Shown here: one piece after another, positions 1-64,000 of the stretch
Layout: the number at the start of each line of letters is the position of its first letter
Numbering within the stretch: the first letter of the stretch is position 1
NCBI GenBank assembly: GCA_028819435.1
Contig: JAPPLK010000089.1
Coordinates: 1 to 64,000, forward strand
Direction of reading: 5' to 3'
DNA: 64,000 nucleotides
From: Nitrospira sp.
Lineage (GTDB): Bacteria; Nitrospirota; Nitrospiria; Nitrospirales; UBA8639
Notes under the pieces: generated by a model
Told to the model about the DNA's origin: nothing
Database searches by the model: none
Seen by the model: the letters and a program-made list of their open reading frames with translations, nothing else
Position numbers and translations under genes: made by a program

Positions 1-2
1 TG

Positions 3-53
3 GAAAAATTTGCCTCCGCACTCGGACGTAGCCTTGAAATATCAATACGATAA
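3..53 (+). CDS. C-terminal fragment of a possible XRE/HTH-type regulator (starts before the window)
   Basis: Frame 3 reads ...EKFASALGRSLEISIR* ; the 'ALGxxLEI' ending is typical of XRE-family antitoxin/regulator C-termini. Only 16 residues visible. Confidence 0.35.
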   Translation, partial: EKFASALGRSLEISIR

Positions 54-489
54 GGCGTGCGCGGAATAATAATCCTTCTGCCGGTTTTCACTGAATATAA
101 GGAACGATATTATCGCCAAAGAAAAACAGTAATCTGTCCTTTATTGTCGTAAAAAAATGCTCATCTGCCTAGGCATTTCCGTTTTCAAAACGAAAAATAA
201 GAATAACTGTTCTGGCTGGCGTGTATGAGAGTTTTAATACGTAAGTTGCTGCATACGTAAGAAGCTTGGTCTTTGATTTATGATGATTTGGGTTTGCTTA
301 CTCCATAATTGACTGTATCGTTATTCACTATGAATCAAGGCAGGCCACCTTATCTGTAGCTCAAAGCGATCTCGGGCCATAGGCCACGGCCGAATTGATT
401 GAAGTAAGCATTGCCAGTCGTGCCGAGCGCCACACTCATTCTAGTTCGACTTGGTGATAGGTGCCCATTAACTTCAGCCAAGTGTTTTT

Positions 490-1506
490 ATGTACATTTT
501 TCTCGATGAATCAGGATCATTTGCAAGCGCGCCTAAACAGGACTCATGGAACACTATCGTCGCCTACATGATGCCGGAACGCGACTGGAGCCGAATGCAA
601 AGAGCAGTGGTGGCCCTGCAAATGGCTGCGGGTGCTGGCCAACGAGGTGAAATTAAGCTGAGAGAAGTCAAAGAAAGTGATTATTTCAACTTTCTCGCCC
701 ACCTCAGTCAACTCCATGGCATTCTGTTTGCGGTAGCAACGGATGCAGGACTGTATGGGATTGCCCAGATTGAGGAACACCGGGAAATAGAGGCTCAAGA
801 AATCGTCCGGCATGTAGATCTAATGCGGCATGAAACTGGTCGACAGGCAGTGAGAAACCTGTCCGAACGCGTTCAAAAACTCTCACCGCAACTATACATT
901 CAATTGAAGTGTCAGGTGGTCTTGATTGATGCGGTTATACGTGACGGAATCTACTATTTCGTACAACGATTCCCAGAGGAACTTGGGAAATTTTGCTGGA
1001 GGATAGATCAGAAGAATTCAACGAAAACCGAGTATGAAGAGGCTTTTGAAATGCTAACGCCGATGTGGTTACAGAGTTTTTCTCTGAAGAACCCTAGGAT
1101 AATACTGGAGGATGCCGACTATAGCGCGTTCAGGCGTTTTGAATATCCAGAGGGTAAGGTCCCCACATATCTCAAGACTGTGTATGGCATCGATATCGGC
1201 GCTGATGCAATCAACATCGGACAACTGATGCGAGAGGACCTAAAGTTTGTCGACTCAAAGCAGGATCATGGGATTCAAATCGCAGATTTGTTGGCCGCAG
1301 GGCTGCGTCGATGCTTAAGAGCACAATTCAATGACAATCAACGAGCCGCACAACTCCTTGGAAGACTAATGCTACAAAGGGAATTGAACAGCCCACCTAT
1401 TCGACTGTTGGGATTCTCGACGCAAGAGTCGGCAGTTGCCAGAGAGACAGCAAAATTGATTCAAATAATGAGGTTATGTAGCCGAGTAATGGTAAGCGAT
1501 GATTGA
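490..1506 (+). CDS. DUF3800 domain-containing protein
   Basis: N-terminal MYIFLDESGSF and C-terminal GIQIADLLAAGLRR motifs typical of DUF3800. Confidence 0.8.
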   Translation: MYIFLDESGSFASAPKQDSWNTIVAYMMPERDWSRMQRAVVALQMAAGAGQRGEIKLREVKESDYFNFLAHLSQLHGILFAVATDAGLYGIAQIEEHREIEAQEIVRHVDLMRHETGRQAVRNLSERVQKLSPQLYIQLKCQVVLIDAVIRDGIYYFVQRFPEELGKFCWRIDQKNSTKTEYEEAFEMLTPMWLQSFSLKNPRIILEDADYSAFRRFEYPEGKVPTYLKTVYGIDIGADAINIGQLMREDLKFVDSKQDHGIQIADLLAAGLRRCLRAQFNDNQRAAQLLGRLMLQRELNSPPIRLLGFSTQESAVARETAKLIQIMRLCSRVMVSDD

Positions 1507-2041
1507 ACGAGGACAATGGCGTTTATGTTATGACGGTCGTTCACCATATCTGGCTTGCACACATGAGTAGTCCCCCTTCGTTGTTGTATGAGAAACTCAC
1601 CCTCGGTAGTGGACCGTTTTATGGGGAGAAGGTCAACACCTCGCTTGTTTAGCACGCGCTGAGTCAACCATGATGTAATAATACCTGCGAAACCGCCAAA
1701 TAGTATTGACAGGCATTCACTCTTTAGTATTTCTAATAGATTCATAATAGCCCTCTACCAACAGCATAAATAACGCAGGGCCATCTGCCAGAAGTTGTGC
1801 GGCATCCTTTTGGGGATCAAATCGCACAATGCACTCTGCCCCTAACGAGCTTCCAGAGTAATTTTCTCTATCTGAAAACAACCGCATCACACAGTCTCAC
1901 TCTGTGTTTCAATCCCTGAGGCAACCAATGAGTAAAATAGCTCACGGTGGAACCTGCAAAAAACAATTCCCTAAGCAGCCGGTCGTTGCTGTTTTTTCAA
2001 AATAACTGGCTTTTTTGCATCATATCAGGAAAATCAAAAAA

Positions 2042-2085
2042 TTGTGTTATATTACTTGTGTTATATTATATATGTAATATAATAT
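2042..2085. promoter_or_regulatory. Putative operator/promoter upstream of the RHH-methyltransferase module
   Basis: TTGTGTTATATTA at 2042-2054 repeated exactly at 2056-2068, followed by inverted half-site TAATATAA (~2075-2082); AT-rich, just upstream of the 2113 start. Confidence 0.5.
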
Positions 2086-2112
2086 TTAAGTCGATTATAG
2101 GGTGGGTACTAA

Positions 2113-2310
2113 ATGGCACGTGGGAAATCAGGCAGAGTGGTATTAGAGATAGACCCAGAGTTGAAACGTCGACTCTATGCCACATTAGAAACCAGTCAGC
2201 AAACGATGAAGGAGTGGTTCATTAGAGAGGCCGAAGAGCTTGTTTATGGAGAGAAACAGCCATCTCTTTTCGATAATCCCGAAGACAATAAGGCCGATCA
2301 GGATAAATGA
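2113..2310 (+). CDS. Small ribbon-helix-helix-like DNA-binding protein (putative R-M controller)
   Basis: 65 aa, 'GRVVLEIDPELKRRLYATLETSQQTMKEWFIREAEELV' fits an RHH fold; ATGA overlap with the methyltransferase ORF. Confidence 0.55.
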   Translation: MARGKSGRVVLEIDPELKRRLYATLETSQQTMKEWFIREAEELVYGEKQPSLFDNPEDNKADQDK

Positions 2311-3947
2311 ACTTCAAGGAAAATGAATCTGCTCAAAAATTACGGGGTGGTTATTACACTTCCCTTGATTTAGCCAATTATCTTTCTAAATGGGTGGCTG
2401 AAACACATCCCAAGAGCATTCTTGAGCCAAGCTGCGGTAATGGTATTTTTCTTGAAGCTTTATCCCCTTTGATTTCTGATGGCACGTCAATAACAGCAAT
2501 TGAGCTTGAACACCAGGAAGCCCTGCAAGCATCTGAAAGAATTCGTGGTCTCAATAAATTATCAGCAAATATTCTGTGTGCCGATTTTCTTGAATGGTAT
2601 TTGGACGAAGACCAAAATCACGATCGTTTTGATGCGGTAGTAGGAAATCCGCCATTTATTCGTTATCAGTATCTAACAGAACAAGAACAGGACTTTTCTG
2701 AAAGAATTTTTAAACGGCATCACTTGCCATTTACAAAACATACTAATGCCTGGGTCCCATTTGTCATAGCCTCTTTGTCTTTGCTTCGTCCGGGAGGCAG
2801 AATGGCAATGGTACTTCCTGCCGAAATCCTCCATGTTCTCCATGCGCAAGCCCTCCGCTACTTTCTAGGCCAACATTGCAAACGGATTACTATCATTGAT
2901 CCAGAGGAAATCTGGTTTGAGGGCACTCTGCAAGGAGCCATCTTGTTCCTTGCCGAAAAGAAGCACGACGTCAAAGAACACACTGTCGGCCTCGGAATCA
3001 TCCAAACAACCGGAAATGCATTTTTGGATACAAGTCCAAGCGACTATTTCGAAAAAACAAATTTCGTAAATGGCAAAACCGTTGAAGGAAAATGGACAAG
3101 GGCACTGTTAACCAGGAAGGAGCTTGAGGTCCTTGACGGCATAGCTTCTACCCCATCTGTGCATCGTTTTTCAGATATAGCCAATGTCGACGTTGGCCTA
3201 GTAACTGGCGCGAACAAATTCTTTTTGGTTGATGATGATACGGTGAAGAAACACGGTTTAGCAGAATGGTCACATCCTATGTTTGGAAGAAGTGAGCATT
3301 GCCCCGGCATTCTTTATGATGACAAACAACACCAAGAAAACGCCAGATTGGGACTCCCTTCTAATTTCCTCTGGTTTGATGTGGAGGATACTGCTGAACT
3401 TCCTGAGAATGTTCTTGAATATATACGTTTCGGGGAAAGGGAAAATTTACATACCCGATATAAGTGTCGAATCAGAAAACCGTGGTTTAAGGTTCCGTCC
3501 GTGTATGCTACTTCCATCGGCATGCTCAAGCGTGCCCATGATATGCCTCGACTGATTTATAACGATGTAGAAGCCTACACGACAGATACAGCATACCGCA
3601 TCACATCATATAAGGTTCCTGCGAAAAAATTTGTCTATTGTTTCATTAATTCCTTGACCGCTTTAAGTTCAGAACTTGAGGGGCGGCATTATGGCGGTGG
3701 AGTCTTAGAGCTTGTGCCATCGGAAATTGAATGTTTGTACGTGCCTCTCCCGAACAAAATACAAATCGCGATAAAAAGCCTTGACGCCATGATCAGGAAT
3801 GTCCAGACAAAAGACGTTCTGATCTGTCAAGATAACAAAATATTAGGAGAGCTAGGGCTGTCATCTAATGAGATGACATGTATCCATGACTCATGGGATA
3901 AACTGCGAAAAAGGCGTCAACGCTCAACCAGCCGATCTAGTCAATAA
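2307..3947 (+). CDS. N6-adenine DNA methyltransferase (Eco57I/TaqI-like class I SAM-dependent)
   Basis: 'SILEPSCGNGIFLEAL' SAM motif I and 'DAVVGNPPFIRYQY' catalytic NPPF motif. Confidence 0.88.
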   Translation: MNFKENESAQKLRGGYYTSLDLANYLSKWVAETHPKSILEPSCGNGIFLEALSPLISDGTSITAIELEHQEALQASERIRGLNKLSANILCADFLEWYLDEDQNHDRFDAVVGNPPFIRYQYLTEQEQDFSERIFKRHHLPFTKHTNAWVPFVIASLSLLRPGGRMAMVLPAEILHVLHAQALRYFLGQHCKRITIIDPEEIWFEGTLQGAILFLAEKKHDVKEHTVGLGIIQTTGNAFLDTSPSDYFEKTNFVNGKTVEGKWTRALLTRKELEVLDGIASTPSVHRFSDIANVDVGLVTGANKFFLVDDDTVKKHGLAEWSHPMFGRSEHCPGILYDDKQHQENARLGLPSNFLWFDVEDTAELPENVLEYIRFGERENLHTRYKCRIRKPWFKVPSVYATSIGMLKRAHDMPRLIYNDVEAYTTDTAYRITSYKVPAKKFVYCFINSLTALSSELEGRHYGGGVLELVPSEIECLYVPLPNKIQIAIKSLDAMIRNVQTKDVLICQDNKILGELGLSSNEMTCIHDSWDKLRKRRQRSTSRSSQ

Positions 3948-5076
3948 TTATTGCAAAGTCCGTAGAATTTTTCTTATAAAGCTTTAACGTCCTGCCCAAA
4001 AGATCTCGCTTACGAATGACAGTTATTGCATTACCCCACTTTATTTTTGTCGTGACATTTCGTTGTTTATAGCTTCTCGTATTTCTTCTTGGGTCGTGAT
4101 TTACTTCTAGGTCGTAGACGCCGTACGATATGTTTTTGATTATTAATTCAGCATTTATGGTGGCGCGCTCAAGATGTGGGCTTCTTGAACTTGGCTTGGA
4201 GTGCCAAGTCAATTCTGAAAATACTACATCTCTAAAATAATGTTGAAAATCTATATCCTCTTCCATCAAGCCTTTCCCTAAATTCACATCACCTGTGATA
4301 TGGGTGTTTGCCTCTTGAGGAATATTCAAACTCCTTTCAGTTAATGGCTTGCTTTCCCATACTAATAATGCCGTAGTGTTTACGGTTTTCTTAACCAGGC
4401 GTTTTTTGATTCCTTTTCTAGGCGATCGAATTTTTCTTCCGTGTGTTGGAATGGGGATAAGATTGTCTCTTTCTCTATTGCCATGCTTTTTATTCGTGGA
4501 GGGCAGACGAGTCAACCGCTCATCTTCTAATCGACCTTCTTTTAATAGCTCAACGGCTCGTCGTGCGGTCTTAACTTGGAATACGTGGTCTGGATAAGTG
4601 ACCGGCAAATCTTGAATTGTGTTTACAAGTTTCTGGAAATATTTCTCATCCGCTTGCTGCTCTCTATCCAACCTAATATACGAACTGGCCTCTATGTTTT
4701 GGTTTAGCCCACCATTCGTCAGATTGGCACTCCCTATGATTACATGAGCGATTGCATTGCTATACGCTGCATAAATTTTCTGGTGAAATATTTTGCTATT
4801 GGAGGCGGTATCTACAACATACGGCGCAATGCCGATTTTCAAGAATGAAAAGATACTTTGTACGGAAGTAACCCCATTTCTTATTCCTATAAACACCCGT
4901 GTTTTGTCGGATACCTTTCCCAAGTTCCTTCTAATTCTTTCCACCCCATTACTCCGAGCAAAAGCAAGACTAAATAGATAATTCTCCATTGTAGGAAATG
5001 AAAGCAATTTATTGACGGCCGTTTCGTGGTCATCGTCTTTATTCAATCCCTGGAGGAGGATGTCTATCGCAGCCAC
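3937..5076 (-). CDS. PLD-family (NgoFVII/BfiI-like) restriction endonuclease candidate
   Basis: 'FHQKIYAAYSNAIAHVIIGSANLTNGGLNQ' contains the HxK ... GSANLTNGG phospholipase-D nuclease signature; convergent to and overlapping the methyltransferase. Confidence 0.75.
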   Translation of the reverse strand: MAAIDILLQGLNKDDDHETAVNKLLSFPTMENYLFSLAFARSNGVERIRRNLGKVSDKTRVFIGIRNGVTSVQSIFSFLKIGIAPYVVDTASNSKIFHQKIYAAYSNAIAHVIIGSANLTNGGLNQNIEASSYIRLDREQQADEKYFQKLVNTIQDLPVTYPDHVFQVKTARRAVELLKEGRLEDERLTRLPSTNKKHGNRERDNLIPIPTHGRKIRSPRKGIKKRLVKKTVNTTALLVWESKPLTERSLNIPQEANTHITGDVNLGKGLMEEDIDFQHYFRDVVFSELTWHSKPSSRSPHLERATINAELIIKNISYGVYDLEVNHDPRRNTRSYKQRNVTTKIKWGNAITVIRKRDLLGRTLKLYKKNSTDFAIIID

Positions 5077-5225
5077 TTGCTAGGATATTCCTTATTGAGC
5101 CTAACGTCTTGGGTAACAGACTAGATGATAGAAGCATCTTGATTGACCCATTATTAGCTCTTCTTTTTATTCATTAACGTTGACAGCACCTTCGTTAGTT
5201 CTGCTTCATTTTGTCAGCATGCTTT

Positions 5226-6047
5226 TCAAAACAGAGTCTTGGATATTTTCTCAACCCCCTTTATGAGTTCCTTAACTTCATCCTTGGTCGGTTCGCGGTC
5301 CTTGTTGTGATCGCACAGGTTGCGGATGTCGCTAAGCCGTTGGACCTGCCGCCACATGGGAACATCCAACACATTCCCATTTTTAAGAAGATCGTTGAAA
5401 TCGCTAATTGTTGGATCCTTCTTGCGCGTCTTGACGTCGTGATTTGAAGCTACTTGCGCCAAGTGTTTTTCAAGGACCACTCCAGCAATCGCTCCGGCAC
5501 CGCGAAGAAAGCCACGCTCTAGCAGTTCACTTGCTGAATCAAGTTCCGAATCAAAAAGGTCCGCTTGTACCATTTGCCGAATATCAAACAAGGTGCTTTC
5601 GAATCGACCTCGGGCAGATCCAAGTATCTGAGTTTGATTGCACAAACGCATAAAGACACTGGCGACATCGTCGAAACGTTTTTTGCCTGTTGAGGAATTT
5701 TTTGTAGCTCGTGCGCCGTTAAGCCAATCTTGGATGGTGAAAGTCAAAGCGTCAATTTCTTTACGACGCCCATCTCCTTTGTACAATTGCTCGAATTCGT
5801 GAATACGGTCTGGGATAAGTTGGCGCACAACAGCGCTCGCCTCTGTGTACCAACCCTGATATTTGGCCATGAAGATCATCTCGCCTGTAATACTCTTCAA
5901 TTCCGTCCTTTTGTCAAAACCAAGCAACTGCAACTCTACATCGTTGAGATCGTCGAGAGTGGTTGCTTGCAGGGCCGACCAAAGCGTTTCACCAAGGTGA
6001 ACGAGTCGATTGAGATCGTCTTTATATCTTCCGAGGTTCGAAGCCAT
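5226..6047 (-). CDS. HEPN-like domain protein
   Basis: Helical C-terminus with 'LSDIRNLCDHNKDREPTKDEVKELI', which contains an RNxxxH (R-X4-H) HEPN RNase-type motif. Confidence 0.5.
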   Translation of the reverse strand: MASNLGRYKDDLNRLVHLGETLWSALQATTLDDLNDVELQLLGFDKRTELKSITGEMIFMAKYQGWYTEASAVVRQLIPDRIHEFEQLYKGDGRRKEIDALTFTIQDWLNGARATKNSSTGKKRFDDVASVFMRLCNQTQILGSARGRFESTLFDIRQMVQADLFDSELDSASELLERGFLRGAGAIAGVVLEKHLAQVASNHDVKTRKKDPTISDFNDLLKNGNVLDVPMWRQVQRLSDIRNLCDHNKDREPTKDEVKELIKGVEKISKTLF

Positions 6048-6185
6048 GATCTGTACAGCTTACTGTTAATGGACACTTTATTGTACTTGTAGATTTGGGG
6101 ACCATCAAATTCTTTAGTACGTCGTACGGGGCAACGATACATTCAGTCTATCAATCTGGTCTAAACCAGTGACGTTTCTCTACCG

Positions 6186-7685
6186 TTATCCGCCTGCCAA
6201 GGACGTCAAGATTGCGGGATCTGACGCCGTGGGCGCAGTTATATTGGAGAACATGAGGGTGGCGTCGACGGCCCAGTCGATGAAGGGTTTGGGGTAAATG
6301 CCGAGCAGGAGTGTGCCGGCGATGCCGACGAAGATGACGGTCTTCAGGGGAGTTGATACCGAGAGCGGCGTGGGGTCGTGGGGTTCGTTGATGTACATCT
6401 TTTTGACTACGACCAGGTAGTAATACATGGAGATGACGATATTAATGAGCCCGACGATCAACAGCGTGTAAAGTTCCTGTTCGATGGCCGCGACGAAGAT
6501 ATAGAGTTTGCCAATGAAACCCGCGAGTGGCGGCACGCCGGCGAGCGACAGCAGAAAGAGCAGCATGGCGGCCGCAAGGAACGGTGACCGACGATTCAAC
6601 CCGTTGTAATCTTCAATTTCATCGCTCTTGATCAGGTTGCTGACGCCGATAACCACGGCAAAGGCACCCAGGTTGGCAAACAGGTACGTCAGCAAATAAA
6701 AGAGGATGGCGTCACTGCCCCGTTTGGTCCCGGCCGCCAGACCGATCATGACGTTGCCGATCTGCGCGATGCCGGAATACGCCAACAACCGTTTGATGTT
6801 TTTCTGGGCGATGGCCACGATGTTGCCGTAGGTCATGGACAGGATCGACGCCACGACGAACAGGAGCACCCACGTGGGCTTGAACGTCGCCAGCGCGACG
6901 TAGAACATGCGGATGAGAATGGCTAACGCCGCACCTTTCGGCGCGATCGAGAGAAAGGCGGTGACGGGCGTGGGGGCTCCCTGATACGTATCGGGAATCC
7001 AGGAGTGAAAGGGAACGGCCCCGATTTTGAAGCCTAAAGCGGCGAAGATCATGATGAAGCCGATGGCCAGCCCAATGCTGCCGGGTGCCGATGCCATTTC
7101 GGAAAACACCAGCGTTCCTGTTTCGCCATAGACGAGACTGATGCCATACGCGAGCAAGCCCGCGGCGAACACGCCCAGGATGAAAAACTTCAGTCCCGCT
7201 TCGCTGGATTTCTGGTCTTCCCGCAGATAGGCCACCAGGACGTAAAACCCGAAGGTGGAAAATTCCAACGTGACGAAGACGGAGAGCAGGTCCTGAGCCG
7301 AGGCCATGAACATCATGCCCAGGGCCGACATCATGACCAGAAAATAATATTCGCCCTTGAAAAACTTGAACGATTTCACGTAGTCGATGGAGGCCAGCAG
7401 GACCAGCGCCGTGGAGATCAACACCAGAATCTTGAAGAAAATCGCCACACCATCCAGGACAAACATGTCTTTGAACAAGGCACCCTGGACTCCGGTGTAA
7501 TCGAACCAGATCAGGTTGATCAGCGTGGCAATGACGCCGCCCACGCTCAGGTAGGCCAGGTTCTCGTGGTCAATCTGTTTAAAGGTAAAGTCGACGGCCA
7601 ACACCACGCACAACCAGATGGTGAGGAAAATCTCGGGTGCCAGCAGAAGGAGGTCTGAGCCCGATAGGGTAAGGTCGAACGTCAT
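6186..7685 (-). CDS. nuoN: NADH-quinone oxidoreductase subunit N
   Basis: Multi-TM; 'KIGAVPFHSWIPDTYQGAPTPVTAFLS' antiporter-like signature; last gene of the nuo operon. Confidence 0.93.
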   Translation of the reverse strand: MTFDLTLSGSDLLLLAPEIFLTIWLCVVLAVDFTFKQIDHENLAYLSVGGVIATLINLIWFDYTGVQGALFKDMFVLDGVAIFFKILVLISTALVLLASIDYVKSFKFFKGEYYFLVMMSALGMMFMASAQDLLSVFVTLEFSTFGFYVLVAYLREDQKSSEAGLKFFILGVFAAGLLAYGISLVYGETGTLVFSEMASAPGSIGLAIGFIMIFAALGFKIGAVPFHSWIPDTYQGAPTPVTAFLSIAPKGAALAILIRMFYVALATFKPTWVLLFVVASILSMTYGNIVAIAQKNIKRLLAYSGIAQIGNVMIGLAAGTKRGSDAILFYLLTYLFANLGAFAVVIGVSNLIKSDEIEDYNGLNRRSPFLAAAMLLFLLSLAGVPPLAGFIGKLYIFVAAIEQELYTLLIVGLINIVISMYYYLVVVKKMYINEPHDPTPLSVSTPLKTVIFVGIAGTLLLGIYPKPFIDWAVDATLMFSNITAPTASDPAILTSLAGG

Positions 7686-7762
7686 CTTCGTTTAAGACTT
7701 CTGCATATTGTGCGGCCATTTCGTGATCGAAGATGACCTCACGAACAAAATGAGCATCATAA

Positions 7763-7875
7763 TCCCTCCCCTTTGTAAGGGGAGGATAGGTGGGGTAGAG
7801 TCCGAGCAGTTTGTCTCCTCTTGGACGTCTGGAATCTACCTCCCCTCCGCCCCTCCTTACAAAGGAGGGGGACTT
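7763..7875. repeat. MITE-like dispersed palindromic element in the nuoM-nuoN gap
   Basis: TCCCTCCCCTTTGTAAGGGGAGG...GGTAGA versus TCTACCTCCCC...CCCCTCCTTACAAAGGAGGGGGA: long near-perfect terminal inverted repeats. A related arm occurs at 48510-48548. Confidence 0.8.
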
Positions 7876-7949
7876 TAGAATGATCAGCATGGGAGGTAAG
7901 CTGACGAATCACAATAATATCCACCTTCATTCCTTCAAGCGTTCGTAGT

Positions 7950-9545
7950 TTACGGAAATAATCCCGTAGCGTTCTGGGTGACCAGTGGAGCGACTTGATT
8001 GATTCGATCCAACATCGGCACAACCGTGGAGCGCACGACGTTATAGAAGTGCATGGGAAAAATCCCGAAGAAGATACTGCAGCCGATCATCAGGAGCAGG
8101 GGGAGGCGATCCACCCATTGCGACGTATCACGGGCATGCGCGTATTCAGGAGACATGTGTCCGTAAAACAGGCCGCGCATCATTTTGAACAGATAGGCCA
8201 TCGTCAACACGATCCCCAACACGGCCACCACCACCTGGAACGGATATTTCTCCCACGAGCCCACGATAATCATGATTTCGGCAATGAAGTTCACGGTACC
8301 AGGCATGCCGACCGATGCCATACAGGCAATAATAAAGGCCCCGGCCAGGAACGGCATGTTCTTGACCAGCCCGCCCAGGGATGGAATGTCCCGGGTATGG
8401 GTCTGGTCATACACCCAGCCTGCCATGGCAAAGAGCATGCCCGTAGCCAGGGCGTGCGCGAACATGTAGATCACGGCGCCGGTCAGGCTGATGTAATCCA
8501 GCGCGGCCATGCCCAGGAACACGTAGCCCATGTGACTGGAACTGGAATAACCGATGACGTACTTCGTGTCCTTGGCGAAATATGCGACAAACCCGCCGTA
8601 AATGATGCTGAACACACACAACACCGCGGCAATGGGCATGAGTTCACGTGTGGCGTCGGGAAGGATTTCATAGGCCACGCGAATGATGGAGAAATGCCCG
8701 AGTTTCATGAGTACGCCGGCGTGCAGCATGCTGGTCGCAGCCGGGGCCGCGGCGTGCCCGACGGGAGACCATGAATGCAACGGCCAAATGGGTGCAATGG
8801 AGGCAAAGCCGAAGAAGACGAGCACCCAGATAATCGTCGCCAGCGTTCCGTCGAAATGGGCCACTTCCCGAAGCACCAGGATGTCGAACGTGTGGACCGG
8901 CGAGAAATGGTAAATCAGCAGGATGCCCATCAAGGCGAATACCGCTCCCGCCGAGAGGAACAGCGTGAGTTTCATCGCGGCGTATTCCTTGCTGTTCGAC
9001 CCGAAGTTCAGGATGAACCCGACCGAATCCCGAAGCTTCCGGCCTTCCTCATCGGTCATGCTCAAATAGCCCTTGGTATGACTCCCCCACACGCCCAGCA
9101 GCACGTACATGGGCAAGACCGACATTTCATAGAAGAAGTAGAGGAAGAACAGGTCCAGCGACATGAAGACCCCGATGGTCGCCGCCGCCAGGATCAGCAG
9201 GAAGATATAAAATTCCTTGGTGCGGTCCTTGATATGCCACGAAATGAAGATGCCCGCGAACAGCAGAATGGCCGAGGCAAAGACCAACGGGGCCCCGATT
9301 CCATCAACCCCGATGTGAAACCCGATGCCCAGTTCCTCGGACCACGCCCACTTGGTGATGAATTGAAAGCCGCCCTGATCAGGATCGTAGGCCATGAAGA
9401 CGTACAGAGAAGCGAGCAGTGCTGTCCCGGCGGAGATCGCGGCCACGGCGCGCACCAGAAGCGGCTCACGATTGGGAATAAACAGCAACACGACCGACCC
9501 CAGGAACGGGGCAAACAACGTTGCCAGTAAGGCCAACTGTCCCAT
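7950..9545 (-). CDS. nuoM: NADH-quinone oxidoreductase subunit M (copy 1)
   Basis: NuoM-like: 'SIAPIWPLHSWSPVGHAAAPAATSMLHAGVLMKLGHFSIIRVA'. Confidence 0.9.
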   Translation of the reverse strand: MGQLALLATLFAPFLGSVVLLFIPNREPLLVRAVAAISAGTALLASLYVFMAYDPDQGGFQFITKWAWSEELGIGFHIGVDGIGAPLVFASAILLFAGIFISWHIKDRTKEFYIFLLILAAATIGVFMSLDLFFLYFFYEMSVLPMYVLLGVWGSHTKGYLSMTDEEGRKLRDSVGFILNFGSNSKEYAAMKLTLFLSAGAVFALMGILLIYHFSPVHTFDILVLREVAHFDGTLATIIWVLVFFGFASIAPIWPLHSWSPVGHAAAPAATSMLHAGVLMKLGHFSIIRVAYEILPDATRELMPIAAVLCVFSIIYGGFVAYFAKDTKYVIGYSSSSHMGYVFLGMAALDYISLTGAVIYMFAHALATGMLFAMAGWVYDQTHTRDIPSLGGLVKNMPFLAGAFIIACMASVGMPGTVNFIAEIMIIVGSWEKYPFQVVVAVLGIVLTMAYLFKMMRGLFYGHMSPEYAHARDTSQWVDRLPLLLMIGCSIFFGIFPMHFYNVVRSTVVPMLDRINQVAPLVTQNATGLFP

Positions 9546-11188
9546 TACTCAGTCCTGCCCTCCGGGTTCAAGGGTGCTCGGATTGCGGATTGTGGATTGC
9601 GGATTGCCATCGCTCGGTCCTGCCCTTCAGGTTCAAGCGCCACGGCATGTGACAACAGCATCCGGTCCTGTTCAATACTCGCAATCGACCCGTGGTCCAA
9701 CCGGTCCATCACAGCCTGCACCGAACCGTTGACCATTCGCAAAAACGGTGAGGGATAGAGCCCGATCCAGAAAATCATCACACACAGGGACACGGCGATG
9801 ATCGTTTCGCGTTGCGTCAGGTCCTTGAGTGCTTGCGGGACGTGCTCGCCGATAGGGCCGAAAATCGCCCGCTCGTAATACCACAGGAAATAGGCCGCGG
9901 CGAAAATCACGCCCGAGACGGCCACGGCTCCATACACCCAATGCGCTTGAAAGGCGCCGAGCAGGATCAGAAATTCCCCGATGAATCCATTCGTTCCGGG
10001 CAATCCGATCGAGGCCATTCCGATGATCAGGAAAAAGGTGGCAAGAAGGGGCATCTTCGACGCGATACCTCCGCAATTGTCGAGGAGCGTATTGCCGAGC
10101 CGGTCATAGAGAAACCCGGCCAGGAAAAAGAGCCCGGCAGTGGTAAATCCCAAATTGATCATTTGCAGCAGACTGCCCTGCAGACCCTGGAAATTCAGGG
10201 CAAACAGGCCCAACACGACGAACCCCAAGTGGCTGATGCTGCTAAAGACAAGCAGGCGTCTGAAGTCCGGCTGCATGATGGCGATAATGGCTCCCCAGAC
10301 GATGGCGGCCAGCGCCAAACTCATGACGATCACCACTACGGTGGCATTGGTCGAGGCTTCCGGCAGCAACGGGAAACTGAATCGCAGGAACCCATACGTT
10401 CCCAACTTGACGCCCGCCAACACCACGGACATCCCGATCGGCCCTTGTACCAGCGCGTCCGGCAACCACGTGTGGAACGGAAAGACCGGAGCCTTGAAGG
10501 CCAATCCCATAAAGATGAACCAGAAGATCAAGAGTTGATCCGAGACCGGAACCGGCACCTTCAACAAGTCCAGCAAATCGAAACTATACATATTCGTGAC
10601 ATCGTGGTAATTCAAACTCAGCAGGGCGAAACCGACCAGCATGAACACGCTGCCCAACAGGGTGTACAACACGTACTTAAGCGCGGCGTAGTGCTTTTCT
10701 TCACCCACGCCCCAGAGTTTGATCAGGAAATAGCTGGGGACGAGCATGAGTTCCCAGAACACGAAGAAGAGGATCAGGTCGATGGACACAAAAATCCCCA
10801 TGATCGTCGTTTCCAAAGCCAGGATGCTCATGAAGTACGCTTTGGCCCTGTCCTGCACGGTATCCCATGAATAAAGAATGATCAGGACCGTGATGAAGGC
10901 CGAAAGGCCGACAAACAGGATGCTGATACCGTCCACGGCGAGGTGATAGGAAATGCCAAGAGCCGGAATCCAATTCAACCGCTCGCTGAATTGCATGGCC
11001 GCGGATTCAGGTATGAACCGGAGCAATAAGAGCACTGCCAGCGCCAATTCGAAAAGCGCGACGCCCAACGCCGTCTTCTTGATCAGGTCGGTATCCCGTA
11101 ATGTCCACAACCCGATCGCCCCAAGAAGCGGGAGAAAGAGCAGGATCGACAAAATCGGGAATCCGAATTCCAGTTCTTCAAGCATCAC
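9545..11188 (-). CDS. nuoM: NADH-quinone oxidoreductase subunit M (copy 2)
   Basis: NuoM-like: 'LAFKAPVFPFHTWLPDALVQGPIGMSVVLAGVKLGTYGFLRFSFPLLPEA'; contiguous second NuoM-family gene. Confidence 0.92.
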   Translation of the reverse strand: MMLEELEFGFPILSILLFLPLLGAIGLWTLRDTDLIKKTALGVALFELALAVLLLLRFIPESAAMQFSERLNWIPALGISYHLAVDGISILFVGLSAFITVLIILYSWDTVQDRAKAYFMSILALETTIMGIFVSIDLILFFVFWELMLVPSYFLIKLWGVGEEKHYAALKYVLYTLLGSVFMLVGFALLSLNYHDVTNMYSFDLLDLLKVPVPVSDQLLIFWFIFMGLAFKAPVFPFHTWLPDALVQGPIGMSVVLAGVKLGTYGFLRFSFPLLPEASTNATVVVIVMSLALAAIVWGAIIAIMQPDFRRLLVFSSISHLGFVVLGLFALNFQGLQGSLLQMINLGFTTAGLFFLAGFLYDRLGNTLLDNCGGIASKMPLLATFFLIIGMASIGLPGTNGFIGEFLILLGAFQAHWVYGAVAVSGVIFAAAYFLWYYERAIFGPIGEHVPQALKDLTQRETIIAVSLCVMIFWIGLYPSPFLRMVNGSVQAVMDRLDHGSIASIEQDRMLLSHAVALEPEGQDRAMAIRNPQSAIRAPLNPEGRTE

Positions 11189-11194
11189 TTAACC

Positions 11195-13177
11195 CTACAA
11201 GAGAGAACTCCCGGTCAACCACACGAGAAGAAAATGCGTGAGCAGAAACAGGCCGATGACGATCACAGCGGCATAATGATTGACCAACCCGGTTTGTAAT
11301 TTCCGCCAGGACCAAGCCGCCAGGTGGTTGGCGTACCCGATCACGTTGAGTCCCCCGTAAATCACGTGTTTTTCGGTCCAGGTCACTCCGGCCGCGCTCA
11401 CGTCGGCTCCGTGCCCGATCCCCCTGATGAAGCGATCGATCACGTGTTGATCGATCCAATCCCATAGCTGGCCAAGCCGTTTGCAAGGCTCGACGAAGAG
11501 AGTGTCATACAGTTCATCCACGTAGTATTTGTTCAACAGCGTCCGATAGGCCCCGGCGAACCGTTCCGACCATGCATCCGCGGTCCCTGGCTTGATCGCA
11601 TACAGATAATGCGCCACCCCCCAACCACCCAACGCGATACCGATGGCCACTGCCATCAATCCAATGAGGGTCCCCATGCCGACTTCATGCGTCACCGCGC
11701 CCACGGGAGTGGCCACGGATTCCAAAAATCCATGGAACCAGCCATGTTCCGGCGGCACGCCCAGAAACCCGCCCAGCACAGAGAGCCCAGCCAGAATCAT
11801 GAGCGGCACGGTCATGACCGGTGGCGACTCATGAATATGATGTTCCACCTTCGGGTCCACCCGGGACTGCCCGTAAAACGTCACATAGGTGAGACGAAAC
11901 ATGTAAAAGGAAGTCAGAAATGCGCCAACCGCGGCAAAGGCATACAACACGTAATGGTGATGGACAAAGGCATGGGCCATAATTTCATCTTTGCTCCAGA
12001 ACCCCGCCAAAGGCGGGATGCCGGCAATGGCCAGGGTGCCGATGAGAAACACGGCGTGCGTGATGGGAATTTTTTTGGAAAGCCCGCCCATCTTTCGGAT
12101 GTCCTGTTCTCCTTCGAGCGAATGGATCACCGCGCCGGCGGAAAGGAACAAGAGGGCTTTGAAAAACGCGTGGGTCACGAGATGGAAAATAGCTGCGATG
12201 TACGCCCCGACCCCGCAGGCCAGAAACATATAGCCCAACTGGCTGACGGTCGAATACGCCAGCACGCGCTTGATGTCGTTTTGCACCAGCCCGATCGTGG
12301 CGGCAAATAACGCGGTCAGGCCGCCGATGATCCCTACCGTGGCCATGGACACAGGAGCCACGTCGAACAACACGTGAGTGCGCACCACCATGTACACCCC
12401 GGCCGTGACCATCGTCGCGGCGTGGATCAACGCGCTCACCGGGGTCGGGCCTTCCATGGCATCGGGCAGCCACGTATACAGGGGAATTTGGGCGGACTTC
12501 CCGATCGCGCCCACCAACAGGCACAGCGTAATGGCCGTGGCCATTTCAACGGAGAGCTGGTTCGCGTTTTCGAAGACCTTCAGGTAGTCCAAGGTCTTGA
12601 AATTGACGAAGACCAGAAAGATCGCCAGCAAAAACCCGGCGTCGCCGATCCGGTTGACCACAAACGCCTTGGTGGCAGCCTTGGCAGCGGAGACCTTATT
12701 GAAGTAGTACCCGATCAGGAGGTAGGAGCAGAGGCCGACCCCTTCCCATCCAATGAAAAGCACCAGGAAATTGTTCCCCATGACCAGCAACAACATGGAG
12801 ACCATGAACAGGTTCATGTACACGAAGAAGCGGGTAAAGCCGTCTTCTCCGTGCATGTACCCGACGGAATAGACGTGAATCAGAAAGCCGACTCCCGTTA
12901 CCACCATCAACATCACGGCGGTCAGCGGATCGATCAAAAATCCGAAATTGACGTGCAGGTCTCCGCCGAAAATCCACGAATAGGCAATGACCTCACGGGG
13001 CACGGGATCGGAGAGTACGCCGGCCACCACCGCGACGGCACACAGAAAAGAGAGGCCGATGGAGCCCACGGCAATGCGGCCGGCCAGGTCGGTGGTGTAC
13101 CGATGGCCGAGCAAGCCGTTCACCAGAACCGCGATCAGCGGGAAAACGGGTATGAGAATGACAAGAAGATCGGACAC
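11195..13177 (-). CDS. nuoL: NADH-quinone oxidoreductase subunit L
   Basis: 'GKSAQIPLYTWLPDAMEGPTPVSALIHAATMVTAGVYMVVR' NuoL signature, 660 aa. Confidence 0.95.
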   Translation of the reverse strand: MSDLLVILIPVFPLIAVLVNGLLGHRYTTDLAGRIAVGSIGLSFLCAVAVVAGVLSDPVPREVIAYSWIFGGDLHVNFGFLIDPLTAVMLMVVTGVGFLIHVYSVGYMHGEDGFTRFFVYMNLFMVSMLLLVMGNNFLVLFIGWEGVGLCSYLLIGYYFNKVSAAKAATKAFVVNRIGDAGFLLAIFLVFVNFKTLDYLKVFENANQLSVEMATAITLCLLVGAIGKSAQIPLYTWLPDAMEGPTPVSALIHAATMVTAGVYMVVRTHVLFDVAPVSMATVGIIGGLTALFAATIGLVQNDIKRVLAYSTVSQLGYMFLACGVGAYIAAIFHLVTHAFFKALLFLSAGAVIHSLEGEQDIRKMGGLSKKIPITHAVFLIGTLAIAGIPPLAGFWSKDEIMAHAFVHHHYVLYAFAAVGAFLTSFYMFRLTYVTFYGQSRVDPKVEHHIHESPPVMTVPLMILAGLSVLGGFLGVPPEHGWFHGFLESVATPVGAVTHEVGMGTLIGLMAVAIGIALGGWGVAHYLYAIKPGTADAWSERFAGAYRTLLNKYYVDELYDTLFVEPCKRLGQLWDWIDQHVIDRFIRGIGHGADVSAAGVTWTEKHVIYGGLNVIGYANHLAAWSWRKLQTGLVNHYAAVIVIGLFLLTHFLLVWLTGSSLL

Positions 13178-13178
13178 G

Positions 13179-13481
13179 TTACCACTTCAACAGGTTAATC
13201 TGGTCGACGTTCGTCGCAATTTTTCCACGGAACACCACGATGATGATCGCCAGGCCCACGGCAGCCTCCCCCGCGGCAATCGCGATCACGAACAATGCCG
13301 CCATCTGGCCGGCCATCGATGAAAGGTAATGGGAGAACGCGACGAGGTTGATGTTCGCCGCGTTTAACATGATCTCGACCGACATCAGCACAATAATGAA
13401 GTTGCGCCGGATCAGTACGCCCAACAACCCCGTCATGAACAGGATGAAACTCAACGCCACGTATGCCGAAAGAGGAATCAT
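13179..13481 (-). CDS. nuoK: NADH-quinone oxidoreductase subunit K
   Basis: '[32 protein letters not shown]' NuoK signature. Confidence 0.95.
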
Positions 13482-13487
13482 GACGAG

Positions 13488-14024
13488 TTACTCGCGTTGG
13501 CCCGTCGGCTCAGGAACCGGACCCGTCGGGGTTTTGGCCAGGACGATCGCCCCGATAATGGCTCCCAAAAGAAAGACTCCCACGATCTCGAACAACAACA
13601 AGTAGTCGCTGAACATGGTGATGCCCACGGCGTGACTCGGGCCGGTCTGCAACACGACTTCCGGGGTCGCCGTCCCCTTGGCCCCGCTGTAGGGGGTTTG
13701 AAACACCAGAATGAGTAATTCCGCGAGGATCGCGACACCGGCGAACAGGAAAAAGGGATATTTCTTATGCAGGTACTGTTCTTCGGTTTTCAGACTGAGC
13801 AACATCAGGACGAAGAGGTAGAGCACGAGGATGGCCCCGGCGTAGACGATGATCTGCACGGCAAAGAGAAACTCGGCGTTGAGCAACACGAAAAGCCCGG
13901 CCACGTGCAAGAGCAACGACAACAGGCTCAGGCCGCAATGAACAGGATTTTTCAGGGCGATCGTAAAAATCCCCGACAGGATACTCACGGTCGCAAAGTA
14001 CCCGAACAATACGTACATCATCAT
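13488..14024 (-). CDS. nuoJ: NADH-quinone oxidoreductase subunit J
   Basis: 'NPVHCGLSLLSLLLHVAGLFVLLNAEFLFAVQIIVYAGAILVLYLFVLML' NuoJ signature. Confidence 0.95.
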   Translation of the reverse strand: MMMYVLFGYFATVSILSGIFTIALKNPVHCGLSLLSLLLHVAGLFVLLNAEFLFAVQIIVYAGAILVLYLFVLMLLSLKTEEQYLHKKYPFFLFAGVAILAELLILVFQTPYSGAKGTATPEVVLQTGPSHAVGITMFSDYLLLFEIVGVFLLGAIIGAIVLAKTPTGPVPEPTGQRE

Positions 14025-14030
14025 GAAGGA

Positions 14031-14606
14031 CTACGAGTCGGAGGCCTCGGTTTTCCCTATGGGCTGCGGGAAATGATAGCGGTAGGCGCGACTCTCCTCG
14101 TCATCCTGTTCCTGGTTGTGGGCATAGAGATATTTTTTTGCGTCTTCCAAATGTTGCTCACCGATCTCGTAGAGTCGCTGTTTGTTGAACAGGAGGGTCC
14201 GTTTATCATGAGTCGAATACTCGTACATCTTCGTCATGGCCAACGCATTGACCGGACAGGCTTCCACGCAATATCCGCAAAACACGCATTTGGTAATATC
14301 AATGTAAAACTCGGTCGCGTACCGTTGCAGGGGCAGGGACTTGTCCTCTTCACTGATGACTTTGATGCACCGTGACGGACAGGCGGCCTCGCAGAGGTCA
14401 CATCCGACGCACCGTTCCTGCCCGTTGTCGTACCGCAACAAGCCCAGGGCCCCGCGATGCGCGTCGGGAATCGTTCGCTTTTCACGGGGATACTGGAAGG
14501 TCATCGGACGGTGGAACATGTGCTTGAACGTGACCTTCATCGCTTTCCAGATTTCGCGGAACAAGACCGCGTCCAACAATCGTGTCGTTTGCTTTTGCGT
14601 ATCCAC
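14031..14606 (-). CDS. nuoI: NADH-quinone oxidoreductase subunit I (2x[4Fe-4S])
   Basis: 'CVGCDLCEAACPSRCI' and 'CVFCGYCVEACPVNAL'. Confidence 0.95.
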   Translation of the reverse strand: MDTQKQTTRLLDAVLFREIWKAMKVTFKHMFHRPMTFQYPREKRTIPDAHRGALGLLRYDNGQERCVGCDLCEAACPSRCIKVISEEDKSLPLQRYATEFYIDITKCVFCGYCVEACPVNALAMTKMYEYSTHDKRTLLFNKQRLYEIGEQHLEDAKKYLYAHNQEQDDEESRAYRYHFPQPIGKTEASDS

Positions 14607-14615
14607 GAGACGCTC

Positions 14616-17306
14616 CTAAATTTTTTCGATTGTCACCTGAGCGGATTTGAAATAGGGTACCCGCGTGACGGGGTCCACGACGACCCGGACCAGATCCTTG
14701 ACCGGAGGCTCATTAAAATGTTCAGGGAACGCACAGGTGCCCGGCAGCACGTTGACGTCGACTTGCACGCCCAATTCCAGGCTGCCTTGATCCGAGGTCA
14801 CGCGAACGCGACCGCCTTCGGCGAGACCCAACCGTTCACATTCCTCCAGGGACATCCGTAACGCTCCGGTATTCGGCGAAATATCCATCAACCCGGACGC
14901 CTTCGTGGACAATTTTCCCGAATGATAAATGAGTTGAATCAATTTCAATCCGTACGGCCGTCCGGACTCTTGTGCGCGGCCATCGGCATACCGGGCGCGA
15001 ACCGAATCCGCATACCCGTTCCGAAGATACGCCGTGGCATCAGCAACAACGGGGCGAGGTTCGCCGAGATTGTAGTAGCCGGGAAGCACCTTCCGAATTT
15101 CCGCTTGAATATCCTGCGTGTTTTCATATGGAAGCGAATGCCCCATGCCGTTGGCGAGGCCCACCATGATATGCCAATCCAGCGCACTCTCACCCAGCGG
15201 GTCCAGCGCCGGCCTCAGGAATTGCACCATCCCCTCCTGGTTTGTGACGGTGCCGTCCTTTTCCGCAAACGTACACGCGGGAAACGCGACGTGCGCATAG
15301 CGCGCCGTCTCCGTCAGGAAAGGATCCTGACAGATCAACAATTCCAACTGGCTCAAGGCCTCTTCCACGCCGAACGATTTCGGAAGCGTGGCTAAGGGGT
15401 TTTCTCCCACCACGTAGAGGGCCTTGATCTTGCCGGCGCGGCAATCCGCCAAAATTTCTACAAGGGATTGACCGGATTGCGCATCCGGCAACGTCGCATT
15501 CCATGCTTCGGAAAATTTTTGTCGCGCCTCGGCTTGCGCATAGGACGCCGGGCCAGGAAGAAATTCCGGTGCGACGCCCATATCCACGGCCCCCTGCTCG
15601 TTCCCCTCCTCGGTGAACGTATTGATCCCGCACCCGGGTTTATTCAATTTCCCCGTGACCCACGCCAAGTCAACCAGGGACAATGTATGGTTATACCCAT
15701 CGGGCTGGCGCACGACCCCTTCCCCGCACAGGATGACGGAACGCGGGGCCTCCGCAAATATCCTGGCTGCCTCCTGAATCGTCTCGACCGGGATTCCCGT
15801 TTCAGCGGCGACGGCGTCGAGCGAAACCGCTTGGGCCGCGGCTTTCAAGGCAGACAAGGCCTCGGGGTCTTGAGCGGTCGCGTCAGGATCGATGAGATCC
15901 TGCTCCAGGGCCGATTTGACCAATCCTTTGACGAACGCGCCCTCCGACCCCGGTTTGACCATCACCGGATGCGACGCCAACTTGGCCAAATTGGTTTGCA
16001 TGGAATCCACTACGATAACCGACGCCTTGTAGGTGCCGATCGCGGCTTTCACCCGCAGGCTGGCCACGGGATTCGTTTCTGTGACGTTGGCTCCCACCAC
16101 CAGGATCGCCTTGGCTTTCGTGAGGTCGGCCGAGGCGTTCATTGTCCGGTTGATCCCGAGGGCATGATGCACCGCCCGCACGAAATTCATATGACCGTAC
16201 CGCGCACTGCTGTCGAGATTGTTCGTCCCGAGCACGGTCCGCATAAATCGTTGGAACACGTACAGTTCTTCATTCGTGCACCGTGCCGTGATCAAGCCTG
16301 CAATGGCTTCGGACCCATATCGGCTCTTGATATCCGTCAGCCGCTCCGCGGTCGTGGCCAAGGCTTCGATCCACGGCGTTGGGGCCAGACCCGTTTCATT
16401 CCGAACGAGCGGCTCCTTGAGTCGTTCTTTACTGTCAATGAACTGGAAGCCGAAGCGCCCTCGCACACAGAGCCCTCCGTGACCATTGACTGTATCCCCC
16501 CGGTCGCCCCATTTGTTTTTCCAGGACAAGGGAGATGTCACCCGCACGACTTCCGTATCCTTCGTTTCCACGTACATCTGACAGCCGTCCCCGCAGTAAT
16601 TGCAGGTGGTCGTGGTTTTTCGGAGTTGCCAGGGCTTGTACACGTATTTTGAAAATTTATTCGTAATCGCGCCCACTGGACAGACCGCGAGACAATCACC
16701 GCAAAATTCACAGTCCAAGGCGTGATCCCCCTTGGCCACGACCTGCGTAAACCCGCCTTTCTTCATGAACTGCAAAGCGTCGATACGCTGGACGTCCTTG
16801 CAGATGTTGATACACTCCCCGCAGGCGATGCAGCGGTTCATGTTGAAATCGAGCACAAGGCTACGCGTGTCTTCCGGAATATTTTTCTGTTTGGCGTTGG
16901 CGAGGTTGGTGACCTGGTGCTCGAAGGCCATGTCTTGCAATTCGCAATGCCCGTCCGCGTCGCAGACCGGACAATCCAGGGGATGCACTGACAGGTGTTT
17001 TTCAACGGCCTTTTTCCGTGCCGCAAACAGGTCTTCCCCATCCGTCCGGATCACCATCCCTTCGGTCGCCTTCGCGGTGCAGGATCGCACCGGCGACTTC
17101 TTCCCTTCCTGCAGGACCAGGCACATGCCGCAGGACCCGAAGGGATCGAACGTGTAGTGATAACACATGGCCGGGACGATTTTCCCCATGCTGGAAATCA
17201 CGTCGTACAGCGAAACCCCTTCTTTCGCGGTGACGGTTTCGCCGTCGATATTCAGGGAAATCGTCGCGGCTTCAGTATCGGGTGTCGTAACCGGTTTGAG
17301 TCCCAT
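14616..17306 (-). CDS. nuoG: NADH-quinone oxidoreductase subunit G
   Basis: N-terminal [2Fe-2S] cysteines, 'CIACGECINICKDVQ', 'CEFCGDCLAVCPVGAI', 'CNYCGDGCQMYVE' then a molybdopterin-oxidoreductase-like domain; 896 aa. Confidence 0.93.
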   Translation of the reverse strand: MGLKPVTTPDTEAATISLNIDGETVTAKEGVSLYDVISSMGKIVPAMCYHYTFDPFGSCGMCLVLQEGKKSPVRSCTAKATEGMVIRTDGEDLFAARKKAVEKHLSVHPLDCPVCDADGHCELQDMAFEHQVTNLANAKQKNIPEDTRSLVLDFNMNRCIACGECINICKDVQRIDALQFMKKGGFTQVVAKGDHALDCEFCGDCLAVCPVGAITNKFSKYVYKPWQLRKTTTTCNYCGDGCQMYVETKDTEVVRVTSPLSWKNKWGDRGDTVNGHGGLCVRGRFGFQFIDSKERLKEPLVRNETGLAPTPWIEALATTAERLTDIKSRYGSEAIAGLITARCTNEELYVFQRFMRTVLGTNNLDSSARYGHMNFVRAVHHALGINRTMNASADLTKAKAILVVGANVTETNPVASLRVKAAIGTYKASVIVVDSMQTNLAKLASHPVMVKPGSEGAFVKGLVKSALEQDLIDPDATAQDPEALSALKAAAQAVSLDAVAAETGIPVETIQEAARIFAEAPRSVILCGEGVVRQPDGYNHTLSLVDLAWVTGKLNKPGCGINTFTEEGNEQGAVDMGVAPEFLPGPASYAQAEARQKFSEAWNATLPDAQSGQSLVEILADCRAGKIKALYVVGENPLATLPKSFGVEEALSQLELLICQDPFLTETARYAHVAFPACTFAEKDGTVTNQEGMVQFLRPALDPLGESALDWHIMVGLANGMGHSLPYENTQDIQAEIRKVLPGYYNLGEPRPVVADATAYLRNGYADSVRARYADGRAQESGRPYGLKLIQLIYHSGKLSTKASGLMDISPNTGALRMSLEECERLGLAEGGRVRVTSDQGSLELGVQVDVNVLPGTCAFPEHFNEPPVKDLVRVVVDPVTRVPYFKSAQVTIEKI

Positions 17307-17367
17307 CTATCTCTCCCGCCCCTCCATTCAGGAGTTCATCAGGATTTTTATCAATTACCCCAGTTCC

Positions 17368-17491
17368 ACAGACTGTTCAAAAAGTTCACCAGCAAGGCCG
17401 CAGGCAGTGAGAAGGCTGAGGCGTACGAGAAAAGTACGTTGAAGCCTTCGAGCAACGAGAACGCCGCTGGCGGGCTTTTTCAACAGTCTGT
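17368..17491. repeat. MITE-like palindromic element between nuoD and nuoG
   Basis: 17-bp terminal inverted repeats ACAGACTGTTCAAAAAG / CTTTTTCAACAGTCTGT (one mismatch), whole ~124 bp largely self-complementary; right end abuts the nuoD stop codon. Confidence 0.8.
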
Positions 17492-18741
17492 CAGCGGTCG
17501 CATTCTCCCATCACGATATCGTACGACCCAAAAATCGTGACCGCGTCGGCGATCATGTAACCCTTGGCCATATAATCGAACGCCCCCATGTGGATAAAGG
17601 ACGGGGAGCGGATCTTCAGGCGATACGGATTCCCACCGCCCGTGCTCACGATATAAAACCCCAACTCGCCTTTATGCGCTTCGGTTCCACAGTAAATCTC
17701 CCCGGGCGGGGCATCAAACCCCTGGGAAAACAGTTTGAACTGCTGGATCATGGATTCGAGATTCGTGAACACCCGGTCCTTGGGGGGCAGGGTGACGCTG
17801 GGCACGTCGGCCATCACCGGGCCTTCCTTCGGCATCTGGTCCATGCACTGGCGAATGATCTTGATGCTCTCACGCATTTCCTCGATTCGGATCCAATACC
17901 GGTCATACGTGTCGCCGTTCTTGCCGACCGGCACGCTGAACTCGCACTTGGGATAGGCGCCATACGATTCGTATTTGCGCAAGTCGTAATCCACACCGGA
18001 CCCTCGCAACGTCGGCCCGCTTAACCCATACCCCAACGCATCCTCCGCGGAGATGACCGCGACGCCCACGGTCCGCGCCAGCCAAATGCGATTTTTTTCC
18101 AGGAACACCACGTATTCGTCGATCTTCGGAGGAAAGTACGCAAGAAAATCCCGAATCTTGGTCTCCAGTGAAGCGGTAAAGTCGCGTTCCACGCCGCCGA
18201 TCCGATACCAACTGGTCGTCAGCCGCGCCCCACACAATTCATCGAACCAGTCGAGCAGAATTTCGCGGTCACGGAACGTGTAGAAAAACACGGTCATCGC
18301 CCCGATATCGAGCGCCTGCGTCCCCAACCAGAACAGGTGCCCGATAATCCGCTGGACTTCCGCCACGATGGTGCGCAAATATTCCGCCCGCTCGGGTACG
18401 GTGACGTTCATCAATTTCTCCACGGCCCGGCAATACGCGAAGTTGTTGTACATCGCGCAGACGTAATCGAGACGGTCAGTATGGGGAATGAATTGATGAT
18501 ACGTCCCGTATTCAGCGAGTTTTTCCACGCCGCGATGGAGAAAGCCCATGACCACCGTGGATTTCGTGATCCGCTCTCCTTCGAGGTCGAGGATCACTTT
18601 CAGCACGCCATGCGTCGCGGGATGCTGCGGCCCCATGTTCAACAGCAATTCCTCGGTCCGCAGGATCGGCAGGTCCCTGGTCTCCGGATGAGCCGGATCG
18701 ACTTTATAAATGGTTTCGCGTTGGTCCTCTAAATGCGCCAT
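17491..18741 (-). CDS. nuoD: NADH-quinone oxidoreductase subunit D
   Basis: 'LLLNMGPQHPATHGVLKVILDLEGE' NuoD signature. Confidence 0.96.
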   Translation of the reverse strand: MAHLEDQRETIYKVDPAHPETRDLPILRTEELLLNMGPQHPATHGVLKVILDLEGERITKSTVVMGFLHRGVEKLAEYGTYHQFIPHTDRLDYVCAMYNNFAYCRAVEKLMNVTVPERAEYLRTIVAEVQRIIGHLFWLGTQALDIGAMTVFFYTFRDREILLDWFDELCGARLTTSWYRIGGVERDFTASLETKIRDFLAYFPPKIDEYVVFLEKNRIWLARTVGVAVISAEDALGYGLSGPTLRGSGVDYDLRKYESYGAYPKCEFSVPVGKNGDTYDRYWIRIEEMRESIKIIRQCMDQMPKEGPVMADVPSVTLPPKDRVFTNLESMIQQFKLFSQGFDAPPGEIYCGTEAHKGELGFYIVSTGGGNPYRLKIRSPSFIHMGAFDYMAKGYMIADAVTIFGSYDIVMGECDR

Positions 18742-18765
18742 GGTTGCTTCTCGAACAGTGCCGGC

Positions 18766-19266
18766 TCAGGAAGCCGCACCCTCATTCAGAAAATCAAACG
18801 TATCGCGCCAACCCTTCCCTTGCAGCGGGAAATCCTTTCGCAACGGATAGCCTTCGGGGAAGTCGTCCGGCATCAAAATCCGCCGCATGTCCGGGTGGTT
18901 GTTAAACCGGATACCCATCATGTCGAACACTTCCCGTTCCATGAAATTCGCGCCCGGCCATATATCCGTCAACGAATCCACGTAACAATCGTGTTCAGGA
19001 ACCCGCGTTTTCACGCGAATCCGATGGCGATGGCGGATGGAATAGACCTCGTACACCACTTCAAAGCGTTCCTCTTCATCCGGCCAATCCACCGAACTGA
19101 CGAGCACGATGTAATCGCAAGCCATGGCCGGATCATCCTTCAGGAAACGGCCGATCGCGTGCAGGGCCTCGCGTTTCACCGTCACGGCCAAGTCACCCCG
19201 CCATTCCTGAGCACTCAGGAATCCGTCAGGAAACCGGGCCTGGATGGCTTCGGCAAGAGGATGCAT
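18766..19266 (-). CDS. nuoC: NADH-quinone oxidoreductase subunit C
   Basis: 'REVFDMMGIRFNNHPDMRRILMPDDFPEGYPLRKDFPLQG'; start set at MHPLAEAIQ (TAATG overlap with nuoB). Confidence 0.93.
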   Translation of the reverse strand: MHPLAEAIQARFPDGFLSAQEWRGDLAVTVKREALHAIGRFLKDDPAMACDYIVLVSSVDWPDEEERFEVVYEVYSIRHRHRIRVKTRVPEHDCYVDSLTDIWPGANFMEREVFDMMGIRFNNHPDMRRILMPDDFPEGYPLRKDFPLQGKGWRDTFDFLNEGAAS

Positions 19267-19823
19267 TACCCGATCCCCTTCTCCTTGGGCCTGACCTGTT
19301 CGGGCTGTTTGGTAAAGACCCGCTTCTGCATAATCTGATCCTGAAGTTTCAAAATCCCGTCGAATAGGGCTTCGGGGGTCGGCGGGCATCCGGGCACGTA
19401 AATATCGACCGGCACGAATCGATCCACACCCTGGACCACGCTGTAACTATCGTAAATGTTCCCGGACGTGGCGCAGGATCCCATGGAAATGACGTATTTG
19501 GGTTCGGGCATCTGGTCGTAGATTTTGCGAATGACCGGAGCCATACGCCGGCACACCGTGCCCGCCACGATCATGAGATCGGATTGTCGTGGAGAACCAC
19601 GAAACACGCCAGCCCCGTACCGGTCGACGTCATACCGGGAGGAGACCGCGGCAATCATTTCGATCGCGCAACAGGCCAACCCGAACGTCATCGGCCAGAG
19701 CGATCCTTTGCGCGCCCAATTCGCGGCCTTTTCCAGAGACAGCGTGATGACCCCGATATCGCCGTCCTTCTCGTGCTTTTTCCCTATTTGGATCAGTCCC
19801 ACTCCAGCGCGCCCTTTCTCCAC
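19266..19823 (-). CDS. nuoB: NADH-quinone oxidoreductase subunit B
   Basis: '[16 protein letters not shown]', '[12 protein letters not shown]', '[11 protein letters not shown]'. Confidence 0.96.
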
Positions 19824-20179
19824 GCATACACGTAGGCCACGACAAACAGACCGATGAAAATCATCATTTCAATGAGGCCGATCACGCCCAGTTGGTCAAA
19901 AGTGACGGCCCAGGGATAGAGAAAAATGACTTCAATATCGAAAATGACAAAGAGCATCGCAATGACGTAATACCGGACGGGAAACGGCATCCGGGAATCG
20001 GAAAACGGCTCGCTGCCGCATTCATACACACTCAATTTTTCATCTTCGGGATACTTCGGTTGGACGAGATAACTCAGGAGGAGCGTCACGACGCCAAATC
20101 CCGCTGCCAGGATAATAAACACGACGATCGGCGAATATTTCGCGAGATAGTCCAGAAACAGATCCAAGCCACCGACCAT
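19793..20179 (-). CDS. nuoA: NADH-quinone oxidoreductase subunit A
   Basis: '[41 protein letters not shown]'. Confidence 0.95.
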
Positions 20180-20553
20180 AGGGATTTAACCTTGCAGGAA
20201 CCTGCCCCCGACATCCGGGGTCAAAAACTTCAATCTTTTCGCACAATTCTGGATCGTAGCACCCCATTTTCCAACGAATCAAGAGAACAAAAGACCTACC
20301 ATCGCGTTTCAAAAGCCCCATGGTCGCGTCGATCGACAAACTGCAATGCAAACTTAATGACTTGGCAGAAGTTTGTGGGAATCCCACGACTTCCCATTCC
20401 ACCAGAGCGGTTTTGCGCGCGCTTGACAAAAATAAGACCAATATATGACGTCGACTTGGCTGATACAGGCGGGGAACGAGGAAAGGGTTGCGAAAGGCCC
20501 CCTCACCCCAGCCCTCTCCCACAATGGGGAGAGGGAGACATACGGCACGCATT

Positions 20554-20647
20554 ATTGCGCCATATACTGTATTTATTTGGCGCAATTATCAGAAAATACC
20601 CCTCGTTACTTGATTTATTTTGCACAATTATGACAAGTGCGCCAAAT
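20554..20647. promoter_or_regulatory. Cluster of TTGCGCCA/TGGCGCAA-type inverted sites upstream of nuoA
   Basis: ATTGCGCCA (20554-20562), TGGCGCAAT (20578-20586) and TGCGCCAAAT (20638-20647) in the intergenic region upstream of the nuo operon. Confidence 0.35.
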
Positions 20648-20718
20648 AAACGTGCCATAACGAGTTACTGCAACTGAGACAAGAACCGAGCCTCTGTGGA
20701 AGAACGACGCCAGAGCCG

Positions 20719-23124
20719 TTACCCGAGGCGTTGTTCGATTCCGGTAAGCCGGGAAAGATTGTGTTTGTCCCTTTCGAACGTTGCACGGGCCCTCTCGTAT
20801 GAAGCGGTGGTTTTCCTGCAAACCAAGGTGTACGGGCGGCCCCGGCGCTCCGTCACGTGTGTCAGGTCGCAACGATTCCCGTCAATGATCCGGTGCAGAT
20901 GCATGCGCCGCTCCTTGTTTAACGGCATGCGGCATTCCCGCTCGACCGGATTTCCCAGGAAACGGCTCAGGACTTGACAGTCAGCACAATGGCAGGAAAG
21001 CGCATCGGCGCGCCGATAGTCCGTGGGCGGCTGCGGAGCCTGTGCGGTTCGCTCCTGCAATTCGCGCCGGCACGTTGATAGCCAGCGTGCAATCGCCTCG
21101 CTGGGCGGCGACCGCGTTCCAAGGCGGGAATCGAGCTTGAAGATTGCGGCCAAGTGCGTCCTGGTCAATTCATACTTGTCGCGACGGGCCAAGGCATGCT
21201 CGAGCACTTTCCGCAACGGGCCTTCCGCATCGACGTCCAGCATCGCGCTCACCAACGCGCAGAGCAAGGCGGTACGGTCAAGCTTTTGGGCTTGTCTCTG
21301 GTCTTCTAGAGCCTGACTGTCAACCCACTCCAGTGACAGGGTGGCGGGTCGATCAAATCGAACTGCAACTTGAACGTCCGGAGCCTGATCGTCAAATCTC
21401 TCCAGTGACAGGGCAGCGCGCTCGCACAGGCGAGTGCAGAGCGCGAGGTCGTCCACGTCGTTGTCGGGCTGGCGGCAAAGCAAGGATAGCAGTTCCGCGT
21501 TCCTGAGAAGCGTTATTTCCGTAACGGCGCCGATCACTTGCGCCAACTCCGCCTCGAAACCGGCCAAGCCTTGGCGCTTGCAGAATTTTACGAACTCGCG
21601 GGGGAATTTGATGCCACCATCGTTCGGTGCGACCTCGGACAGGAACAGACGCATCAGGTCCGGATCGTCCAGCGTGCCCAGCAGCTTGAGGAATACGCTT
21701 CGATCCGTTTCACCGTTGCTATCGTCAAACCACCCACTACACGGCAGGACCCAGTTATCAATGATGGCTCCTGCAAATTTCAAACAGTCCATCCGCTGTG
21801 CTGCCCGCTGCATCCCGGAAGCCCGTTTCAGGGCTTTCACCATCGCTTCCAGACCGCCGATGGCAGCCTCCGTTCCGGCGCGGCACAACACGGAGAAGTG
21901 GTGCTCTCGTGGCCAGATCAGAACCGCGGCCCGGTGGTACCACCGCGCCAGGGTTATGCCCTCGTTACCGGTATAGCCTTGGAGTTCTTCCTCGCTTGGA
22001 TTATTGGTGTCAAAGGCTGCGGCGACGATTTCACCGTCATCCAGTTCCATCCTGCCGAACCGGCAGGTGTCCCCGTGACGGTCTGACCAGTCATTCGCCG
22101 TCAAACTGGTCTCGAAGATTTCACTCATCTCATGTTCGCTGTCGATGTCTCCTTCAACGGCATCATTATCGTCACGCCGGTAATAGTACCTCCGACCCTG
22201 ATGGAAATAATCGTCTTCGCCATATTCGACGGCGCCATACTGCCACAGGGTGACCAGGGCCAGGTGCGCAACGCAGCCGGCCTGCTCCGCCGCCTCAAAC
22301 AACACCTCTGCCCGTGCGCGATCGACGCCCTTGAGTTTGTTCAGCGTAAGCCCGTCCCGCGTGTACCGATGCTCCAGGGTTACGGCGAGTTTTTCCGTTT
22401 CTCCCTTCTCACGCCACGCTCCGAGAAGTTGCGCAACCTTGGCGCCCACGGTGCCATACGACGGTGCATTGAGACCTGGCCTGCCTGAGGACTTGGTGAG
22501 CGTCACGTTGTAGGCCAGGCACAGGCGATAACCACCGCTCAGGGGTTTGACCTCATGCTGGCAGTCGGCATAAAAGGCCGCGTAACTCAATTCCAGCCCG
22601 GAGGCTGCGCCGGGAAAAATGATCTCATGCGCCCGGCCTTCGTGCCGGATAACCAACTCCCCGCCTTCATGCACCGACGGCAAAGCGACGATCAACGTCG
22701 CCACCATTCCGTCCAGCTTTTCCCCGTCACGGTGCGGCAGGAAGAAACTCCCCTTCTCGTAGACCAGTAGCTTGTACAGGTGTGCGGACAGTTTGCGTTC
22801 CTCAAGGCCCAGTCGCTGTTGGACTTCATGGAGAAGCGACTCGATCAACAACTCCCACTTCGGGTTGATCAACTCGAAACGCGCTGGATCCATCTCCCAC
22901 ACGCGGCGCACGTCGGTATCCACCAGTGTTTGCGTACCCTTGCCGTAGGGCGCCTGGCGGCATCTCTTTATCAGGGCGCGTGCCTGAATCTCTGCCAGCG
23001 GCAGACGTAGCGTACCCACTCCCTCAACCTCCAGGCCCGGCATCGTCATAGGCAGATCGCCAGCCGCAGAGACATCCCCCGGCCGGTCGACTTTGGCAAG
23101 GGATCGAATCAAATCTTCATACAT
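20719..23124 (-). CDS. 2OG-Fe(II) oxygenase-like protein with long C-terminal extension (801 aa)
   Basis: 'FFLPHRDGEKLDGMVATLIVALP' (HxD) and 'CQHEVKPLSGGYRLCLAYNV' (H...R) match a prolyl-4-hydroxylase-like double-stranded beta-helix core. Confidence 0.7.
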   Translation of the reverse strand: MYEDLIRSLAKVDRPGDVSAAGDLPMTMPGLEVEGVGTLRLPLAEIQARALIKRCRQAPYGKGTQTLVDTDVRRVWEMDPARFELINPKWELLIESLLHEVQQRLGLEERKLSAHLYKLLVYEKGSFFLPHRDGEKLDGMVATLIVALPSVHEGGELVIRHEGRAHEIIFPGAASGLELSYAAFYADCQHEVKPLSGGYRLCLAYNVTLTKSSGRPGLNAPSYGTVGAKVAQLLGAWREKGETEKLAVTLEHRYTRDGLTLNKLKGVDRARAEVLFEAAEQAGCVAHLALVTLWQYGAVEYGEDDYFHQGRRYYYRRDDNDAVEGDIDSEHEMSEIFETSLTANDWSDRHGDTCRFGRMELDDGEIVAAAFDTNNPSEEELQGYTGNEGITLARWYHRAAVLIWPREHHFSVLCRAGTEAAIGGLEAMVKALKRASGMQRAAQRMDCLKFAGAIIDNWVLPCSGWFDDSNGETDRSVFLKLLGTLDDPDLMRLFLSEVAPNDGGIKFPREFVKFCKRQGLAGFEAELAQVIGAVTEITLLRNAELLSLLCRQPDNDVDDLALCTRLCERAALSLERFDDQAPDVQVAVRFDRPATLSLEWVDSQALEDQRQAQKLDRTALLCALVSAMLDVDAEGPLRKVLEHALARRDKYELTRTHLAAIFKLDSRLGTRSPPSEAIARWLSTCRRELQERTAQAPQPPTDYRRADALSCHCADCQVLSRFLGNPVERECRMPLNKERRMHLHRIIDGNRCDLTHVTERRGRPYTLVCRKTTASYERARATFERDKHNLSRLTGIEQRLG

Positions 23125-23402
23125 GAATTCACTCCGGATCAGGACATCTCGGCATCACACTCGGTCCAAGGTCGAGGGGAGAAGGGGAAGGGAGATTTAG
23201 TAGGGGCGAACCTGTGTGTTCGCCCTTCGCATATCCTGAGGCGGACGTTTCAAGTCTTTGGGAGGCTCCGATTGTGAACTTTCCCATTCATTCGTCAGAG
23301 GAGAGACCGCATTGGCCTTCTTTCGCCGATGGATCTGCGTTTGAATGCGTTTCGGCGGTGCTTCGTTGGATTGTCGTTTTTTATCCGGTTGAACGCGATT
23401 CA

Positions 23403-23684
23403 TCATAGACACCCGGCATGATAGGCAAAAGCGGTGTTAGCCCTTTTGAGGAAAAGCCTCGGAGAGAAACGATCAGGACCGGGGGCGTTTGCCAATTCTT
23501 TGATGGCAAGCTGCAACTCGGATTGAATCATCTCCATCAGCGGCTCACGAAAGTTTTTCGTTTTTAAGGCCGTCCGTAATTCCTCTTCCGTGACTTCCTG
23601 AATCACCGAGGCCAGAGTGTTGTGGATTGTGGTCCGGACACTCTCTCGAATAACCGACTTTATACCGGCAGTGGAACTTGGCAT
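23403..23684 (-). CDS. Hypothetical protein
   Basis: ORF of 93 aa with no overlapping better ORF. Confidence 0.4.
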   Translation of the reverse strand: MPSSTAGIKSVIRESVRTTIHNTLASVIQEVTEEELRTALKTKNFREPLMEMIQSELQLAIKELANAPGPDRFSPRLFLKRANTAFAYHAGCL

Positions 23685-23877
23685 GGCTCCTTCCTCCTTC
23701 TTCCGTCAAGACGCCATCTTAAAAGATCTATATGCGTAAGTCTACCGATGGTACTTGGCTATCACTCCTCTCTTGAGGGAGAGTCGGTAAGCCAAGAGCC
23801 TGCCCCCGCGAAAGCGGGGGCAAAGCCCGCCGGCGAATCGGTGGGGGCACCACCAATCACAAAAAACCGACAAAGTC

Positions 23878-24420
23878 TTACGGAGAAGGCGCGGACCACT
23901 GTGGAATACGCGAAGGCTCTTTTTCCAGGTGGCTGGTATCATACGTCCGTTCATTGCCGGTGATGCCGTCCTCATCGGGGTCCGACCACATCTCGCCTTT
24001 GCCCGTTTCAAATTCCCCGTTCCCGTTGACATCCAACCAATAGAACAACGGAGACCCGACCGTCACGACCACCGGCGTGCCGAATTCATCCAGCCAGACC
24101 TTGTAGGTCCGCCGGGCGGTCATGTAATTCACCACGCCGTCCCCGTTCATATCGAATTCCCGGAAGAACAAATCATTGCGCCAGTCGTAAAAGGCCTTGA
24201 CCTCACGATCGTCGAATTCTTCAGGTTCTTCCGGGAGAGGTGAGAAATCGCGCAAATGCGTTTCATGGGAAGACTGGGTAGCCGAAGGGCTCGGGGGAGA
24301 AATCGGTGCCTCTTCCTGCCCATACACCCATACGGCCGGCATGCCCACGATCAGGGAGAGAGCCCAGAGCATCAGATAAAAGGCACCGTTCCATGTCCTC
24401 TTGGCAATTATGACCTGCAT
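23878..24420 (-). CDS. Putative secreted EF-hand-like calcium-binding protein
   Basis: N-terminal hydrophobic signal-like segment; 'DMNGDGVVNYMTA' and 'DVNGNGEFETGKGEMWSDPDEDGITG' EF-hand-like loops. Confidence 0.6.
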   Translation of the reverse strand: MQVIIAKRTWNGAFYLMLWALSLIVGMPAVWVYGQEEAPISPPSPSATQSSHETHLRDFSPLPEEPEEFDDREVKAFYDWRNDLFFREFDMNGDGVVNYMTARRTYKVWLDEFGTPVVVTVGSPLFYWLDVNGNGEFETGKGEMWSDPDEDGITGNERTYDTSHLEKEPSRIPQWSAPSP

Positions 24421-24505
24421 CTCAAGTCCCCATGGGTCCCACCAAGCCCAAAAACCGGCTTTTCTCTCGTTGTGAGGTCACCATTCCTTTGGCACAATAG
24501 CCCGT

Positions 24506-26866
24506 ATGCCGCCATCCTATGCCGACGTCGTCTTCCCTCCCAGGACCTCTCAAGCGTTTACGTACCGTATTCCTCAATCGTGGAATTCCCAGCCCAAAAT
24601 AGGGCAATGGGTTCTGGCACCGTTCGGGTCGCGCGTCAAACCGGGTATTATTGTCTCTCTTGATGTAAACGCGAAGCAACCCCTGGTTGATCCGGGCCGT
24701 ATTCGCGAACTGTATCGTGTCACCTCGGCCCACTGGGAACCGGACCCCAAGCTGGTTGCGTTAGCGGAATGGATGACCGATTATTACCTGGCTCCGGCGG
24801 GAACCTGCCTGGCGCTTGTCCAACCACCGGATGTCCCCTTTCGCAGCAGCACACGTTGGACCATCACTCAGCAAGGGCAGCAACGCCTGGAAACGGCCAG
24901 GACCGGCACCTCCACGCACACCCTCCTCACCGCGCTCGCCAAGCGCTCCAAAGGCTTGGCGCAATCAACCATTGAAACGCTGCTGGACAACCCCTCCACG
25001 GTCTTACAAAGGCTCAAGCGAAACAAGTGGATTCAGGCCCGGCAGGACTGGACCGAACTGCCGGTCCAAAGCAGCCCCGCACCAATGTCCCTTGCTAAGG
25101 ATTTTCTCGAAGCCTCGGAAGAGAAAACCCTGGATTCCCGCTTTCGCGGGAATGACGGAGAGGGTAGCGGGAAGGTCGGAGGGAGGGGCGGCAAAAACAA
25201 GAGTAGGGTCGGAAAGAACGGCACGCCTGTACAGGGCGTTCCTGAAGCCCCGGAGGAAAACCCGGGCTTATTCTCTTGGCGGGGCCGTTTTCGGCAACAC
25301 CTTGCAGCCCAACGATTCGGTGAGATGCTGCTCACCGATTTGGAAGACCCGCAACCGCTGTTGGGTGACGTCATACAAGAAACAATGGCCCAGGGACGGA
25401 CGATCCTGGTGATTGCCCCGAATATCAACCGGGCAACACGTCTGGTCTCCTATCTTCGATATTCGGTGAAACAACCAATAGGCGAATTTCACAGCGGCCA
25501 TTCAGATAAACAGCGTCTTCAGCTTTGGCAAGCCATCAAACAAGGACACTATTCCGTAGTCGTGGGAACCAGGTCCGCGCTGTTTCTTCCTCTCCCTGCC
25601 CTGGGCTGCGTGTGGGTCGAACGCGAAGGGGACAACGCGTACAAGGAAGACCCGAGTCCACACTATCACGCCCGGGAGGTCGCACGAAAAAAAGCCGAGT
25701 TGGACGACGCCGTGCTCGTGCTGCACGCGCCTTACCCGACACTCGAGACCGTGCATCGCTTTGCCGAGGACGCTCCATGGGCTTTTGCCGGCAAAAGCAC
25801 ACCAAAGCCGGTTCAGGTAATCAACCTTCAGGACATGGCGTTCGGCACGATGTTCTCCGATGCCCTGCAAAACGGCATGGAGCAAGCCCTGAAGCAAGGC
25901 GGCGGAATCGTGATCTACCATAATCGCAAAGGATTTTCATCGTCCATCACCTGTCGGGATTGCGGGACCGCCCCACAATGCCCGCGCTGCCGCATCCCGT
26001 TGGGTCTCCGGCAATCACAACTACAGTGCCCCTACTGCGGCCAGACCGAACCCAGCCCGTCCGCGTGCCCGGCCTGTTCCAGCATTCGTTTGGAACCGGT
26101 GGGATTCGGCACGGAACGTCTTGAAGAAGAATTGCGCCGTTTGTACCCCAACGCCGCCATTGCCCGCTATGACGGCAACACGATACGGACCGAAGCCGTT
26201 GCGGACCGCATCCGCGAGCAATTTGCACAGGGCAGGATCCACGTGGTCGTCGGGACGGAATTGCTCTTCCAGGCGTCACCGTTCACGCCGGTGAGATGCG
26301 TCGGCATCCCCTATGCGGACGCCGGCCTGCACGTTCCGGATTTTCGATCGTCGGAACGCGTGTTTCACCATCTCCAACGGGCCGTGGATCTCGTAACCCC
26401 TGGCTTTTCCGGGTCCACGATCATTCAAACCCGCCTCCCTTCGCACCCGGTCATGCATGCCATCGGCCAACAACAGCCCGACTTCTTCTATGACCATGAA
26501 TTGGCCTTTCGCCGGCTGGTGGGGTATCCGCCCTTCGGGCAACTCATCCAATTGCACGTCTCAGGGCAAGATGCAACGGAAACCGAGAACGCCGCAAAAA
26601 CATGGCGCCAGCATCTCACGGAACAACTCGCATACATGATTGTGCAAGGCGAGATACAACGGGACGAACAGGACGCCATTCTAGGTCCCCTCGCCGCGTA
26701 TGGGGCCAAGCCGCGGGGACAGTGCCGCTACCATCTGCTGGTCAAAATCGCAGACGGCACCGCCGGGCGAACGCTCGTCCGACGGACGCTCGAGTCGATG
26801 ACCAAGGGGAAAACCCATCGAAGCCTGAAATTCGGGGGCAACGTGGACCCACTCGACGTGACGTAG
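24506..26866 (+). CDS. priA: Primosomal protein N' (PriA helicase)
   Basis: 'YADVVFPPRTSQAFTYRIP', zinc-binding 'CRDCGTAPQCPRCRIPLGLRQSQLQCPYCGQTEPSPSACPACSS', 'VGFGTERLEEEL', 'VVGTELLFQ'. Confidence 0.93.
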   Translation: MPPSYADVVFPPRTSQAFTYRIPQSWNSQPKIGQWVLAPFGSRVKPGIIVSLDVNAKQPLVDPGRIRELYRVTSAHWEPDPKLVALAEWMTDYYLAPAGTCLALVQPPDVPFRSSTRWTITQQGQQRLETARTGTSTHTLLTALAKRSKGLAQSTIETLLDNPSTVLQRLKRNKWIQARQDWTELPVQSSPAPMSLAKDFLEASEEKTLDSRFRGNDGEGSGKVGGRGGKNKSRVGKNGTPVQGVPEAPEENPGLFSWRGRFRQHLAAQRFGEMLLTDLEDPQPLLGDVIQETMAQGRTILVIAPNINRATRLVSYLRYSVKQPIGEFHSGHSDKQRLQLWQAIKQGHYSVVVGTRSALFLPLPALGCVWVEREGDNAYKEDPSPHYHAREVARKKAELDDAVLVLHAPYPTLETVHRFAEDAPWAFAGKSTPKPVQVINLQDMAFGTMFSDALQNGMEQALKQGGGIVIYHNRKGFSSSITCRDCGTAPQCPRCRIPLGLRQSQLQCPYCGQTEPSPSACPACSSIRLEPVGFGTERLEEELRRLYPNAAIARYDGNTIRTEAVADRIREQFAQGRIHVVVGTELLFQASPFTPVRCVGIPYADAGLHVPDFRSSERVFHHLQRAVDLVTPGFSGSTIIQTRLPSHPVMHAIGQQQPDFFYDHELAFRRLVGYPPFGQLIQLHVSGQDATETENAAKTWRQHLTEQLAYMIVQGEIQRDEQDAILGPLAAYGAKPRGQCRYHLLVKIADGTAGRTLVRRTLESMTKGKTHRSLKFGGNVDPLDVT
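25128..25164. repeat. REP-like palindrome (TGGATTCCCGCTTTCGCGGGAATGACGG) inside priA
   Basis: Encodes LDSRFRGNDG in-frame; related copies at 52371-52410, 52440-52470 and 44140-44172. Confidence 0.8.
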
Positions 26867-27025
26867 CAGCGTAAGCTTCCCTGTCAAGGAGACAATTCTT
26901 CCTCTTGCCTCAATAAGCCATCTTCTCACATAATTGTTGCTCCAAAAATCCCAAAGCAGGTTCTATCCAGGGAATCCTCGCTTTTGGTTGCCAGTTATGC
27001 GAAAAATTCATTGAATTGAAAATCA

Positions 27026-27607
27026 GTGACTGACTCCATACTGAAACGGTGGGATATCACGGTCGAGGAACTCACCCAAGTGGTTGATCAAAACCCAAGC
27101 CTCAGGGGAATGCTGCTCGGCTATCTGGCAGAGATGAAGTTGGAAAAATTATGGCCCAGACGTACTGGAGTTTCTGACGTATCGAAGCATGACGATCATG
27201 ACAGGAAAAAGAAAGGCGACCGTGTGGTTGCTTACAAAGGCAGGGAGTTTATCTTCGAATCAAAATCTCTACAGACCAATACGATACGAAAAACAGACGA
27301 GGGTTGGGTTGGCAAAACCCAAGTCGATGCGAGTGACAGACGTGAAGTCATTCTTCCCGATGGGACGAAAGTAAATACAACTTGTTTGCTTCGCAATGAA
27401 TTTCATATTCTGGCAGTCAACGTTTTTGCTTTTGAAGACAAATGGCGATTTGTCTTTGCAAAAAACAGCGACCTCCCGTCCTCAAAATACAAAGGCTATA
27501 CCGAGTATCAACGGAATCATTTGCTTGCCACTCTCGTGACGGTTCATTGGCCGCCCGTACCGCCATTCTATGAGGAACCCTTTACCTTGATGAACGAGAT
27601 GCTTTAG
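27026..27607 (+). CDS. Putative type II restriction endonuclease (PD-(D/E)XK-like)
   Basis: '[26 protein letters not shown]' fits a D...ExK nuclease core; convergent with and overlapping a DPPY methyltransferase. Confidence 0.6.
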
Positions 27608-28367
27608 TAAATCGCATTTGCGATCCCTTCTTGCCCTTTGGTCTTTTTACAAAGACAAGAAAGTACGAATGGTTCTTTCTGGCGTGTACTTGATTGATAA
27701 CCCTGCTCAGTCCGGGTTTGTTTGGCCTGACGACAATGAACAAATCTTTACAAAAAAATCCGATGGTGTCGTAGGCGTTGATGATTTCCACGTGCGTCAA
27801 ATTTTGCTTGTTCGCGCTCACTTCATCCTGACACTTGACGATAAATATCCCTCCCTCCTTTAGAACGCGGTGCGCTTCTTTGCCGCCTCCATTGTAAATC
27901 TCTAAAACAGCCTCGTGCCATTTGCCACCGTTAGGTTGAGGAGCTTCGTCGCCATTCGAATAATGCTCCCTGAACGTGCTGTGTGTCCCGTCGCCTGCCT
28001 TTGTCGTATTTCCTTTCCGGTAAAACCCTTCCATGTAAGGCGGGTCGAAGATTATCGCGTCAAAGGAACTGTTTTTGTAAGGGAGATTTTGGCAATCTAT
28101 GCCATCCGCAATATCGGATGGGGAAAAATCGTATTGACTCGTATCAATATTTTTCCAAAAAACTCCTTTGCCATACGTCACATCCGCGATTTTTGCTCCA
28201 TTCGGAACGTGAAGCTTCAACACCTTTGGAAAAATATCCGAATTATTTCCAATATATGCAGAGAATATAAGGTCTGAGGTAGCCACACCATTAGGGCTTC
28301 TTCTTCCTGAAGGCGTATGCCGTTCAGCCAAGTCAAACAGCATTTCAACTTGCTTCGTACTCATCAC
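27582..28367 (-). CDS. Site-specific DNA methyltransferase (DPPY, N4-cytosine/N6-adenine type)
   Basis: '[21 protein letters not shown]' and '[14 protein letters not shown]'. Confidence 0.8.
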
Positions 28368-28606
28368 TATTCGATATTTCCGAATTGTTCTTCCAGAAGT
28401 TCCCTGATCGCATCTGCCATTTTAATGCCTTGTCGTGCGCACCCTACCTTGATATTGGCATGCAGAGAAGCTGGAACGTCAATCGTCAGACGTTTCATTT
28501 CCCCAGGATTTACTCCAAACACAGGAGACTCCTCACGCACCACCCAGCCCCGATTACCACTGTCGGGAAGAGGTTTGCGAGATTTGTTTTTTGAATCGTA
28601 TTTCAT
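28367..28606 (-). CDS. Ribbon-helix-helix (ParG/CopG-like) protein
   Basis: '[39 protein letters not shown]'; TAGTG overlap with the downstream methyltransferase. Confidence 0.7.
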
Positions 28607-28617
28607 GATTTACGATT
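28594..28617. promoter_or_regulatory. Inverted repeat AATCGTA-N10-TACGATT overlapping the RHH start codon
   Basis: 7-bp perfect arms at 28594-28600 and 28611-28617, spanning the ATG at 28606-28604 (minus strand). Confidence 0.45.
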
Positions 28618-28660
28618 TTACAGAAAGTGACTTTATCCAGTCAAGATGTAAGGAAGTTTT

Positions 28661-29110
28661 TTACCGCTGCTTCTTTCGCTTGGCTTTGGCTTGGTTCGGC
28701 GTTAAGGGGGCAGCAGGTTCTTCGTGTGCGGGTTGGGTCCGGCGGTACAGGCCGTAGGCAAAGGTCAGCCAGAAGATTCCGGAAAACACTCCGAACAACA
28801 CCGCCGTGAAGACCTTGCTCATCTCTTCGAGAGGCGGTTCAGGACCGAATTGTTGAAGTTCGCCTAACATGAGAAACGGCCATGCGAGGCTTTCCAGTCC
28901 GAGCAACAGGGTGGACCACATCCAGACGTGAGCCACGCTGGGGCAGGTTTTTGCGAACACCACCATAAGCGCCACCACCACGACAACGGTCGCGCCCAAG
29001 GAGAGGTCTCCCTGAAGAAACCAGAGCCCTCCCGTCACGGCCATGGCACCGAGAACCGCATTGACCAGAAGGCGGACACTCAGGTTCGCCCCTACAGCAT
29101 CGTCCGGCAT
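28661..29110 (-). CDS. Hypothetical multi-pass membrane protein
   Basis: Several hydrophobic segments; start placed at MPDDAVGANLS. Confidence 0.5.
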   Translation of the reverse strand: MPDDAVGANLSVRLLVNAVLGAMAVTGGLWFLQGDLSLGATVVVVVALMVVFAKTCPSVAHVWMWSTLLLGLESLAWPFLMLGELQQFGPEPPLEEMSKVFTAVLFGVFSGIFWLTFAYGLYRRTQPAHEEPAAPLTPNQAKAKRKKQR

Positions 29111-29287
29111 GGACGCCACCTTAGCATATTTATTCTGAGGGCCGCACGGCACCATGGCCGTCATGGAGGGCAGGCGACCGTGAAGGCGTTACAAAACACT
29201 GGATGGGCTGAAGCTTTCCATTCCCCCTCACCCTACCCTCTCCCGCCAGGGGCGAGGGTTTCCATGTAGAAGAGTCAACGGAACCAC

Positions 29288-29593
29288 TTACAGGGAATCA
29301 AGGGGAAAAGACGGGTTGTCTTCCGTCTCGGAAGGAGAAGAAGCGGAGCGCATGATTTCGGAGGGTTCGAATTCCTTGGCGGGTTCCCGGTTGTCACGAC
29401 CCTCGTCAAACGCATCCGCGGCATAGCCTCGGGCCTTCAGAATGCCGTCATACACGACCCGCGCAGACTGGGACCACGAGGCGTCGAAGGCCCGGCCCCG
29501 GTACGCCGACTCCGCGGCTTTCTTTTCATCATGGGTTAAGGGACGAGAGTGATTCATACGAAAAGAGATAATACTCAAGACCGAACAAGTCAA
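29288..29593 (-). CDS. Hypothetical protein
   Basis: 101-aa ORF 'RPLTHDEKKAAESAYRGRAFDASWSQSARVVYDGI...'. Confidence 0.5.
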   Translation of the reverse strand: MTCSVLSIISFRMNHSRPLTHDEKKAAESAYRGRAFDASWSQSARVVYDGILKARGYAADAFDEGRDNREPAKEFEPSEIMRSASSPSETEDNPSFPLDSL

Positions 29594-29623
29594 GAGAGAG
29601 GGAAATTTCCATGGAAGGTTCGG

Positions 29624-31168
29624 TCATTTCCCGCCAATCGACAGGAATAGCGTCGAACGTCCACGTCTGAGGAGCACCAGGACCGCATCGTTTTCGTCGA
29701 GTTGACTGGTGACGCGATCGAAATCGTCCGCATCCGCGATGGCAACGCGGTTGATTTCCATGATGACGTCGTCTTTTCGTATACCGGCCTGCGCGGCACG
29801 GCTGTCAGGCCGGACCTTCATGACGCGCACACCTGTATCGCCGGCAGACCGTTCCACCGATTCGACCGTCAAGCCGGACAGGGCGTGATGCTCACCGACG
29901 GTACCCACTTCGCCGGTCCCGGCCATATCCTTGGGCATCAGTCCGATGACGACGTCAAGGCGCCTCTTGTTGCCTTCACGAAGAAGCTCTACAGTCACCC
30001 TGGTCTCGGGAGGAGTTTCAGCCACGTAGGTACGCAATTTGGTGGAATTCTCGACCGCGCGCCCGTCGTATTCCCGAATGATGTCACCCCGTTGAAACCG
30101 GGCGTCTTCGGCGGGACTCCCATCGACCACGTCGGTCACCAATGCGCCTTTGATCTCCGTGGTTTCAAATTGTTTCGCCAGGTCGGGAGTCAGGTCCTGG
30201 ATGGACACACCGAGCCAGCCCCGGACCATTTTGCCGTAGACTTTCAAACTCTGCGCCACCCCTTTGGCCATATTGCTCGGGATGGCAAACCCGATGCCCA
30301 TATATCCGCCGCTCCGGCTGAAGATGGCCGTGTTGATGCCGATGAGTTCCCCCCGGACGTTCACCAGTGCCCCGCCGGAATTGCCCGGGTTGATAGCCGC
30401 ATCCGTTTGGATAAAATCTTCGTAGTCGGCTATACCCACGTTGGCCCGTCCCACGGCGCTGATAATGCCCATGGTCACGGTCTGGTTCAGGCCGAAGGGG
30501 TTCCCCACGGCCACGACCATCTCGCCCACCTCCAACGTGCCGGAATCACCCCAGGAGAGGAACGGTAAATTCGACTCATCAATTTTCAATATGGCTAAGT
30601 CGGTCTTGGGATCGGTCCCGATCAATTCCGCCTCGAATTTCCGTTGATCCCCCAACACCACCTGGATTTCATCACCTTCGGCCACCACGTGATTGTTGGT
30701 GACGATGTAGCCATCGGGATTGACGATGACCCCGGACCCCATGCCCTGTTGCCGTCGTCTCGGCGCCTGACGGCGTTCCTCTCTGAACCGTTCTCCAAAA
30801 AATTTTCGAAAAAAGGGGTCGTCAAAAAACGGGGAGTGCGGAAACGGAGAACGTCGCGGAGCGGTCGTCTTCACGATGGAAATATTGACCACCGCGGGCG
30901 TGACTTTCTTGGCAATCGCGATCAGGTGCTGATTGAGCCGGAGCAGGTCTTCGCTCGTCGCGGGAGGAGAAAAGGCAGCCGGTTGAGACATGGAGGCTTG
31001 CGCAAGTAGCTCCGGAGGTGGACCCTGTTCTTCCGAAGCTTGGGTGACCGTAGACGGCTGAAAGAACGTCGCGCTCGCGCCCAACGCCAGGCATACGCAG
31101 ATAAAACTCCCGATCGCCAGGACGACGGGTTTTTTCAAGACGGAATTCAGGGACCATTGTTCTCGCAT
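29624..31168 (-). CDS. Do-family (DegP/DegQ/HtrA) serine endopeptidase
   Basis: Trypsin-like motifs 'IVTNNHVV', 'TDLAILKI', 'DAAINPGNSGGAL' plus two PDZ domains. Confidence 0.95.
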   Translation of the reverse strand: MREQWSLNSVLKKPVVLAIGSFICVCLALGASATFFQPSTVTQASEEQGPPPELLAQASMSQPAAFSPPATSEDLLRLNQHLIAIAKKVTPAVVNISIVKTTAPRRSPFPHSPFFDDPFFRKFFGERFREERRQAPRRRQQGMGSGVIVNPDGYIVTNNHVVAEGDEIQVVLGDQRKFEAELIGTDPKTDLAILKIDESNLPFLSWGDSGTLEVGEMVVAVGNPFGLNQTVTMGIISAVGRANVGIADYEDFIQTDAAINPGNSGGALVNVRGELIGINTAIFSRSGGYMGIGFAIPSNMAKGVAQSLKVYGKMVRGWLGVSIQDLTPDLAKQFETTEIKGALVTDVVDGSPAEDARFQRGDIIREYDGRAVENSTKLRTYVAETPPETRVTVELLREGNKRRLDVVIGLMPKDMAGTGEVGTVGEHHALSGLTVESVERSAGDTGVRVMKVRPDSRAAQAGIRKDDVIMEINRVAIADADDFDRVTSQLDENDAVLVLLRRGRSTLFLSIGGK

Positions 31169-31317
31169 CTTACCTTCCTCATTGTTACTTGGAAATCTTA
31201 GAACGACCCGACGATGAGATTATACCATACGCCCGGCGCTGACAAATGTTCCCTCATGTCAGCCTCTCCCGGAAGGTGCAAGTCCTGCGTGGCGAAGGAC
31301 GTGCCTTATCCGATCAA

Positions 31318-32217
31318 TTACCGAAAAACTTCTTCTTTTGCGGACTCGGAAATCGCCAAGACGGCCGGATGCTTTAAACGGCGTTCAACCGTAACGCCAT
31401 AGAAGCGTTCCCTGAGCCCCGTCATTCGTCCCACTTTGTGAACTTGATTCTGCCGAGCGATTTCCGACTCAACGACCGAAGAGCCGGGAAACAGCCCGTG
31501 CCCTTCCTGGGCGAACGCTTGCATTGTGGCTCCGTCTTCAAACTCGCCGACAACGAACGGCTCTATCTCGAATTTTCGAAACCACTCATCCAAGCCGCGT
31601 CTGAGCATGGAATTGGGCGTGGGCAACAGAAACGGTGCCCCATCCAATGATTGTGGAAATTTCCGTCGATAGTGAGAGGCCAAGTGTTCGGGGCCGAAGA
31701 GCGTCACCCCTGATTCCCCGAGCAGGTGGCTATGAGCCTCGACACTGACGCTGGGCGGGACGGGAGTGTCCGTTAAGACAATGTCCAGGGTATGGAGAGC
31801 GAGTTCGCCCAACAACCGTTCCAAACGACCTTCCCAGCACACGATTTTCATGTGCTCGAATTGTTTGTACGCAACCTTCAGCAATTTATAGGCCACCATC
31901 TTGGGGACGACTTCCGCAATGCCGACCACCAGGCGAATGGGGTGCCGGGTTCCATAGCCTTTCAACGTATTCGTTAATTCTCTGCCGAGTGAAAAAATTT
32001 CATCCGCGTAACGGTAAACCACTTTTCCGACGTCCGTCAGAACCAGTTTGCGGCCTACGCGAGAAAACAATTGCTCACCGATCGCGTCTTCAAGCGCGCG
32101 AAGCTGCGCGCTCAGCGCGGGTTGGGACAACGACAGCACTTCACGGGCCTGCTTGATGGAACCTTCGCGGGCAATTACCCAGAAATAGAGCAAATGATGG
32201 TAGTTCAGCCAATCCAT
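31318..32217 (-). CDS. LysR-family transcriptional regulator (NhaR-like)
   Basis: 'NYHHLLYFWVIAREGSIKQAREVLSLSQPALSAQLRALEDAIGEQLFSR'. Confidence 0.85.
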   Translation of the reverse strand: MDWLNYHHLLYFWVIAREGSIKQAREVLSLSQPALSAQLRALEDAIGEQLFSRVGRKLVLTDVGKVVYRYADEIFSLGRELTNTLKGYGTRHPIRLVVGIAEVVPKMVAYKLLKVAYKQFEHMKIVCWEGRLERLLGELALHTLDIVLTDTPVPPSVSVEAHSHLLGESGVTLFGPEHLASHYRRKFPQSLDGAPFLLPTPNSMLRRGLDEWFRKFEIEPFVVGEFEDGATMQAFAQEGHGLFPGSSVVESEIARQNQVHKVGRMTGLRERFYGVTVERRLKHPAVLAISESAKEEVFR

Positions 32218-32417
32218 GACTTGAAACTATACATTTAGAAAATGGATGAATCAATATATGATTATCTATTTGCTTATAGACAAAATGCGAATTATCACAA
32301 GTAAGAATTGAAGAGCACGCTCTACTAAGCGTAAAAAGACGATGACTATGGCCGCGCATCGCTCCATGAATGCCGGTGCAAACACAAAAATTTCTGGAGA
32401 CTTGAGGAAAAATAAAC

Positions 32418-33821
32418 GTGCCCAGGGGATGGAAACCCAACCGGGAAATTGGGCTATTCGGCATCCAATTTCTTCCTTCGACCAGGCGGCTGAGATCCCA
32501 TGCCGCGGTCCGCGTTCCTCGTCGCTTGCGGACATGGTCTCGCTCGGCCGTTGGGCTGTTTCTGGTCTTCGGAGTGACGGTGAGTTTCGTGCCGTGGACA
32601 TAGACGGTCACCGTCCAAGGCCGGTTATCCGCCTATTCGCCGTCGGAACGACCCCAGGAAATCCACGCCCAGATCAACGGACGCATTCGCACGTGGCACG
32701 TGAATGAAGGCATGGCCGTCAATGGCGGAGATCTGGTTCTCGAACTGGACGACGTCAATCCTGGATTCATGGCTCCGGATCTCCTGCAACGACTGGAACA
32801 ATCACGCCAGGCTCTTGAGGACCGGCGTCGAGCCGCTTTGGCACGCGCAGACATCCTGGCCCAACGTCTCGAAGAAATGACGAAACTGACACAGGCGGCC
32901 TCGACCTCGGCCAAAGCCCGCGTATCCGAGGCTGAGCATAAAGTCCAAAGTGCCAGGCAACGCGTGGCCAGGGCAAAGGTGACTCAGCAGACCGCCACCT
33001 TAAACCTGGAGCGTTCACGCATTTTGGAAGCTGACGGCTTGGTTTCACGACGGGAACTGGAACTGGCGATCCAAACTGAGATCGCCTCCCGCGCGGAAGT
33101 CAAGGCTGCTCAAGCCGCGTTACGCGAAGCGGAACAAGCACGACGAGCCTTGGCGCACGGTCGCGAACAAATTGACGCGGAATTGATCCAGCGCGAACTG
33201 GATACGCGGTCCCAAAGAGCTTCCGCCCTAGCCGATGCGGCCAAGGCATCCGAAGAATTGGCAGATGTGGAATTGAAACGGTCCAATGCCTTGCAACGAC
33301 GTGCGGCCGGCCGGGTCGTCGCTCCTCTTGCCGGTACCGTGGTCCGCCTGACCCCAATCGGCCTCGGCGAAATCGTACACCCCGGTGACGAGTTATTCAC
33401 GATCGTCCCTTCGAGTGCCTCCCGAGCCGTTGAAATGTGGGCCGAGGCGATTGATGCGCCGCTTCTGAAACCAGGCAGACAAGTCCGTTTACTGCTTCAC
33501 GGTATCCCGGCCATTCCCATTCCAGCGTGGCCCGAGTTGATGGCTGGCACCTACGACGGGCGTATTCAGGTCGTAGATCAATCGGCTTCGGCAAACGGCA
33601 AATTTCGTTTGTGGGTGGTGCCAGAGACTGTACGTCGAAACTGGCCGCCTCAAGAACAAGTCCGGCAAGGGACCCAGGTCATAGGGTGGGTCATCCTCAA
33701 TCGCGTACCGTTGTGGTACGAGATGTGGCGCCGTTTCAATTTGTTTCCGGCAGATTATGAAACAGGAGAAAAAGCGTTGACCGACGTGTTTCTGCCGAAA
33801 GCCGGACGCCGCGGGAAGTGA
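32418..33821 (+). pseudogene. HlyD-family membrane fusion protein interrupted by an in-frame TAG at 32601-32603
   Basis: 32418-32603 encodes a TM anchor '...GLFLVFGVTVSFVPWT*'; the same frame continues 'TVTVQGRLSAYSPSERPQEIHAQINGRIRTWHVNEGMAVNGGDLVLEL', an HlyD lipoyl-type half, to 33821. Confidence 0.75.
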
Positions 33822-33874
33822 AGGAACTGACGGTCCGGCTGTATGCACGAGGACATCTATCAGAGGGGGACAGG

Positions 33875-35314
33875 ATGAAGAGTCTACGAATCGCCGTTGT
33901 CGTCTGGCTTATAGGATGCCACGTGGTCCCTGCGTGGGCGGAAGAACCGGCCAGACAATCTTCGAAAGAAACGCCGGGGTCTATCCTGAAGTTGAAAGAA
34001 GTCTTGGAGCGGGTAGAAGAGGGGCATCCACTTCTTCAGGGAAGTCAGACACAAAAGATCGTGGCCAGCGGGAAATTACTGAAAGCACTGGGGACCTTTG
34101 AACCAAAACTCGTCAACGACTGGGAATTGGAACGACTGGCCGGCAGCGCCGACACTACCACAAGCGTGGGATTCAACGACACGTTCCTGGAGTTCCGTCA
34201 CCCGTGGGGCGTCCAAGGATTTGCCGGATTCCGGGCAGGTATCGGAGACGTCAAAGTTGCTGACCTGGATATCAATTCTTCCAACCAACCGTTATTGGGA
34301 ATCGTGTTTCCTCTCCTACGCGGATTGGGGACGAATCCTGCCCATGCAGAATTAAAAAAATCCGAATTAGCCACCAAACAGGCCCAACTCGAAATTCAAC
34401 AAACACGGCAGGATCTGTATCGTGGAGCGGCGACGCAATATTGGAATTGGGTGGCGGCGCACAAGTTCATGGAGTTACAGGAAAAAGCCGTCACCGTGGC
34501 CGCGACTCGGTCACGGCAATTGACGAGGCAAGCCAAAGCCGGAGCGAGAGCAGAGTTCGACGTCATTGAAGCCAACCAGGAAGTGCAACGACGCCGGGCG
34601 ATTTTGATCAAGGCGAGACGCACTCTCGAGAGGGAACAATTGAAACTCGCCTTGTTCATGTGGGAAGGAGACAATCCGGTCGTCGTTCGACACTTTAAGC
34701 CCCCGGAGCGCTCATTGATTCAACAACGGAAAGTCTCTCAACGTGAACGGGATAAGAAGCAGGCCATTTCCGTCCGTCCGGAAATCCAACTCGTCCACCT
34801 GGAAGCCAAACTGAACCACATCGACCTGGAAGTGGCCGACAACAATTTTCTTCCCAATCTGACCGCGGAGGCCCAGCCAACGAGAAAGCCGGGAGAATTC
34901 GTCCTGGGCCTGGGTTATCGATTCGGCGTGCAGATGAGCCTTCCGTTCCTCCAGCGCCATGCACGAGGCGACCGCCTTCAGATCGAGGGCAAGGCCCAAC
35001 GCCTGAGATTGATGCAGCAATATCGCATTCAACAAGTGTCCCTGGACGTGGACAATGCCCGGTCAGCCGTCACCCGCGCGCAGGAACGCATCCAGGTTTC
35101 CCGACAGGCACTTGACCTGGCCCAAGCCCTGGAAAAGGGAGAACGCACGCGATTTCGGCATGGTGCCACGAGTTTGGTATTCGTCAATCTTCGGGAACGA
35201 AACGTCATTCAGGCGGCTGAGGAGTGGATTACCGCGCTGGCCGACTACCAGAAAGCCCAGGCGTTGTATCAATGGGCCATTGGACAATGGGTAAACGGAC
35301 CGTCCACCGCCTGA
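33875..35314 (+). CDS. TolC-family outer membrane efflux protein
   Basis: Signal peptide 'MKSLRIAVVVWLIGCHVVPAWA', long helical TolC-like body; follows the HlyD gene. Confidence 0.8.
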   Translation: MKSLRIAVVVWLIGCHVVPAWAEEPARQSSKETPGSILKLKEVLERVEEGHPLLQGSQTQKIVASGKLLKALGTFEPKLVNDWELERLAGSADTTTSVGFNDTFLEFRHPWGVQGFAGFRAGIGDVKVADLDINSSNQPLLGIVFPLLRGLGTNPAHAELKKSELATKQAQLEIQQTRQDLYRGAATQYWNWVAAHKFMELQEKAVTVAATRSRQLTRQAKAGARAEFDVIEANQEVQRRRAILIKARRTLEREQLKLALFMWEGDNPVVVRHFKPPERSLIQQRKVSQRERDKKQAISVRPEIQLVHLEAKLNHIDLEVADNNFLPNLTAEAQPTRKPGEFVLGLGYRFGVQMSLPFLQRHARGDRLQIEGKAQRLRLMQQYRIQQVSLDVDNARSAVTRAQERIQVSRQALDLAQALEKGERTRFRHGATSLVFVNLRERNVIQAAEEWITALADYQKAQALYQWAIGQWVNGPSTA

Positions 35315-35350
35315 ATATCTGACGCGACCAACGATAGGCCTTGATACAGC

Positions 35351-36364
35351 ATGGGGACCAACCTTCCGAGCCTCAAAGATCATCTCGACCGTCTGGGACT
35401 GTTCATCGGGCATGAACGCATGCTTCTTCTGGCGATTCTGACCTATGCCGTCGTGGTAGGAATCTTTTCCCTGATCATTCCCCTCACGGTGCAGGAACTA
35501 GTCAATACCTTCGCCTACACGGTCTCGCCGGTGATGCTGGTGACCATTATCGGGATTATGGTGATCATCCTGCTTTTCGTCGGCGCCTTTCGTATCCTGC
35601 AATTTTATGCAACCGATATGCTCGAACGACGAATTTTTGTTCGCGTGACGCTGTCACTCGCGCAAATCGCCTCGCGCCCCAGGAACGAGACGACTCAATC
35701 CGACACGATCAATCGTTTCTTTGAAACCGTCTTTTTGCAGCGAGCCCTGTCCAGCTTGCTCGTCGATTTCACCAATGTGCTCGTCGGCGGATTGATCGGA
35801 ATGACGCTGCTGATCTTCTATCATCCGTACTTCATCGTCTTCGATCTCGCGCTGCTGGGCTCAGTGGTTCTGATCGGGGTTTTGGGCAAGGGAGGGGTGC
35901 GCACCACGCTGCACATGTCTGAAGCCAAATACGACGTCTTCCGCTGGCTTCAGGAAGCGACCGGCAATCAGCCTGGTTCCCAAGCCACAAGAGATCTGAT
36001 GAAACAAGCGGATACACTGGCGACCGAGTACGTCGACGCACGCGAATCCCGATTTCGCGTCCTGCTGCGTCAATACATCGGTTGGCTGTCGCTTCAGGTG
36101 TTTCTGCATACCGGCCTGTTGGGAACCGCGGGGTGGCTGCTCAGCCAGGGGGAATTGACCTTGGGGCAACTCGTCGCCGCCGAAGTCATCGTTGCCAGTC
36201 TCTTGCTTAATCTGGAATCCGTCACGAAACGCACCTATGTCGTGTTTTACTTTTTGAGCGCCTTAACCGAACTGGATGCGTTGTTCTCGCTGCCTGAAGA
36301 TACAACTGCAGGCATTGCCGATACCGCAATTCTGATTTCGAGAGAAACCAACGGCGAAGCGTGA
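35351..36364 (+). CDS. ABC transporter transmembrane domain protein lacking an ATPase domain
   Basis: ABC-exporter type TM region of 337 aa; no Walker A/LSGGQ in this ORF or before the next gene. Confidence 0.65.
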   Translation: MGTNLPSLKDHLDRLGLFIGHERMLLLAILTYAVVVGIFSLIIPLTVQELVNTFAYTVSPVMLVTIIGIMVIILLFVGAFRILQFYATDMLERRIFVRVTLSLAQIASRPRNETTQSDTINRFFETVFLQRALSSLLVDFTNVLVGGLIGMTLLIFYHPYFIVFDLALLGSVVLIGVLGKGGVRTTLHMSEAKYDVFRWLQEATGNQPGSQATRDLMKQADTLATEYVDARESRFRVLLRQYIGWLSLQVFLHTGLLGTAGWLLSQGELTLGQLVAAEVIVASLLLNLESVTKRTYVVFYFLSALTELDALFSLPEDTTAGIADTAILISRETNGEA

Positions 36365-36516
36365 ACGGTTAAAAAAAATTAATGTCACTCGCCTTTTGGA
36401 CTTGATATGATAACATGACGGCCTATTGAGTATGTGAAGATGTCTGACCGAACTTCGCCGTTTTTGTTGAGAGAGACCGTCCTGACCGGCAGTCTCATCC
36501 GTTTTCCAGGAAGCAC

Positions 36517-38217
36517 TTGATGACGACGACAGCGATCCTCATTCCCCTTCTTCCGTTTTTCGCCGGGGTATTGATCAGTGTTCTCGGGAAACGATTCGCC
36601 TCGTACGTCACCACCGTAGGCATCAGTGCCACGGTCGGTGCCGGCATCCTCTCTCTTGTGACGTTGTACTCCGTCAGTGTGGGCGAGCCTTTTCGGGTGA
36701 CCCTCTGGCCGCTCCAGGACGATGGTTCCTCGTTTTTCACGTTCGGCATGTTGGTTGATCGACTCACGGCCGTGATGATGGTCCTGATCACAAGTGTCAG
36801 CACCGTGATTCACGTATTTTCCGTTCGTTATCTCCGGGGCGACTCCGGCTATGCCCGATTCTTCGCGTTACTCAGCTTCATCACTTTTGTCATTCTCTCC
36901 GTCGTTTCCAGTCCGAACCTCCTGATGCTGTTTGTCTTCTGGCAGTTGTTGAGTTGGGTCCTGTACCTCATTCTTGCGTTCAATTTTTCACACGTGCCGG
37001 CCTATCAGAATGCGTTCAAAACGTTCATCGTGCACCGGGTCGGAGACGTCGCGTTTCTCTGCGGCCTTGTCCTGACGTATCACTATTTCGGCACGCTTGA
37101 ATTTACCGAGCTCTTCCGGCGAGCCTCCGAACAGTCCCACGTGATTTCACTGCTGCCCGGAAATCTGCTGGACGTCACGGCCACGTCCGTTATTACGTTG
37201 CTCATTTTCATCGGGGCCATGGCCAAATCGGCTCAGTTTCCTCTCCACGTCTGGTTGCCGGATACCATGGACTCTCCAACCCCGGTATCGGCACTCATGC
37301 ATGCAGGCATCGTCAACGCGGGAGGGTTCCTCCTGAATCGACTCGCACCGCTGTATGCCCTCTCGCCCGAGGTCCTTCATATCGTGTTCATCGTCGGTGC
37401 TGCCACCGTCCTTCTGGGAGCCTCCATGATGCTCGTTCAAAACGACATCAAGAAAACACTGGGCTTTTCCACGATGGGACAAATGGGATACATGATCATG
37501 GAATGCGGGCTCGGAGCCTTTGCCCTGGCCATTTTTCACCTGATTGCACACGGGCTGTTCAAGGCGTCACTTTTTTTAAGCGCCGGGACCGTGATTCACA
37601 GTGCCAGGCACGAACCGAAATTCCCTTCTTCGTCAACCCACAAACCTGCCCGGCTCCCCACCCAGGCAAGCTGGGTGACGGGATTGGTCATCACTTTAAT
37701 CATGCCGCTGTTTATTTTGATGGTCGCCCACGGCCTGTTGGAGGTTCCCCTGCAGGACGCACATGGAGCGGTCATATTCCTCTTTTTCAGTTGGGTCACC
37801 GCCTCTCAAGCCATTTTCAGTTTGTCTCGCCTGCATGACGTGGCTTCCTGGAAAGTGTCCGGCGCCATGATCGGCACGTTGTTTCTTATCGGGTTCACCT
37901 ATCTCTGGGCAGGCGAACAATTCACGCACTTCCTGTATCCTGAACCGGGTGCGGCAGACGCATTTTTCGTGGCCGCGGCCTTGAACCCCGTGGTGTTCGA
38001 TACGATGATCCTGCTGGCCACCGTCTTTATTCTTGTCGGATGGGTCTACGTCTATACCGACGCCAAAGGACAAACGATTGTGAACCCTGACTGGATTCTT
38101 GCATTGCAACAACGGCTCTACATTCTTCTGATCAACAGGTTGTACGTGGACCTGATCTATGTGAGGTGGGGCAACAAACTCTTCCAATTGGCACAAAAAT
38201 TCGGACACCGATATTAA
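36517..38217 (+). CDS. dabB: NuoL/DabB-like proton-conducting membrane subunit
   Basis: 'GAMAKSAQFPLHVWLPDTMDSPTPVSALMHAGIVNAGGFLLNRLAPLY'; in operon with DUF2309/DabA. Confidence 0.85.
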   Translation: MMTTTAILIPLLPFFAGVLISVLGKRFASYVTTVGISATVGAGILSLVTLYSVSVGEPFRVTLWPLQDDGSSFFTFGMLVDRLTAVMMVLITSVSTVIHVFSVRYLRGDSGYARFFALLSFITFVILSVVSSPNLLMLFVFWQLLSWVLYLILAFNFSHVPAYQNAFKTFIVHRVGDVAFLCGLVLTYHYFGTLEFTELFRRASEQSHVISLLPGNLLDVTATSVITLLIFIGAMAKSAQFPLHVWLPDTMDSPTPVSALMHAGIVNAGGFLLNRLAPLYALSPEVLHIVFIVGAATVLLGASMMLVQNDIKKTLGFSTMGQMGYMIMECGLGAFALAIFHLIAHGLFKASLFLSAGTVIHSARHEPKFPSSSTHKPARLPTQASWVTGLVITLIMPLFILMVAHGLLEVPLQDAHGAVIFLFFSWVTASQAIFSLSRLHDVASWKVSGAMIGTLFLIGFTYLWAGEQFTHFLYPEPGAADAFFVAAALNPVVFDTMILLATVFILVGWVYVYTDAKGQTIVNPDWILALQQRLYILLINRLYVDLIYVRWGNKLFQLAQKFGHRY

Positions 38218-38234
38218 CGGAAGATCAATCTGTG

Positions 38235-39479
38235 ATGGCTTCAGAATTTTCGATAACGTTGCTGGCTGTTCTCGTCCCCCTTGCTCTCTGGTTGCTCAAC
38301 CGGACAAGTCGCGTTCCGTATTCGATCTTTCAGGTTTTAGCCGTACTGTGCATCGGGTGGGAAGCCGGAACGATCCTTTACATGCACGCTGCATTTGAAA
38401 CGACTCCAATCGCGATTTACCTGTCAGCGACTGTCATCTTTTCGACGTTTTGTGTCATCGTCGGACAATGGGATTCAAAACGTTCTTCAACCGTCCTGGA
38501 CGCACCCCTCGTGGTGTTGGGACTGAGTCTTGCCGCATTGCTCGGCCCCGCGCCCGTGAACAGGTATGGTCTCATCGGCTTGCTCGGTTATGCAGCCTTT
38601 TCTCTCTCCCGGTCGAACCTTTCCGCCACGCGCAGAACCATCGGGCTTGCGCAGTCGGCCCTTGCCGTTGTTCTCGTCTGCGTGACGATTTGGGCGGGCG
38701 ATTCTTTGTACGGACCAGCCGGTCTTTTTCTTGCGGTCACGCTCGTGCCGCTGCCTCCATTTCACGTTCTCTTCGCCTCCCTGGTCGGCTCCGCCCGGGG
38801 AATCCTTTCCGGGGTATGGACCGTGGCGTTCTTATCCCTCGGATTGGCCGAAATCCACAACCTGCAAACGGTGATTCCCATGGAAACGGACATACACGTA
38901 GCCATCGGATTCCTGGCCTTACTGGGCGGGCTGTACGCGGCTCTTAAGTGTTTGGGGCAGAACCAGATCCAGGGTTTGCTTACTTATGCCACCATTGTCC
39001 AAGTCGCGCTTTTGTGGGGACTGACGACCATCTTCTCTTCTTTTTCCGAATGGGGAATCCCGTTCGGGATCACGATCGGGTTGGTCATGAACGGACTGTT
39101 TGTCGCCTATGCTTTTGTCCGGCAACGGTATGGATCACACGCCATTGGCAATCTTCCCGGGTTAGCCTCTCCCATGCCGCGTCTTGGGACGTTAGTGAGC
39201 CTTTTGATCAGCATCGCCGTCCTGCTTCCGATCATTCCACTCTTTGGGGGCATCACGACCATGCCGGCAACGGAAAATCAGGGAGGCTCCTTCGTCATCA
39301 TTTCGTTGCTGTTTCTCGGTGCCTGGATGTTTGGAAGTTGGCATTTCTCACATTTGCTGCACCACACGCTTTTTGGAAAAGCACGACCGGACGTCCCCTA
39401 TACCGACCTGAAGGTTGCCGAAATCTGCTCCCTGGTCCTGATCATTTTCGGGGCAAGTGTTAGTATATTGGTCAATTAG
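38235..39479 (+). CDS. Multi-pass membrane protein in the dab operon (possible antiporter-like subunit)
   Basis: Highly hydrophobic 414-aa ORF lying between DabB-like and DabA genes. Confidence 0.65.
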   Translation: MASEFSITLLAVLVPLALWLLNRTSRVPYSIFQVLAVLCIGWEAGTILYMHAAFETTPIAIYLSATVIFSTFCVIVGQWDSKRSSTVLDAPLVVLGLSLAALLGPAPVNRYGLIGLLGYAAFSLSRSNLSATRRTIGLAQSALAVVLVCVTIWAGDSLYGPAGLFLAVTLVPLPPFHVLFASLVGSARGILSGVWTVAFLSLGLAEIHNLQTVIPMETDIHVAIGFLALLGGLYAALKCLGQNQIQGLLTYATIVQVALLWGLTTIFSSFSEWGIPFGITIGLVMNGLFVAYAFVRQRYGSHAIGNLPGLASPMPRLGTLVSLLISIAVLLPIIPLFGGITTMPATENQGGSFVIISLLFLGAWMFGSWHFSHLLHHTLFGKARPDVPYTDLKVAEICSLVLIIFGASVSILVN

Positions 39480-39489
39480 AAAGGCACCC

Positions 39490-42400
39490 ATGGCAGACGA
39501 CAAACCATCGGTTGTATCGCAAGATACCCAGCGCATGGAGTTGCGTTCGCTTGTCAAACTGGCGAGCGAGACCATTTCCCATTACTGGCCCATGCAAACC
39601 TTTATCCACCATAATCCCCTCCATGGCCTGGAACATTTGCCCTTCGAAAAAGCCATCGAGGAGGCCGGAAAATTTATTGGCGGGAACGGCTATCTGCCCA
39701 ATAGACAATACCGGAAGTACTTTCAACAAGGCCGGATCTCTTCAAGTGCCATTCATGAAACCTTAAAGACCAAAGCGCAAGAGCAGCACGTGGTGATTGG
39801 AAATCGAACGGTGACTCACCTGGAAGTCCTGAAGACCGTTTTCATCAATGGGACCGGAACCTTCGAGCCTGACGTGGCCTCGGCCGTTTTAGAACGTTCG
39901 TTGGGCGAGGCCGACGTGAGCGGGCTGCGTGAAAAGCTCCAAGTTCTCCCGAGGTCACAGGAACGGCAATTTTCCCTCAACCTTCACGCTGACAAGGAAC
40001 AACGTGAACTCGGGGCGGAGTACACTCTTGCCCATTGGTGCGATGCCACGCTTGGGACGGGCATCCAAGACCAGATCAACCAGGAACTCATCAAATGGTG
40101 TGGGGGCTTTCTCGACGAAGGGCACGCGCCATGGCCGATGCCTCGCCGCAACAAAACGTTTTACGGCGGGTGGAAAATGTTGGCCCAAGAGGACTGGTCA
40201 GGCCCATTGTTCGGCATTCAGGATTGGAAATCAAAAATCCAAAACCTTCCGGACCTCCCGTCAGACGCCATTGGGGAGAGCTTGGAGACATTGGGCATTC
40301 CCCAGGATCTGTGGATAGACTATTTCACCTTGCACCTGGCTCAATTGCCGGGATGGACGGGATTCATCAAATGGCGATCCGAACAATCGAACCACCAATG
40401 GCAACAGGCTTTCCCTATCGATTTGGTGAGGTACATAGCCATTCGTCTCTTCTATGAACGAGAACTCGTCGCTCGCACGTGCGAAGCGAAGCTCGGCATC
40501 CCGGGCACGTTTCCTTCGATTCAATCTTTCTTGCGCGACCATCCGAACGGCTACGGGCTTTACAAGGAATGGCGCACGAGAGGACTGGCCGAGGAAGTGG
40601 TCGCGGAACTTGATCTTTCTCTCTTCATACAGGAACCGCTCCCTATCGATGAATTGGACCGTCAGGGTGAGGCAACCAGCCACACGTGGCAAATCGTTCG
40701 TCAACGGCAAGCAAGCGCGCGCGAAGCCTGCATCCTTATCCATCTTGCCCGTTGCCTTGATTGCTCCACGCAGGATCTCATCGACAGTCCATCGGAAAAT
40801 TTGGAAATCCTGCTCGATTGGGTTGACCGTTTTCCGGAATCCCATCACGGTCCGTTATGGCTGCACGCGCTTGAACGCAGTTTCGTCACGGACTTTGTTC
40901 AGGATTTTTCGCCGAACATTCAACGACTTCGTCAGAGTGATGAGTCGGGGGAACATCCTTCCGAATCACGTCCGTTGACTCAAGCCATCTTCTGTATTGA
41001 TGTTCGTTCCGAAGGATTTCGAAGGCACTTTGAAGAGGTAGGAGGGAATGAAACTTTCGGATTTGCAGGATTTTTCGGGGTTCCCTTGTGCTTCGAGAAA
41101 TTCGGAAGCGAACACGAAACCGACCAATGCCCGGTCCTGCTCAAACCGAAACACATCATCAAAGAAGTGCCTCGCGCGTACCAAGCCAACGCTGCGGACA
41201 AATTTCTGGAACGACAACACCTTGCCAAAACCGGACACACCCTCCTGCATGATTTGAAGGAAAACGTCATCACGCCATACGTGATGGTTGAAGCCATAGG
41301 ATGGTTTTTTGGATTCAGGTTATTCGGTCAAACGTTGGCACCGTTGTGGTATCAACGGCTGACGTCCTGGGTGAAGAAACATTTTGACATTTCCATCGGC
41401 ACGGCGTTGACCGTCGAAAAGTTGCCCAAGCAGGAGGCCGAGGAAATGGTCGCCTCTGAACATCGGGCCATCATTTATCGTATATTGATCGAACAATACG
41501 GTCGCCTGGGCAACGCGGTTGCCCACGACCAGGTCGAACGTCTTCGCAAGCAAGCGTTGAATGAGGGTTCGATAGACGGCCCTGAAGATCAGGAACTGCA
41601 ACAACTGTTGCATTGGACCGAGGCAGACCATACAAAATTTCTCCAACGGCTCATGCGGGGCTATGGCGTCCATAAACGAGCCGTGACGAATCGGATGCAC
41701 CGAATCACCCAGACAGGATTTACGACAACCGAACAAGCACATTTTGTCGAAACGGCGCTTCGAATTTTAGGATACACCAAAACCTTTTCCAGGTTGGTGC
41801 TTGCTTGTGGTCATGCCAGTACCTCGGACAATAATCCCTACGAGTCGGCCTTGGACTGTGGGGCCTGCGGGGGAAACCACGGCGTCTCGAACGCCCGGGC
41901 CTTTGCCGCCATGGCCAACAAAAGCGAAGTCCGGCAATTGTTGACTCAAAAAGGGATTACCATTCCTGCCGATACACATTTTCTTCCGGGCCAACACGAT
42001 ACCACGACGGACGAGGTGGAACTGTTTGACCTGGAAGACGTTCCCACGACACACCGGAAAGACTTGAACAGACTGATCCATGACCTGGAAGAAGCCGGCA
42101 GGCGCAATAGCCTTGAACGGTTAAGTCGCTTCCCGGAGGGAAACAATGGGGAATCCCTGGATCATGCGGTCGCGCGTACAAAACTACGCAGTGCCGATTG
42201 GTCTCAAGTCCGGCCGGAATGGGGACTATCGCGGCATACGGCTTTTATCGTCGGTCGACGTGACTTGACACACGGCCTCAATCTCGAAGGCCGAACTTTT
42301 TTACACTCGTATGATCACCGGCAGGACCAGACGGGAAAATACCTGGAAATTATCATGACCGCTCCCATGATCGTCGCGAATTGGATTAATATGGAACATT

Positions 42401-42735
42401 ATTTTTCCACGGTGGATCCCGTTGTGTACGGGAGCGGGAGCAAAGTCTATCATAACGTGGTCGGACGCATCGGAGTCATGTATGGCTCCCAAAGTGATCT
42501 TTGTATCGGGCTACCCGTTCAAACGGTTTTGGACGTTGAAACTCCTTATCACGAACCCATGCGACTCTTTGTTTTCATTGAAGCCCCTATGGAACGTATC
42601 AGCGCGATTATTGCACGACATGATGTTTTAAAACGACTCGTCGGCAATCAATGGATCAATCTTGTGGCATTGGACCCCAAGACAATGGACTTTTTTCACC
42701 AACATTCTTTGGAACAATGGCAACGTATTCAGTAA
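39490..42735 (+). CDS. dabA: DUF2309 / probable inorganic carbon transporter subunit DabA
   Basis: 'QAIFCIDVRSEGFRRHFE' and 'LACGHASTSDNNPYESALDCGACGGNHGVSNARAFAAMAN' are the DabA zinc-site motifs. Confidence 0.92.
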   Translation: MADDKPSVVSQDTQRMELRSLVKLASETISHYWPMQTFIHHNPLHGLEHLPFEKAIEEAGKFIGGNGYLPNRQYRKYFQQGRISSSAIHETLKTKAQEQHVVIGNRTVTHLEVLKTVFINGTGTFEPDVASAVLERSLGEADVSGLREKLQVLPRSQERQFSLNLHADKEQRELGAEYTLAHWCDATLGTGIQDQINQELIKWCGGFLDEGHAPWPMPRRNKTFYGGWKMLAQEDWSGPLFGIQDWKSKIQNLPDLPSDAIGESLETLGIPQDLWIDYFTLHLAQLPGWTGFIKWRSEQSNHQWQQAFPIDLVRYIAIRLFYERELVARTCEAKLGIPGTFPSIQSFLRDHPNGYGLYKEWRTRGLAEEVVAELDLSLFIQEPLPIDELDRQGEATSHTWQIVRQRQASAREACILIHLARCLDCSTQDLIDSPSENLEILLDWVDRFPESHHGPLWLHALERSFVTDFVQDFSPNIQRLRQSDESGEHPSESRPLTQAIFCIDVRSEGFRRHFEEVGGNETFGFAGFFGVPLCFEKFGSEHETDQCPVLLKPKHIIKEVPRAYQANAADKFLERQHLAKTGHTLLHDLKENVITPYVMVEAIGWFFGFRLFGQTLAPLWYQRLTSWVKKHFDISIGTALTVEKLPKQEAEEMVASEHRAIIYRILIEQYGRLGNAVAHDQVERLRKQALNEGSIDGPEDQELQQLLHWTEADHTKFLQRLMRGYGVHKRAVTNRMHRITQTGFTTTEQAHFVETALRILGYTKTFSRLVLACGHASTSDNNPYESALDCGACGGNHGVSNARAFAAMANKSEVRQLLTQKGITIPADTHFLPGQHDTTTDEVELFDLEDVPTTHRKDLNRLIHDLEEAGRRNSLERLSRFPEGNNGESLDHAVARTKLRSADWSQVRPEWGLSRHTAFIVGRRDLTHGLNLEGRTFLHSYDHRQDQTGKYLEIIMTAPMIVANWINMEHYFSTVDPVVYGSGSKVYHNVVGRIGVMYGSQSDLCIGLPVQTVLDVETPYHEPMRLFVFIEAPMERISAIIARHDVLKRLVGNQWINLVALDPKTMDFFHQHSLEQWQRIQ

Positions 42736-42755
42736 TCGAGGAGGAATAGAAGACC

Positions 42756-43091
42756 ATGAGTAGCCTTACGCTTCACCCGATGAAGGAAATCAAGATTATT
42801 ATTAACGGCGAGCACCTGAGCTTCGTGACGGAAGTGCTGGATCGGATCAAAGCCAGTGGCTACACGATCTTCAGCAGTCTGTCGGGCAAAGGGCACAGCG
42901 GCTTCCATGAAGGACACCTCATGTTTAACGACGAGAGCAGCCTGCAAATGGTGCTGACCGTCGTTCCCGAGGACAAAGTCGAACCCATCCTTTCGGGACT
43001 TAAGCCGTTCCTGGAACGTCATTCCGGAAGTCTCTTTGTGTCGGACGTCGGGGTTCTCAGAAAAGGCCATTTTGAATCAGCGGAATCCTGA
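42756..43091 (+). CDS. PII-like signalling protein linked to the dab operon
   Basis: GlnB-fold pattern 'KEIKIIINGEHLSFVTEVLDRIKASGYTIFSSLSGKGHSG...MVLTVVPEDKVEPILSGLKPFLERHSGSLFVSDV'. Confidence 0.75.
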   Translation: MSSLTLHPMKEIKIIINGEHLSFVTEVLDRIKASGYTIFSSLSGKGHSGFHEGHLMFNDESSLQMVLTVVPEDKVEPILSGLKPFLERHSGSLFVSDVGVLRKGHFESAES

Positions 43092-43129
43092 ACCCAGGTG
43101 AGAAAATAGCCAACGACTCCCAATTTGTC

Positions 43130-43300
43130 ATTCCGAGTTTATCCTGAGTTTATCCTGCCTGTCCTGATCCTTCGACTCCGGGCGTAGTCCGTCCTGAGCG
43201 TAGCGCCAGCAAAGTCGAAGGGCGCTCAGGATGCACGGATTATCCCCACCTGTTTATCCTGAGCGTAGCCCCATAGGGGCGAAGTCGAAGGGCATTACTG
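43130..43300. repeat. Dispersed REP-like sequences (CCTGAGCGTAGC...AAGTCGAAGGGC)
   Basis: 'gtccgtcctgagcgtagcgccagcaaagtcgaagggcg' and 'atcctgagcgtagccccataggggcgaagtcgaagggc' are two variants of one unit. Confidence 0.6.
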
Positions 43301-43434
43301 AACACGTACAAACAGGCCTCAATTAATCTAAAATATGGATTGATATGCCTTATATTATTTATTTGCTAAATGCAACTTCATGGTTATTTAATAAATTAAG
43401 AGTTGATGAACAAAGAAGAAGAAAGGAGGACGAC

Positions 43435-43857
43435 ATGAAAATCTTAACCTTTGTGATTCCAAGTGTCGTGCTTTGCGTGGGACTCACGCTCACTGGATGT
43501 GCTGCGAATGGAACCGTTTCCGGCGAACCTTTCGCAGATAAGGCCCTGGGGCAATCCGTCGATTCTCACAAGGACGCCGTTCAGCAACACCAGAACATTT
43601 TTGTCACGCGACGGTCCGATGTATTGAATTCTCACAAGGCCGCTGTTCAGCAACACCAGAACAAAGCGGCCATGCTTGAACAAAAAATCCAAAAACTGGA
43701 AGACCGACTGGACATGGTCAAGAACTCCTATCGGGATCCCAAAGGATTAAAACGCCAGAGCTGGACAAGGCTCCTGAGTAAGTGGCGAGGAGACGTCCGG
43801 GACCTTCGGGAACACATTGTCTGGCATGAAGAACAAATTGCCCGGCTGAAAAGATGA
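43435..43857 (+). CDS. Putative lipoprotein with an internal 22-aa duplication
   Basis: Lipobox 'LTLTGCAANG'; 'SHKDAVQQHQN' and 'SHKAAVQQHQN' repeated at 66-bp spacing; coiled-coil C-terminus. Confidence 0.7.
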   Translation: MKILTFVIPSVVLCVGLTLTGCAANGTVSGEPFADKALGQSVDSHKDAVQQHQNIFVTRRSDVLNSHKAAVQQHQNKAAMLEQKIQKLEDRLDMVKNSYRDPKGLKRQSWTRLLSKWRGDVRDLREHIVWHEEQIARLKR

Positions 43858-43918
43858 AAAAAGTGAGTGGATATCAGAAGCCCAACTGACGTCATAGAAA
43901 GAACGTTCAGCCGGCAGC

Positions 43919-43963
43919 ACGAGAGGGAGACCGGGACATAGTCCCGGTCTCCCTCTCGTTTTA
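43919..43963 (+). terminator. Rho-independent terminator
   Basis: ACGAGAGGGAGACCGGGAC-ATA-GTCCCGGTCTCCCTCTCGT followed by TTTTA: perfect 19-bp arms. Confidence 0.9.
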
Positions 43964-44139
43964 TGGGGGAAATTGCAACCGGCAAAGAGGAAGAAAGAGG
44001 ACTCTTCTTGACCTCTCCCATGGAATTGCTCATTCCATTGCGAGTTTAGGAGCCCCGCACAGAAGGACTCAAGATCTTTGCTCGGCCAAAAGTCCTCTTG
44101 ACCAAGTGTCGAGGATGACAGGAAGAGGAAAGAAAAGGC

Positions 44140-44172
44140 ACTGGATCCCCGATCAGGTCGGGGATGACAGCA
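44140..44172. repeat. REP-like hairpin CTGGATCCCCGATCAGGTCGGGGATGACAG
   Basis: Variant of the TGGATTCCCG...CGGGAATGAC family. Confidence 0.6.
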
Positions 44173-44184
44173 GTAACAACGGGT

Positions 44185-44340
44185 TCAGAAAATCTTAGCT
44201 ATTAACGCCCGAAAGGGATTGACGGTCGATCCGGACTGAGCCTCACTTTTTACCTGTGAGGAGGCGTCATTTTTTTCGGTTTTCTTCGTTCGTTTTTGCT
44301 CACAATGCAGGCTTTTGTACAAAATGGAAAACTCACTCAT
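44185..44340 (-). CDS. Small hypothetical protein (51 aa)
   Basis: MSEFSILYKSLHCEQKRTKKTEKND... preceded by a strong GGGAGG Shine-Dalgarno. Confidence 0.4.
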   Translation of the reverse strand: MSEFSILYKSLHCEQKRTKKTEKNDASSQVKSEAQSGSTVNPFRALIAKIF

Positions 44341-44604
44341 GATATCCTCCCAAAGGTTTAAGCAGGCACTATTATCTGTAAAGCAAAGGATGTGCCAGTT
44401 TCCTCTGGAAACCGTTTTCCATGAAACCATTATAAAATCAACCGGTTATAAATTGAAGATGCCGAGCCGTCCTATCAAGCTGAGTCAATCAGCAAAAACG
44501 CACCCATCAGGGTGAGCGAAATCGCACGAAACAGGGTGCAAGGATAATTTTGAGAAGAATGCGACGCGTATTGGCTTCATCAAGCAGGAGCAAAACGATA
44601 CGAC

Positions 44605-46245
44605 CTACTCCTTGGGCTTGATATGCGCCGCAACTACGGAGTCGGACATCGGACGGTGTTGTGCCAAGCCCTTGATAAACAATGTACATCCCTTCTCTTC
44701 GAATTCACCGACCCATTCGTTAAGTTTTGACATGACACTGTGATCGACAATTCGGGTCTCGGCCAAGTTCAGGGTGACGGTTTTCCCTTCTTGGAGCAAT
44801 CGGTTCAGATGTTTGCGCAAGGGAATCCAGGTGCTGAAGATAGCCGACTCCCGCACCACAATGGTCGCCGAGGTGTCGTCTTCCTGGGTAATCTCGGCAT
44901 TCAGTCTGAAAAACGAGAGAAGCGGGGCGCCATTGATGACGTGAAGGACAACCTTGACCCCAATGCCGATCCCGATGCCCATCAGGAGGTCCGTGGCGAG
45001 AACGCCGATGACCGTGGACACGAACACGATGAACTGGTATTTCCCCAAATGATACATGTGGACAAATTCCTGGGGGGACGCCAACCGGAAACCCGTAAAG
45101 ACCAGCAACGCGCCCAGGGCCGCCAACGGGATCTGGTTGATCATCCCCGGAATCAAGGCAACGAAGATCAGCAAAAACAGGCCGTGAAACATGTTGGCAA
45201 AACGTGTTTCGGCCCCGTTGTCGATGTTGGCTTTGCTGCGTACGATTTCGGAGATCATCGGGAGCCCGCCCACAAAAGCCGAAACCGTGTTGCCGACCCC
45301 GACAGCCAGCAGGTCCCGGTCCATGTCGGTCTTTCGTTGCCACGGATCGATCTGATCGATGGCTTTTGCACTGAGCAATGATTCCACGCTCCCGATCAGG
45401 GCAAACATGATCACGTACCTGATCCCGATGGACGTCGTCAGTCCGGAGAAATCCGGGAACGTGAGCGCGCTGAACATATTCGCCGGCACGTCCACCAGAA
45501 ACTTTGCTCCCAACGCATAGGTCTGCTCGTTAAAGGTATAGGTGCCCTCCTGACCAATATTCAAATACAGGCCCATCGGCACCGCGACGAACAACACGAC
45601 CATCGGCGCGGGTATCACTTTGAATTTGGGGTTTTTGATGAGCGGATATCCGAATACGATGAGGAGACTCACAATCCCGATCAGGCCAATCTTGGGGTTC
45701 ATATTCATGATGAACGTGGGAATGTTGGCGAGCAGGTGCAGGGGAGAGCCTTCGGGACTGAGCCCCATGACCACCGGAAACTGCTTGGCAATGATAATGA
45801 CGCCGATCGAGGCCAATAGCCCATGAATCGCCGTCGTGGGGAAAAATTCCCCGAGGATGCCGGCGCGGAAAACTCCGAACAGAATTTGGATGATGCCCGC
45901 GGCTACCCCAACGCCCAGCGCCAGCCGGTAGGCTTGATAGTCGGCAGCGGGGTCCTGTCCGCCGGTAAACCCGAATTCCGTCACGCAGCCGATGGCGATG
46001 ACGATGAGCCCCGCGGCCGGGCCTTTGATGGTCAGTTCGGAATTACTGAAAAACGTGCCCAGGATGCCGCCGATAATGGCGGTGAAGATCCCGGCAATGG
46101 CGGGGTACCCACAGGCCAGGGCAATACCGAGACACAACGGCAGCGCAATCAGAAACACCAGGAATCCGGACAGCAGGTCGGCCTTCCAGTGCTGCCGAAG
46201 CCCGGTAAGCGTTCCTCGCGGTACGTCTGCTTTCTCGGTGTTCAT
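44605..46245 (-). CDS. SulP-family inorganic anion transporter with STAS domain
   Basis: 'WKADLLSGFLVFLIALPLCLGIALACGYPAIAGIFTAIIGGILGTFFSNSELTIKGPAAGL'; C-terminal STAS-like segment. Confidence 0.9.
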   Translation of the reverse strand: MNTEKADVPRGTLTGLRQHWKADLLSGFLVFLIALPLCLGIALACGYPAIAGIFTAIIGGILGTFFSNSELTIKGPAAGLIVIAIGCVTEFGFTGGQDPAADYQAYRLALGVGVAAGIIQILFGVFRAGILGEFFPTTAIHGLLASIGVIIIAKQFPVVMGLSPEGSPLHLLANIPTFIMNMNPKIGLIGIVSLLIVFGYPLIKNPKFKVIPAPMVVLFVAVPMGLYLNIGQEGTYTFNEQTYALGAKFLVDVPANMFSALTFPDFSGLTTSIGIRYVIMFALIGSVESLLSAKAIDQIDPWQRKTDMDRDLLAVGVGNTVSAFVGGLPMISEIVRSKANIDNGAETRFANMFHGLFLLIFVALIPGMINQIPLAALGALLVFTGFRLASPQEFVHMYHLGKYQFIVFVSTVIGVLATDLLMGIGIGIGVKVVLHVINGAPLLSFFRLNAEITQEDDTSATIVVRESAIFSTWIPLRKHLNRLLQEGKTVTLNLAETRIVDHSVMSKLNEWVGEFEEKGCTLFIKGLAQHRPMSDSVVAAHIKPKE

Positions 46246-46289
46246 ACTTTCACCTCATCCAATGGGTTTTTCGTGTGCCGGGGCGTACG

Positions 46290-47726
46290 TCAAAATCGGC
46301 TCGAGTTGATCCACATATGGACCAGGATGCTCGCCACGTACCCAAGCGCAATGGCCGGCGCCCACCTGAGGTGACTGAAGAACGTATATTGGCCTCGCGC
46401 CTGGCCCATCAACGCCACGCCGGCGGCTGATCCGATCGACAACATGCTCCCTCCGACCCCGGCCGTTAAGGTCACCAACAGCCATTGGCCCTGCGACATG
46501 TCGGGGTTCATGGTCAATACGGCAAACATCACCGGAATGTTGTCAACGATGGCGGAGAGGATGCCGACCATCGAATTCGCAAACGTGGGTCCCCAGTCGA
46601 TATACATCACCTGCGCCACCACCGCCAAGTAGCCGAGGAAGCCCAACCCTCCCACACACAGAACGACACCATAGAAAAACAGCAAAGTATCCCATTCTGC
46701 CCGGGCTACGTGTTGGTAGATCTCGAATGGGATCATGTCGCCAAGCGTTTCCTGAGCCTTCTTCTCACTCCATGTTCCCGGTGCCGCGTATCGATTGTGC
46801 GTCCTCTGCAGGTAAAACCCGAAAAATTTCAGGTACGCCAAGCCGGTCATCATGCCCACCATGGGGGGAAGGTGCAGGAAATTGTGAAAACTCACGGCGG
46901 TACAAATCGTGAAAAAGAACAGGAGCATGATCACGTGGGCGCCCCGCTTCATGCGTACGATTTCGTCGGACGGCGGCGGAGAGACTTTCGGCACGGCAAA
47001 GTGCATCAACGCGGCCGGCACCACGTAGTTGACCACCGAAGGCACGAACAGGAGAAAGAACGTGAAGAAGCTCACGATGCCTTTTTGCCATACCATCAAC
47101 GTCGTGATGTCGCCGAAGGGGCTGAAGGCCCCGCCCGCGTTAGCTGCTACCACGATATTGATGCACCCCAAACTGACGAACCGCGGATTGTCCGCCCCGA
47201 CTGCCAGGACCACGGCGCACATCAGCAAAGCCGTGGTCAGGTTATCCGCCACCGGGGAAATAAAAAACGCCAGAATTCCCGTAAGCCAGAACAACTGGCG
47301 ATAGGTAAACCCCTTGCGCACCAACCAGGATCGCAGGCTTTCGAAGACCAGCCGTTCTTCCATGGCGTTGATATACGTCATGGCGGCCAGTAGAAAGAGC
47401 ATCAATTCCGCATATTCGAGAATGTTGTGACGTAGCGCGTGCTCAATAGCATGCGGATCATCGCCGGGATACGACCATGCCACCATTGCCCAAATGATGC
47501 CCGCCGCCAACATAACGGGTTTGGATTTCCTGAGGTGCGTGAACTCCTCGGCCATGACCAACGCATAGGCCAGGACAAAAATACCCAGCGCGAAATACCC
47601 GACGGCTGAATGGGTCAGATCGACGTGGGTGATCAAATCGTCCGTCCCCCAGACGACATCGGGCAAACCGAGCACCAACGCCACGGCGCTGAAAAAGAAC
47701 ATGGTTATGGAATGGGTCGTGATCAT
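46290..47726 (-). CDS. nhaD: NhaD-family sodium:proton antiporter
   Basis: 'VVVAANAGGAFSPFGDITTLMVWQKGIVSF', 'SPVADNLTTALLMCAVVLAVG', 'VDNIPVMFAVLTM'. Confidence 0.88.
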   Translation of the reverse strand: MITTHSITMFFFSAVALVLGLPDVVWGTDDLITHVDLTHSAVGYFALGIFVLAYALVMAEEFTHLRKSKPVMLAAGIIWAMVAWSYPGDDPHAIEHALRHNILEYAELMLFLLAAMTYINAMEERLVFESLRSWLVRKGFTYRQLFWLTGILAFFISPVADNLTTALLMCAVVLAVGADNPRFVSLGCINIVVAANAGGAFSPFGDITTLMVWQKGIVSFFTFFLLFVPSVVNYVVPAALMHFAVPKVSPPPSDEIVRMKRGAHVIMLLFFFTICTAVSFHNFLHLPPMVGMMTGLAYLKFFGFYLQRTHNRYAAPGTWSEKKAQETLGDMIPFEIYQHVARAEWDTLLFFYGVVLCVGGLGFLGYLAVVAQVMYIDWGPTFANSMVGILSAIVDNIPVMFAVLTMNPDMSQGQWLLVTLTAGVGGSMLSIGSAAGVALMGQARGQYTFFSHLRWAPAIALGYVASILVHMWINSSRF

Positions 47727-47784
47727 GGTTCACTTGCCGTCAGTATCATCGGCTCTTTTCGTATCAAAGACGCGATCTTTTTAC

Positions 47785-48360
47785 CTAATCCAAGGGCACT
47801 TCGATCACCAGCCCGCCCATGACGTCATTGAGTTTGAAATCACGCTTCGGCGACTCGACGTGCGCATTGTGACAGGACACGCAGGCCCGACTCACGGCCC
47901 GGTCCGGATAGATCGCCTGAAAGTAGCGTTTGTCATTCGACGTCACTTCACCTTCCATGACCTCACCGAATTCGACGACTTGTTCCAACATTTGCCGTTC
48001 GTGATCCGAAACCGGAGCATTTTGCGGATTCAGCGGCCAAAGGCTGACCAACCGATAGCGAAACGGCGCGTCGCGCAAACGCAGACTTCGCGAGGCTTCG
48101 CGCAAAAACTGCGCGGGCAGCGGCAGGGTTTTATCAGTGATCCACGCTTCCGACGCATTCACAATCAGCATGGCTTCCATGCGTTCAACCACGTGCTGCG
48201 TATAAAACGTCCTGTCGGCCTCAATGACCCCGTGGAGGTAATCGGCCGCAGTCCTGGCGGAAATGCCCTCGACGGGCAGTCGTTGAACGTTGAGCGTCCA
48301 TCCCGCTCCGAGCCCTAGCACAAAGGCCACAACGTATAATGCGACCGTTCGTTTCTTCAT
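47785..48360 (-). CDS. DUF3365-type c-type haem protein
   Basis: 'SRACVSCHNAHVESPKRDFKLNDVMGGLVIEVPL' (CxxCH); N-terminal membrane anchor. Confidence 0.75.
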   Translation of the reverse strand: MKKRTVALYVVAFVLGLGAGWTLNVQRLPVEGISARTAADYLHGVIEADRTFYTQHVVERMEAMLIVNASEAWITDKTLPLPAQFLREASRSLRLRDAPFRYRLVSLWPLNPQNAPVSDHERQMLEQVVEFGEVMEGEVTSNDKRYFQAIYPDRAVSRACVSCHNAHVESPKRDFKLNDVMGGLVIEVPLD

Positions 48361-48509
48361 GCTTTCAGCGCGCCTCTCTCATTTCGCCGGTTTTGTGCCG
48401 GATGCGACAAAGCCGAGGAGCCATCATACCTGAAACCGGGTTCGGTTCACCAGAGACGGATATGTTCTTTCATGTGTTGATAATTTCCACCGCTTCTTTC
48501 CGTACCCGA

Positions 48510-48548
48510 GTTCCCCTCCTTTGTAAGGAGGGGTGAGGGGAGGTAGAA
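48510..48548. repeat. Single arm of the CCCCTCCTTTGTAAGGAGGGG element
   Basis: TTCCCCTCCTTTGTAAGGAGGGGTGAGGGGAGGTAGA matches the arm at ~7835-7875. Confidence 0.7.
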
Positions 48549-48623
48549 GGTTAGTGATGCGGCTTCGCAGTGCGGTTTGACACTCCCACGTGGCAACCCT
48601 AAGATTACGGACAGAGTGTCACG

Positions 48624-50552
48624 ATGCGAATTTTTCGACGATTCAACAACCTCCCGATTGAAAAAAAGCTCCTGCTTGTCTCGGTTATTCCGATCCTCAC
48701 GCTTGCCGTCCTCAGCATCGTCACCTTTAACAGCGTTCAGACCTTTTCCCGGGATGAGGACCGGCTCAACCAAGTGTATCACGTGCAAACCACTGCTGCC
48801 GATTACTTGCGACTGGTTGTCGATTTGGAGACGGGGTTCCGCGGATTCGTCCTGACCCTCCAACCGAAATTCTTGAATCCCTATCACGCAGCCAAACAAC
48901 GCGTATTGGAAGTCGGACGGACCCTTGCACACATGGTTGAACACGATCAGGAACAACACGCTGAAATCCTGAACGCGCAAGCCCTGGTTCAAACGTTGAT
49001 GGAAGACAAAGATCGTCTGATCGAACAAGCCAAGCAGGGGCATGCGGATGAAGCGCTTGAGTACATCGAATCCGGGGCCGGACGGAGACTGATGTTGAGC
49101 ATTCGAGAGGAAATTGCCCGTTTCGACAAGCGGGAAGATGAAGTCTTACGGCAAACCCTGGAACGCACGTCAAAAGATCGGGGATTTCTGTTGACCGTGA
49201 TCGTCGGTGGAGGGTCTTTGGCGCTCATCCCCATGGTGTTTGTGATCCGTCTGTTGGCGCAATCGATAACCGGACCCTTGATTTCATTGGCCAAATCCGT
49301 TGAAAACCGGGTGGGCGGGACGGTCCCTGAGGTCCAGGTCCTGGACCGAGGCGATGAAATCGGCGACTTGACCAGGGTGATGCACGAAATGGGTCAACAG
49401 ATTCGGGAATTCATCGGCCAAATCCAAACGTCGGAAGCCGCGTTGCGTAACCTGAATATCGATCTGTCGAATTCGGAATCCAAATATCGCGGAATCGTGG
49501 ACAATGCCCCATTCGGTATTTTCACGGCCAAAGACGGACGCATTATTTTTTGCAATCACCAGAATTGGCGGCTGGCCGGACACGGTCCGGACCATTTCCT
49601 GGATCCGGAACGGATATGGGATGCCATTCACCCCGGTGACCGTGACCAGGTATCTGACGCATTCTCCAAGGCGACCACGCAACAGGTTCCCTTTGAGAAC
49701 GTCTTTCGTTTCGTTCATCCTGACGGCACCACGCATAAGGTCCTGAGCCGCGCCGTTCCCATCCGGGACGGACAAGGCAGCGGTTCGCTCTATCAAGGCT
49801 TTAACGTCGACATCACCGCGTTTGAACAGATGAAGGAAAAACTCAGCCGGACGGAACGCCTCGCCACCTTGGGACAGGTGGCCGCCGGCATCGCGCATGA
49901 AATTCGGAATCCCCTCGTGGGCATCGGCTCCACAACGTCGTTGCTCATGGAGGACTTCCCACCTGAAGACGCCAAACGACAGGATCTACAAACGATCCTC
50001 CAGGAAACCCGGAGGCTGGACCGGATCGTGACGCAAATTGTTGAATACGCCAGGCCACGCGATATTGTCCCCGGCTCATTCGAGATGGCTGCGCTGGTTG
50101 AAGAAACCCTGGACCTCGTGCGTCACTCCGCTGACAAGAAACGTTTAAACCTGACCGTGTCCTTTCCACCGGATCTTCCTGCGCTCGAAGCCGACCGTGA
50201 CCAGGTCAAGCAGGTGGTGCTTAACGTGATTCAAAATTCCATCGAGGCGTTAGGAGAGCACGGAGATATCCGGATCGAGGCCGCGGAGGAATTACGGGAC
50301 GGGCACAGGGGTCTACTCACCACCATTCAAGACAACGGCAAAGGCATCAACCCGGAGGATCTCCCAAGAATTTTCGATCCCTTTTTCACGATGGGCAAAC
50401 GACGCGGCACCGGACTGGGATTGGCCATCTGCCGGAACATTATTGAGGAGCATGGGGGCAACGTCCGGGCCGATAGCCAAGTGGGCGCCGGCACAGTGAT
50501 CTCCATTTGGCTTCCTCTAACCCTTCAACCTCAACCCGCAATGTCGGTCTGA
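48624..50552 (+). CDS. CHASE3/HAMP/PAS sensor histidine kinase
   Basis: CHASE3-like N-terminus, 'GIAHEIRNPLVGIGSTTSLL' H-box, 'NVIQNSIEAL' N-box, 'GTGLGLAICRNII' G-box. Confidence 0.92.
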   Translation: MRIFRRFNNLPIEKKLLLVSVIPILTLAVLSIVTFNSVQTFSRDEDRLNQVYHVQTTAADYLRLVVDLETGFRGFVLTLQPKFLNPYHAAKQRVLEVGRTLAHMVEHDQEQHAEILNAQALVQTLMEDKDRLIEQAKQGHADEALEYIESGAGRRLMLSIREEIARFDKREDEVLRQTLERTSKDRGFLLTVIVGGGSLALIPMVFVIRLLAQSITGPLISLAKSVENRVGGTVPEVQVLDRGDEIGDLTRVMHEMGQQIREFIGQIQTSEAALRNLNIDLSNSESKYRGIVDNAPFGIFTAKDGRIIFCNHQNWRLAGHGPDHFLDPERIWDAIHPGDRDQVSDAFSKATTQQVPFENVFRFVHPDGTTHKVLSRAVPIRDGQGSGSLYQGFNVDITAFEQMKEKLSRTERLATLGQVAAGIAHEIRNPLVGIGSTTSLLMEDFPPEDAKRQDLQTILQETRRLDRIVTQIVEYARPRDIVPGSFEMAALVEETLDLVRHSADKKRLNLTVSFPPDLPALEADRDQVKQVVLNVIQNSIEALGEHGDIRIEAAEELRDGHRGLLTTIQDNGKGINPEDLPRIFDPFFTMGKRRGTGLGLAICRNIIEEHGGNVRADSQVGAGTVISIWLPLTLQPQPAMSV

Positions 50553-50553
50553 T

Positions 50554-51948
50554 ATGCACGCATCGATTTTTGTCACTGATGATGATGAAGTCGTTCGTTC
50601 GTCGATTACCCGCCGGCTCACTCGCGACGGGCATGAAGTGCGAAGCTTTGACTCCGGAGAAGCGCTTCTCGAAGGATTGGACGAGGACGTTCCCGACATC
50701 ATCCTGCTCGATTTGAAAATGTCGGGCATGACCGGTATCGAAACGCTCAAGCATATCCGGCCCAAAGCCCCGCAAACGCTTGTCATCCTGTTGACGGCCT
50801 ACGGGACCATTGAAGACGCCGTGGAAGCCATGCGCTTGGGGGCGTATGACTTTTTAATCAAAAGCGTGGACCTGTCCGGGGTGGGTCCGGTTGTCGAACG
50901 CGCAATTGACTATCTGTCCCTTCGTCGCCGAGTCAGTTTTGAAAACCAGGGCAGTGCCGGCCGTTATGCGCTCAAGGATCTCATCGCGAACAGTCCCGGC
51001 ATGCGGGAATTGGTGACCCAAGTCCAGGAATTGAGTGAAAACGCAAAGACCACCGTCCTGCTTCAAGGTGAAACCGGCACGGGCAAAGAATTCATTGCCC
51101 GGGTCCTGCATCACAACGGCCCCCGAGGTGACGCGCCTTTTGTCGGCGTAAATTGCACGGCCATTCCCCAGGAACTCTTTGAAAGCGAACTGTTCGGGTA
51201 TGAACGAGGGGCCTTTACCGGCGCCGCCCAGCGAAAACCCGGACTCTGCGAACAGGCTGAAGGCGGCACGTTGTTCCTGGACGAAATCGGGGACCTGAAT
51301 CCTTCCATGCAAGCCAAGCTGCTTCGCGTCCTGCAGGAACGCTCCTTCAAACACCTGGGGGGGCGGGACGATATTACCGTGGATTTCAGGCTGATTGCCG
51401 CGACCAATCGCGACCTGAAAAAGGAAGTCGACCAAGGCGCGTTTCGGGAAGATTTGTTTTTTCGGCTCAACGTCGTGTCGTTGCAACTCCCGTCCCTGCG
51501 ACAACGCGTCGACGATATTTATCCCCTGAGCCTTCGCTGCCTGGTCCACCATAGCCGGGAGGTCAACAAAGACATCAGCGAGATCGACCCTGAAGCCCGA
51601 GCTTTGCTTGAGCGCTACACGTACCCCGGGAACATTCGCGAACTGGAAAACATCATCGAACGAGCCGTGATCTTCTGTCGCGGCAAAACGCTAACCCTTG
51701 GGGACTTACCACGGGAACTCCGTGAAGAACCCAAGAAAATTGTTTCATCCACCACCCAAACCGACGAATCGATTCTCCGGATGGAGATGGTCCTGGGACG
51801 GCAAACGTTGGCGGAAACCGAATTCGCGATTATCGAAGAAGTGATGAAACTCTGCGGACAGAATAAAAGTTTAGCCGCTCAAAAATTGGGGCTCACCCGG
51901 TTTGCACTGGACCGGCGACTGAAAAAGATTGCCGACGACCTGGAATAG
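50554..51948 (+). CDS. Sigma-54-dependent response regulator (NtrC family)
   Basis: Receiver 'DIILLDLKMSGMTGIE', Walker A 'GETGTGKEFIARVLH', 'ESELFGYERGAFTGA', Fis-like C-terminus. Confidence 0.95.
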   Translation: MHASIFVTDDDEVVRSSITRRLTRDGHEVRSFDSGEALLEGLDEDVPDIILLDLKMSGMTGIETLKHIRPKAPQTLVILLTAYGTIEDAVEAMRLGAYDFLIKSVDLSGVGPVVERAIDYLSLRRRVSFENQGSAGRYALKDLIANSPGMRELVTQVQELSENAKTTVLLQGETGTGKEFIARVLHHNGPRGDAPFVGVNCTAIPQELFESELFGYERGAFTGAAQRKPGLCEQAEGGTLFLDEIGDLNPSMQAKLLRVLQERSFKHLGGRDDITVDFRLIAATNRDLKKEVDQGAFREDLFFRLNVVSLQLPSLRQRVDDIYPLSLRCLVHHSREVNKDISEIDPEARALLERYTYPGNIRELENIIERAVIFCRGKTLTLGDLPRELREEPKKIVSSTTQTDESILRMEMVLGRQTLAETEFAIIEEVMKLCGQNKSLAAQKLGLTRFALDRRLKKIADDLE

Positions 51949-51995
51949 CCACTCCCCAAAAACTCCGGACGTTGTGCCCTGCCACGATCGCTCAC

Positions 51996-52340
51996 ATGGG
52001 CTCTCCGACCAACACCTATCAAATTGCCGGGATCGATGACCTGGGCCGGGGGTTTAATCGACAGGTCGAAATGAAAGTCTCGAACGGAACGTTTCAGGCC
52101 GTCTTCCGGTATGAACGCTTCCTTCTGGAGACCGAACCGGGCGTTACCGAACCGGCTGCCATCAACATGCTCATCACCCAATTGCAGGACCGAGGCTACA
52201 CCCAACTGCGCAGCCGGCTCCAATTTCGAGGAGAAGCCTATTTGGGCAACCAGGAACTGTGGGAAGAACACCCCGACATCGAGCCCAAGGGAATATTGGC
52301 TCGACTGTTGCAGGCCATTCGAAGCACGTTCCGGGGATAG
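51996..52340 (+). CDS. Hypothetical protein
   Basis: ORF starting MGSPTNTYQIAGIDDLGRG. Confidence 0.5.
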   Translation: MGSPTNTYQIAGIDDLGRGFNRQVEMKVSNGTFQAVFRYERFLLETEPGVTEPAAINMLITQLQDRGYTQLRSRLQFRGEAYLGNQELWEEHPDIEPKGILARLLQAIRSTFRG

Positions 52341-52370
52341 GCTAGGTACGCAAAACCAGCCGCACCATGT

Positions 52371-52480
52371 CTGTCATTCCCGACATCTTTTAATCGGGAA
52401 TCCAGGGTCGTTGTTTTTTCGTTGTTCGCAAGGCTATGAACCCTGGATTCCTGCTTCCGCAGGAATGACGGATTCGGGGT
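52371..52480. repeat. Two REP-like palindromes in opposite orientation
   Basis: GTCATTCCCGACATCTTTTAATCGGGAATCCAGGG and CCCTGGATTCCTGCTTCCGCAGGAATGACGG. Confidence 0.75.
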
Positions 52481-52517
52481 GTCGTTGGCTATTTTCATGC
52501 CACGACAGAGCTACCAT

Positions 52518-53528
52518 TCAGGGTTTGCTCAAGCGACTGATGTGGCCCAGCGCTTTTTTGCGGGTTGCGTGGTAGGCTTTTTTGCCTTCGGTCAGGTTTA
52601 GAAACATCCGGTAATGCTGGCCGGCCATCAGCCTGTCTCCCGTCACTTCGAGAGTATACGCCAAATTCAGTTGTACTTCGGGAAGTTCAGGAGCCAATAA
52701 CTCCGCTTGCCTGAGGGCATCCAATGCTTCACCGAACCGGCCCTGCTGTTGACTGACCAAGGCTCGCTGCACCCACAATTGCGGCACCGTGGCGTCACGA
52801 GCGAGCCCTTCTACCAACGATGCCCCGGCCTTCTCCCATTGACCTAATCCCAACTGCGCCGTTCCCAACCAAAACCAGGGTTCCCAGCGTTCAGGAGGCT
52901 TCGCAAATAAGGGTTCCAGGATGTTGACAGCCCGCGCGTATTGGCGTCGCTTGATAAAAGATTGCGCGCGGGCGAGTCTGATTTCAAAGGGCGTGGCATT
53001 CCGAAGCCGTGAGGAAACCCGGTTTTTTCGTTGACCGGCTGAAGCCGAATGGGAACGGCGCGTTGGTGGCGGGTTTGCCGTGAACTGAATACCGGGAGAA
53101 GGGCCAGGCTTGCGGACGCGGTCATTCCTGGCATCAGGCAAAGCCGGGGGTGGGTCGGGCACTGAAGCCGGACCCGTTGAACCGGAATCCTCGGGCTTGT
53201 CCGTCGGGGTTGCAACAGGAAAGTCTTTCCGTTGTTCAGGCATCGACTCTACGATCCCGGAAGGAACGGGTTTTGCGGGTTTTGCGGGTTGAACGGCCTT
53301 CACCTTTTCCTGCTTCGGCATCACCTTATCAGGAGCCACAAGAAAGGGCAGACCCCATAGGTAGATCGAGATACCGAGACACCCCAGCACAATCACAAGA
53401 GCCGGCAGACGATTCGCAAGAGCCCGGGATGAGATAAGATGAACGGAAAAATCCGGGGGCACCGAATGATCCGGGCGCCGCGGACGGTCAGCCTGCAACC
53501 GCGTCAACGTATCCGCGATGATACTCAT
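52518..53528 (-). CDS. TPR-repeat protein (MshN-like by position)
   Basis: TPR repeats in the C-terminal half; follows mshM/mshL-like genes. Confidence 0.6.
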   Translation of the reverse strand: MSIIADTLTRLQADRPRRPDHSVPPDFSVHLISSRALANRLPALVIVLGCLGISIYLWGLPFLVAPDKVMPKQEKVKAVQPAKPAKPVPSGIVESMPEQRKDFPVATPTDKPEDSGSTGPASVPDPPPALPDARNDRVRKPGPSPGIQFTANPPPTRRSHSASAGQRKNRVSSRLRNATPFEIRLARAQSFIKRRQYARAVNILEPLFAKPPERWEPWFWLGTAQLGLGQWEKAGASLVEGLARDATVPQLWVQRALVSQQQGRFGEALDALRQAELLAPELPEVQLNLAYTLEVTGDRLMAGQHYRMFLNLTEGKKAYHATRKKALGHISRLSKP

Positions 53529-53544
53529 TGGTTGTCCTTACGAC

Positions 53545-54378
53545 TCAGGTCAGACCGATGATTTCCCGTCTAGCACGCAGGACCATGCGGAGACTGACGT
53601 GGAACCGACGACTGGCATAGGCGGCAAGCAGGGAACGATGACAAAGCTGGTTGATTCGGCGAGGCACGCCTCCGCTCAGGTAGTGCGTGAGCATCATGAC
53701 TGCGGGAGGAAACTGGAACCGGGTCCGCGGGTCTGCGATCAGCAGGCGATGCCGGATATAGTCCATGGTTTCCCGGCAATCGAACGGTTTTAATCGGAAT
53801 CGAACGCTGATGCGTTGCGACAAGGGGCGAAGCACGCGATGGGACAACGTTCGCTCGAGTTCGGGTTGGCCCACAAACAACAAACACATGAGCTTTTCTT
53901 TTTCGGTGTCCAGGTTTGACAACAGCCTGAGACCTTCCAACATTTTCCCGCCTAACCGATGCGCTTCGTCAACCAGGACGGCTACGCGCTCATCCTGCCC
54001 GGCCAATTTCAGCAACACGTGAGACAACCTGCGTTGCAAAGCGCCGAGACCGTGATCTTCGGGGACCTGTCCCGTGAGGTCCCGATAAATTGAACCCAGT
54101 AGATCCACGTACGATTGATCAGGATTTAAGAGATACGCAAAGCGTATACCTTTCGGAGGATGCCGCAACAGGTACCGGCATACCAGCGTTTTCCCGACCC
54201 CGACTTCCCCGGTCAGCATCGTCAACTCACCACTGGCGATCCCGAATCGCAAATGTGCCAAGGCTTGCAGGTGTTGCGGTGACCGGAAAAAATAATCGGT
54301 GTCCGGCGTCATCCGAAACGGGGCTTCGGTGAAGCCCAGTTGTTCGTAGCACACGTTCAGATCGAGTGTATCCATCAC
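53545..54378 (-). CDS. ExeA/MshM-like AAA ATPase
   Basis: 'FTEAPFRMTPDTDYFFRSPQHLQALAHLRFGIASGELTMLTGEVGVGKTLVCRYLL'. Confidence 0.88.
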   Translation of the reverse strand: MMDTLDLNVCYEQLGFTEAPFRMTPDTDYFFRSPQHLQALAHLRFGIASGELTMLTGEVGVGKTLVCRYLLRHPPKGIRFAYLLNPDQSYVDLLGSIYRDLTGQVPEDHGLGALQRRLSHVLLKLAGQDERVAVLVDEAHRLGGKMLEGLRLLSNLDTEKEKLMCLLFVGQPELERTLSHRVLRPLSQRISVRFRLKPFDCRETMDYIRHRLLIADPRTRFQFPPAVMMLTHYLSGGVPRRINQLCHRSLLAAYASRRFHVSLRMVLRARREIIGLT

Positions 54379-55262
54379 GTCACCCGCAGAATACGAGGCA
54401 TGAGGAAGATGACAAGTTCGGTGTTTCGCTCGGCCTGATAGGTGCCGCTGAAGAACGTCCCAAGTACGGGAAGATCTCCCAGCAGGGGGATCTTCCGTTC
54501 GGTAGTAGTCAGTTGTTCCTGGATTAATCCGCCGATAATCACCAACTGGCCGTCACGGACACGGACCAGCCCTCCGGACTGTTTCACCTCCAAAACAGGC
54601 GCGGTGGAGCCATTCTGTGATTCAACGGTATCGGTCAGCCGGGTGATAATGGGCGAGACGTCCATCATGATCCAGCCGTCCTGGGAAATCTGCGGGGTCA
54701 CCGAGAGGACGAGCCCCGAGGTCACAGTCCGCACCTGCTCCGTAATAATGTTCCCGGTCCCTGCCGTCCCTTGCGTCGTCGTTGAGGTAAAAAAGGATTG
54801 ATCCGTCCCGACCTTGATCAACGCCGGCTGGTTGTTCAGCGTCAGAATCCGGGGTTGGGACACCACCTGCACGTCGCCCTGCTCCTGTAAGGCTTGGATG
54901 ACGCCTTCAAAATCACCGTCGTTAAAACTGAAAGCCGCAGTCGCCGCCCGTGCGACAAAGCCGCCGGCCGGCGCCGTGATGACGTTGTCCAGCTTGAAAC
55001 TGCCCTTGGGCGTACTGAGATCGATCCGGCTCCAATCCACTCCCAGGCTGTAATCGTCCCGGAGCGCGATTTCATAAATTCTGGCCTGGATCTCAACCTG
55101 GCGATAGAGAGAATTGCGGACGTTGACCAGAAACATCGCCACCTCTTGAACCCGTCTGTGCAAATCCGTCACTTGAATGGTGCCAGACAACCGGTTCACC
55201 ACGAAACGTCCTTCGTCTGAGAGGAGGGTACCGATCTGCGTTTCAATCTCTTCCCAAAATTA
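54375..55262 (-). pseudogene. 5'-truncated MshL/PulD-type secretin
   Basis: Secretin C-terminal domain 'VVSQPRILTLNNQPALIKVGTDQSFF...'; frame continues upstream of the first start codon (FWEEIETQIGTLLSDEGRFVV) to a TAA at 55262-55260. Confidence 0.75.
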
Positions 55263-55495
55263 CATGAGCCCTTTAAACGCCTGTATTTATAGGGGTTCGC
55301 GTTTGGCTCTACTGGTCAGTTATACTGATCGTTATACAGATTTGAGCGGGTCATTCGCGTCCAGTCCTGTTCCTTCCTCTGGCACTCTGCCTGTTCCCGT
55401 TACCAAGGAAGCCAGGCGCCCGCCCTCACGTGAAACGACCGAGCCCGCTGTGGTAAATTCCGTCGTCTTGCTCCGATACGTAGCGCAGGATCCGA

Positions 55496-58400
55496 ATGGC
55501 CATCCTTAGAATCGATATCGAAAGGGCCCTCGATGAGCTCATCTCTCAAGAGGAGTGGCTACGTTTTCAGAGGCTGGCGGTAATACTCGGCAGGCAGCGC
55601 TGGCCCAAACTCATAGCGCACCAGCCCAAGAAGGATTTCGGCCTTGATGCCTACGTGCCTGGGAGCGAGACGCCGGAAAAGGTCGGCAAGGGACTCGCCG
55701 CCTCGATCACAGCAACGCAGGAAAAAGTTTTTGGCGACGCAAAAAAGGCCAAGGAAAACTTTCCTGATCTAAAGACGCTTCTCTTCGTGACGCCAGCCAT
55801 AGTCGGCAACTCCAAGCGAAGGAAGTGGGGAGAGGCCATTAAGAGAGACTACGACCTCGAGCTGCTCATCATCGAGCGTGAGGATGTCATCTCGCTGATG
55901 ATGATGCCGGAGAACGCTCGGCTCTACAAAAACTTCCTCCACCTCAATATCGATGTCGAACCGGAGGTCGCAGTTCTCATTGATAGAACAAGGCATGCTG
56001 CCGACGCTGTCACTCAAGCATGGGCTAGGAAAACAAAAGGCCATCCGCTCATCGATCTCACAGCGGTGCAGCTCGACCTGAATGGTGCGGAGTCTGCCGA
56101 CGTGCTGTCGCTTGCGCAAATCGACCAGGCGCTGTCACAGAGCGGTCGTATCGTTCTCGAAGGGCCCGCCGGCCGCGGAAAGACCACGACGCTGATACAG
56201 CTCGCGCAGCGCGCGTGCAATGCCAGCACACCGCTCATAGTGGGACTTCCGTTGTGGATAAGGTCGCGCCAGAGCATTCTCGAATACATTGCCTGCATGC
56301 CTGTGTTCCAGGCCGAAGGTCTCACGTCAGCTGACCTCGCGCGGGTGCAGCAGACGGAACCTTTCCTGTTTTTGCTGAACGGCTGGAATGAAATTACGGA
56401 GTCGAGTTCCGTGCAGGCAAACGATGCACTCCGGGAACTCGAGCGTGACTTTCCGAGCGCGGGCATCCTTGTCGCGACCCGCACGCACCACTTGACCCCG
56501 CCGCTGCCCGGCGCATTGCGTCTGCGGTTGTTGCCCCTGGGACGCGGGCAGCGGGCAGCTTACTTGGCAGACCGCCTGGGCGCGAACGGTGCCGATCTCC
56601 GCGCCCTTGTCGAAACCGACCCGTCGCTTGATGGGCTGACTCGCACGCCGTTCATCCTGTCGGAAGTCGCTTCGCTGTTTGAAGCTGGCACCGAAATTCC
56701 CTCTACGAAATTCGGCGTCCTCGCCCAGGTTCTACGTCTGCACGAACAACGTGACGAGCACAGAAACTCGCTCCAAGCGGCACCGATCTTCGGCCAGCAA
56801 ATGGCCTACCTGAAGGCTCTCGCAAATAAGATGACCCGCCTCGGTGCGGTGGCATTGTCCGAGGCTGATGCGCGCGCCGTCGTTACCGCCGTCGCAGGAG
56901 AGCTTGTGGACCGTGGACAGATCGAGCGGGCGGGGGCACCGGAGGTCATCGCGACGCTCACAGCGCACCACGTTCTTGAGCGCATTGAGTATCCGGAAAC
57001 GGTGTTTCAATTCGACCATCAGCAGCTTCAGGAGTATTGCGCAGCGCTCGACGTCCGCGCGCCGCTTCTCGACCTGCGCGACGATGACTGCGACGCGATA
57101 GACCGTTTCACTGCCGACTACGTGAACGATTCGGCGTGGGCGGAACCGCTGCTCATGATTGCCGAGACTCTTGCTGAACAGACCGCCAATGCAGGAACCG
57201 ACAGGCGAAACATCCACGCCGGCAAGAAGCTGGTGGATATGGCGCTCATGGTTGATCTGGTATTCGCCGGTGAGCTTGCGCAGCTTTGCGGTCCGACCGT
57301 CTGGAATGAAGTCCGCGCGGCGGTTGGCGAGCGCTTCCGTGCCACGCACGCACTCCCCGACGGGAACTATCAGCAGTATGCCATCGCCGCCATGCTCGCA
57401 AGTGGCGCGGACGACTTCCACGACATCATCCTGCCGCTCTTGTCGGGACAAGACAGGCAAACGCGGCTTCGCACGTACCGGCTTTGGCCGGACATCCAGC
57501 TTTCGTCGCTCGGATCGAACTGGCGCGAGCACGTGCGCGGCTGGAACGAGGAGGCGCGAGCAGATTTCGTCTCTGAACTGCTTTATCATCGTGTCGATGG
57601 CGAGATTGCCTCCTTCGCTGTGGAGGACAACAGCGTCGCGGTGAAGAAGGCGGCTGTCTCCGGTCTCATGTGGACCGGGTCTGACGACGCGCTGACTCGT
57701 GTCCTCGAGTCGATGGATGCGCGCACTTTCGAAGAGGTTGCGCGCAAAAACCCCGATGATATGCCTCCGGCCCTCAGACCTAGCGCCATCGCGGCGATGT
57801 GGAGATTTATCGAGAGGACGACTGACCATCCGGCCCGCCTGCGAACCGCGCTTCATCTGATCGAACTCGGCGAGCCAGGCCTGGACGACGTCCTCAAGGA
57901 TGCGATAGCGGCGTTGACCGGCGGCGACATGCAGAACCTGGATTCGCACTACATCCTGCCGGCACTTAAATATCTGCATAAGTCCGATCCGGCTTGGACC
58001 AGCGAGTGGGTGGTAACCCAGATTGCCGAAGGCGTCCACTACGGGTACGAGGAATGGTTACCATTCGCGACCGTCATTCCCGATGACCTCGTGGAGACCT
58101 ACCTGTATCGCCTTGAGACCGAAGACCTCAAGCCCTCGCACCTTGAGGGCATGCTAGCTTTGATCGCTACGCGGGCGGATGCAGGGCTTGCGACGAGGTT
58201 GTTTAAGAAGATCCGCGAACTGCGATGCAGGGTGGATGCGGACCCCAGCCAGCAACATAAATTCGAGTGGCGAGTGATGAGACAGTTGAAGGCTGTGTTT
58301 CATCGTCTTCCCGGCGACCTCGCCGCGGCCGGCGTCCTCTCGTCCGTCAAGGTCGGCGACCCCCTCGACATCAAAGTCGCAGTTGACCTATTTAGCAGGG

Positions 58401-60001
58401 TCGCCAGGTCCGACCTGGAACCACTACGCGTCGGCGACGACGACCTGAAGGCACGCCTCCGCACATACCTGAAAAGCAGCGTCAAGCTCGTGCTCTGCCA
58501 GGATGACTTCAACGGCGAGGAAAAAGCCAACCTAGCATCGTCGATTGCACAGGTCGGAAAACCCGAAGATATGGTCGACCTAGTGCAACTCATCCGCGCC
58601 GACATCGAGAGGATGCACCGAGGCCGGGATGCGCGAGCGGCCGGCGACCGTGGACCCCGCGCCAATGGCGGCATCATGAGCTACGCCGGATGGCATATCG
58701 CCGCCGTCATGCACCTCGATCCGGCCAGCGCCGAGCGGGTGCTTATTGACCTGCTTCCCGAGCCGGAATACTTCTCCGACGTCGCGGTCGCCATGGCGTG
58801 CGATTTCTTGCCAAAATCGGAACGTTCCTTCGTTCGGAATCTACGATACGATTTGATGTGGGCCGCGCGCGACGACCGCTCCCCCCCGCCTGACGACGAC
58901 CAGCGGCGCACACGATTCGTCGCTGCACTCAATGCCGAGATCAAGCGCCTGCGAGAGCAGAACCAAGACGGGAAACCCGACGCCAGGCCTAAAGCGTGCG
59001 CAACGGCACTTGCCACAATCGACGGCCGCGGGTCGGCGGCAGCGGTGCTCGACGTAATTGCCATTCCCGCACAGTGCGAATACATCTGTCTCGACGCTGC
59101 TGAGCGTCTGTTGATGGCGGGTGTCATATTGCCCACGACCACCACATTCGCTCTGGTCGATTCCATCTTCGAGCGGACAGACGAGCGGATGCAGGATTCA
59201 GACAGATACCTTCTCCCCCGCGTCCTTGCACTCTGCCCCTTCGTTGACGACCCGGCGGCAGGGATCGCCAAGATGCGCGACGTACTCCGCAAGCGGCGGT
59301 TCTGGGGTTACGAACTGCGCGAACTGATCACCGCCCTCGGCGAGAGCCGATCGGATGCCGCCATTGACCTTCTGTACGAACTTGCCTCCGACGCGCAGAC
59401 GTTCGAACAATGCGCGGACAATGTCATCAACGCCGTCGCCATGCTCGATACGCCGCGTGCACGCGAACTGCTCCTGAGTTTTGTCGATCCGGACATAAGG
59501 ACCATCGCGCTGACGCACCGTTCTCACCGCATGGACGTGGTGATCGCGCGGCTCGGGGAACTCGCCCAGCGCAAGCCGGAAACTGCCGGGCGGTTGCAGA
59601 AATTGTGCGAACGCGATCTGCCGGAGATCAATCGGCATGTCCTCTCGAAAGTTATGGGCTGGTTCGGAACGCCCGAGGCCCTGATCGCCAATCTGAACCT
59701 GATCGATGACGCTAAACCCTCGGCGATTCCACGAGGCGTCTGGGACCAACTGAAAAGCGCTTTCGTCGAGCGACAACCCTACGGGCAAAATTCCAACACC
59801 TTTACGTTACACGCGCGAGCCTCAAACGAGTTACGCGCCCGGTTGTTCAGGATGGCACTCGAGGATAGTAAACGGCGAAAATCCGCTTTCATGCTTCTCG
59901 GACAAATCGAAGTATGGCGCCTTGAGCATGGCAGGCCGACGGACGAACCCCGTCACCCCAATCTCGCATCCGGTCAGTCTTGGCCGCCCATGGAGTTCTG
60001 A
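55496..60001 (+). CDS. NACHT-type STAND NTPase with N-terminal nuclease-like domain and HEAT-like C-terminus
   Basis: Walker A 'VLEGPAGRGKTTTLIQLAQRA', Walker B-like 'PFLFLLNGWNEI'; N-terminal 'KKDFGLDAYVPG...GLAASITATQEKVFGDAKKAKENFPDLKTLLFVTP' restriction-endonuclease-like; long helical repeat C-terminus. Confidence 0.75.
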   Translation: MAILRIDIERALDELISQEEWLRFQRLAVILGRQRWPKLIAHQPKKDFGLDAYVPGSETPEKVGKGLAASITATQEKVFGDAKKAKENFPDLKTLLFVTPAIVGNSKRRKWGEAIKRDYDLELLIIEREDVISLMMMPENARLYKNFLHLNIDVEPEVAVLIDRTRHAADAVTQAWARKTKGHPLIDLTAVQLDLNGAESADVLSLAQIDQALSQSGRIVLEGPAGRGKTTTLIQLAQRACNASTPLIVGLPLWIRSRQSILEYIACMPVFQAEGLTSADLARVQQTEPFLFLLNGWNEITESSSVQANDALRELERDFPSAGILVATRTHHLTPPLPGALRLRLLPLGRGQRAAYLADRLGANGADLRALVETDPSLDGLTRTPFILSEVASLFEAGTEIPSTKFGVLAQVLRLHEQRDEHRNSLQAAPIFGQQMAYLKALANKMTRLGAVALSEADARAVVTAVAGELVDRGQIERAGAPEVIATLTAHHVLERIEYPETVFQFDHQQLQEYCAALDVRAPLLDLRDDDCDAIDRFTADYVNDSAWAEPLLMIAETLAEQTANAGTDRRNIHAGKKLVDMALMVDLVFAGELAQLCGPTVWNEVRAAVGERFRATHALPDGNYQQYAIAAMLASGADDFHDIILPLLSGQDRQTRLRTYRLWPDIQLSSLGSNWREHVRGWNEEARADFVSELLYHRVDGEIASFAVEDNSVAVKKAAVSGLMWTGSDDALTRVLESMDARTFEEVARKNPDDMPPALRPSAIAAMWRFIERTTDHPARLRTALHLIELGEPGLDDVLKDAIAALTGGDMQNLDSHYILPALKYLHKSDPAWTSEWVVTQIAEGVHYGYEEWLPFATVIPDDLVETYLYRLETEDLKPSHLEGMLALIATRADAGLATRLFKKIRELRCRVDADPSQQHKFEWRVMRQLKAVFHRLPGDLAAAGVLSSVKVGDPLDIKVAVDLFSRVARSDLEPLRVGDDDLKARLRTYLKSSVKLVLCQDDFNGEEKANLASSIAQVGKPEDMVDLVQLIRADIERMHRGRDARAAGDRGPRANGGIMSYAGWHIAAVMHLDPASAERVLIDLLPEPEYFSDVAVAMACDFLPKSERSFVRNLRYDLMWAARDDRSPPPDDDQRRTRFVAALNAEIKRLREQNQDGKPDARPKACATALATIDGRGSAAAVLDVIAIPAQCEYICLDAAERLLMAGVILPTTTTFALVDSIFERTDERMQDSDRYLLPRVLALCPFVDDPAAGIAKMRDVLRKRRFWGYELRELITALGESRSDAAIDLLYELASDAQTFEQCADNVINAVAMLDTPRARELLLSFVDPDIRTIALTHRSHRMDVVIARLGELAQRKPETAGRLQKLCERDLPEINRHVLSKVMGWFGTPEALIANLNLIDDAKPSAIPRGVWDQLKSAFVERQPYGQNSNTFTLHARASNELRARLFRMALEDSKRRKSAFMLLGQIEVWRLEHGRPTDEPRHPNLASGQSWPPMEF

Positions 60002-60265
60002 CTTTCCTCCTTGACATAATGGGACAGTTACGCCCTTCGCTCACATCTCAGTAACGGATCCGCTCCGTCCGGCATCAGAAACTTTGTCGACTTGGAGCTT
60101 GTCCTTTCCAGTGATGATGTGTATGCGGCTGGAGTTCTATTTGTGGTAGCGGGGTGACTGGCCCACGTCCCCCGCGTCCAGCTAGCCGAAATCACCTACA
60201 TGCCCGCCTAGACGGGGTTTGTGAATCTGGGGCTCGCCCCCGAGCGGCGCTGAGGGAGAGCGTGC

Positions 60266-60295
60266 GGAGAACGTTTCTCTAGAGAAACATTCTCC
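60266..60295. repeat. 30-bp palindrome GGAGAACGTTTCTCTAGAGAAACATTCTCC
   Basis: Self-complementary except for one pair (G.T). Confidence 0.6.
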
Positions 60296-61538
60296 GACAG
60301 AACCTGACGCGGATGGCGTTCACTTGATCGGGCTGGCGCACTTGACGGATCTGGACGACGACGCGTCGTCGTTGGGTCTCGGCGATGAGGGGTTCCATGA
60401 TCATGAGTGATCAGGATTGGGCGATCCGGGTCCCAGGGGGCAGCGATGTAGGCGCAGGCATTAGTCGGCCTCGTTGTCTTTCATGATGGACCTGGAATGT
60501 GATGGAACGCTATGAGACTGTCTCGTGGCTTCTCTCCGACAAGCTGGCACTGGCCACACCAGGGAGGGAAGACAAGGGAATGAGGACCAATTAGCAGCGA
60601 TATGTCGAAACGCTGATTGCCGAGGAAGAACCCCTCTCCTCCCTCAATCTCACCCGTCGATCGGACTACACGAGATATCAAACGCATGGCGAGGAAGGCT
60701 TGGGAATCATGAGGATCGTGGCCTTCTGATGTTGGAACAACGCAGGACCAAGCGGCTGGCTCTTTGCTTGGAAGAAAGGGACCGTCAGGTGCACGGACCA
60801 GGCGTGGAGGTGCAGCAGCGACGCCAGGTTCATGTGATACGCGTGTCATCATGACCGGTGAGCGCATGACACCATGTCGCGAACAAGGAACTCATCACGC
60901 GCGCGTCTCATGCTCGCCACCCCGATGAAGGCCCTCGGTCATCGGACTGTGCTGGGTGTCACGAGCAGTCGCCCAACCTCGTGTTCTCAGGCCCCACACA
61001 AAGACAAGACCCTCTCGAAGGACCACAGCGGGCAACAGGCCCGACCACGAAAGAAGGCCGAGTACGCGACAAGCTGGTCGCATCACGTGGAGGAGGCGAG
61101 GCCGCGTCCCCCCGCCTCCACAACGAAAGGCCTCTCAAGCTGTGATCGGCCGCTGTGGGACCCGCCCGGCAAGAAGGCACGGTTTTCCGCGTCACGGGGA
61201 ACACCCTCCGCGATCCTCGAGTCACATCCTCAAGATGCAACCGGTCACCCTCCGGTTCGCTAGGAGGGGTCACTCCGACCAAGGTGTGAATGACCGCCGT
61301 CGTCCATTGAACCCATCGCCCTCCGTGAACTTGCCCCACCCGTTCCGTGTCTCGCCCCCTTCGAACGTCCCCAAAATACCGCGCAGTTTCTCAGGGAAAC
61401 TGGTTGGTTAAATCCTTCAAAGCGCGGTCGCCTTACGGGGCGCCAGGACAGGGCCACCTCACTCGCCATGTTCGCTGCCCCGTCCTGGTTCTCGCCCCGT
61501 GGCCGGGGTCGTGTCTCGCGCATTCTACCGCCCACTCT

Positions 61539-61572
61539 ACCCCTGACACGACCCATGTCGCGTGTCAGGGGT
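61539..61572. repeat. Perfect 12-bp hairpin ACCCCTGACACG...CGTGTCAGGGGT
   Basis: Arms 61539-61550 and 61561-61572, followed by palindrome ATTCACCGGTGAAT (61575-61588). Confidence 0.65.
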
Positions 61573-61655
61573 GAATTCACCGGTGAATGCGGCGGTACAT
61601 TGACCGGCTCCAACGTGTCGCCGGTCGCGGGACCGGCCCGGGTCCGGTCAGGGCC

Positions 61656-61952
61656 GGGCGCCGGGAGCGCCGGCACCCGGCAGAGGCTCCGCCTCTTTGC
61701 CCAACGCGCCGCTGGACGCGGCTTTTTGGCCAATTCACCGTCGGGACCTGGGAGCGCCAGGTCCCGACCAGGGGCGCCGCCCCTCTGGCACCACACCCCC
61801 CGCTGGACGCGGGGGAAGTGGGCCATTCACCCCGCTGCGCGGTCCCGGCTGTTGCGAGGGGTCGCCAGCCGTGACCAACCCCCGGAGAGGTTGCGCTACG
61901 CTCCACCTCCCGCCGCTGGACGCGGCTTGAGTTCCAGGGGTTGGTCACGGCT
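61656..61952. ncRNA. Candidate structured element: repeated hairpin cassettes (stem-variable, loop-conserved)
   Basis: Hairpins with loop GAGCG (61657 and 61741), loop TGGAC (61708-61722, 61799-61813, 61912-61926) and the recurrent ATTCACC boundary; 16-bp inverted repeat 61867-61882/61937-61952. Confidence 0.45.
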
Positions 61953-62852
61953 CGCTCCGGCTGCACACGTTGGCGCTCAGTTTCCCGCATTTTGGGGGCG
62001 CGTTATTGCACTTTTTTGACGTGTGTGCGCGAGCCGGGACCGCGCAGCAGCCCAACCCGTGAGGCGTCGCTGGGGCTCGGCCTCCCGTCGCCTCCGCCTA
62101 GGGGCCGAGTCGTTGGTCTTCCGGTCGCCCGTCACCTCGTCTGGGGCCGATGGTGTCGGGCTCGTTCACGTCGCATCTGTCGATCCACGTGAACCGCACC
62201 GGCGGCCGGTTCGCTGGGGCTCACCGGACCGCCTGCCTCGATTTGGGCATCGAGTCTGCGCCGCGGGCCAGGTTGGCGAGAACGACCTGGATCGTCGCCG
62301 TCAACAATCGGGGATCCTTCACAGAAGTCAGAAACTCGCTGACCCCGTGGCCTAGTTTTTGGGGGAGGACTACTCGTATGGAAGCCCTCCCATCGCTCCA
62401 GGGACCACGAACTACTCTTCCGACGGTTCAGCAACTTAGCAATAAGGATCCAAACGACGGACCCAAGCGAGAAGTCTTATCTGATATGGATTCGAGACCG
62501 TCTTCTGATCGAAGCAGATGAGTCGCCCGTTTATTGTGCGCTGGAAGCGGATTGTGATAATGAAGTCAGGCGTGCGTGGGGACGAGACAAGGACGTGGTT
62601 CACATCGGATTCTGGTACCGACTGACGATGAATCTCTTACGACACGCTGAAACGGAATTCAAAACCGTTGCCTCTGCTTCCTGATCGCTTCATTCAGTTC
62701 CCAGCCTCACACTCTTAACTCTCATTCCCGTTGTAAAGTAAATTTTTCACCGAAAACGGTTGACTTTCGTTCGATCGTGATTATCTTGTCAGTCGAGTCG
62801 TCCCATGACCGTTACGCGCCCTTCACCTAAACTATCGAGAGGAGGATGTCGA

Positions 62853-63083
62853 ATGCCAAATCCGAAGAATTTCTGGACTCAGCAACGTCAGGACGGGAAG
62901 TGGGAATCGAAACGGGAAGGGGCTGACCGCCCTTCCAAGGTGACCGACACGCAAGCCGAGGCGTGGAAATACTCCAAGGAACAAGCCAAAGATGAGAGAG
63001 GCGAAGCCTACCTCAAAGGACGGGATGGACTGATCCGCGAGCGAAACACGTATGGCAAGGACCCGCGGTCAATTCCAGGATAG
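62853..63083 (+). CDS. DUF2188-like small protein
   Basis: 'DGKWESKREGADRPSKVTDTQAEAWKYSKEQAKDERGEAYLKGRDGLIRERNTYGKDP' with GAGGAGG SD before MPNPKNF. Confidence 0.75.
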   Translation: MPNPKNFWTQQRQDGKWESKREGADRPSKVTDTQAEAWKYSKEQAKDERGEAYLKGRDGLIRERNTYGKDPRSIPG

Positions 63084-63223
63084 AATCGGCGGGCGGAAGA
63101 GGGCTCCTGGTTCTCCTGCCATCCCTCTTCCGCTCCCTTCTGGGCCATGCCGGGGAAGCGACTCACATATAAGGATTGACGGGAAATTAAAACCCGCGTT
63201 GTTAGTTGAGAGGAGGATTTACA

Positions 63224-63499
63224 ATGAGTCAATCGTTCGCCATTCAAAGAGGTTTTTATAGAATTGTCTCCATCTCCTACGAACAGATGGCATGTAAAGG
63301 CTTCCAGTCAGGCCAAGTGGCGATCACAGGCCTTTCGTGTATCGTTGAACATGCCCTTGATGAACACGGACCTCGGACCCAAAAACATTTGACGCTTGGC
63401 CCGATCCCGTTCGTGTATTACTGGGAGGAGGCGGTAAATGACGAAGTCCGTTGGAGACTATCGGATCGGCTCGATCAAGAACAGGGGGTACGGAATTGA
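63224..63499 (+). CDS. Small hypothetical protein
   Basis: GAGAGGAGGATTTACAATG start context; 91 aa. Confidence 0.5.
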   Translation: MSQSFAIQRGFYRIVSISYEQMACKGFQSGQVAITGLSCIVEHALDEHGPRTQKHLTLGPIPFVYYWEEAVNDEVRWRLSDRLDQEQGVRN

Positions 63500-63668
63500 C
63501 CGCGAAGGGGTAACGCGGTAGGATACTCACCGTCGCTTGGGATCGTCTGTGTCTCCGCCAGGGTCTACCGACGATCCCGGATGACATTTTGAAAAATGCC
63601 TCTCAAGAGGAGGCTTTCGTGCGTCCTAACAAAAACCTAATGGCCGGGCAGCCAGGAAGGAGTTCGTC

Positions 63669-63854
63669 ATGGACTTTCGCCATTATGAGGAAACCTGTGC
63701 CGACTGTCAACTTGTTAATGATTTGAAAAAAGTGTTTGACGTTCTATCTGGTCTGCATCTAGGGGTCCCGCATTGGTTCTTCTATGACGACGATGCCTTC
63801 GTTGGCTGGATGCCCCAATGCCGAATTTTACAAGTTTTAAGACAACAAGCATGA
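63669..63854 (+). CDS. Small hypothetical protein
   Basis: AAGGAG SD, 61 aa MDFRHYEETCADCQLVND... Confidence 0.4.
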   Translation: MDFRHYEETCADCQLVNDLKKVFDVLSGLHLGVPHWFFYDDDAFVGWMPQCRILQVLRQQA

Positions 63855-63856
63855 GG

Positions 63857-64000
63857 CTAGCGGGGGTGGCGTTTCCGCCACTCCTCCGGCATGATAAACG
63901 CACCTACCCAAATGCCCCGTTTCTCCTCTCGCGCCTCTTCTTCTTCCGGTATGTACGCCTTGGAATGCTTGCGATATGCCACGGCATAGCCATTCACCAC
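63857..64000 (-). CDS. C-terminus of a thermonuclease (SNase-like) family protein, runs off the window
   Basis: Minus-strand frame reads VVNGYAVAYRKHSKAYIPEEEEAREEKRGIWVGAFIMPEEWRKRHPR*, the SNase C-terminal pattern; absent from the ORF track because the start lies outside. Confidence 0.75.
   Translation of the reverse strand: MVNGYAVAYRKHSKAYIPEEEEAREEKRGIWVGAFIMPEEWRKRHPR

Follow-up and report, generated by a model that had tools for sequence, protein, structure and literature searches.

Bacterial NACHT proteins are related to inflammasome sensors of animals, and the effectors of the bacterial proteins are as a rule recognized by intact catalytic motifs. STAND defence proteins are known to be modular, with different effectors exchanged on a shared core. 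One described system, bNACHT25, joins a PD-(D/E)XK domain to a NACHT module; residue D48 of its nuclease is needed for defence, and its activation degrades DNA (PMC12169576). A second, Avs4 (AVAST type 4), is a STAND NTPase whose structure has been solved in a complex with a phage portal (8dgf). Here we describe a NACHT clade in which a predicted nuclease fold is under strong purifying selection, its catalytic Lys and the Walker B Asp are replaced, and a single gene has moved across phyla. The clade offers a compact test of whether NACHT proteins need canonical catalysis.

The window analysed is a stretch of 64,000 nucleotides from Nitrospira sp. (contig JAPPLK010000089.1, positions 1 to 64,000). 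It contains an open reading frame with an ATG start at 55496..60001 on the plus strand, which is the strand of all features of the gene described below. The initial annotation had recognized the 1501-aa product, but the position it gave, 55262, lies in the upstream region. Conservation of the frame exceeds chance, as judged from 18 full-length homologues, the invariant G, K and T of Walker A, and a median dN/dS of 0.23 over all pairs, and the frame is a real, conserved gene. G+C content is 0.60-0.62 across 56-60 kb, above the value of about 0.55 that prevails in the window. The sequence set used throughout (19 members) consists of the window copy, 17 homologues from a genome collection and one from another family of the same phylum (76% identical). 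The protein resembles bNACHT25 and bNACHT32 (clade 6, PMC12169576) in its predicted N-terminal PD-(D/E)XK fold, central NACHT, C-terminal sensor region and single-gene organization, and differs from them in having NCAB2 in place of NCH1 and S-x-T in place of Q/E-x-K. Pfam gave no match named NCH1 at the C-terminus, where NCAB2 was matched instead.

The NACHT NTPase core (residues 200-360, 56093..56575) is covered by Pfam PF05729 at residues 219-359. In the window copy this match has an E-value of 1.8e-5 and 25.1 bits, 1.6 below the curated cut-off of 26.7; Pfam NACHT matches all 19 members, the best of them with E 5.4e-7. Walker A, GPAGRGKTT (residues 223-231, 56162..56188), is intact, and G226, G228, K229, T230 and T231 are invariant. 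The Walker B region, FLFLLNGWNEI (residues 290-300, 56363..56395), has Asn295 in place of the Mg-coordinating Asp and keeps Glu299; N295, N298 and E299 are invariant in 19/19. A further motif, FQFDHQQLQEY (residues 504-514, 57005..57037), lies in the winged-helix region, with F506, H508, Q512 and E513 invariant. When residues 1-555 were modeled (pLDDT 80, pTM 0.64), the best structural match was Avs4 bound to phage portal (8dgf, E 4e-11), followed by NLRC4, NOD2, NLRP14 and NLRP3, with TM-scores for the whole multi-domain model that are modest (about 0.3-0.46). NLRC4, NOD2 and NLRP3 share the NACHT fold and differ by their animal CARD/PYD effectors and LRR sensors. Thus, assignment to the NACHT/STAND class, which had been proposed from the motifs, is supported by the Pfam profile in 19/19 members and by the predicted fold, in which Foldseek recovered a NACHT core. 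Avs4, a STAND NTPase of similar size, is the best structural match for the N-terminus as well as for the core; its sequence identity to the window protein is low, about 14%. The Avs4 profile of PADLOC matched none of the 19 members, weak Avs2 matches were seen in 1/19, and PADLOC (2023), which has no model for the clade, did not call it. A search of PDB sequences with the whole protein gave no useful match.

Residues 561-1415 (57176..59740) form a predicted helical, HEAT-like region that is the putative sensor, with HEAT_2 detected in 11/19 members. It is followed by an NACHT C-terminal alpha/beta 2 domain (NCAB2, PF22726) at residues 1418-1497 (59747..59986, E 1.5e-27), which scores 96.3 bits against a cut-off of 27 in the window copy and was found in every member. 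The initial annotation had missed this domain, as well as the Asp-to-Asn change in Walker B and the island interrupting mshL that is described below. The N-terminus and NACHT had median pairwise dN/dS values of 0.15 and 0.14, compared with 0.29 at residues 561-900; the putative sensor region thus evolves fastest, and the effector and switch slowest.

The N-terminal domain (residues 1-150, 55496..55945) is predicted to have a restriction-endonuclease fold with an alpha/beta core. An AF2 model of residues 1-165 had a pLDDT of 84 and a pTM of 0.80, and its single Foldseek match under E 0.001 was an Avs4 chain (8dgf_B, E 1.9e-4, TM 0.53); with weaker E-values, the model matched Can2 (a cA4-activated nuclease), EcoT38I and FokI. 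Support for this fold is therefore good but not overwhelming. No Pfam model matches the domain, and no useful match was obtained when the N-terminus or the whole family was searched against Pfam, PDB sequences and PADLOC. In the 274 genomes of the class to which one Pseudomonas homologue belongs, a search for the same N-terminus in other proteins returned the known orthologue alone. Within the canonical PD-(D/E)XK motif, the candidate catalytic Asp, D51 of GLDA at strand 2 (55646..55648), is present in 19/19, and the (E/Q)xK is replaced in 19/19 by S70-x-T72 at strand 3, within ASITAT (residues 69-74, 55700..55717). E19, Q25, K45, D47, K65 and D81 are likewise invariant among the 19 sequences. 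The earlier suggestion of a PD-(D/E)XK-derived N-terminus with an altered catalytic site agrees with both the fold prediction and the uniform S-x-T. Because S-x-T and the Walker B Asn are found in 19/19 while dN/dS is low, they point to a conserved variant rather than random decay. The window copy itself has nine private changes in this domain (55496-55945) at otherwise invariant positions, including G21W, G26R, R44P and S79F, compared with 0-5 in its relatives; these changes may be a sign of relaxed constraint, with the effector of this copy losing function.

More distant NCAB2 proteins include L003, L004 and genes on Rhizobium plasmids, whose NACHT-like cores are 24-28% identical to that of the window protein (24-26% for L003 and L004, over about residues 156-1499). 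NCAB2 occurs in both L003 and L004, and L004 also has a weak NACHT match. Their N-termini differ from the predicted restriction-endonuclease fold of the window protein and carry an HNH-like pattern (CSDPSC..AAHI..N...C..H) that was read by eye and to which Pfam gave no name; the related Rhizobium plasmid genes are annotated as HNH endonucleases. L003 and L004 also keep the Walker B Asp, with LLLDGWNEL versus LNGWNE in the 19-member clade. Judged by these sequence patterns, the HNH-like and putative restriction-endonuclease N-termini on NCAB2 proteins conform to the swapped-effector pattern.

The 18 homologues are 59-86% identical to the window protein and occur in at least six phyla. Their hosts include Rokubacteria, Thiobacillus, Planctomycetota (twice), Burkholderiales, Pseudomonas, Moraxellaceae, Nitrospira, Deltaproteobacteria, Myxococcus, Desulfobulbaceae, Albidovulum, Thiobaca, Halomonas and others, several of them represented by MAGs in which the contig may be misassigned. 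The distribution is sporadic: matches were found in 4/296 genomes of the phylum and in 1/11 of the genus (0/10 other genus genomes). One weak match to the NACHT region was found in a phage collection. DNA similarity stops near the start codon and near the stop codon in every homologue locus except that of the closest relative, L011, which additionally shares 245 bases upstream of the gene, back to 55251. Since DNA similarity is confined to the gene, the mobile unit is one gene. A fixed partner gene was ruled out, as only the gene itself is common to the 18 loci, and among the flank families listed none occurred in more than 2/77 scanned proteins; the earlier idea that the protein may act alone fits this pattern. 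The flanks of the homologues likewise include defence families, with matches to ThsB, PtuA, RT-SLATT, AbiE, type I R-M and PDC, in counts that were pooled and have no background control.

In the window, the gene is the leftmost one of an island inserted in mshL, which encodes a type IV pilus secretin. The C-terminal half of mshL (TIGR02519) lies at 54375..55259 on the minus strand, and the N-terminal half is at contig 82171-82964; the gene is intact in most relatives of the genus. Alignment of mshL to these relatives places the left junction, CTTCCCAAAA, at 55250..55259, and a junction copy, CTTCCCAGAA, at contig 82171-82180, so that the ends are a direct repeat of ~10 bp. The island is 26.9 kb long (contig 55260-82170), and the left third, 55260-64000, is within the window. 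Since mshL is disrupted, assembly of an MSHA-type pilus is probably disrupted as well. A tyrosine integrase (PF00589, E 4.2e-20) is located at the right end of the island. Also present are DSR1 (1564 bits in PADLOC), a methyltransferase and a restriction enzyme of type II (MTase_II and REase_II), a homologue of staphylococcal nuclease, one SLATT-like and one GmrSD_C-type HNH protein, and a fragment resembling an integrase, which was read from sequence and has no Pfam match. In L011, the left end of the NACHT element adjoins CCTCCCAAAA (5740-5760), which resembles the right end of the island in the window; this left end suggests tandem integrations at one type of att site. A gene for a small DUF2188 protein (PF09954, E 6e-18) is present in the island at 62805-63083.

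We consider it probable that the gene encodes an immune sensor of the bacterial NACHT (STAND) class which works solo, is horizontally mobile and forms part of the cargo of an integrase-borne defence island. By analogy with bNACHT25 and Avs4, the C-terminal helical repeats and NCAB2 would recognize a product of a phage or mobile element, the NACHT module would then change its nucleotide state and oligomerize, and oligomerization would juxtapose the N-terminal restriction-nuclease-fold domains, which would attack nucleic acid and halt the infected cell. In this scheme, the domain order, the NACHT and REase folds, conservation, single-gene mobility and island context come from sequence and prediction; ligand sensing, oligomerization, nuclease action and phage defence are what we infer. 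A role in defence, which the initial annotation had put forward and which is still a deduction, is strengthened by the location in an integrase-borne island that contains DSR1 together with a pair of type II R-M genes. Some STAND proteins are transcription regulators, and the protein could be a regulator or a housekeeping member of this class, but this appears improbable given its sporadic occurrence (1/11 in the genus, 4/296 in the phylum) and cross-phylum transfer, the island with DSR1 and R-M, the Avs4-like fold, and a Pfam search that gave no DNA-binding regulator domain.

The weakest step of the proposed mechanism is the chemistry of the N-terminus, since S-x-T invariably occupies the position of Q/E-x-K. 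Loss of Q/E-x-K and of the Walker B Asp in all 19 members, together with the nine private N-terminal changes of the window copy, speaks against the immune-sensor scheme as set out above. A variant of it exchanges the last step alone: the REase-fold domain would not be a nuclease and would bind nucleic acid or protein, or carry out other chemistry involving S70/T72, K65 and D51. The invariance of S70-x-T72 and the absence of the Q/E-x-K lysine in 19/19, at a dN/dS as low as 0.15, favor this variant, as they indicate that the N-terminus is conserved for something different from the canonical site. However, D51, K65, D81, E19 and Q25 are invariant too, and some nucleases of the REase fold have their catalytic residues at other positions, so the domain may still be a working nuclease. 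We regard a non-nuclease domain as a serious possibility that falls somewhat short of an even chance, and our confidence in it overlaps with that in the immune-sensor scheme. The broader description of a widely transferred NACHT clade with a rewired restriction-fold effector, in which S-x-T and the Walker B Asn would be the marks of a STAND sensor that works by binding or another chemistry in place of canonical DNA cleavage, is more tentative still and on balance unlikely.

A structured element of ~1.1 kb (61270..62350, +) lies next to the gene. It is rich in G+C and folds far better than shuffled sequences (z -8.4). Nine copies have 219 predicted pairs, 47 of them with compensatory changes, and in the 3' part of 222 nt both sides vary in 14 pairs, whereas shuffles gave 7.5 such pairs and slid controls 0-2. 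Strong structure, covariation and adjacency in this genome favor the possibility that the NACHT gene and this element form an RNA-linked defence system. The initial annotation had also suggested a possible joint action of the protein and the downstream RNA/DNA element, a proposal whose sole link was adjacency to the 60.0-62.8 kb tract. We rejected such a partnership: neither DNA similarity nor a covariance model revealed the element in the other 18 NACHT loci, it is multi-copy elsewhere, and six genomes of the genus that have it gave no NACHT match, so that an RNA-linked system is very improbable.

The element is an independent, dispersed repeat restricted to the genus, separate from the NACHT gene and outside its system. 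Copies, among them those in L029-L038, are present in 9/14 genomes of the genus, in up to about ten places per genome and often at contig ends. The covariance model of the 222-nt 3' part detected it in 6/296 genomes of the phylum, all of the same genus, and a search of Rfam with the element gave no family matches. By its sequence features, it is possibly a large non-coding RNA or a structured mobile repeat, maybe undescribed. We also observed a pair of 35-nt inverted repeats at 60148-60182 and 61802-61836; the right one falls within the element and is conserved in the other copies of that element, and the left one is isolated, at a distance of 1.6 kb.

Follow-up and report, generated by a model that had tools for sequence, protein, structure and literature searches.

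The window, a stretch of 64,000 nucleotides, contains a non-coding element of ~1.0–1.1 kb (about 61,264–62,350) with about a dozen hairpins. Its stems covary among related copies, and it lies in an integrative island whose empty site is present in sister species. The best explanation, adopted here tentatively, is a cis-acting role in integrative and probably mobilizable islands of defence genes, in which the element would act as folded single-stranded DNA.

Architecture and covariation of the element

Homology with related loci, determined by blastn and by alignment of the copies and their flanks, covers ~61,264–62,350 (Table 1). An earlier note on this DNA had described tandem hairpin cassettes at 61,539–61,952; the cassettes are real, but this interval is only the middle of an element about 2.5 times longer. 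The hairpins that it reported were found again: GAGCG-loop hairpins with differing stems at about 61,652–61,681 and 61,740–61,768, the pairs GAGGC..GCCTC and GGGGC..GCCCC of the second hairpin, TGGAC-loop hairpins at about 61,704–61,722 and 61,795–61,813 with a third at 61,908–61,926, and the ATTCACC repeats. The two cassettes appear to have arisen by tandem duplication of a single module, and one other copy (L027) has three. The long-range helix comprises 17 bp in the window, and the other copies retain an 11-bp core of it that shows a switch from T-A to G-C. Comparison of the 3' ends of the copies showed that the hairpin array ends sharply at ..GAGTCTGCGCC. A coding reading of the optional 3' block, in the frame ending ..GADSxPKSRQA, was rejected because the open frames are short, interrupted, and different between copies.

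Table 1. Coordinates of the element, its parts, and its surroundings in the window
Feature	Position	Strand	Evidence or remarks
Island part within the window	55,260–64,000	.	empty site in six sister species, overlap TTCCCAAAAyTT of about 10 bp
NACHT/STAND-type protein, 1501 aa, island cargo	55,496–60,001	+	PF22726, PF05729
Whole non-coding multi-hairpin element	61,264–62,350	.	blastn of copies and flanks; no Pfam match in overlapping ORFs
Core common to most copies	about 61,376–62,262		flanked by optional 5' block (61,264–61,376) and optional 3' block (62,265–62,350)
5' block, palindrome cagtttctc(tagag)aaactg	61,366–61,420	.	alignment; different palindrome here in some copies
Hairpin 0, ACCCCTGACACG / CGTGTCAGGGGT	61,539–61,572	.	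inverted repeat I3
Cassette 1: GAGCG-loop hairpin, GAGGC hairpin, nested TGGAC-loop hairpin, ATTCACC	61,651–61,738	.	alignment A1 and pair counts
Cassette 2: three hairpins as in cassette 1, stems differ	61,739–61,830	.	alignment A1 and pair counts
Long-range helix 61,834–61,850 / 62,032–62,048 around the next hairpin	61,834–62,048	.	inverted repeat, 17 nt, 100%
Long stem 61,864–61,886 / 61,933–61,955 around two hairpins, one of them the third TGGAC loop	61,864–61,955	.	23 nt, 91%
Optional insert, ~75 bp	61,959–62,032	.	in the window copy, L021, L024, L032, and L046; missing from most others
3' hairpin array: three-way junction with CTGGGG loops, GTTCACG..CGTGAAC hairpin	62,045–62,262	.	alignment A2 and pair counts
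Optional 3' block T	62,265–62,350	.	3'-end comparison

Three minor repeats were noted in passing. A 35-bp inverted copy (94%) of 61,802–61,836 lies at 60,148–60,182, about 1.6 kb upstream of the element. A separate piece of the window (60,591–60,859), which is not part of the hairpin element, is repeated in G013:C24 and G006:C92. Finally, a 12-bp unit (atttacccctgt) forms a tandem array near 5,155–5,232 of L023, within the 5' part of an element copy.

The element is the densest hairpin window in the 95 kb around it (mean 1.58). It has 10 perfect hairpins with stems of at least 6, compared with 2.4 in shuffles, and its folding z-score is −7.7 as DNA and −11.1 as minus-strand RNA. Among the 12–15 aligned copies, both the covariation score and the number of paired cells lie above all 500 shuffles and every slid control, with 94–97% of cells pairing in the two alignments versus 34–54% in the slid controls. 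In A1 (12 copies), 97.3% of cells are paired, compared with 90.1% in shuffles and 42–54% after sliding, and both-side changes occur in 34 cells versus 13 in shuffles. The corresponding values for A2 (15 copies) are 94.3%, 88.2%, and 35–45%, with both-side changes in 13 pairs versus 7.5. Selection on structure, as the earlier note had proposed, is thus supported by compensatory stem changes among homologues. The stem alleles of one hairpin, for instance, include GCATC..GATGC, GGCTC..GAGCC, GGATC..GATCC, and GAAGC..GCTTC, and the TGGAC loop sits on either CCGC/GCGG or CGTT/AACG stems.

While stems vary, several particular loops, namely GGGAGCGCC, TGGAC, and CTGGGG, vary little or not at all in A1 and A2, and the linker motifs TTCACC and GGGCCATTCACCCCGCT are strongly conserved. 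Averaged over all hairpin-loop columns, loop variability (0.15–0.18) is about equal to that of stems (0.12–0.14), so that the case for conserved loops is built on those particular loops and not on the loop-column average. Since the stems vary and several loops do not, the stems do not behave as ordinary double-stranded half-sites, and recognition of the operator type is unlikely. An RNA that binds CsrA/RsmA through GGA loops was also considered, and was rejected because these loops vary to GAA and GCA.

Integrative islands as carriers

The window copy sits in a 26.9-kb island (contig 55,260–82,170). In six sister species, the sequences at 55,259 and 82,171 directly adjoin each other, with ~10 bp overlapping, and the 26.9 kb in between is therefore an insertion. 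It interrupts in the middle, at the core TTCCCAAAAyTT, a gene of about 540–550 codons that is uninterrupted in sister species and has a secretin-like end; its sequence and a weak STN match suggest that its product may be secretin-like. A tyrosine integrase is encoded at 80,777–81,976, adjoining one island end. With a clean empty site, a short direct repeat, and an end-adjoining integrase, the carrier is an integrative island. Besides the NACHT/STAND-type protein, its cargo includes defence genes, for Dsr1 and a type II methyltransferase, and a GmrSD C-terminal domain.

The same island encodes a putative MobC-family replication-relaxation protein (L119:15047–15835), which is a relaxase candidate whose match (E 3.7e-15) reaches 55.9 bits versus a 200-bit cut-off and lies below the curated cut-offs of NCBIfam and Pfam. 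PF13814 has been counted within the MobC relaxase superfamily (PMC5357655). MobC/Replic_Relax-like homologues were detected in L030, G013:C32 (split), and G006:C42 (fragment), and a relaxase-like gene is near only 4 of about 16 element copies, the window island included. An oriT is usually located near its relaxase. The distance of about 17 kb between the element and the relaxase-like gene in the window island argues against the element simply being the oriT of that gene. Separately, about 580 bp between the relaxase-like and integrase genes (contig C61 80,135–80,713) are 85–90% conserved in three other islands, and this segment is a candidate oriT or small gene.

Other copies are located in comparable islands. 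Genome G006 has a second island, about 9 kb long (L121 4,783–13,797, G006:C33), that interrupts an M28 peptidase gene found intact in G011. Its integrase lies beside one end and the element 0.6 kb from the other, and among its cargo are ankyrin-repeat and REase-ARP proteins. Abi, Mrr, HsdM, and DNA methylase genes are found near further copies. Integrases of the same family occur within 0–18 kb of most copies whose flanks are long enough, and directly abut the element in L046; several copy-bearing contigs show no integrase. The integrase is 3' of the element in nine contigs, on the opposite strand every time and 0–18 kb away, and 5' of it in three. In G006, 5 of the 7 element contigs are among the approximately 10 integrase contigs of 120 (p about 3e-5, by a hand calculation with contigs unweighted by size). 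These integrases match Phage_integrase with Arm-DNA-bind_3 / PRK09692 and are of the P4 type, while the XerA/integron model is matched only at 2e-4. The element is therefore either a non-coding part that such islands have in common or one of their regular passengers. Searches of the available flanks for tRNA-end direct repeats acting as attR beside the element found none, and no long self-repeat occurs consistently as a common island end. Repeats near the integrase of G005 turned out to be ordinary dispersed palindromes, unrelated to the element.

A DNA search detected related copies in 7 of the 14 genomes of one Nitrospirota genus, which, to judge from isolate names, is sponge-associated, and in none of 133 sampled genomes from other genera of the order. 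The earlier note had advised a covariance search in relatives. Two covariance models, built from the cassette region (61,651–61,800) and the 3' array (62,045–62,200), were run over 147 genomes of the order, and their matches were confined to the genus, with at least 7 copies in one genome and at least 4 in another. Genome G006 holds the most copies. Contigs of metagenome-assembled genomes (MAGs) often end within the element, and the copy numbers are minima because assemblies break in this repeat. The match in the single-contig genome G011 is a deletion derivative lacking the core. Two further copies lie in contigs assigned to Binatia and Bryobacterales bins (L041 and L046), which are likely mis-binned, since the L046 integrase is 84% identical to one from the genus and the L041 MAG series also holds a Nitrospirales bin. 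Copy identity within a genome (0.86) is hardly higher than between species (0.83), as expected of moving DNA, and the tree of copies is without resolution.

Folded DNA or RNA

Whether the hairpins act as RNA or as DNA was addressed by passing RNase P of the same genus through the same pipeline, a control that is thin in that it represents a single RNA family. The two sets of alignments have similar mean identity (0.84 for the element and 0.88 for RNase P). G.U pairs make up 1.1–2.9% of the paired cells of the element on the plus strand and 2.2–6.0% on the minus strand (up to 6% in one block), versus 10% for RNase P on its own strand. Both-side changes outnumber one-side changes 116 to 39 (3:1) on the plus strand of the element, compared with 40 to 101 (1:2.5) in RNase P, and about 85–94% of the pairs are common to the predicted structures of both strands, versus about half in RNase P. 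The scarcity of G.U and the shared pairs indicate Watson-Crick pairing without strong strand preference, as expected of DNA hairpins, and the element accordingly looks more like folded DNA than RNA. Alternatively, G.U pairs could be scarce because copies swap entire hairpin alleles or because highly stable, GC-rich stems are selected for. Comparison of G.U content with an RNA from the same genomes can serve as a simple, general way to tell covarying hairpins that act as RNA from those that act as DNA.

The main competitor is a large structured non-coding RNA that the islands would encode, more likely from the minus strand, with a role in regulation, in mobilization, or as a defence component. 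Covariation together with conserved loops would suit such an RNA, and the minus strand folds somewhat better, being the more stable of the two in each of the three blocks, with the z-score of −11.1 given above. In the long-range helix, moreover, A.C mismatches on the plus strand, which correspond to G.U on the minus strand, outnumber G.T. Large ornate RNAs such as GOLLD, ROOL, OLE, and HEARO are likewise long, heavily paired, and non-coding, and are often linked to mobile DNA; the element, by contrast, matches no Rfam model, and its pairing lacks the usual share of G.U. There is also a precedent in SGI1, where transfer requires the sgm-sRNA, which comes from the 3' end of a primary RNA and whose gene lies between mpsA and oriT (PMC9299015). 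The likeness, drawn from description and not from sequence, is that of a non-coding determinant encoded by an island. Against an RNA speak the G.U content far below that of RNase P, the almost equal folding of the two strands, a terminator-like hairpin followed by T5 inside the element on the plus strand, and the search for a promoter of an element transcript, which found no convincing one. Rfam gave no match in the window at the gathering score and none at relaxed thresholds (best E 0.44 in 61.0–62.6 kb). On this balance, an island RNA is considered unlikely. The earlier proposal of an RNA or a mobile stem-loop element thus holds better in its second part, since the copies travel in integrative islands, than in its first, which the scarce G.U and the strand symmetry weaken. 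Neither of the two outcomes that the earlier note had said would count against its proposal, a lack of covariation across homologues or a match with a described repeat family, was obtained: covariation was found, no Rfam family appeared at threshold, searches of phage and plasmid records gave no match to the element, and a conserved 21-mer of the element had none in viral contigs.

A proposed cis-acting region and its alternatives

If the element acts as single-stranded DNA, the following course can be envisaged. Once the island becomes single-stranded, the strand would fold as a chain of hairpins, and a protein would read the conserved loops (GGGAGCGCC, TGGAC, and CTGGGG), so that the stems would merely need to pair. 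The step served would most likely belong to the cycle by which the excised island is replicated or transferred, such as the start of the complementary strand or the assembly of a relaxosome, and the trans factors could be supplied by the island, a helper element, or the host.

The likeness to named systems is by function only; integrative island, for the carrier, is the sole class that applies in full. REP/BIME sequences and REPINs with their RAYT transposases are multi-copy imperfect palindromes, and they are recognised as folded single-stranded DNA, with loops contributing (PMC8266576). The element, too, is multi-copy and contains imperfect palindromes, but it has a multi-branched body of about 1 kb, lacks stand-alone hairpins, and resides in islands. 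Its hairpins are not dispersed as short palindromes: CCGCTGGACGCGGC gives 14 matches in 14 genomes, all in element copies, and PF01797 (Y1 transposase) has no match in G006, the copy-richest genome, and weak matches in 5 of the 14. A REP/RAYT assignment was therefore rejected. Integron attC sites are also non-coding DNA beside cargo genes in which the folded single strand outweighs sequence; the element is far longer, with a dozen hairpins, and the associated integrases are not of the IntI type but P4-type enzymes with an arm-binding domain. The 62,045 junction is closed by GCCCAAC..GTTGGGC or GACCAAC..GTTGGTC, which, compared by eye, is often off the attC consensus RYYYAAC / GTTRRRY. With P4-type islands and integrative mobilizable elements, the carriers share an end-adjoining tyrosine integrase, intragenic or tRNA-linked sites, variable defence cargo, and possibly a MobC-type relaxase. 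In the literature searched, no conserved 1-kb multi-hairpin region common to islands of different cargo was found. The element might represent a novel type of cis-acting sequence, in which ~1 kb of single-stranded DNA forms a chain of hairpins with a fixed set of loop codes and freely covarying Watson-Crick stems, and which defence islands in sponge symbionts require for their mobility, although this stronger claim is rather doubtful. For many islands with bacterial defence genes, we know of no established way between cells. If the claim is true, a folded-DNA region common to islands of different cargo would provide a handle on the mobility machinery and an island marker.

A non-autonomous mobile repeat, that is, a MITE-like cluster of hairpins that prefers islands and whose structure serves only its own transposition, is likewise considered unlikely. 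At least 7 copies in one genome, mosaic ends, and decayed copies such as that of G011, which lacks the core, would be expected of it. In L034:5045–6259, moreover, 1.2 kb carrying half of the element is inserted abruptly into a dispersed repeat found genus-wide, with a short imperfect duplication, GGCA[AG]AA. This insertion, however, also carries a two-gene unit (one gene encoding DUF2283), and looks like a small decayed island. The copies lack the common terminal repeat of a MITE or insertion sequence derivative, their ends differ and the 5' end is not fixed, stand-alone hairpin units are absent, and no matching transposase was identified. Least probable is that the arms stay complementary through mutation (template switching between them) or because copies swap modules, with no present function: both-side changes with few intermediates, arriving as whole hairpin alleles, the many decayed copies, and an average loop divergence not below that of stems are in its favour, but arm correction alone would not keep several loops invariant across ~84%-identical copies or conserve the linkers TTCACC and GGGCCATTCACCCCGCT.

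A repeat of ~147 bp was noticed beyond the window island (L120:4270–4417, contig C61 87,270–87,418). It is dispersed in dozens of places across the searched genomes of the genus and has terminal inverted repeats of about 17 bp (AAGGAACCTCTGATTTA..), with ends that are presumably IS5-like, and it looks like a MITE.
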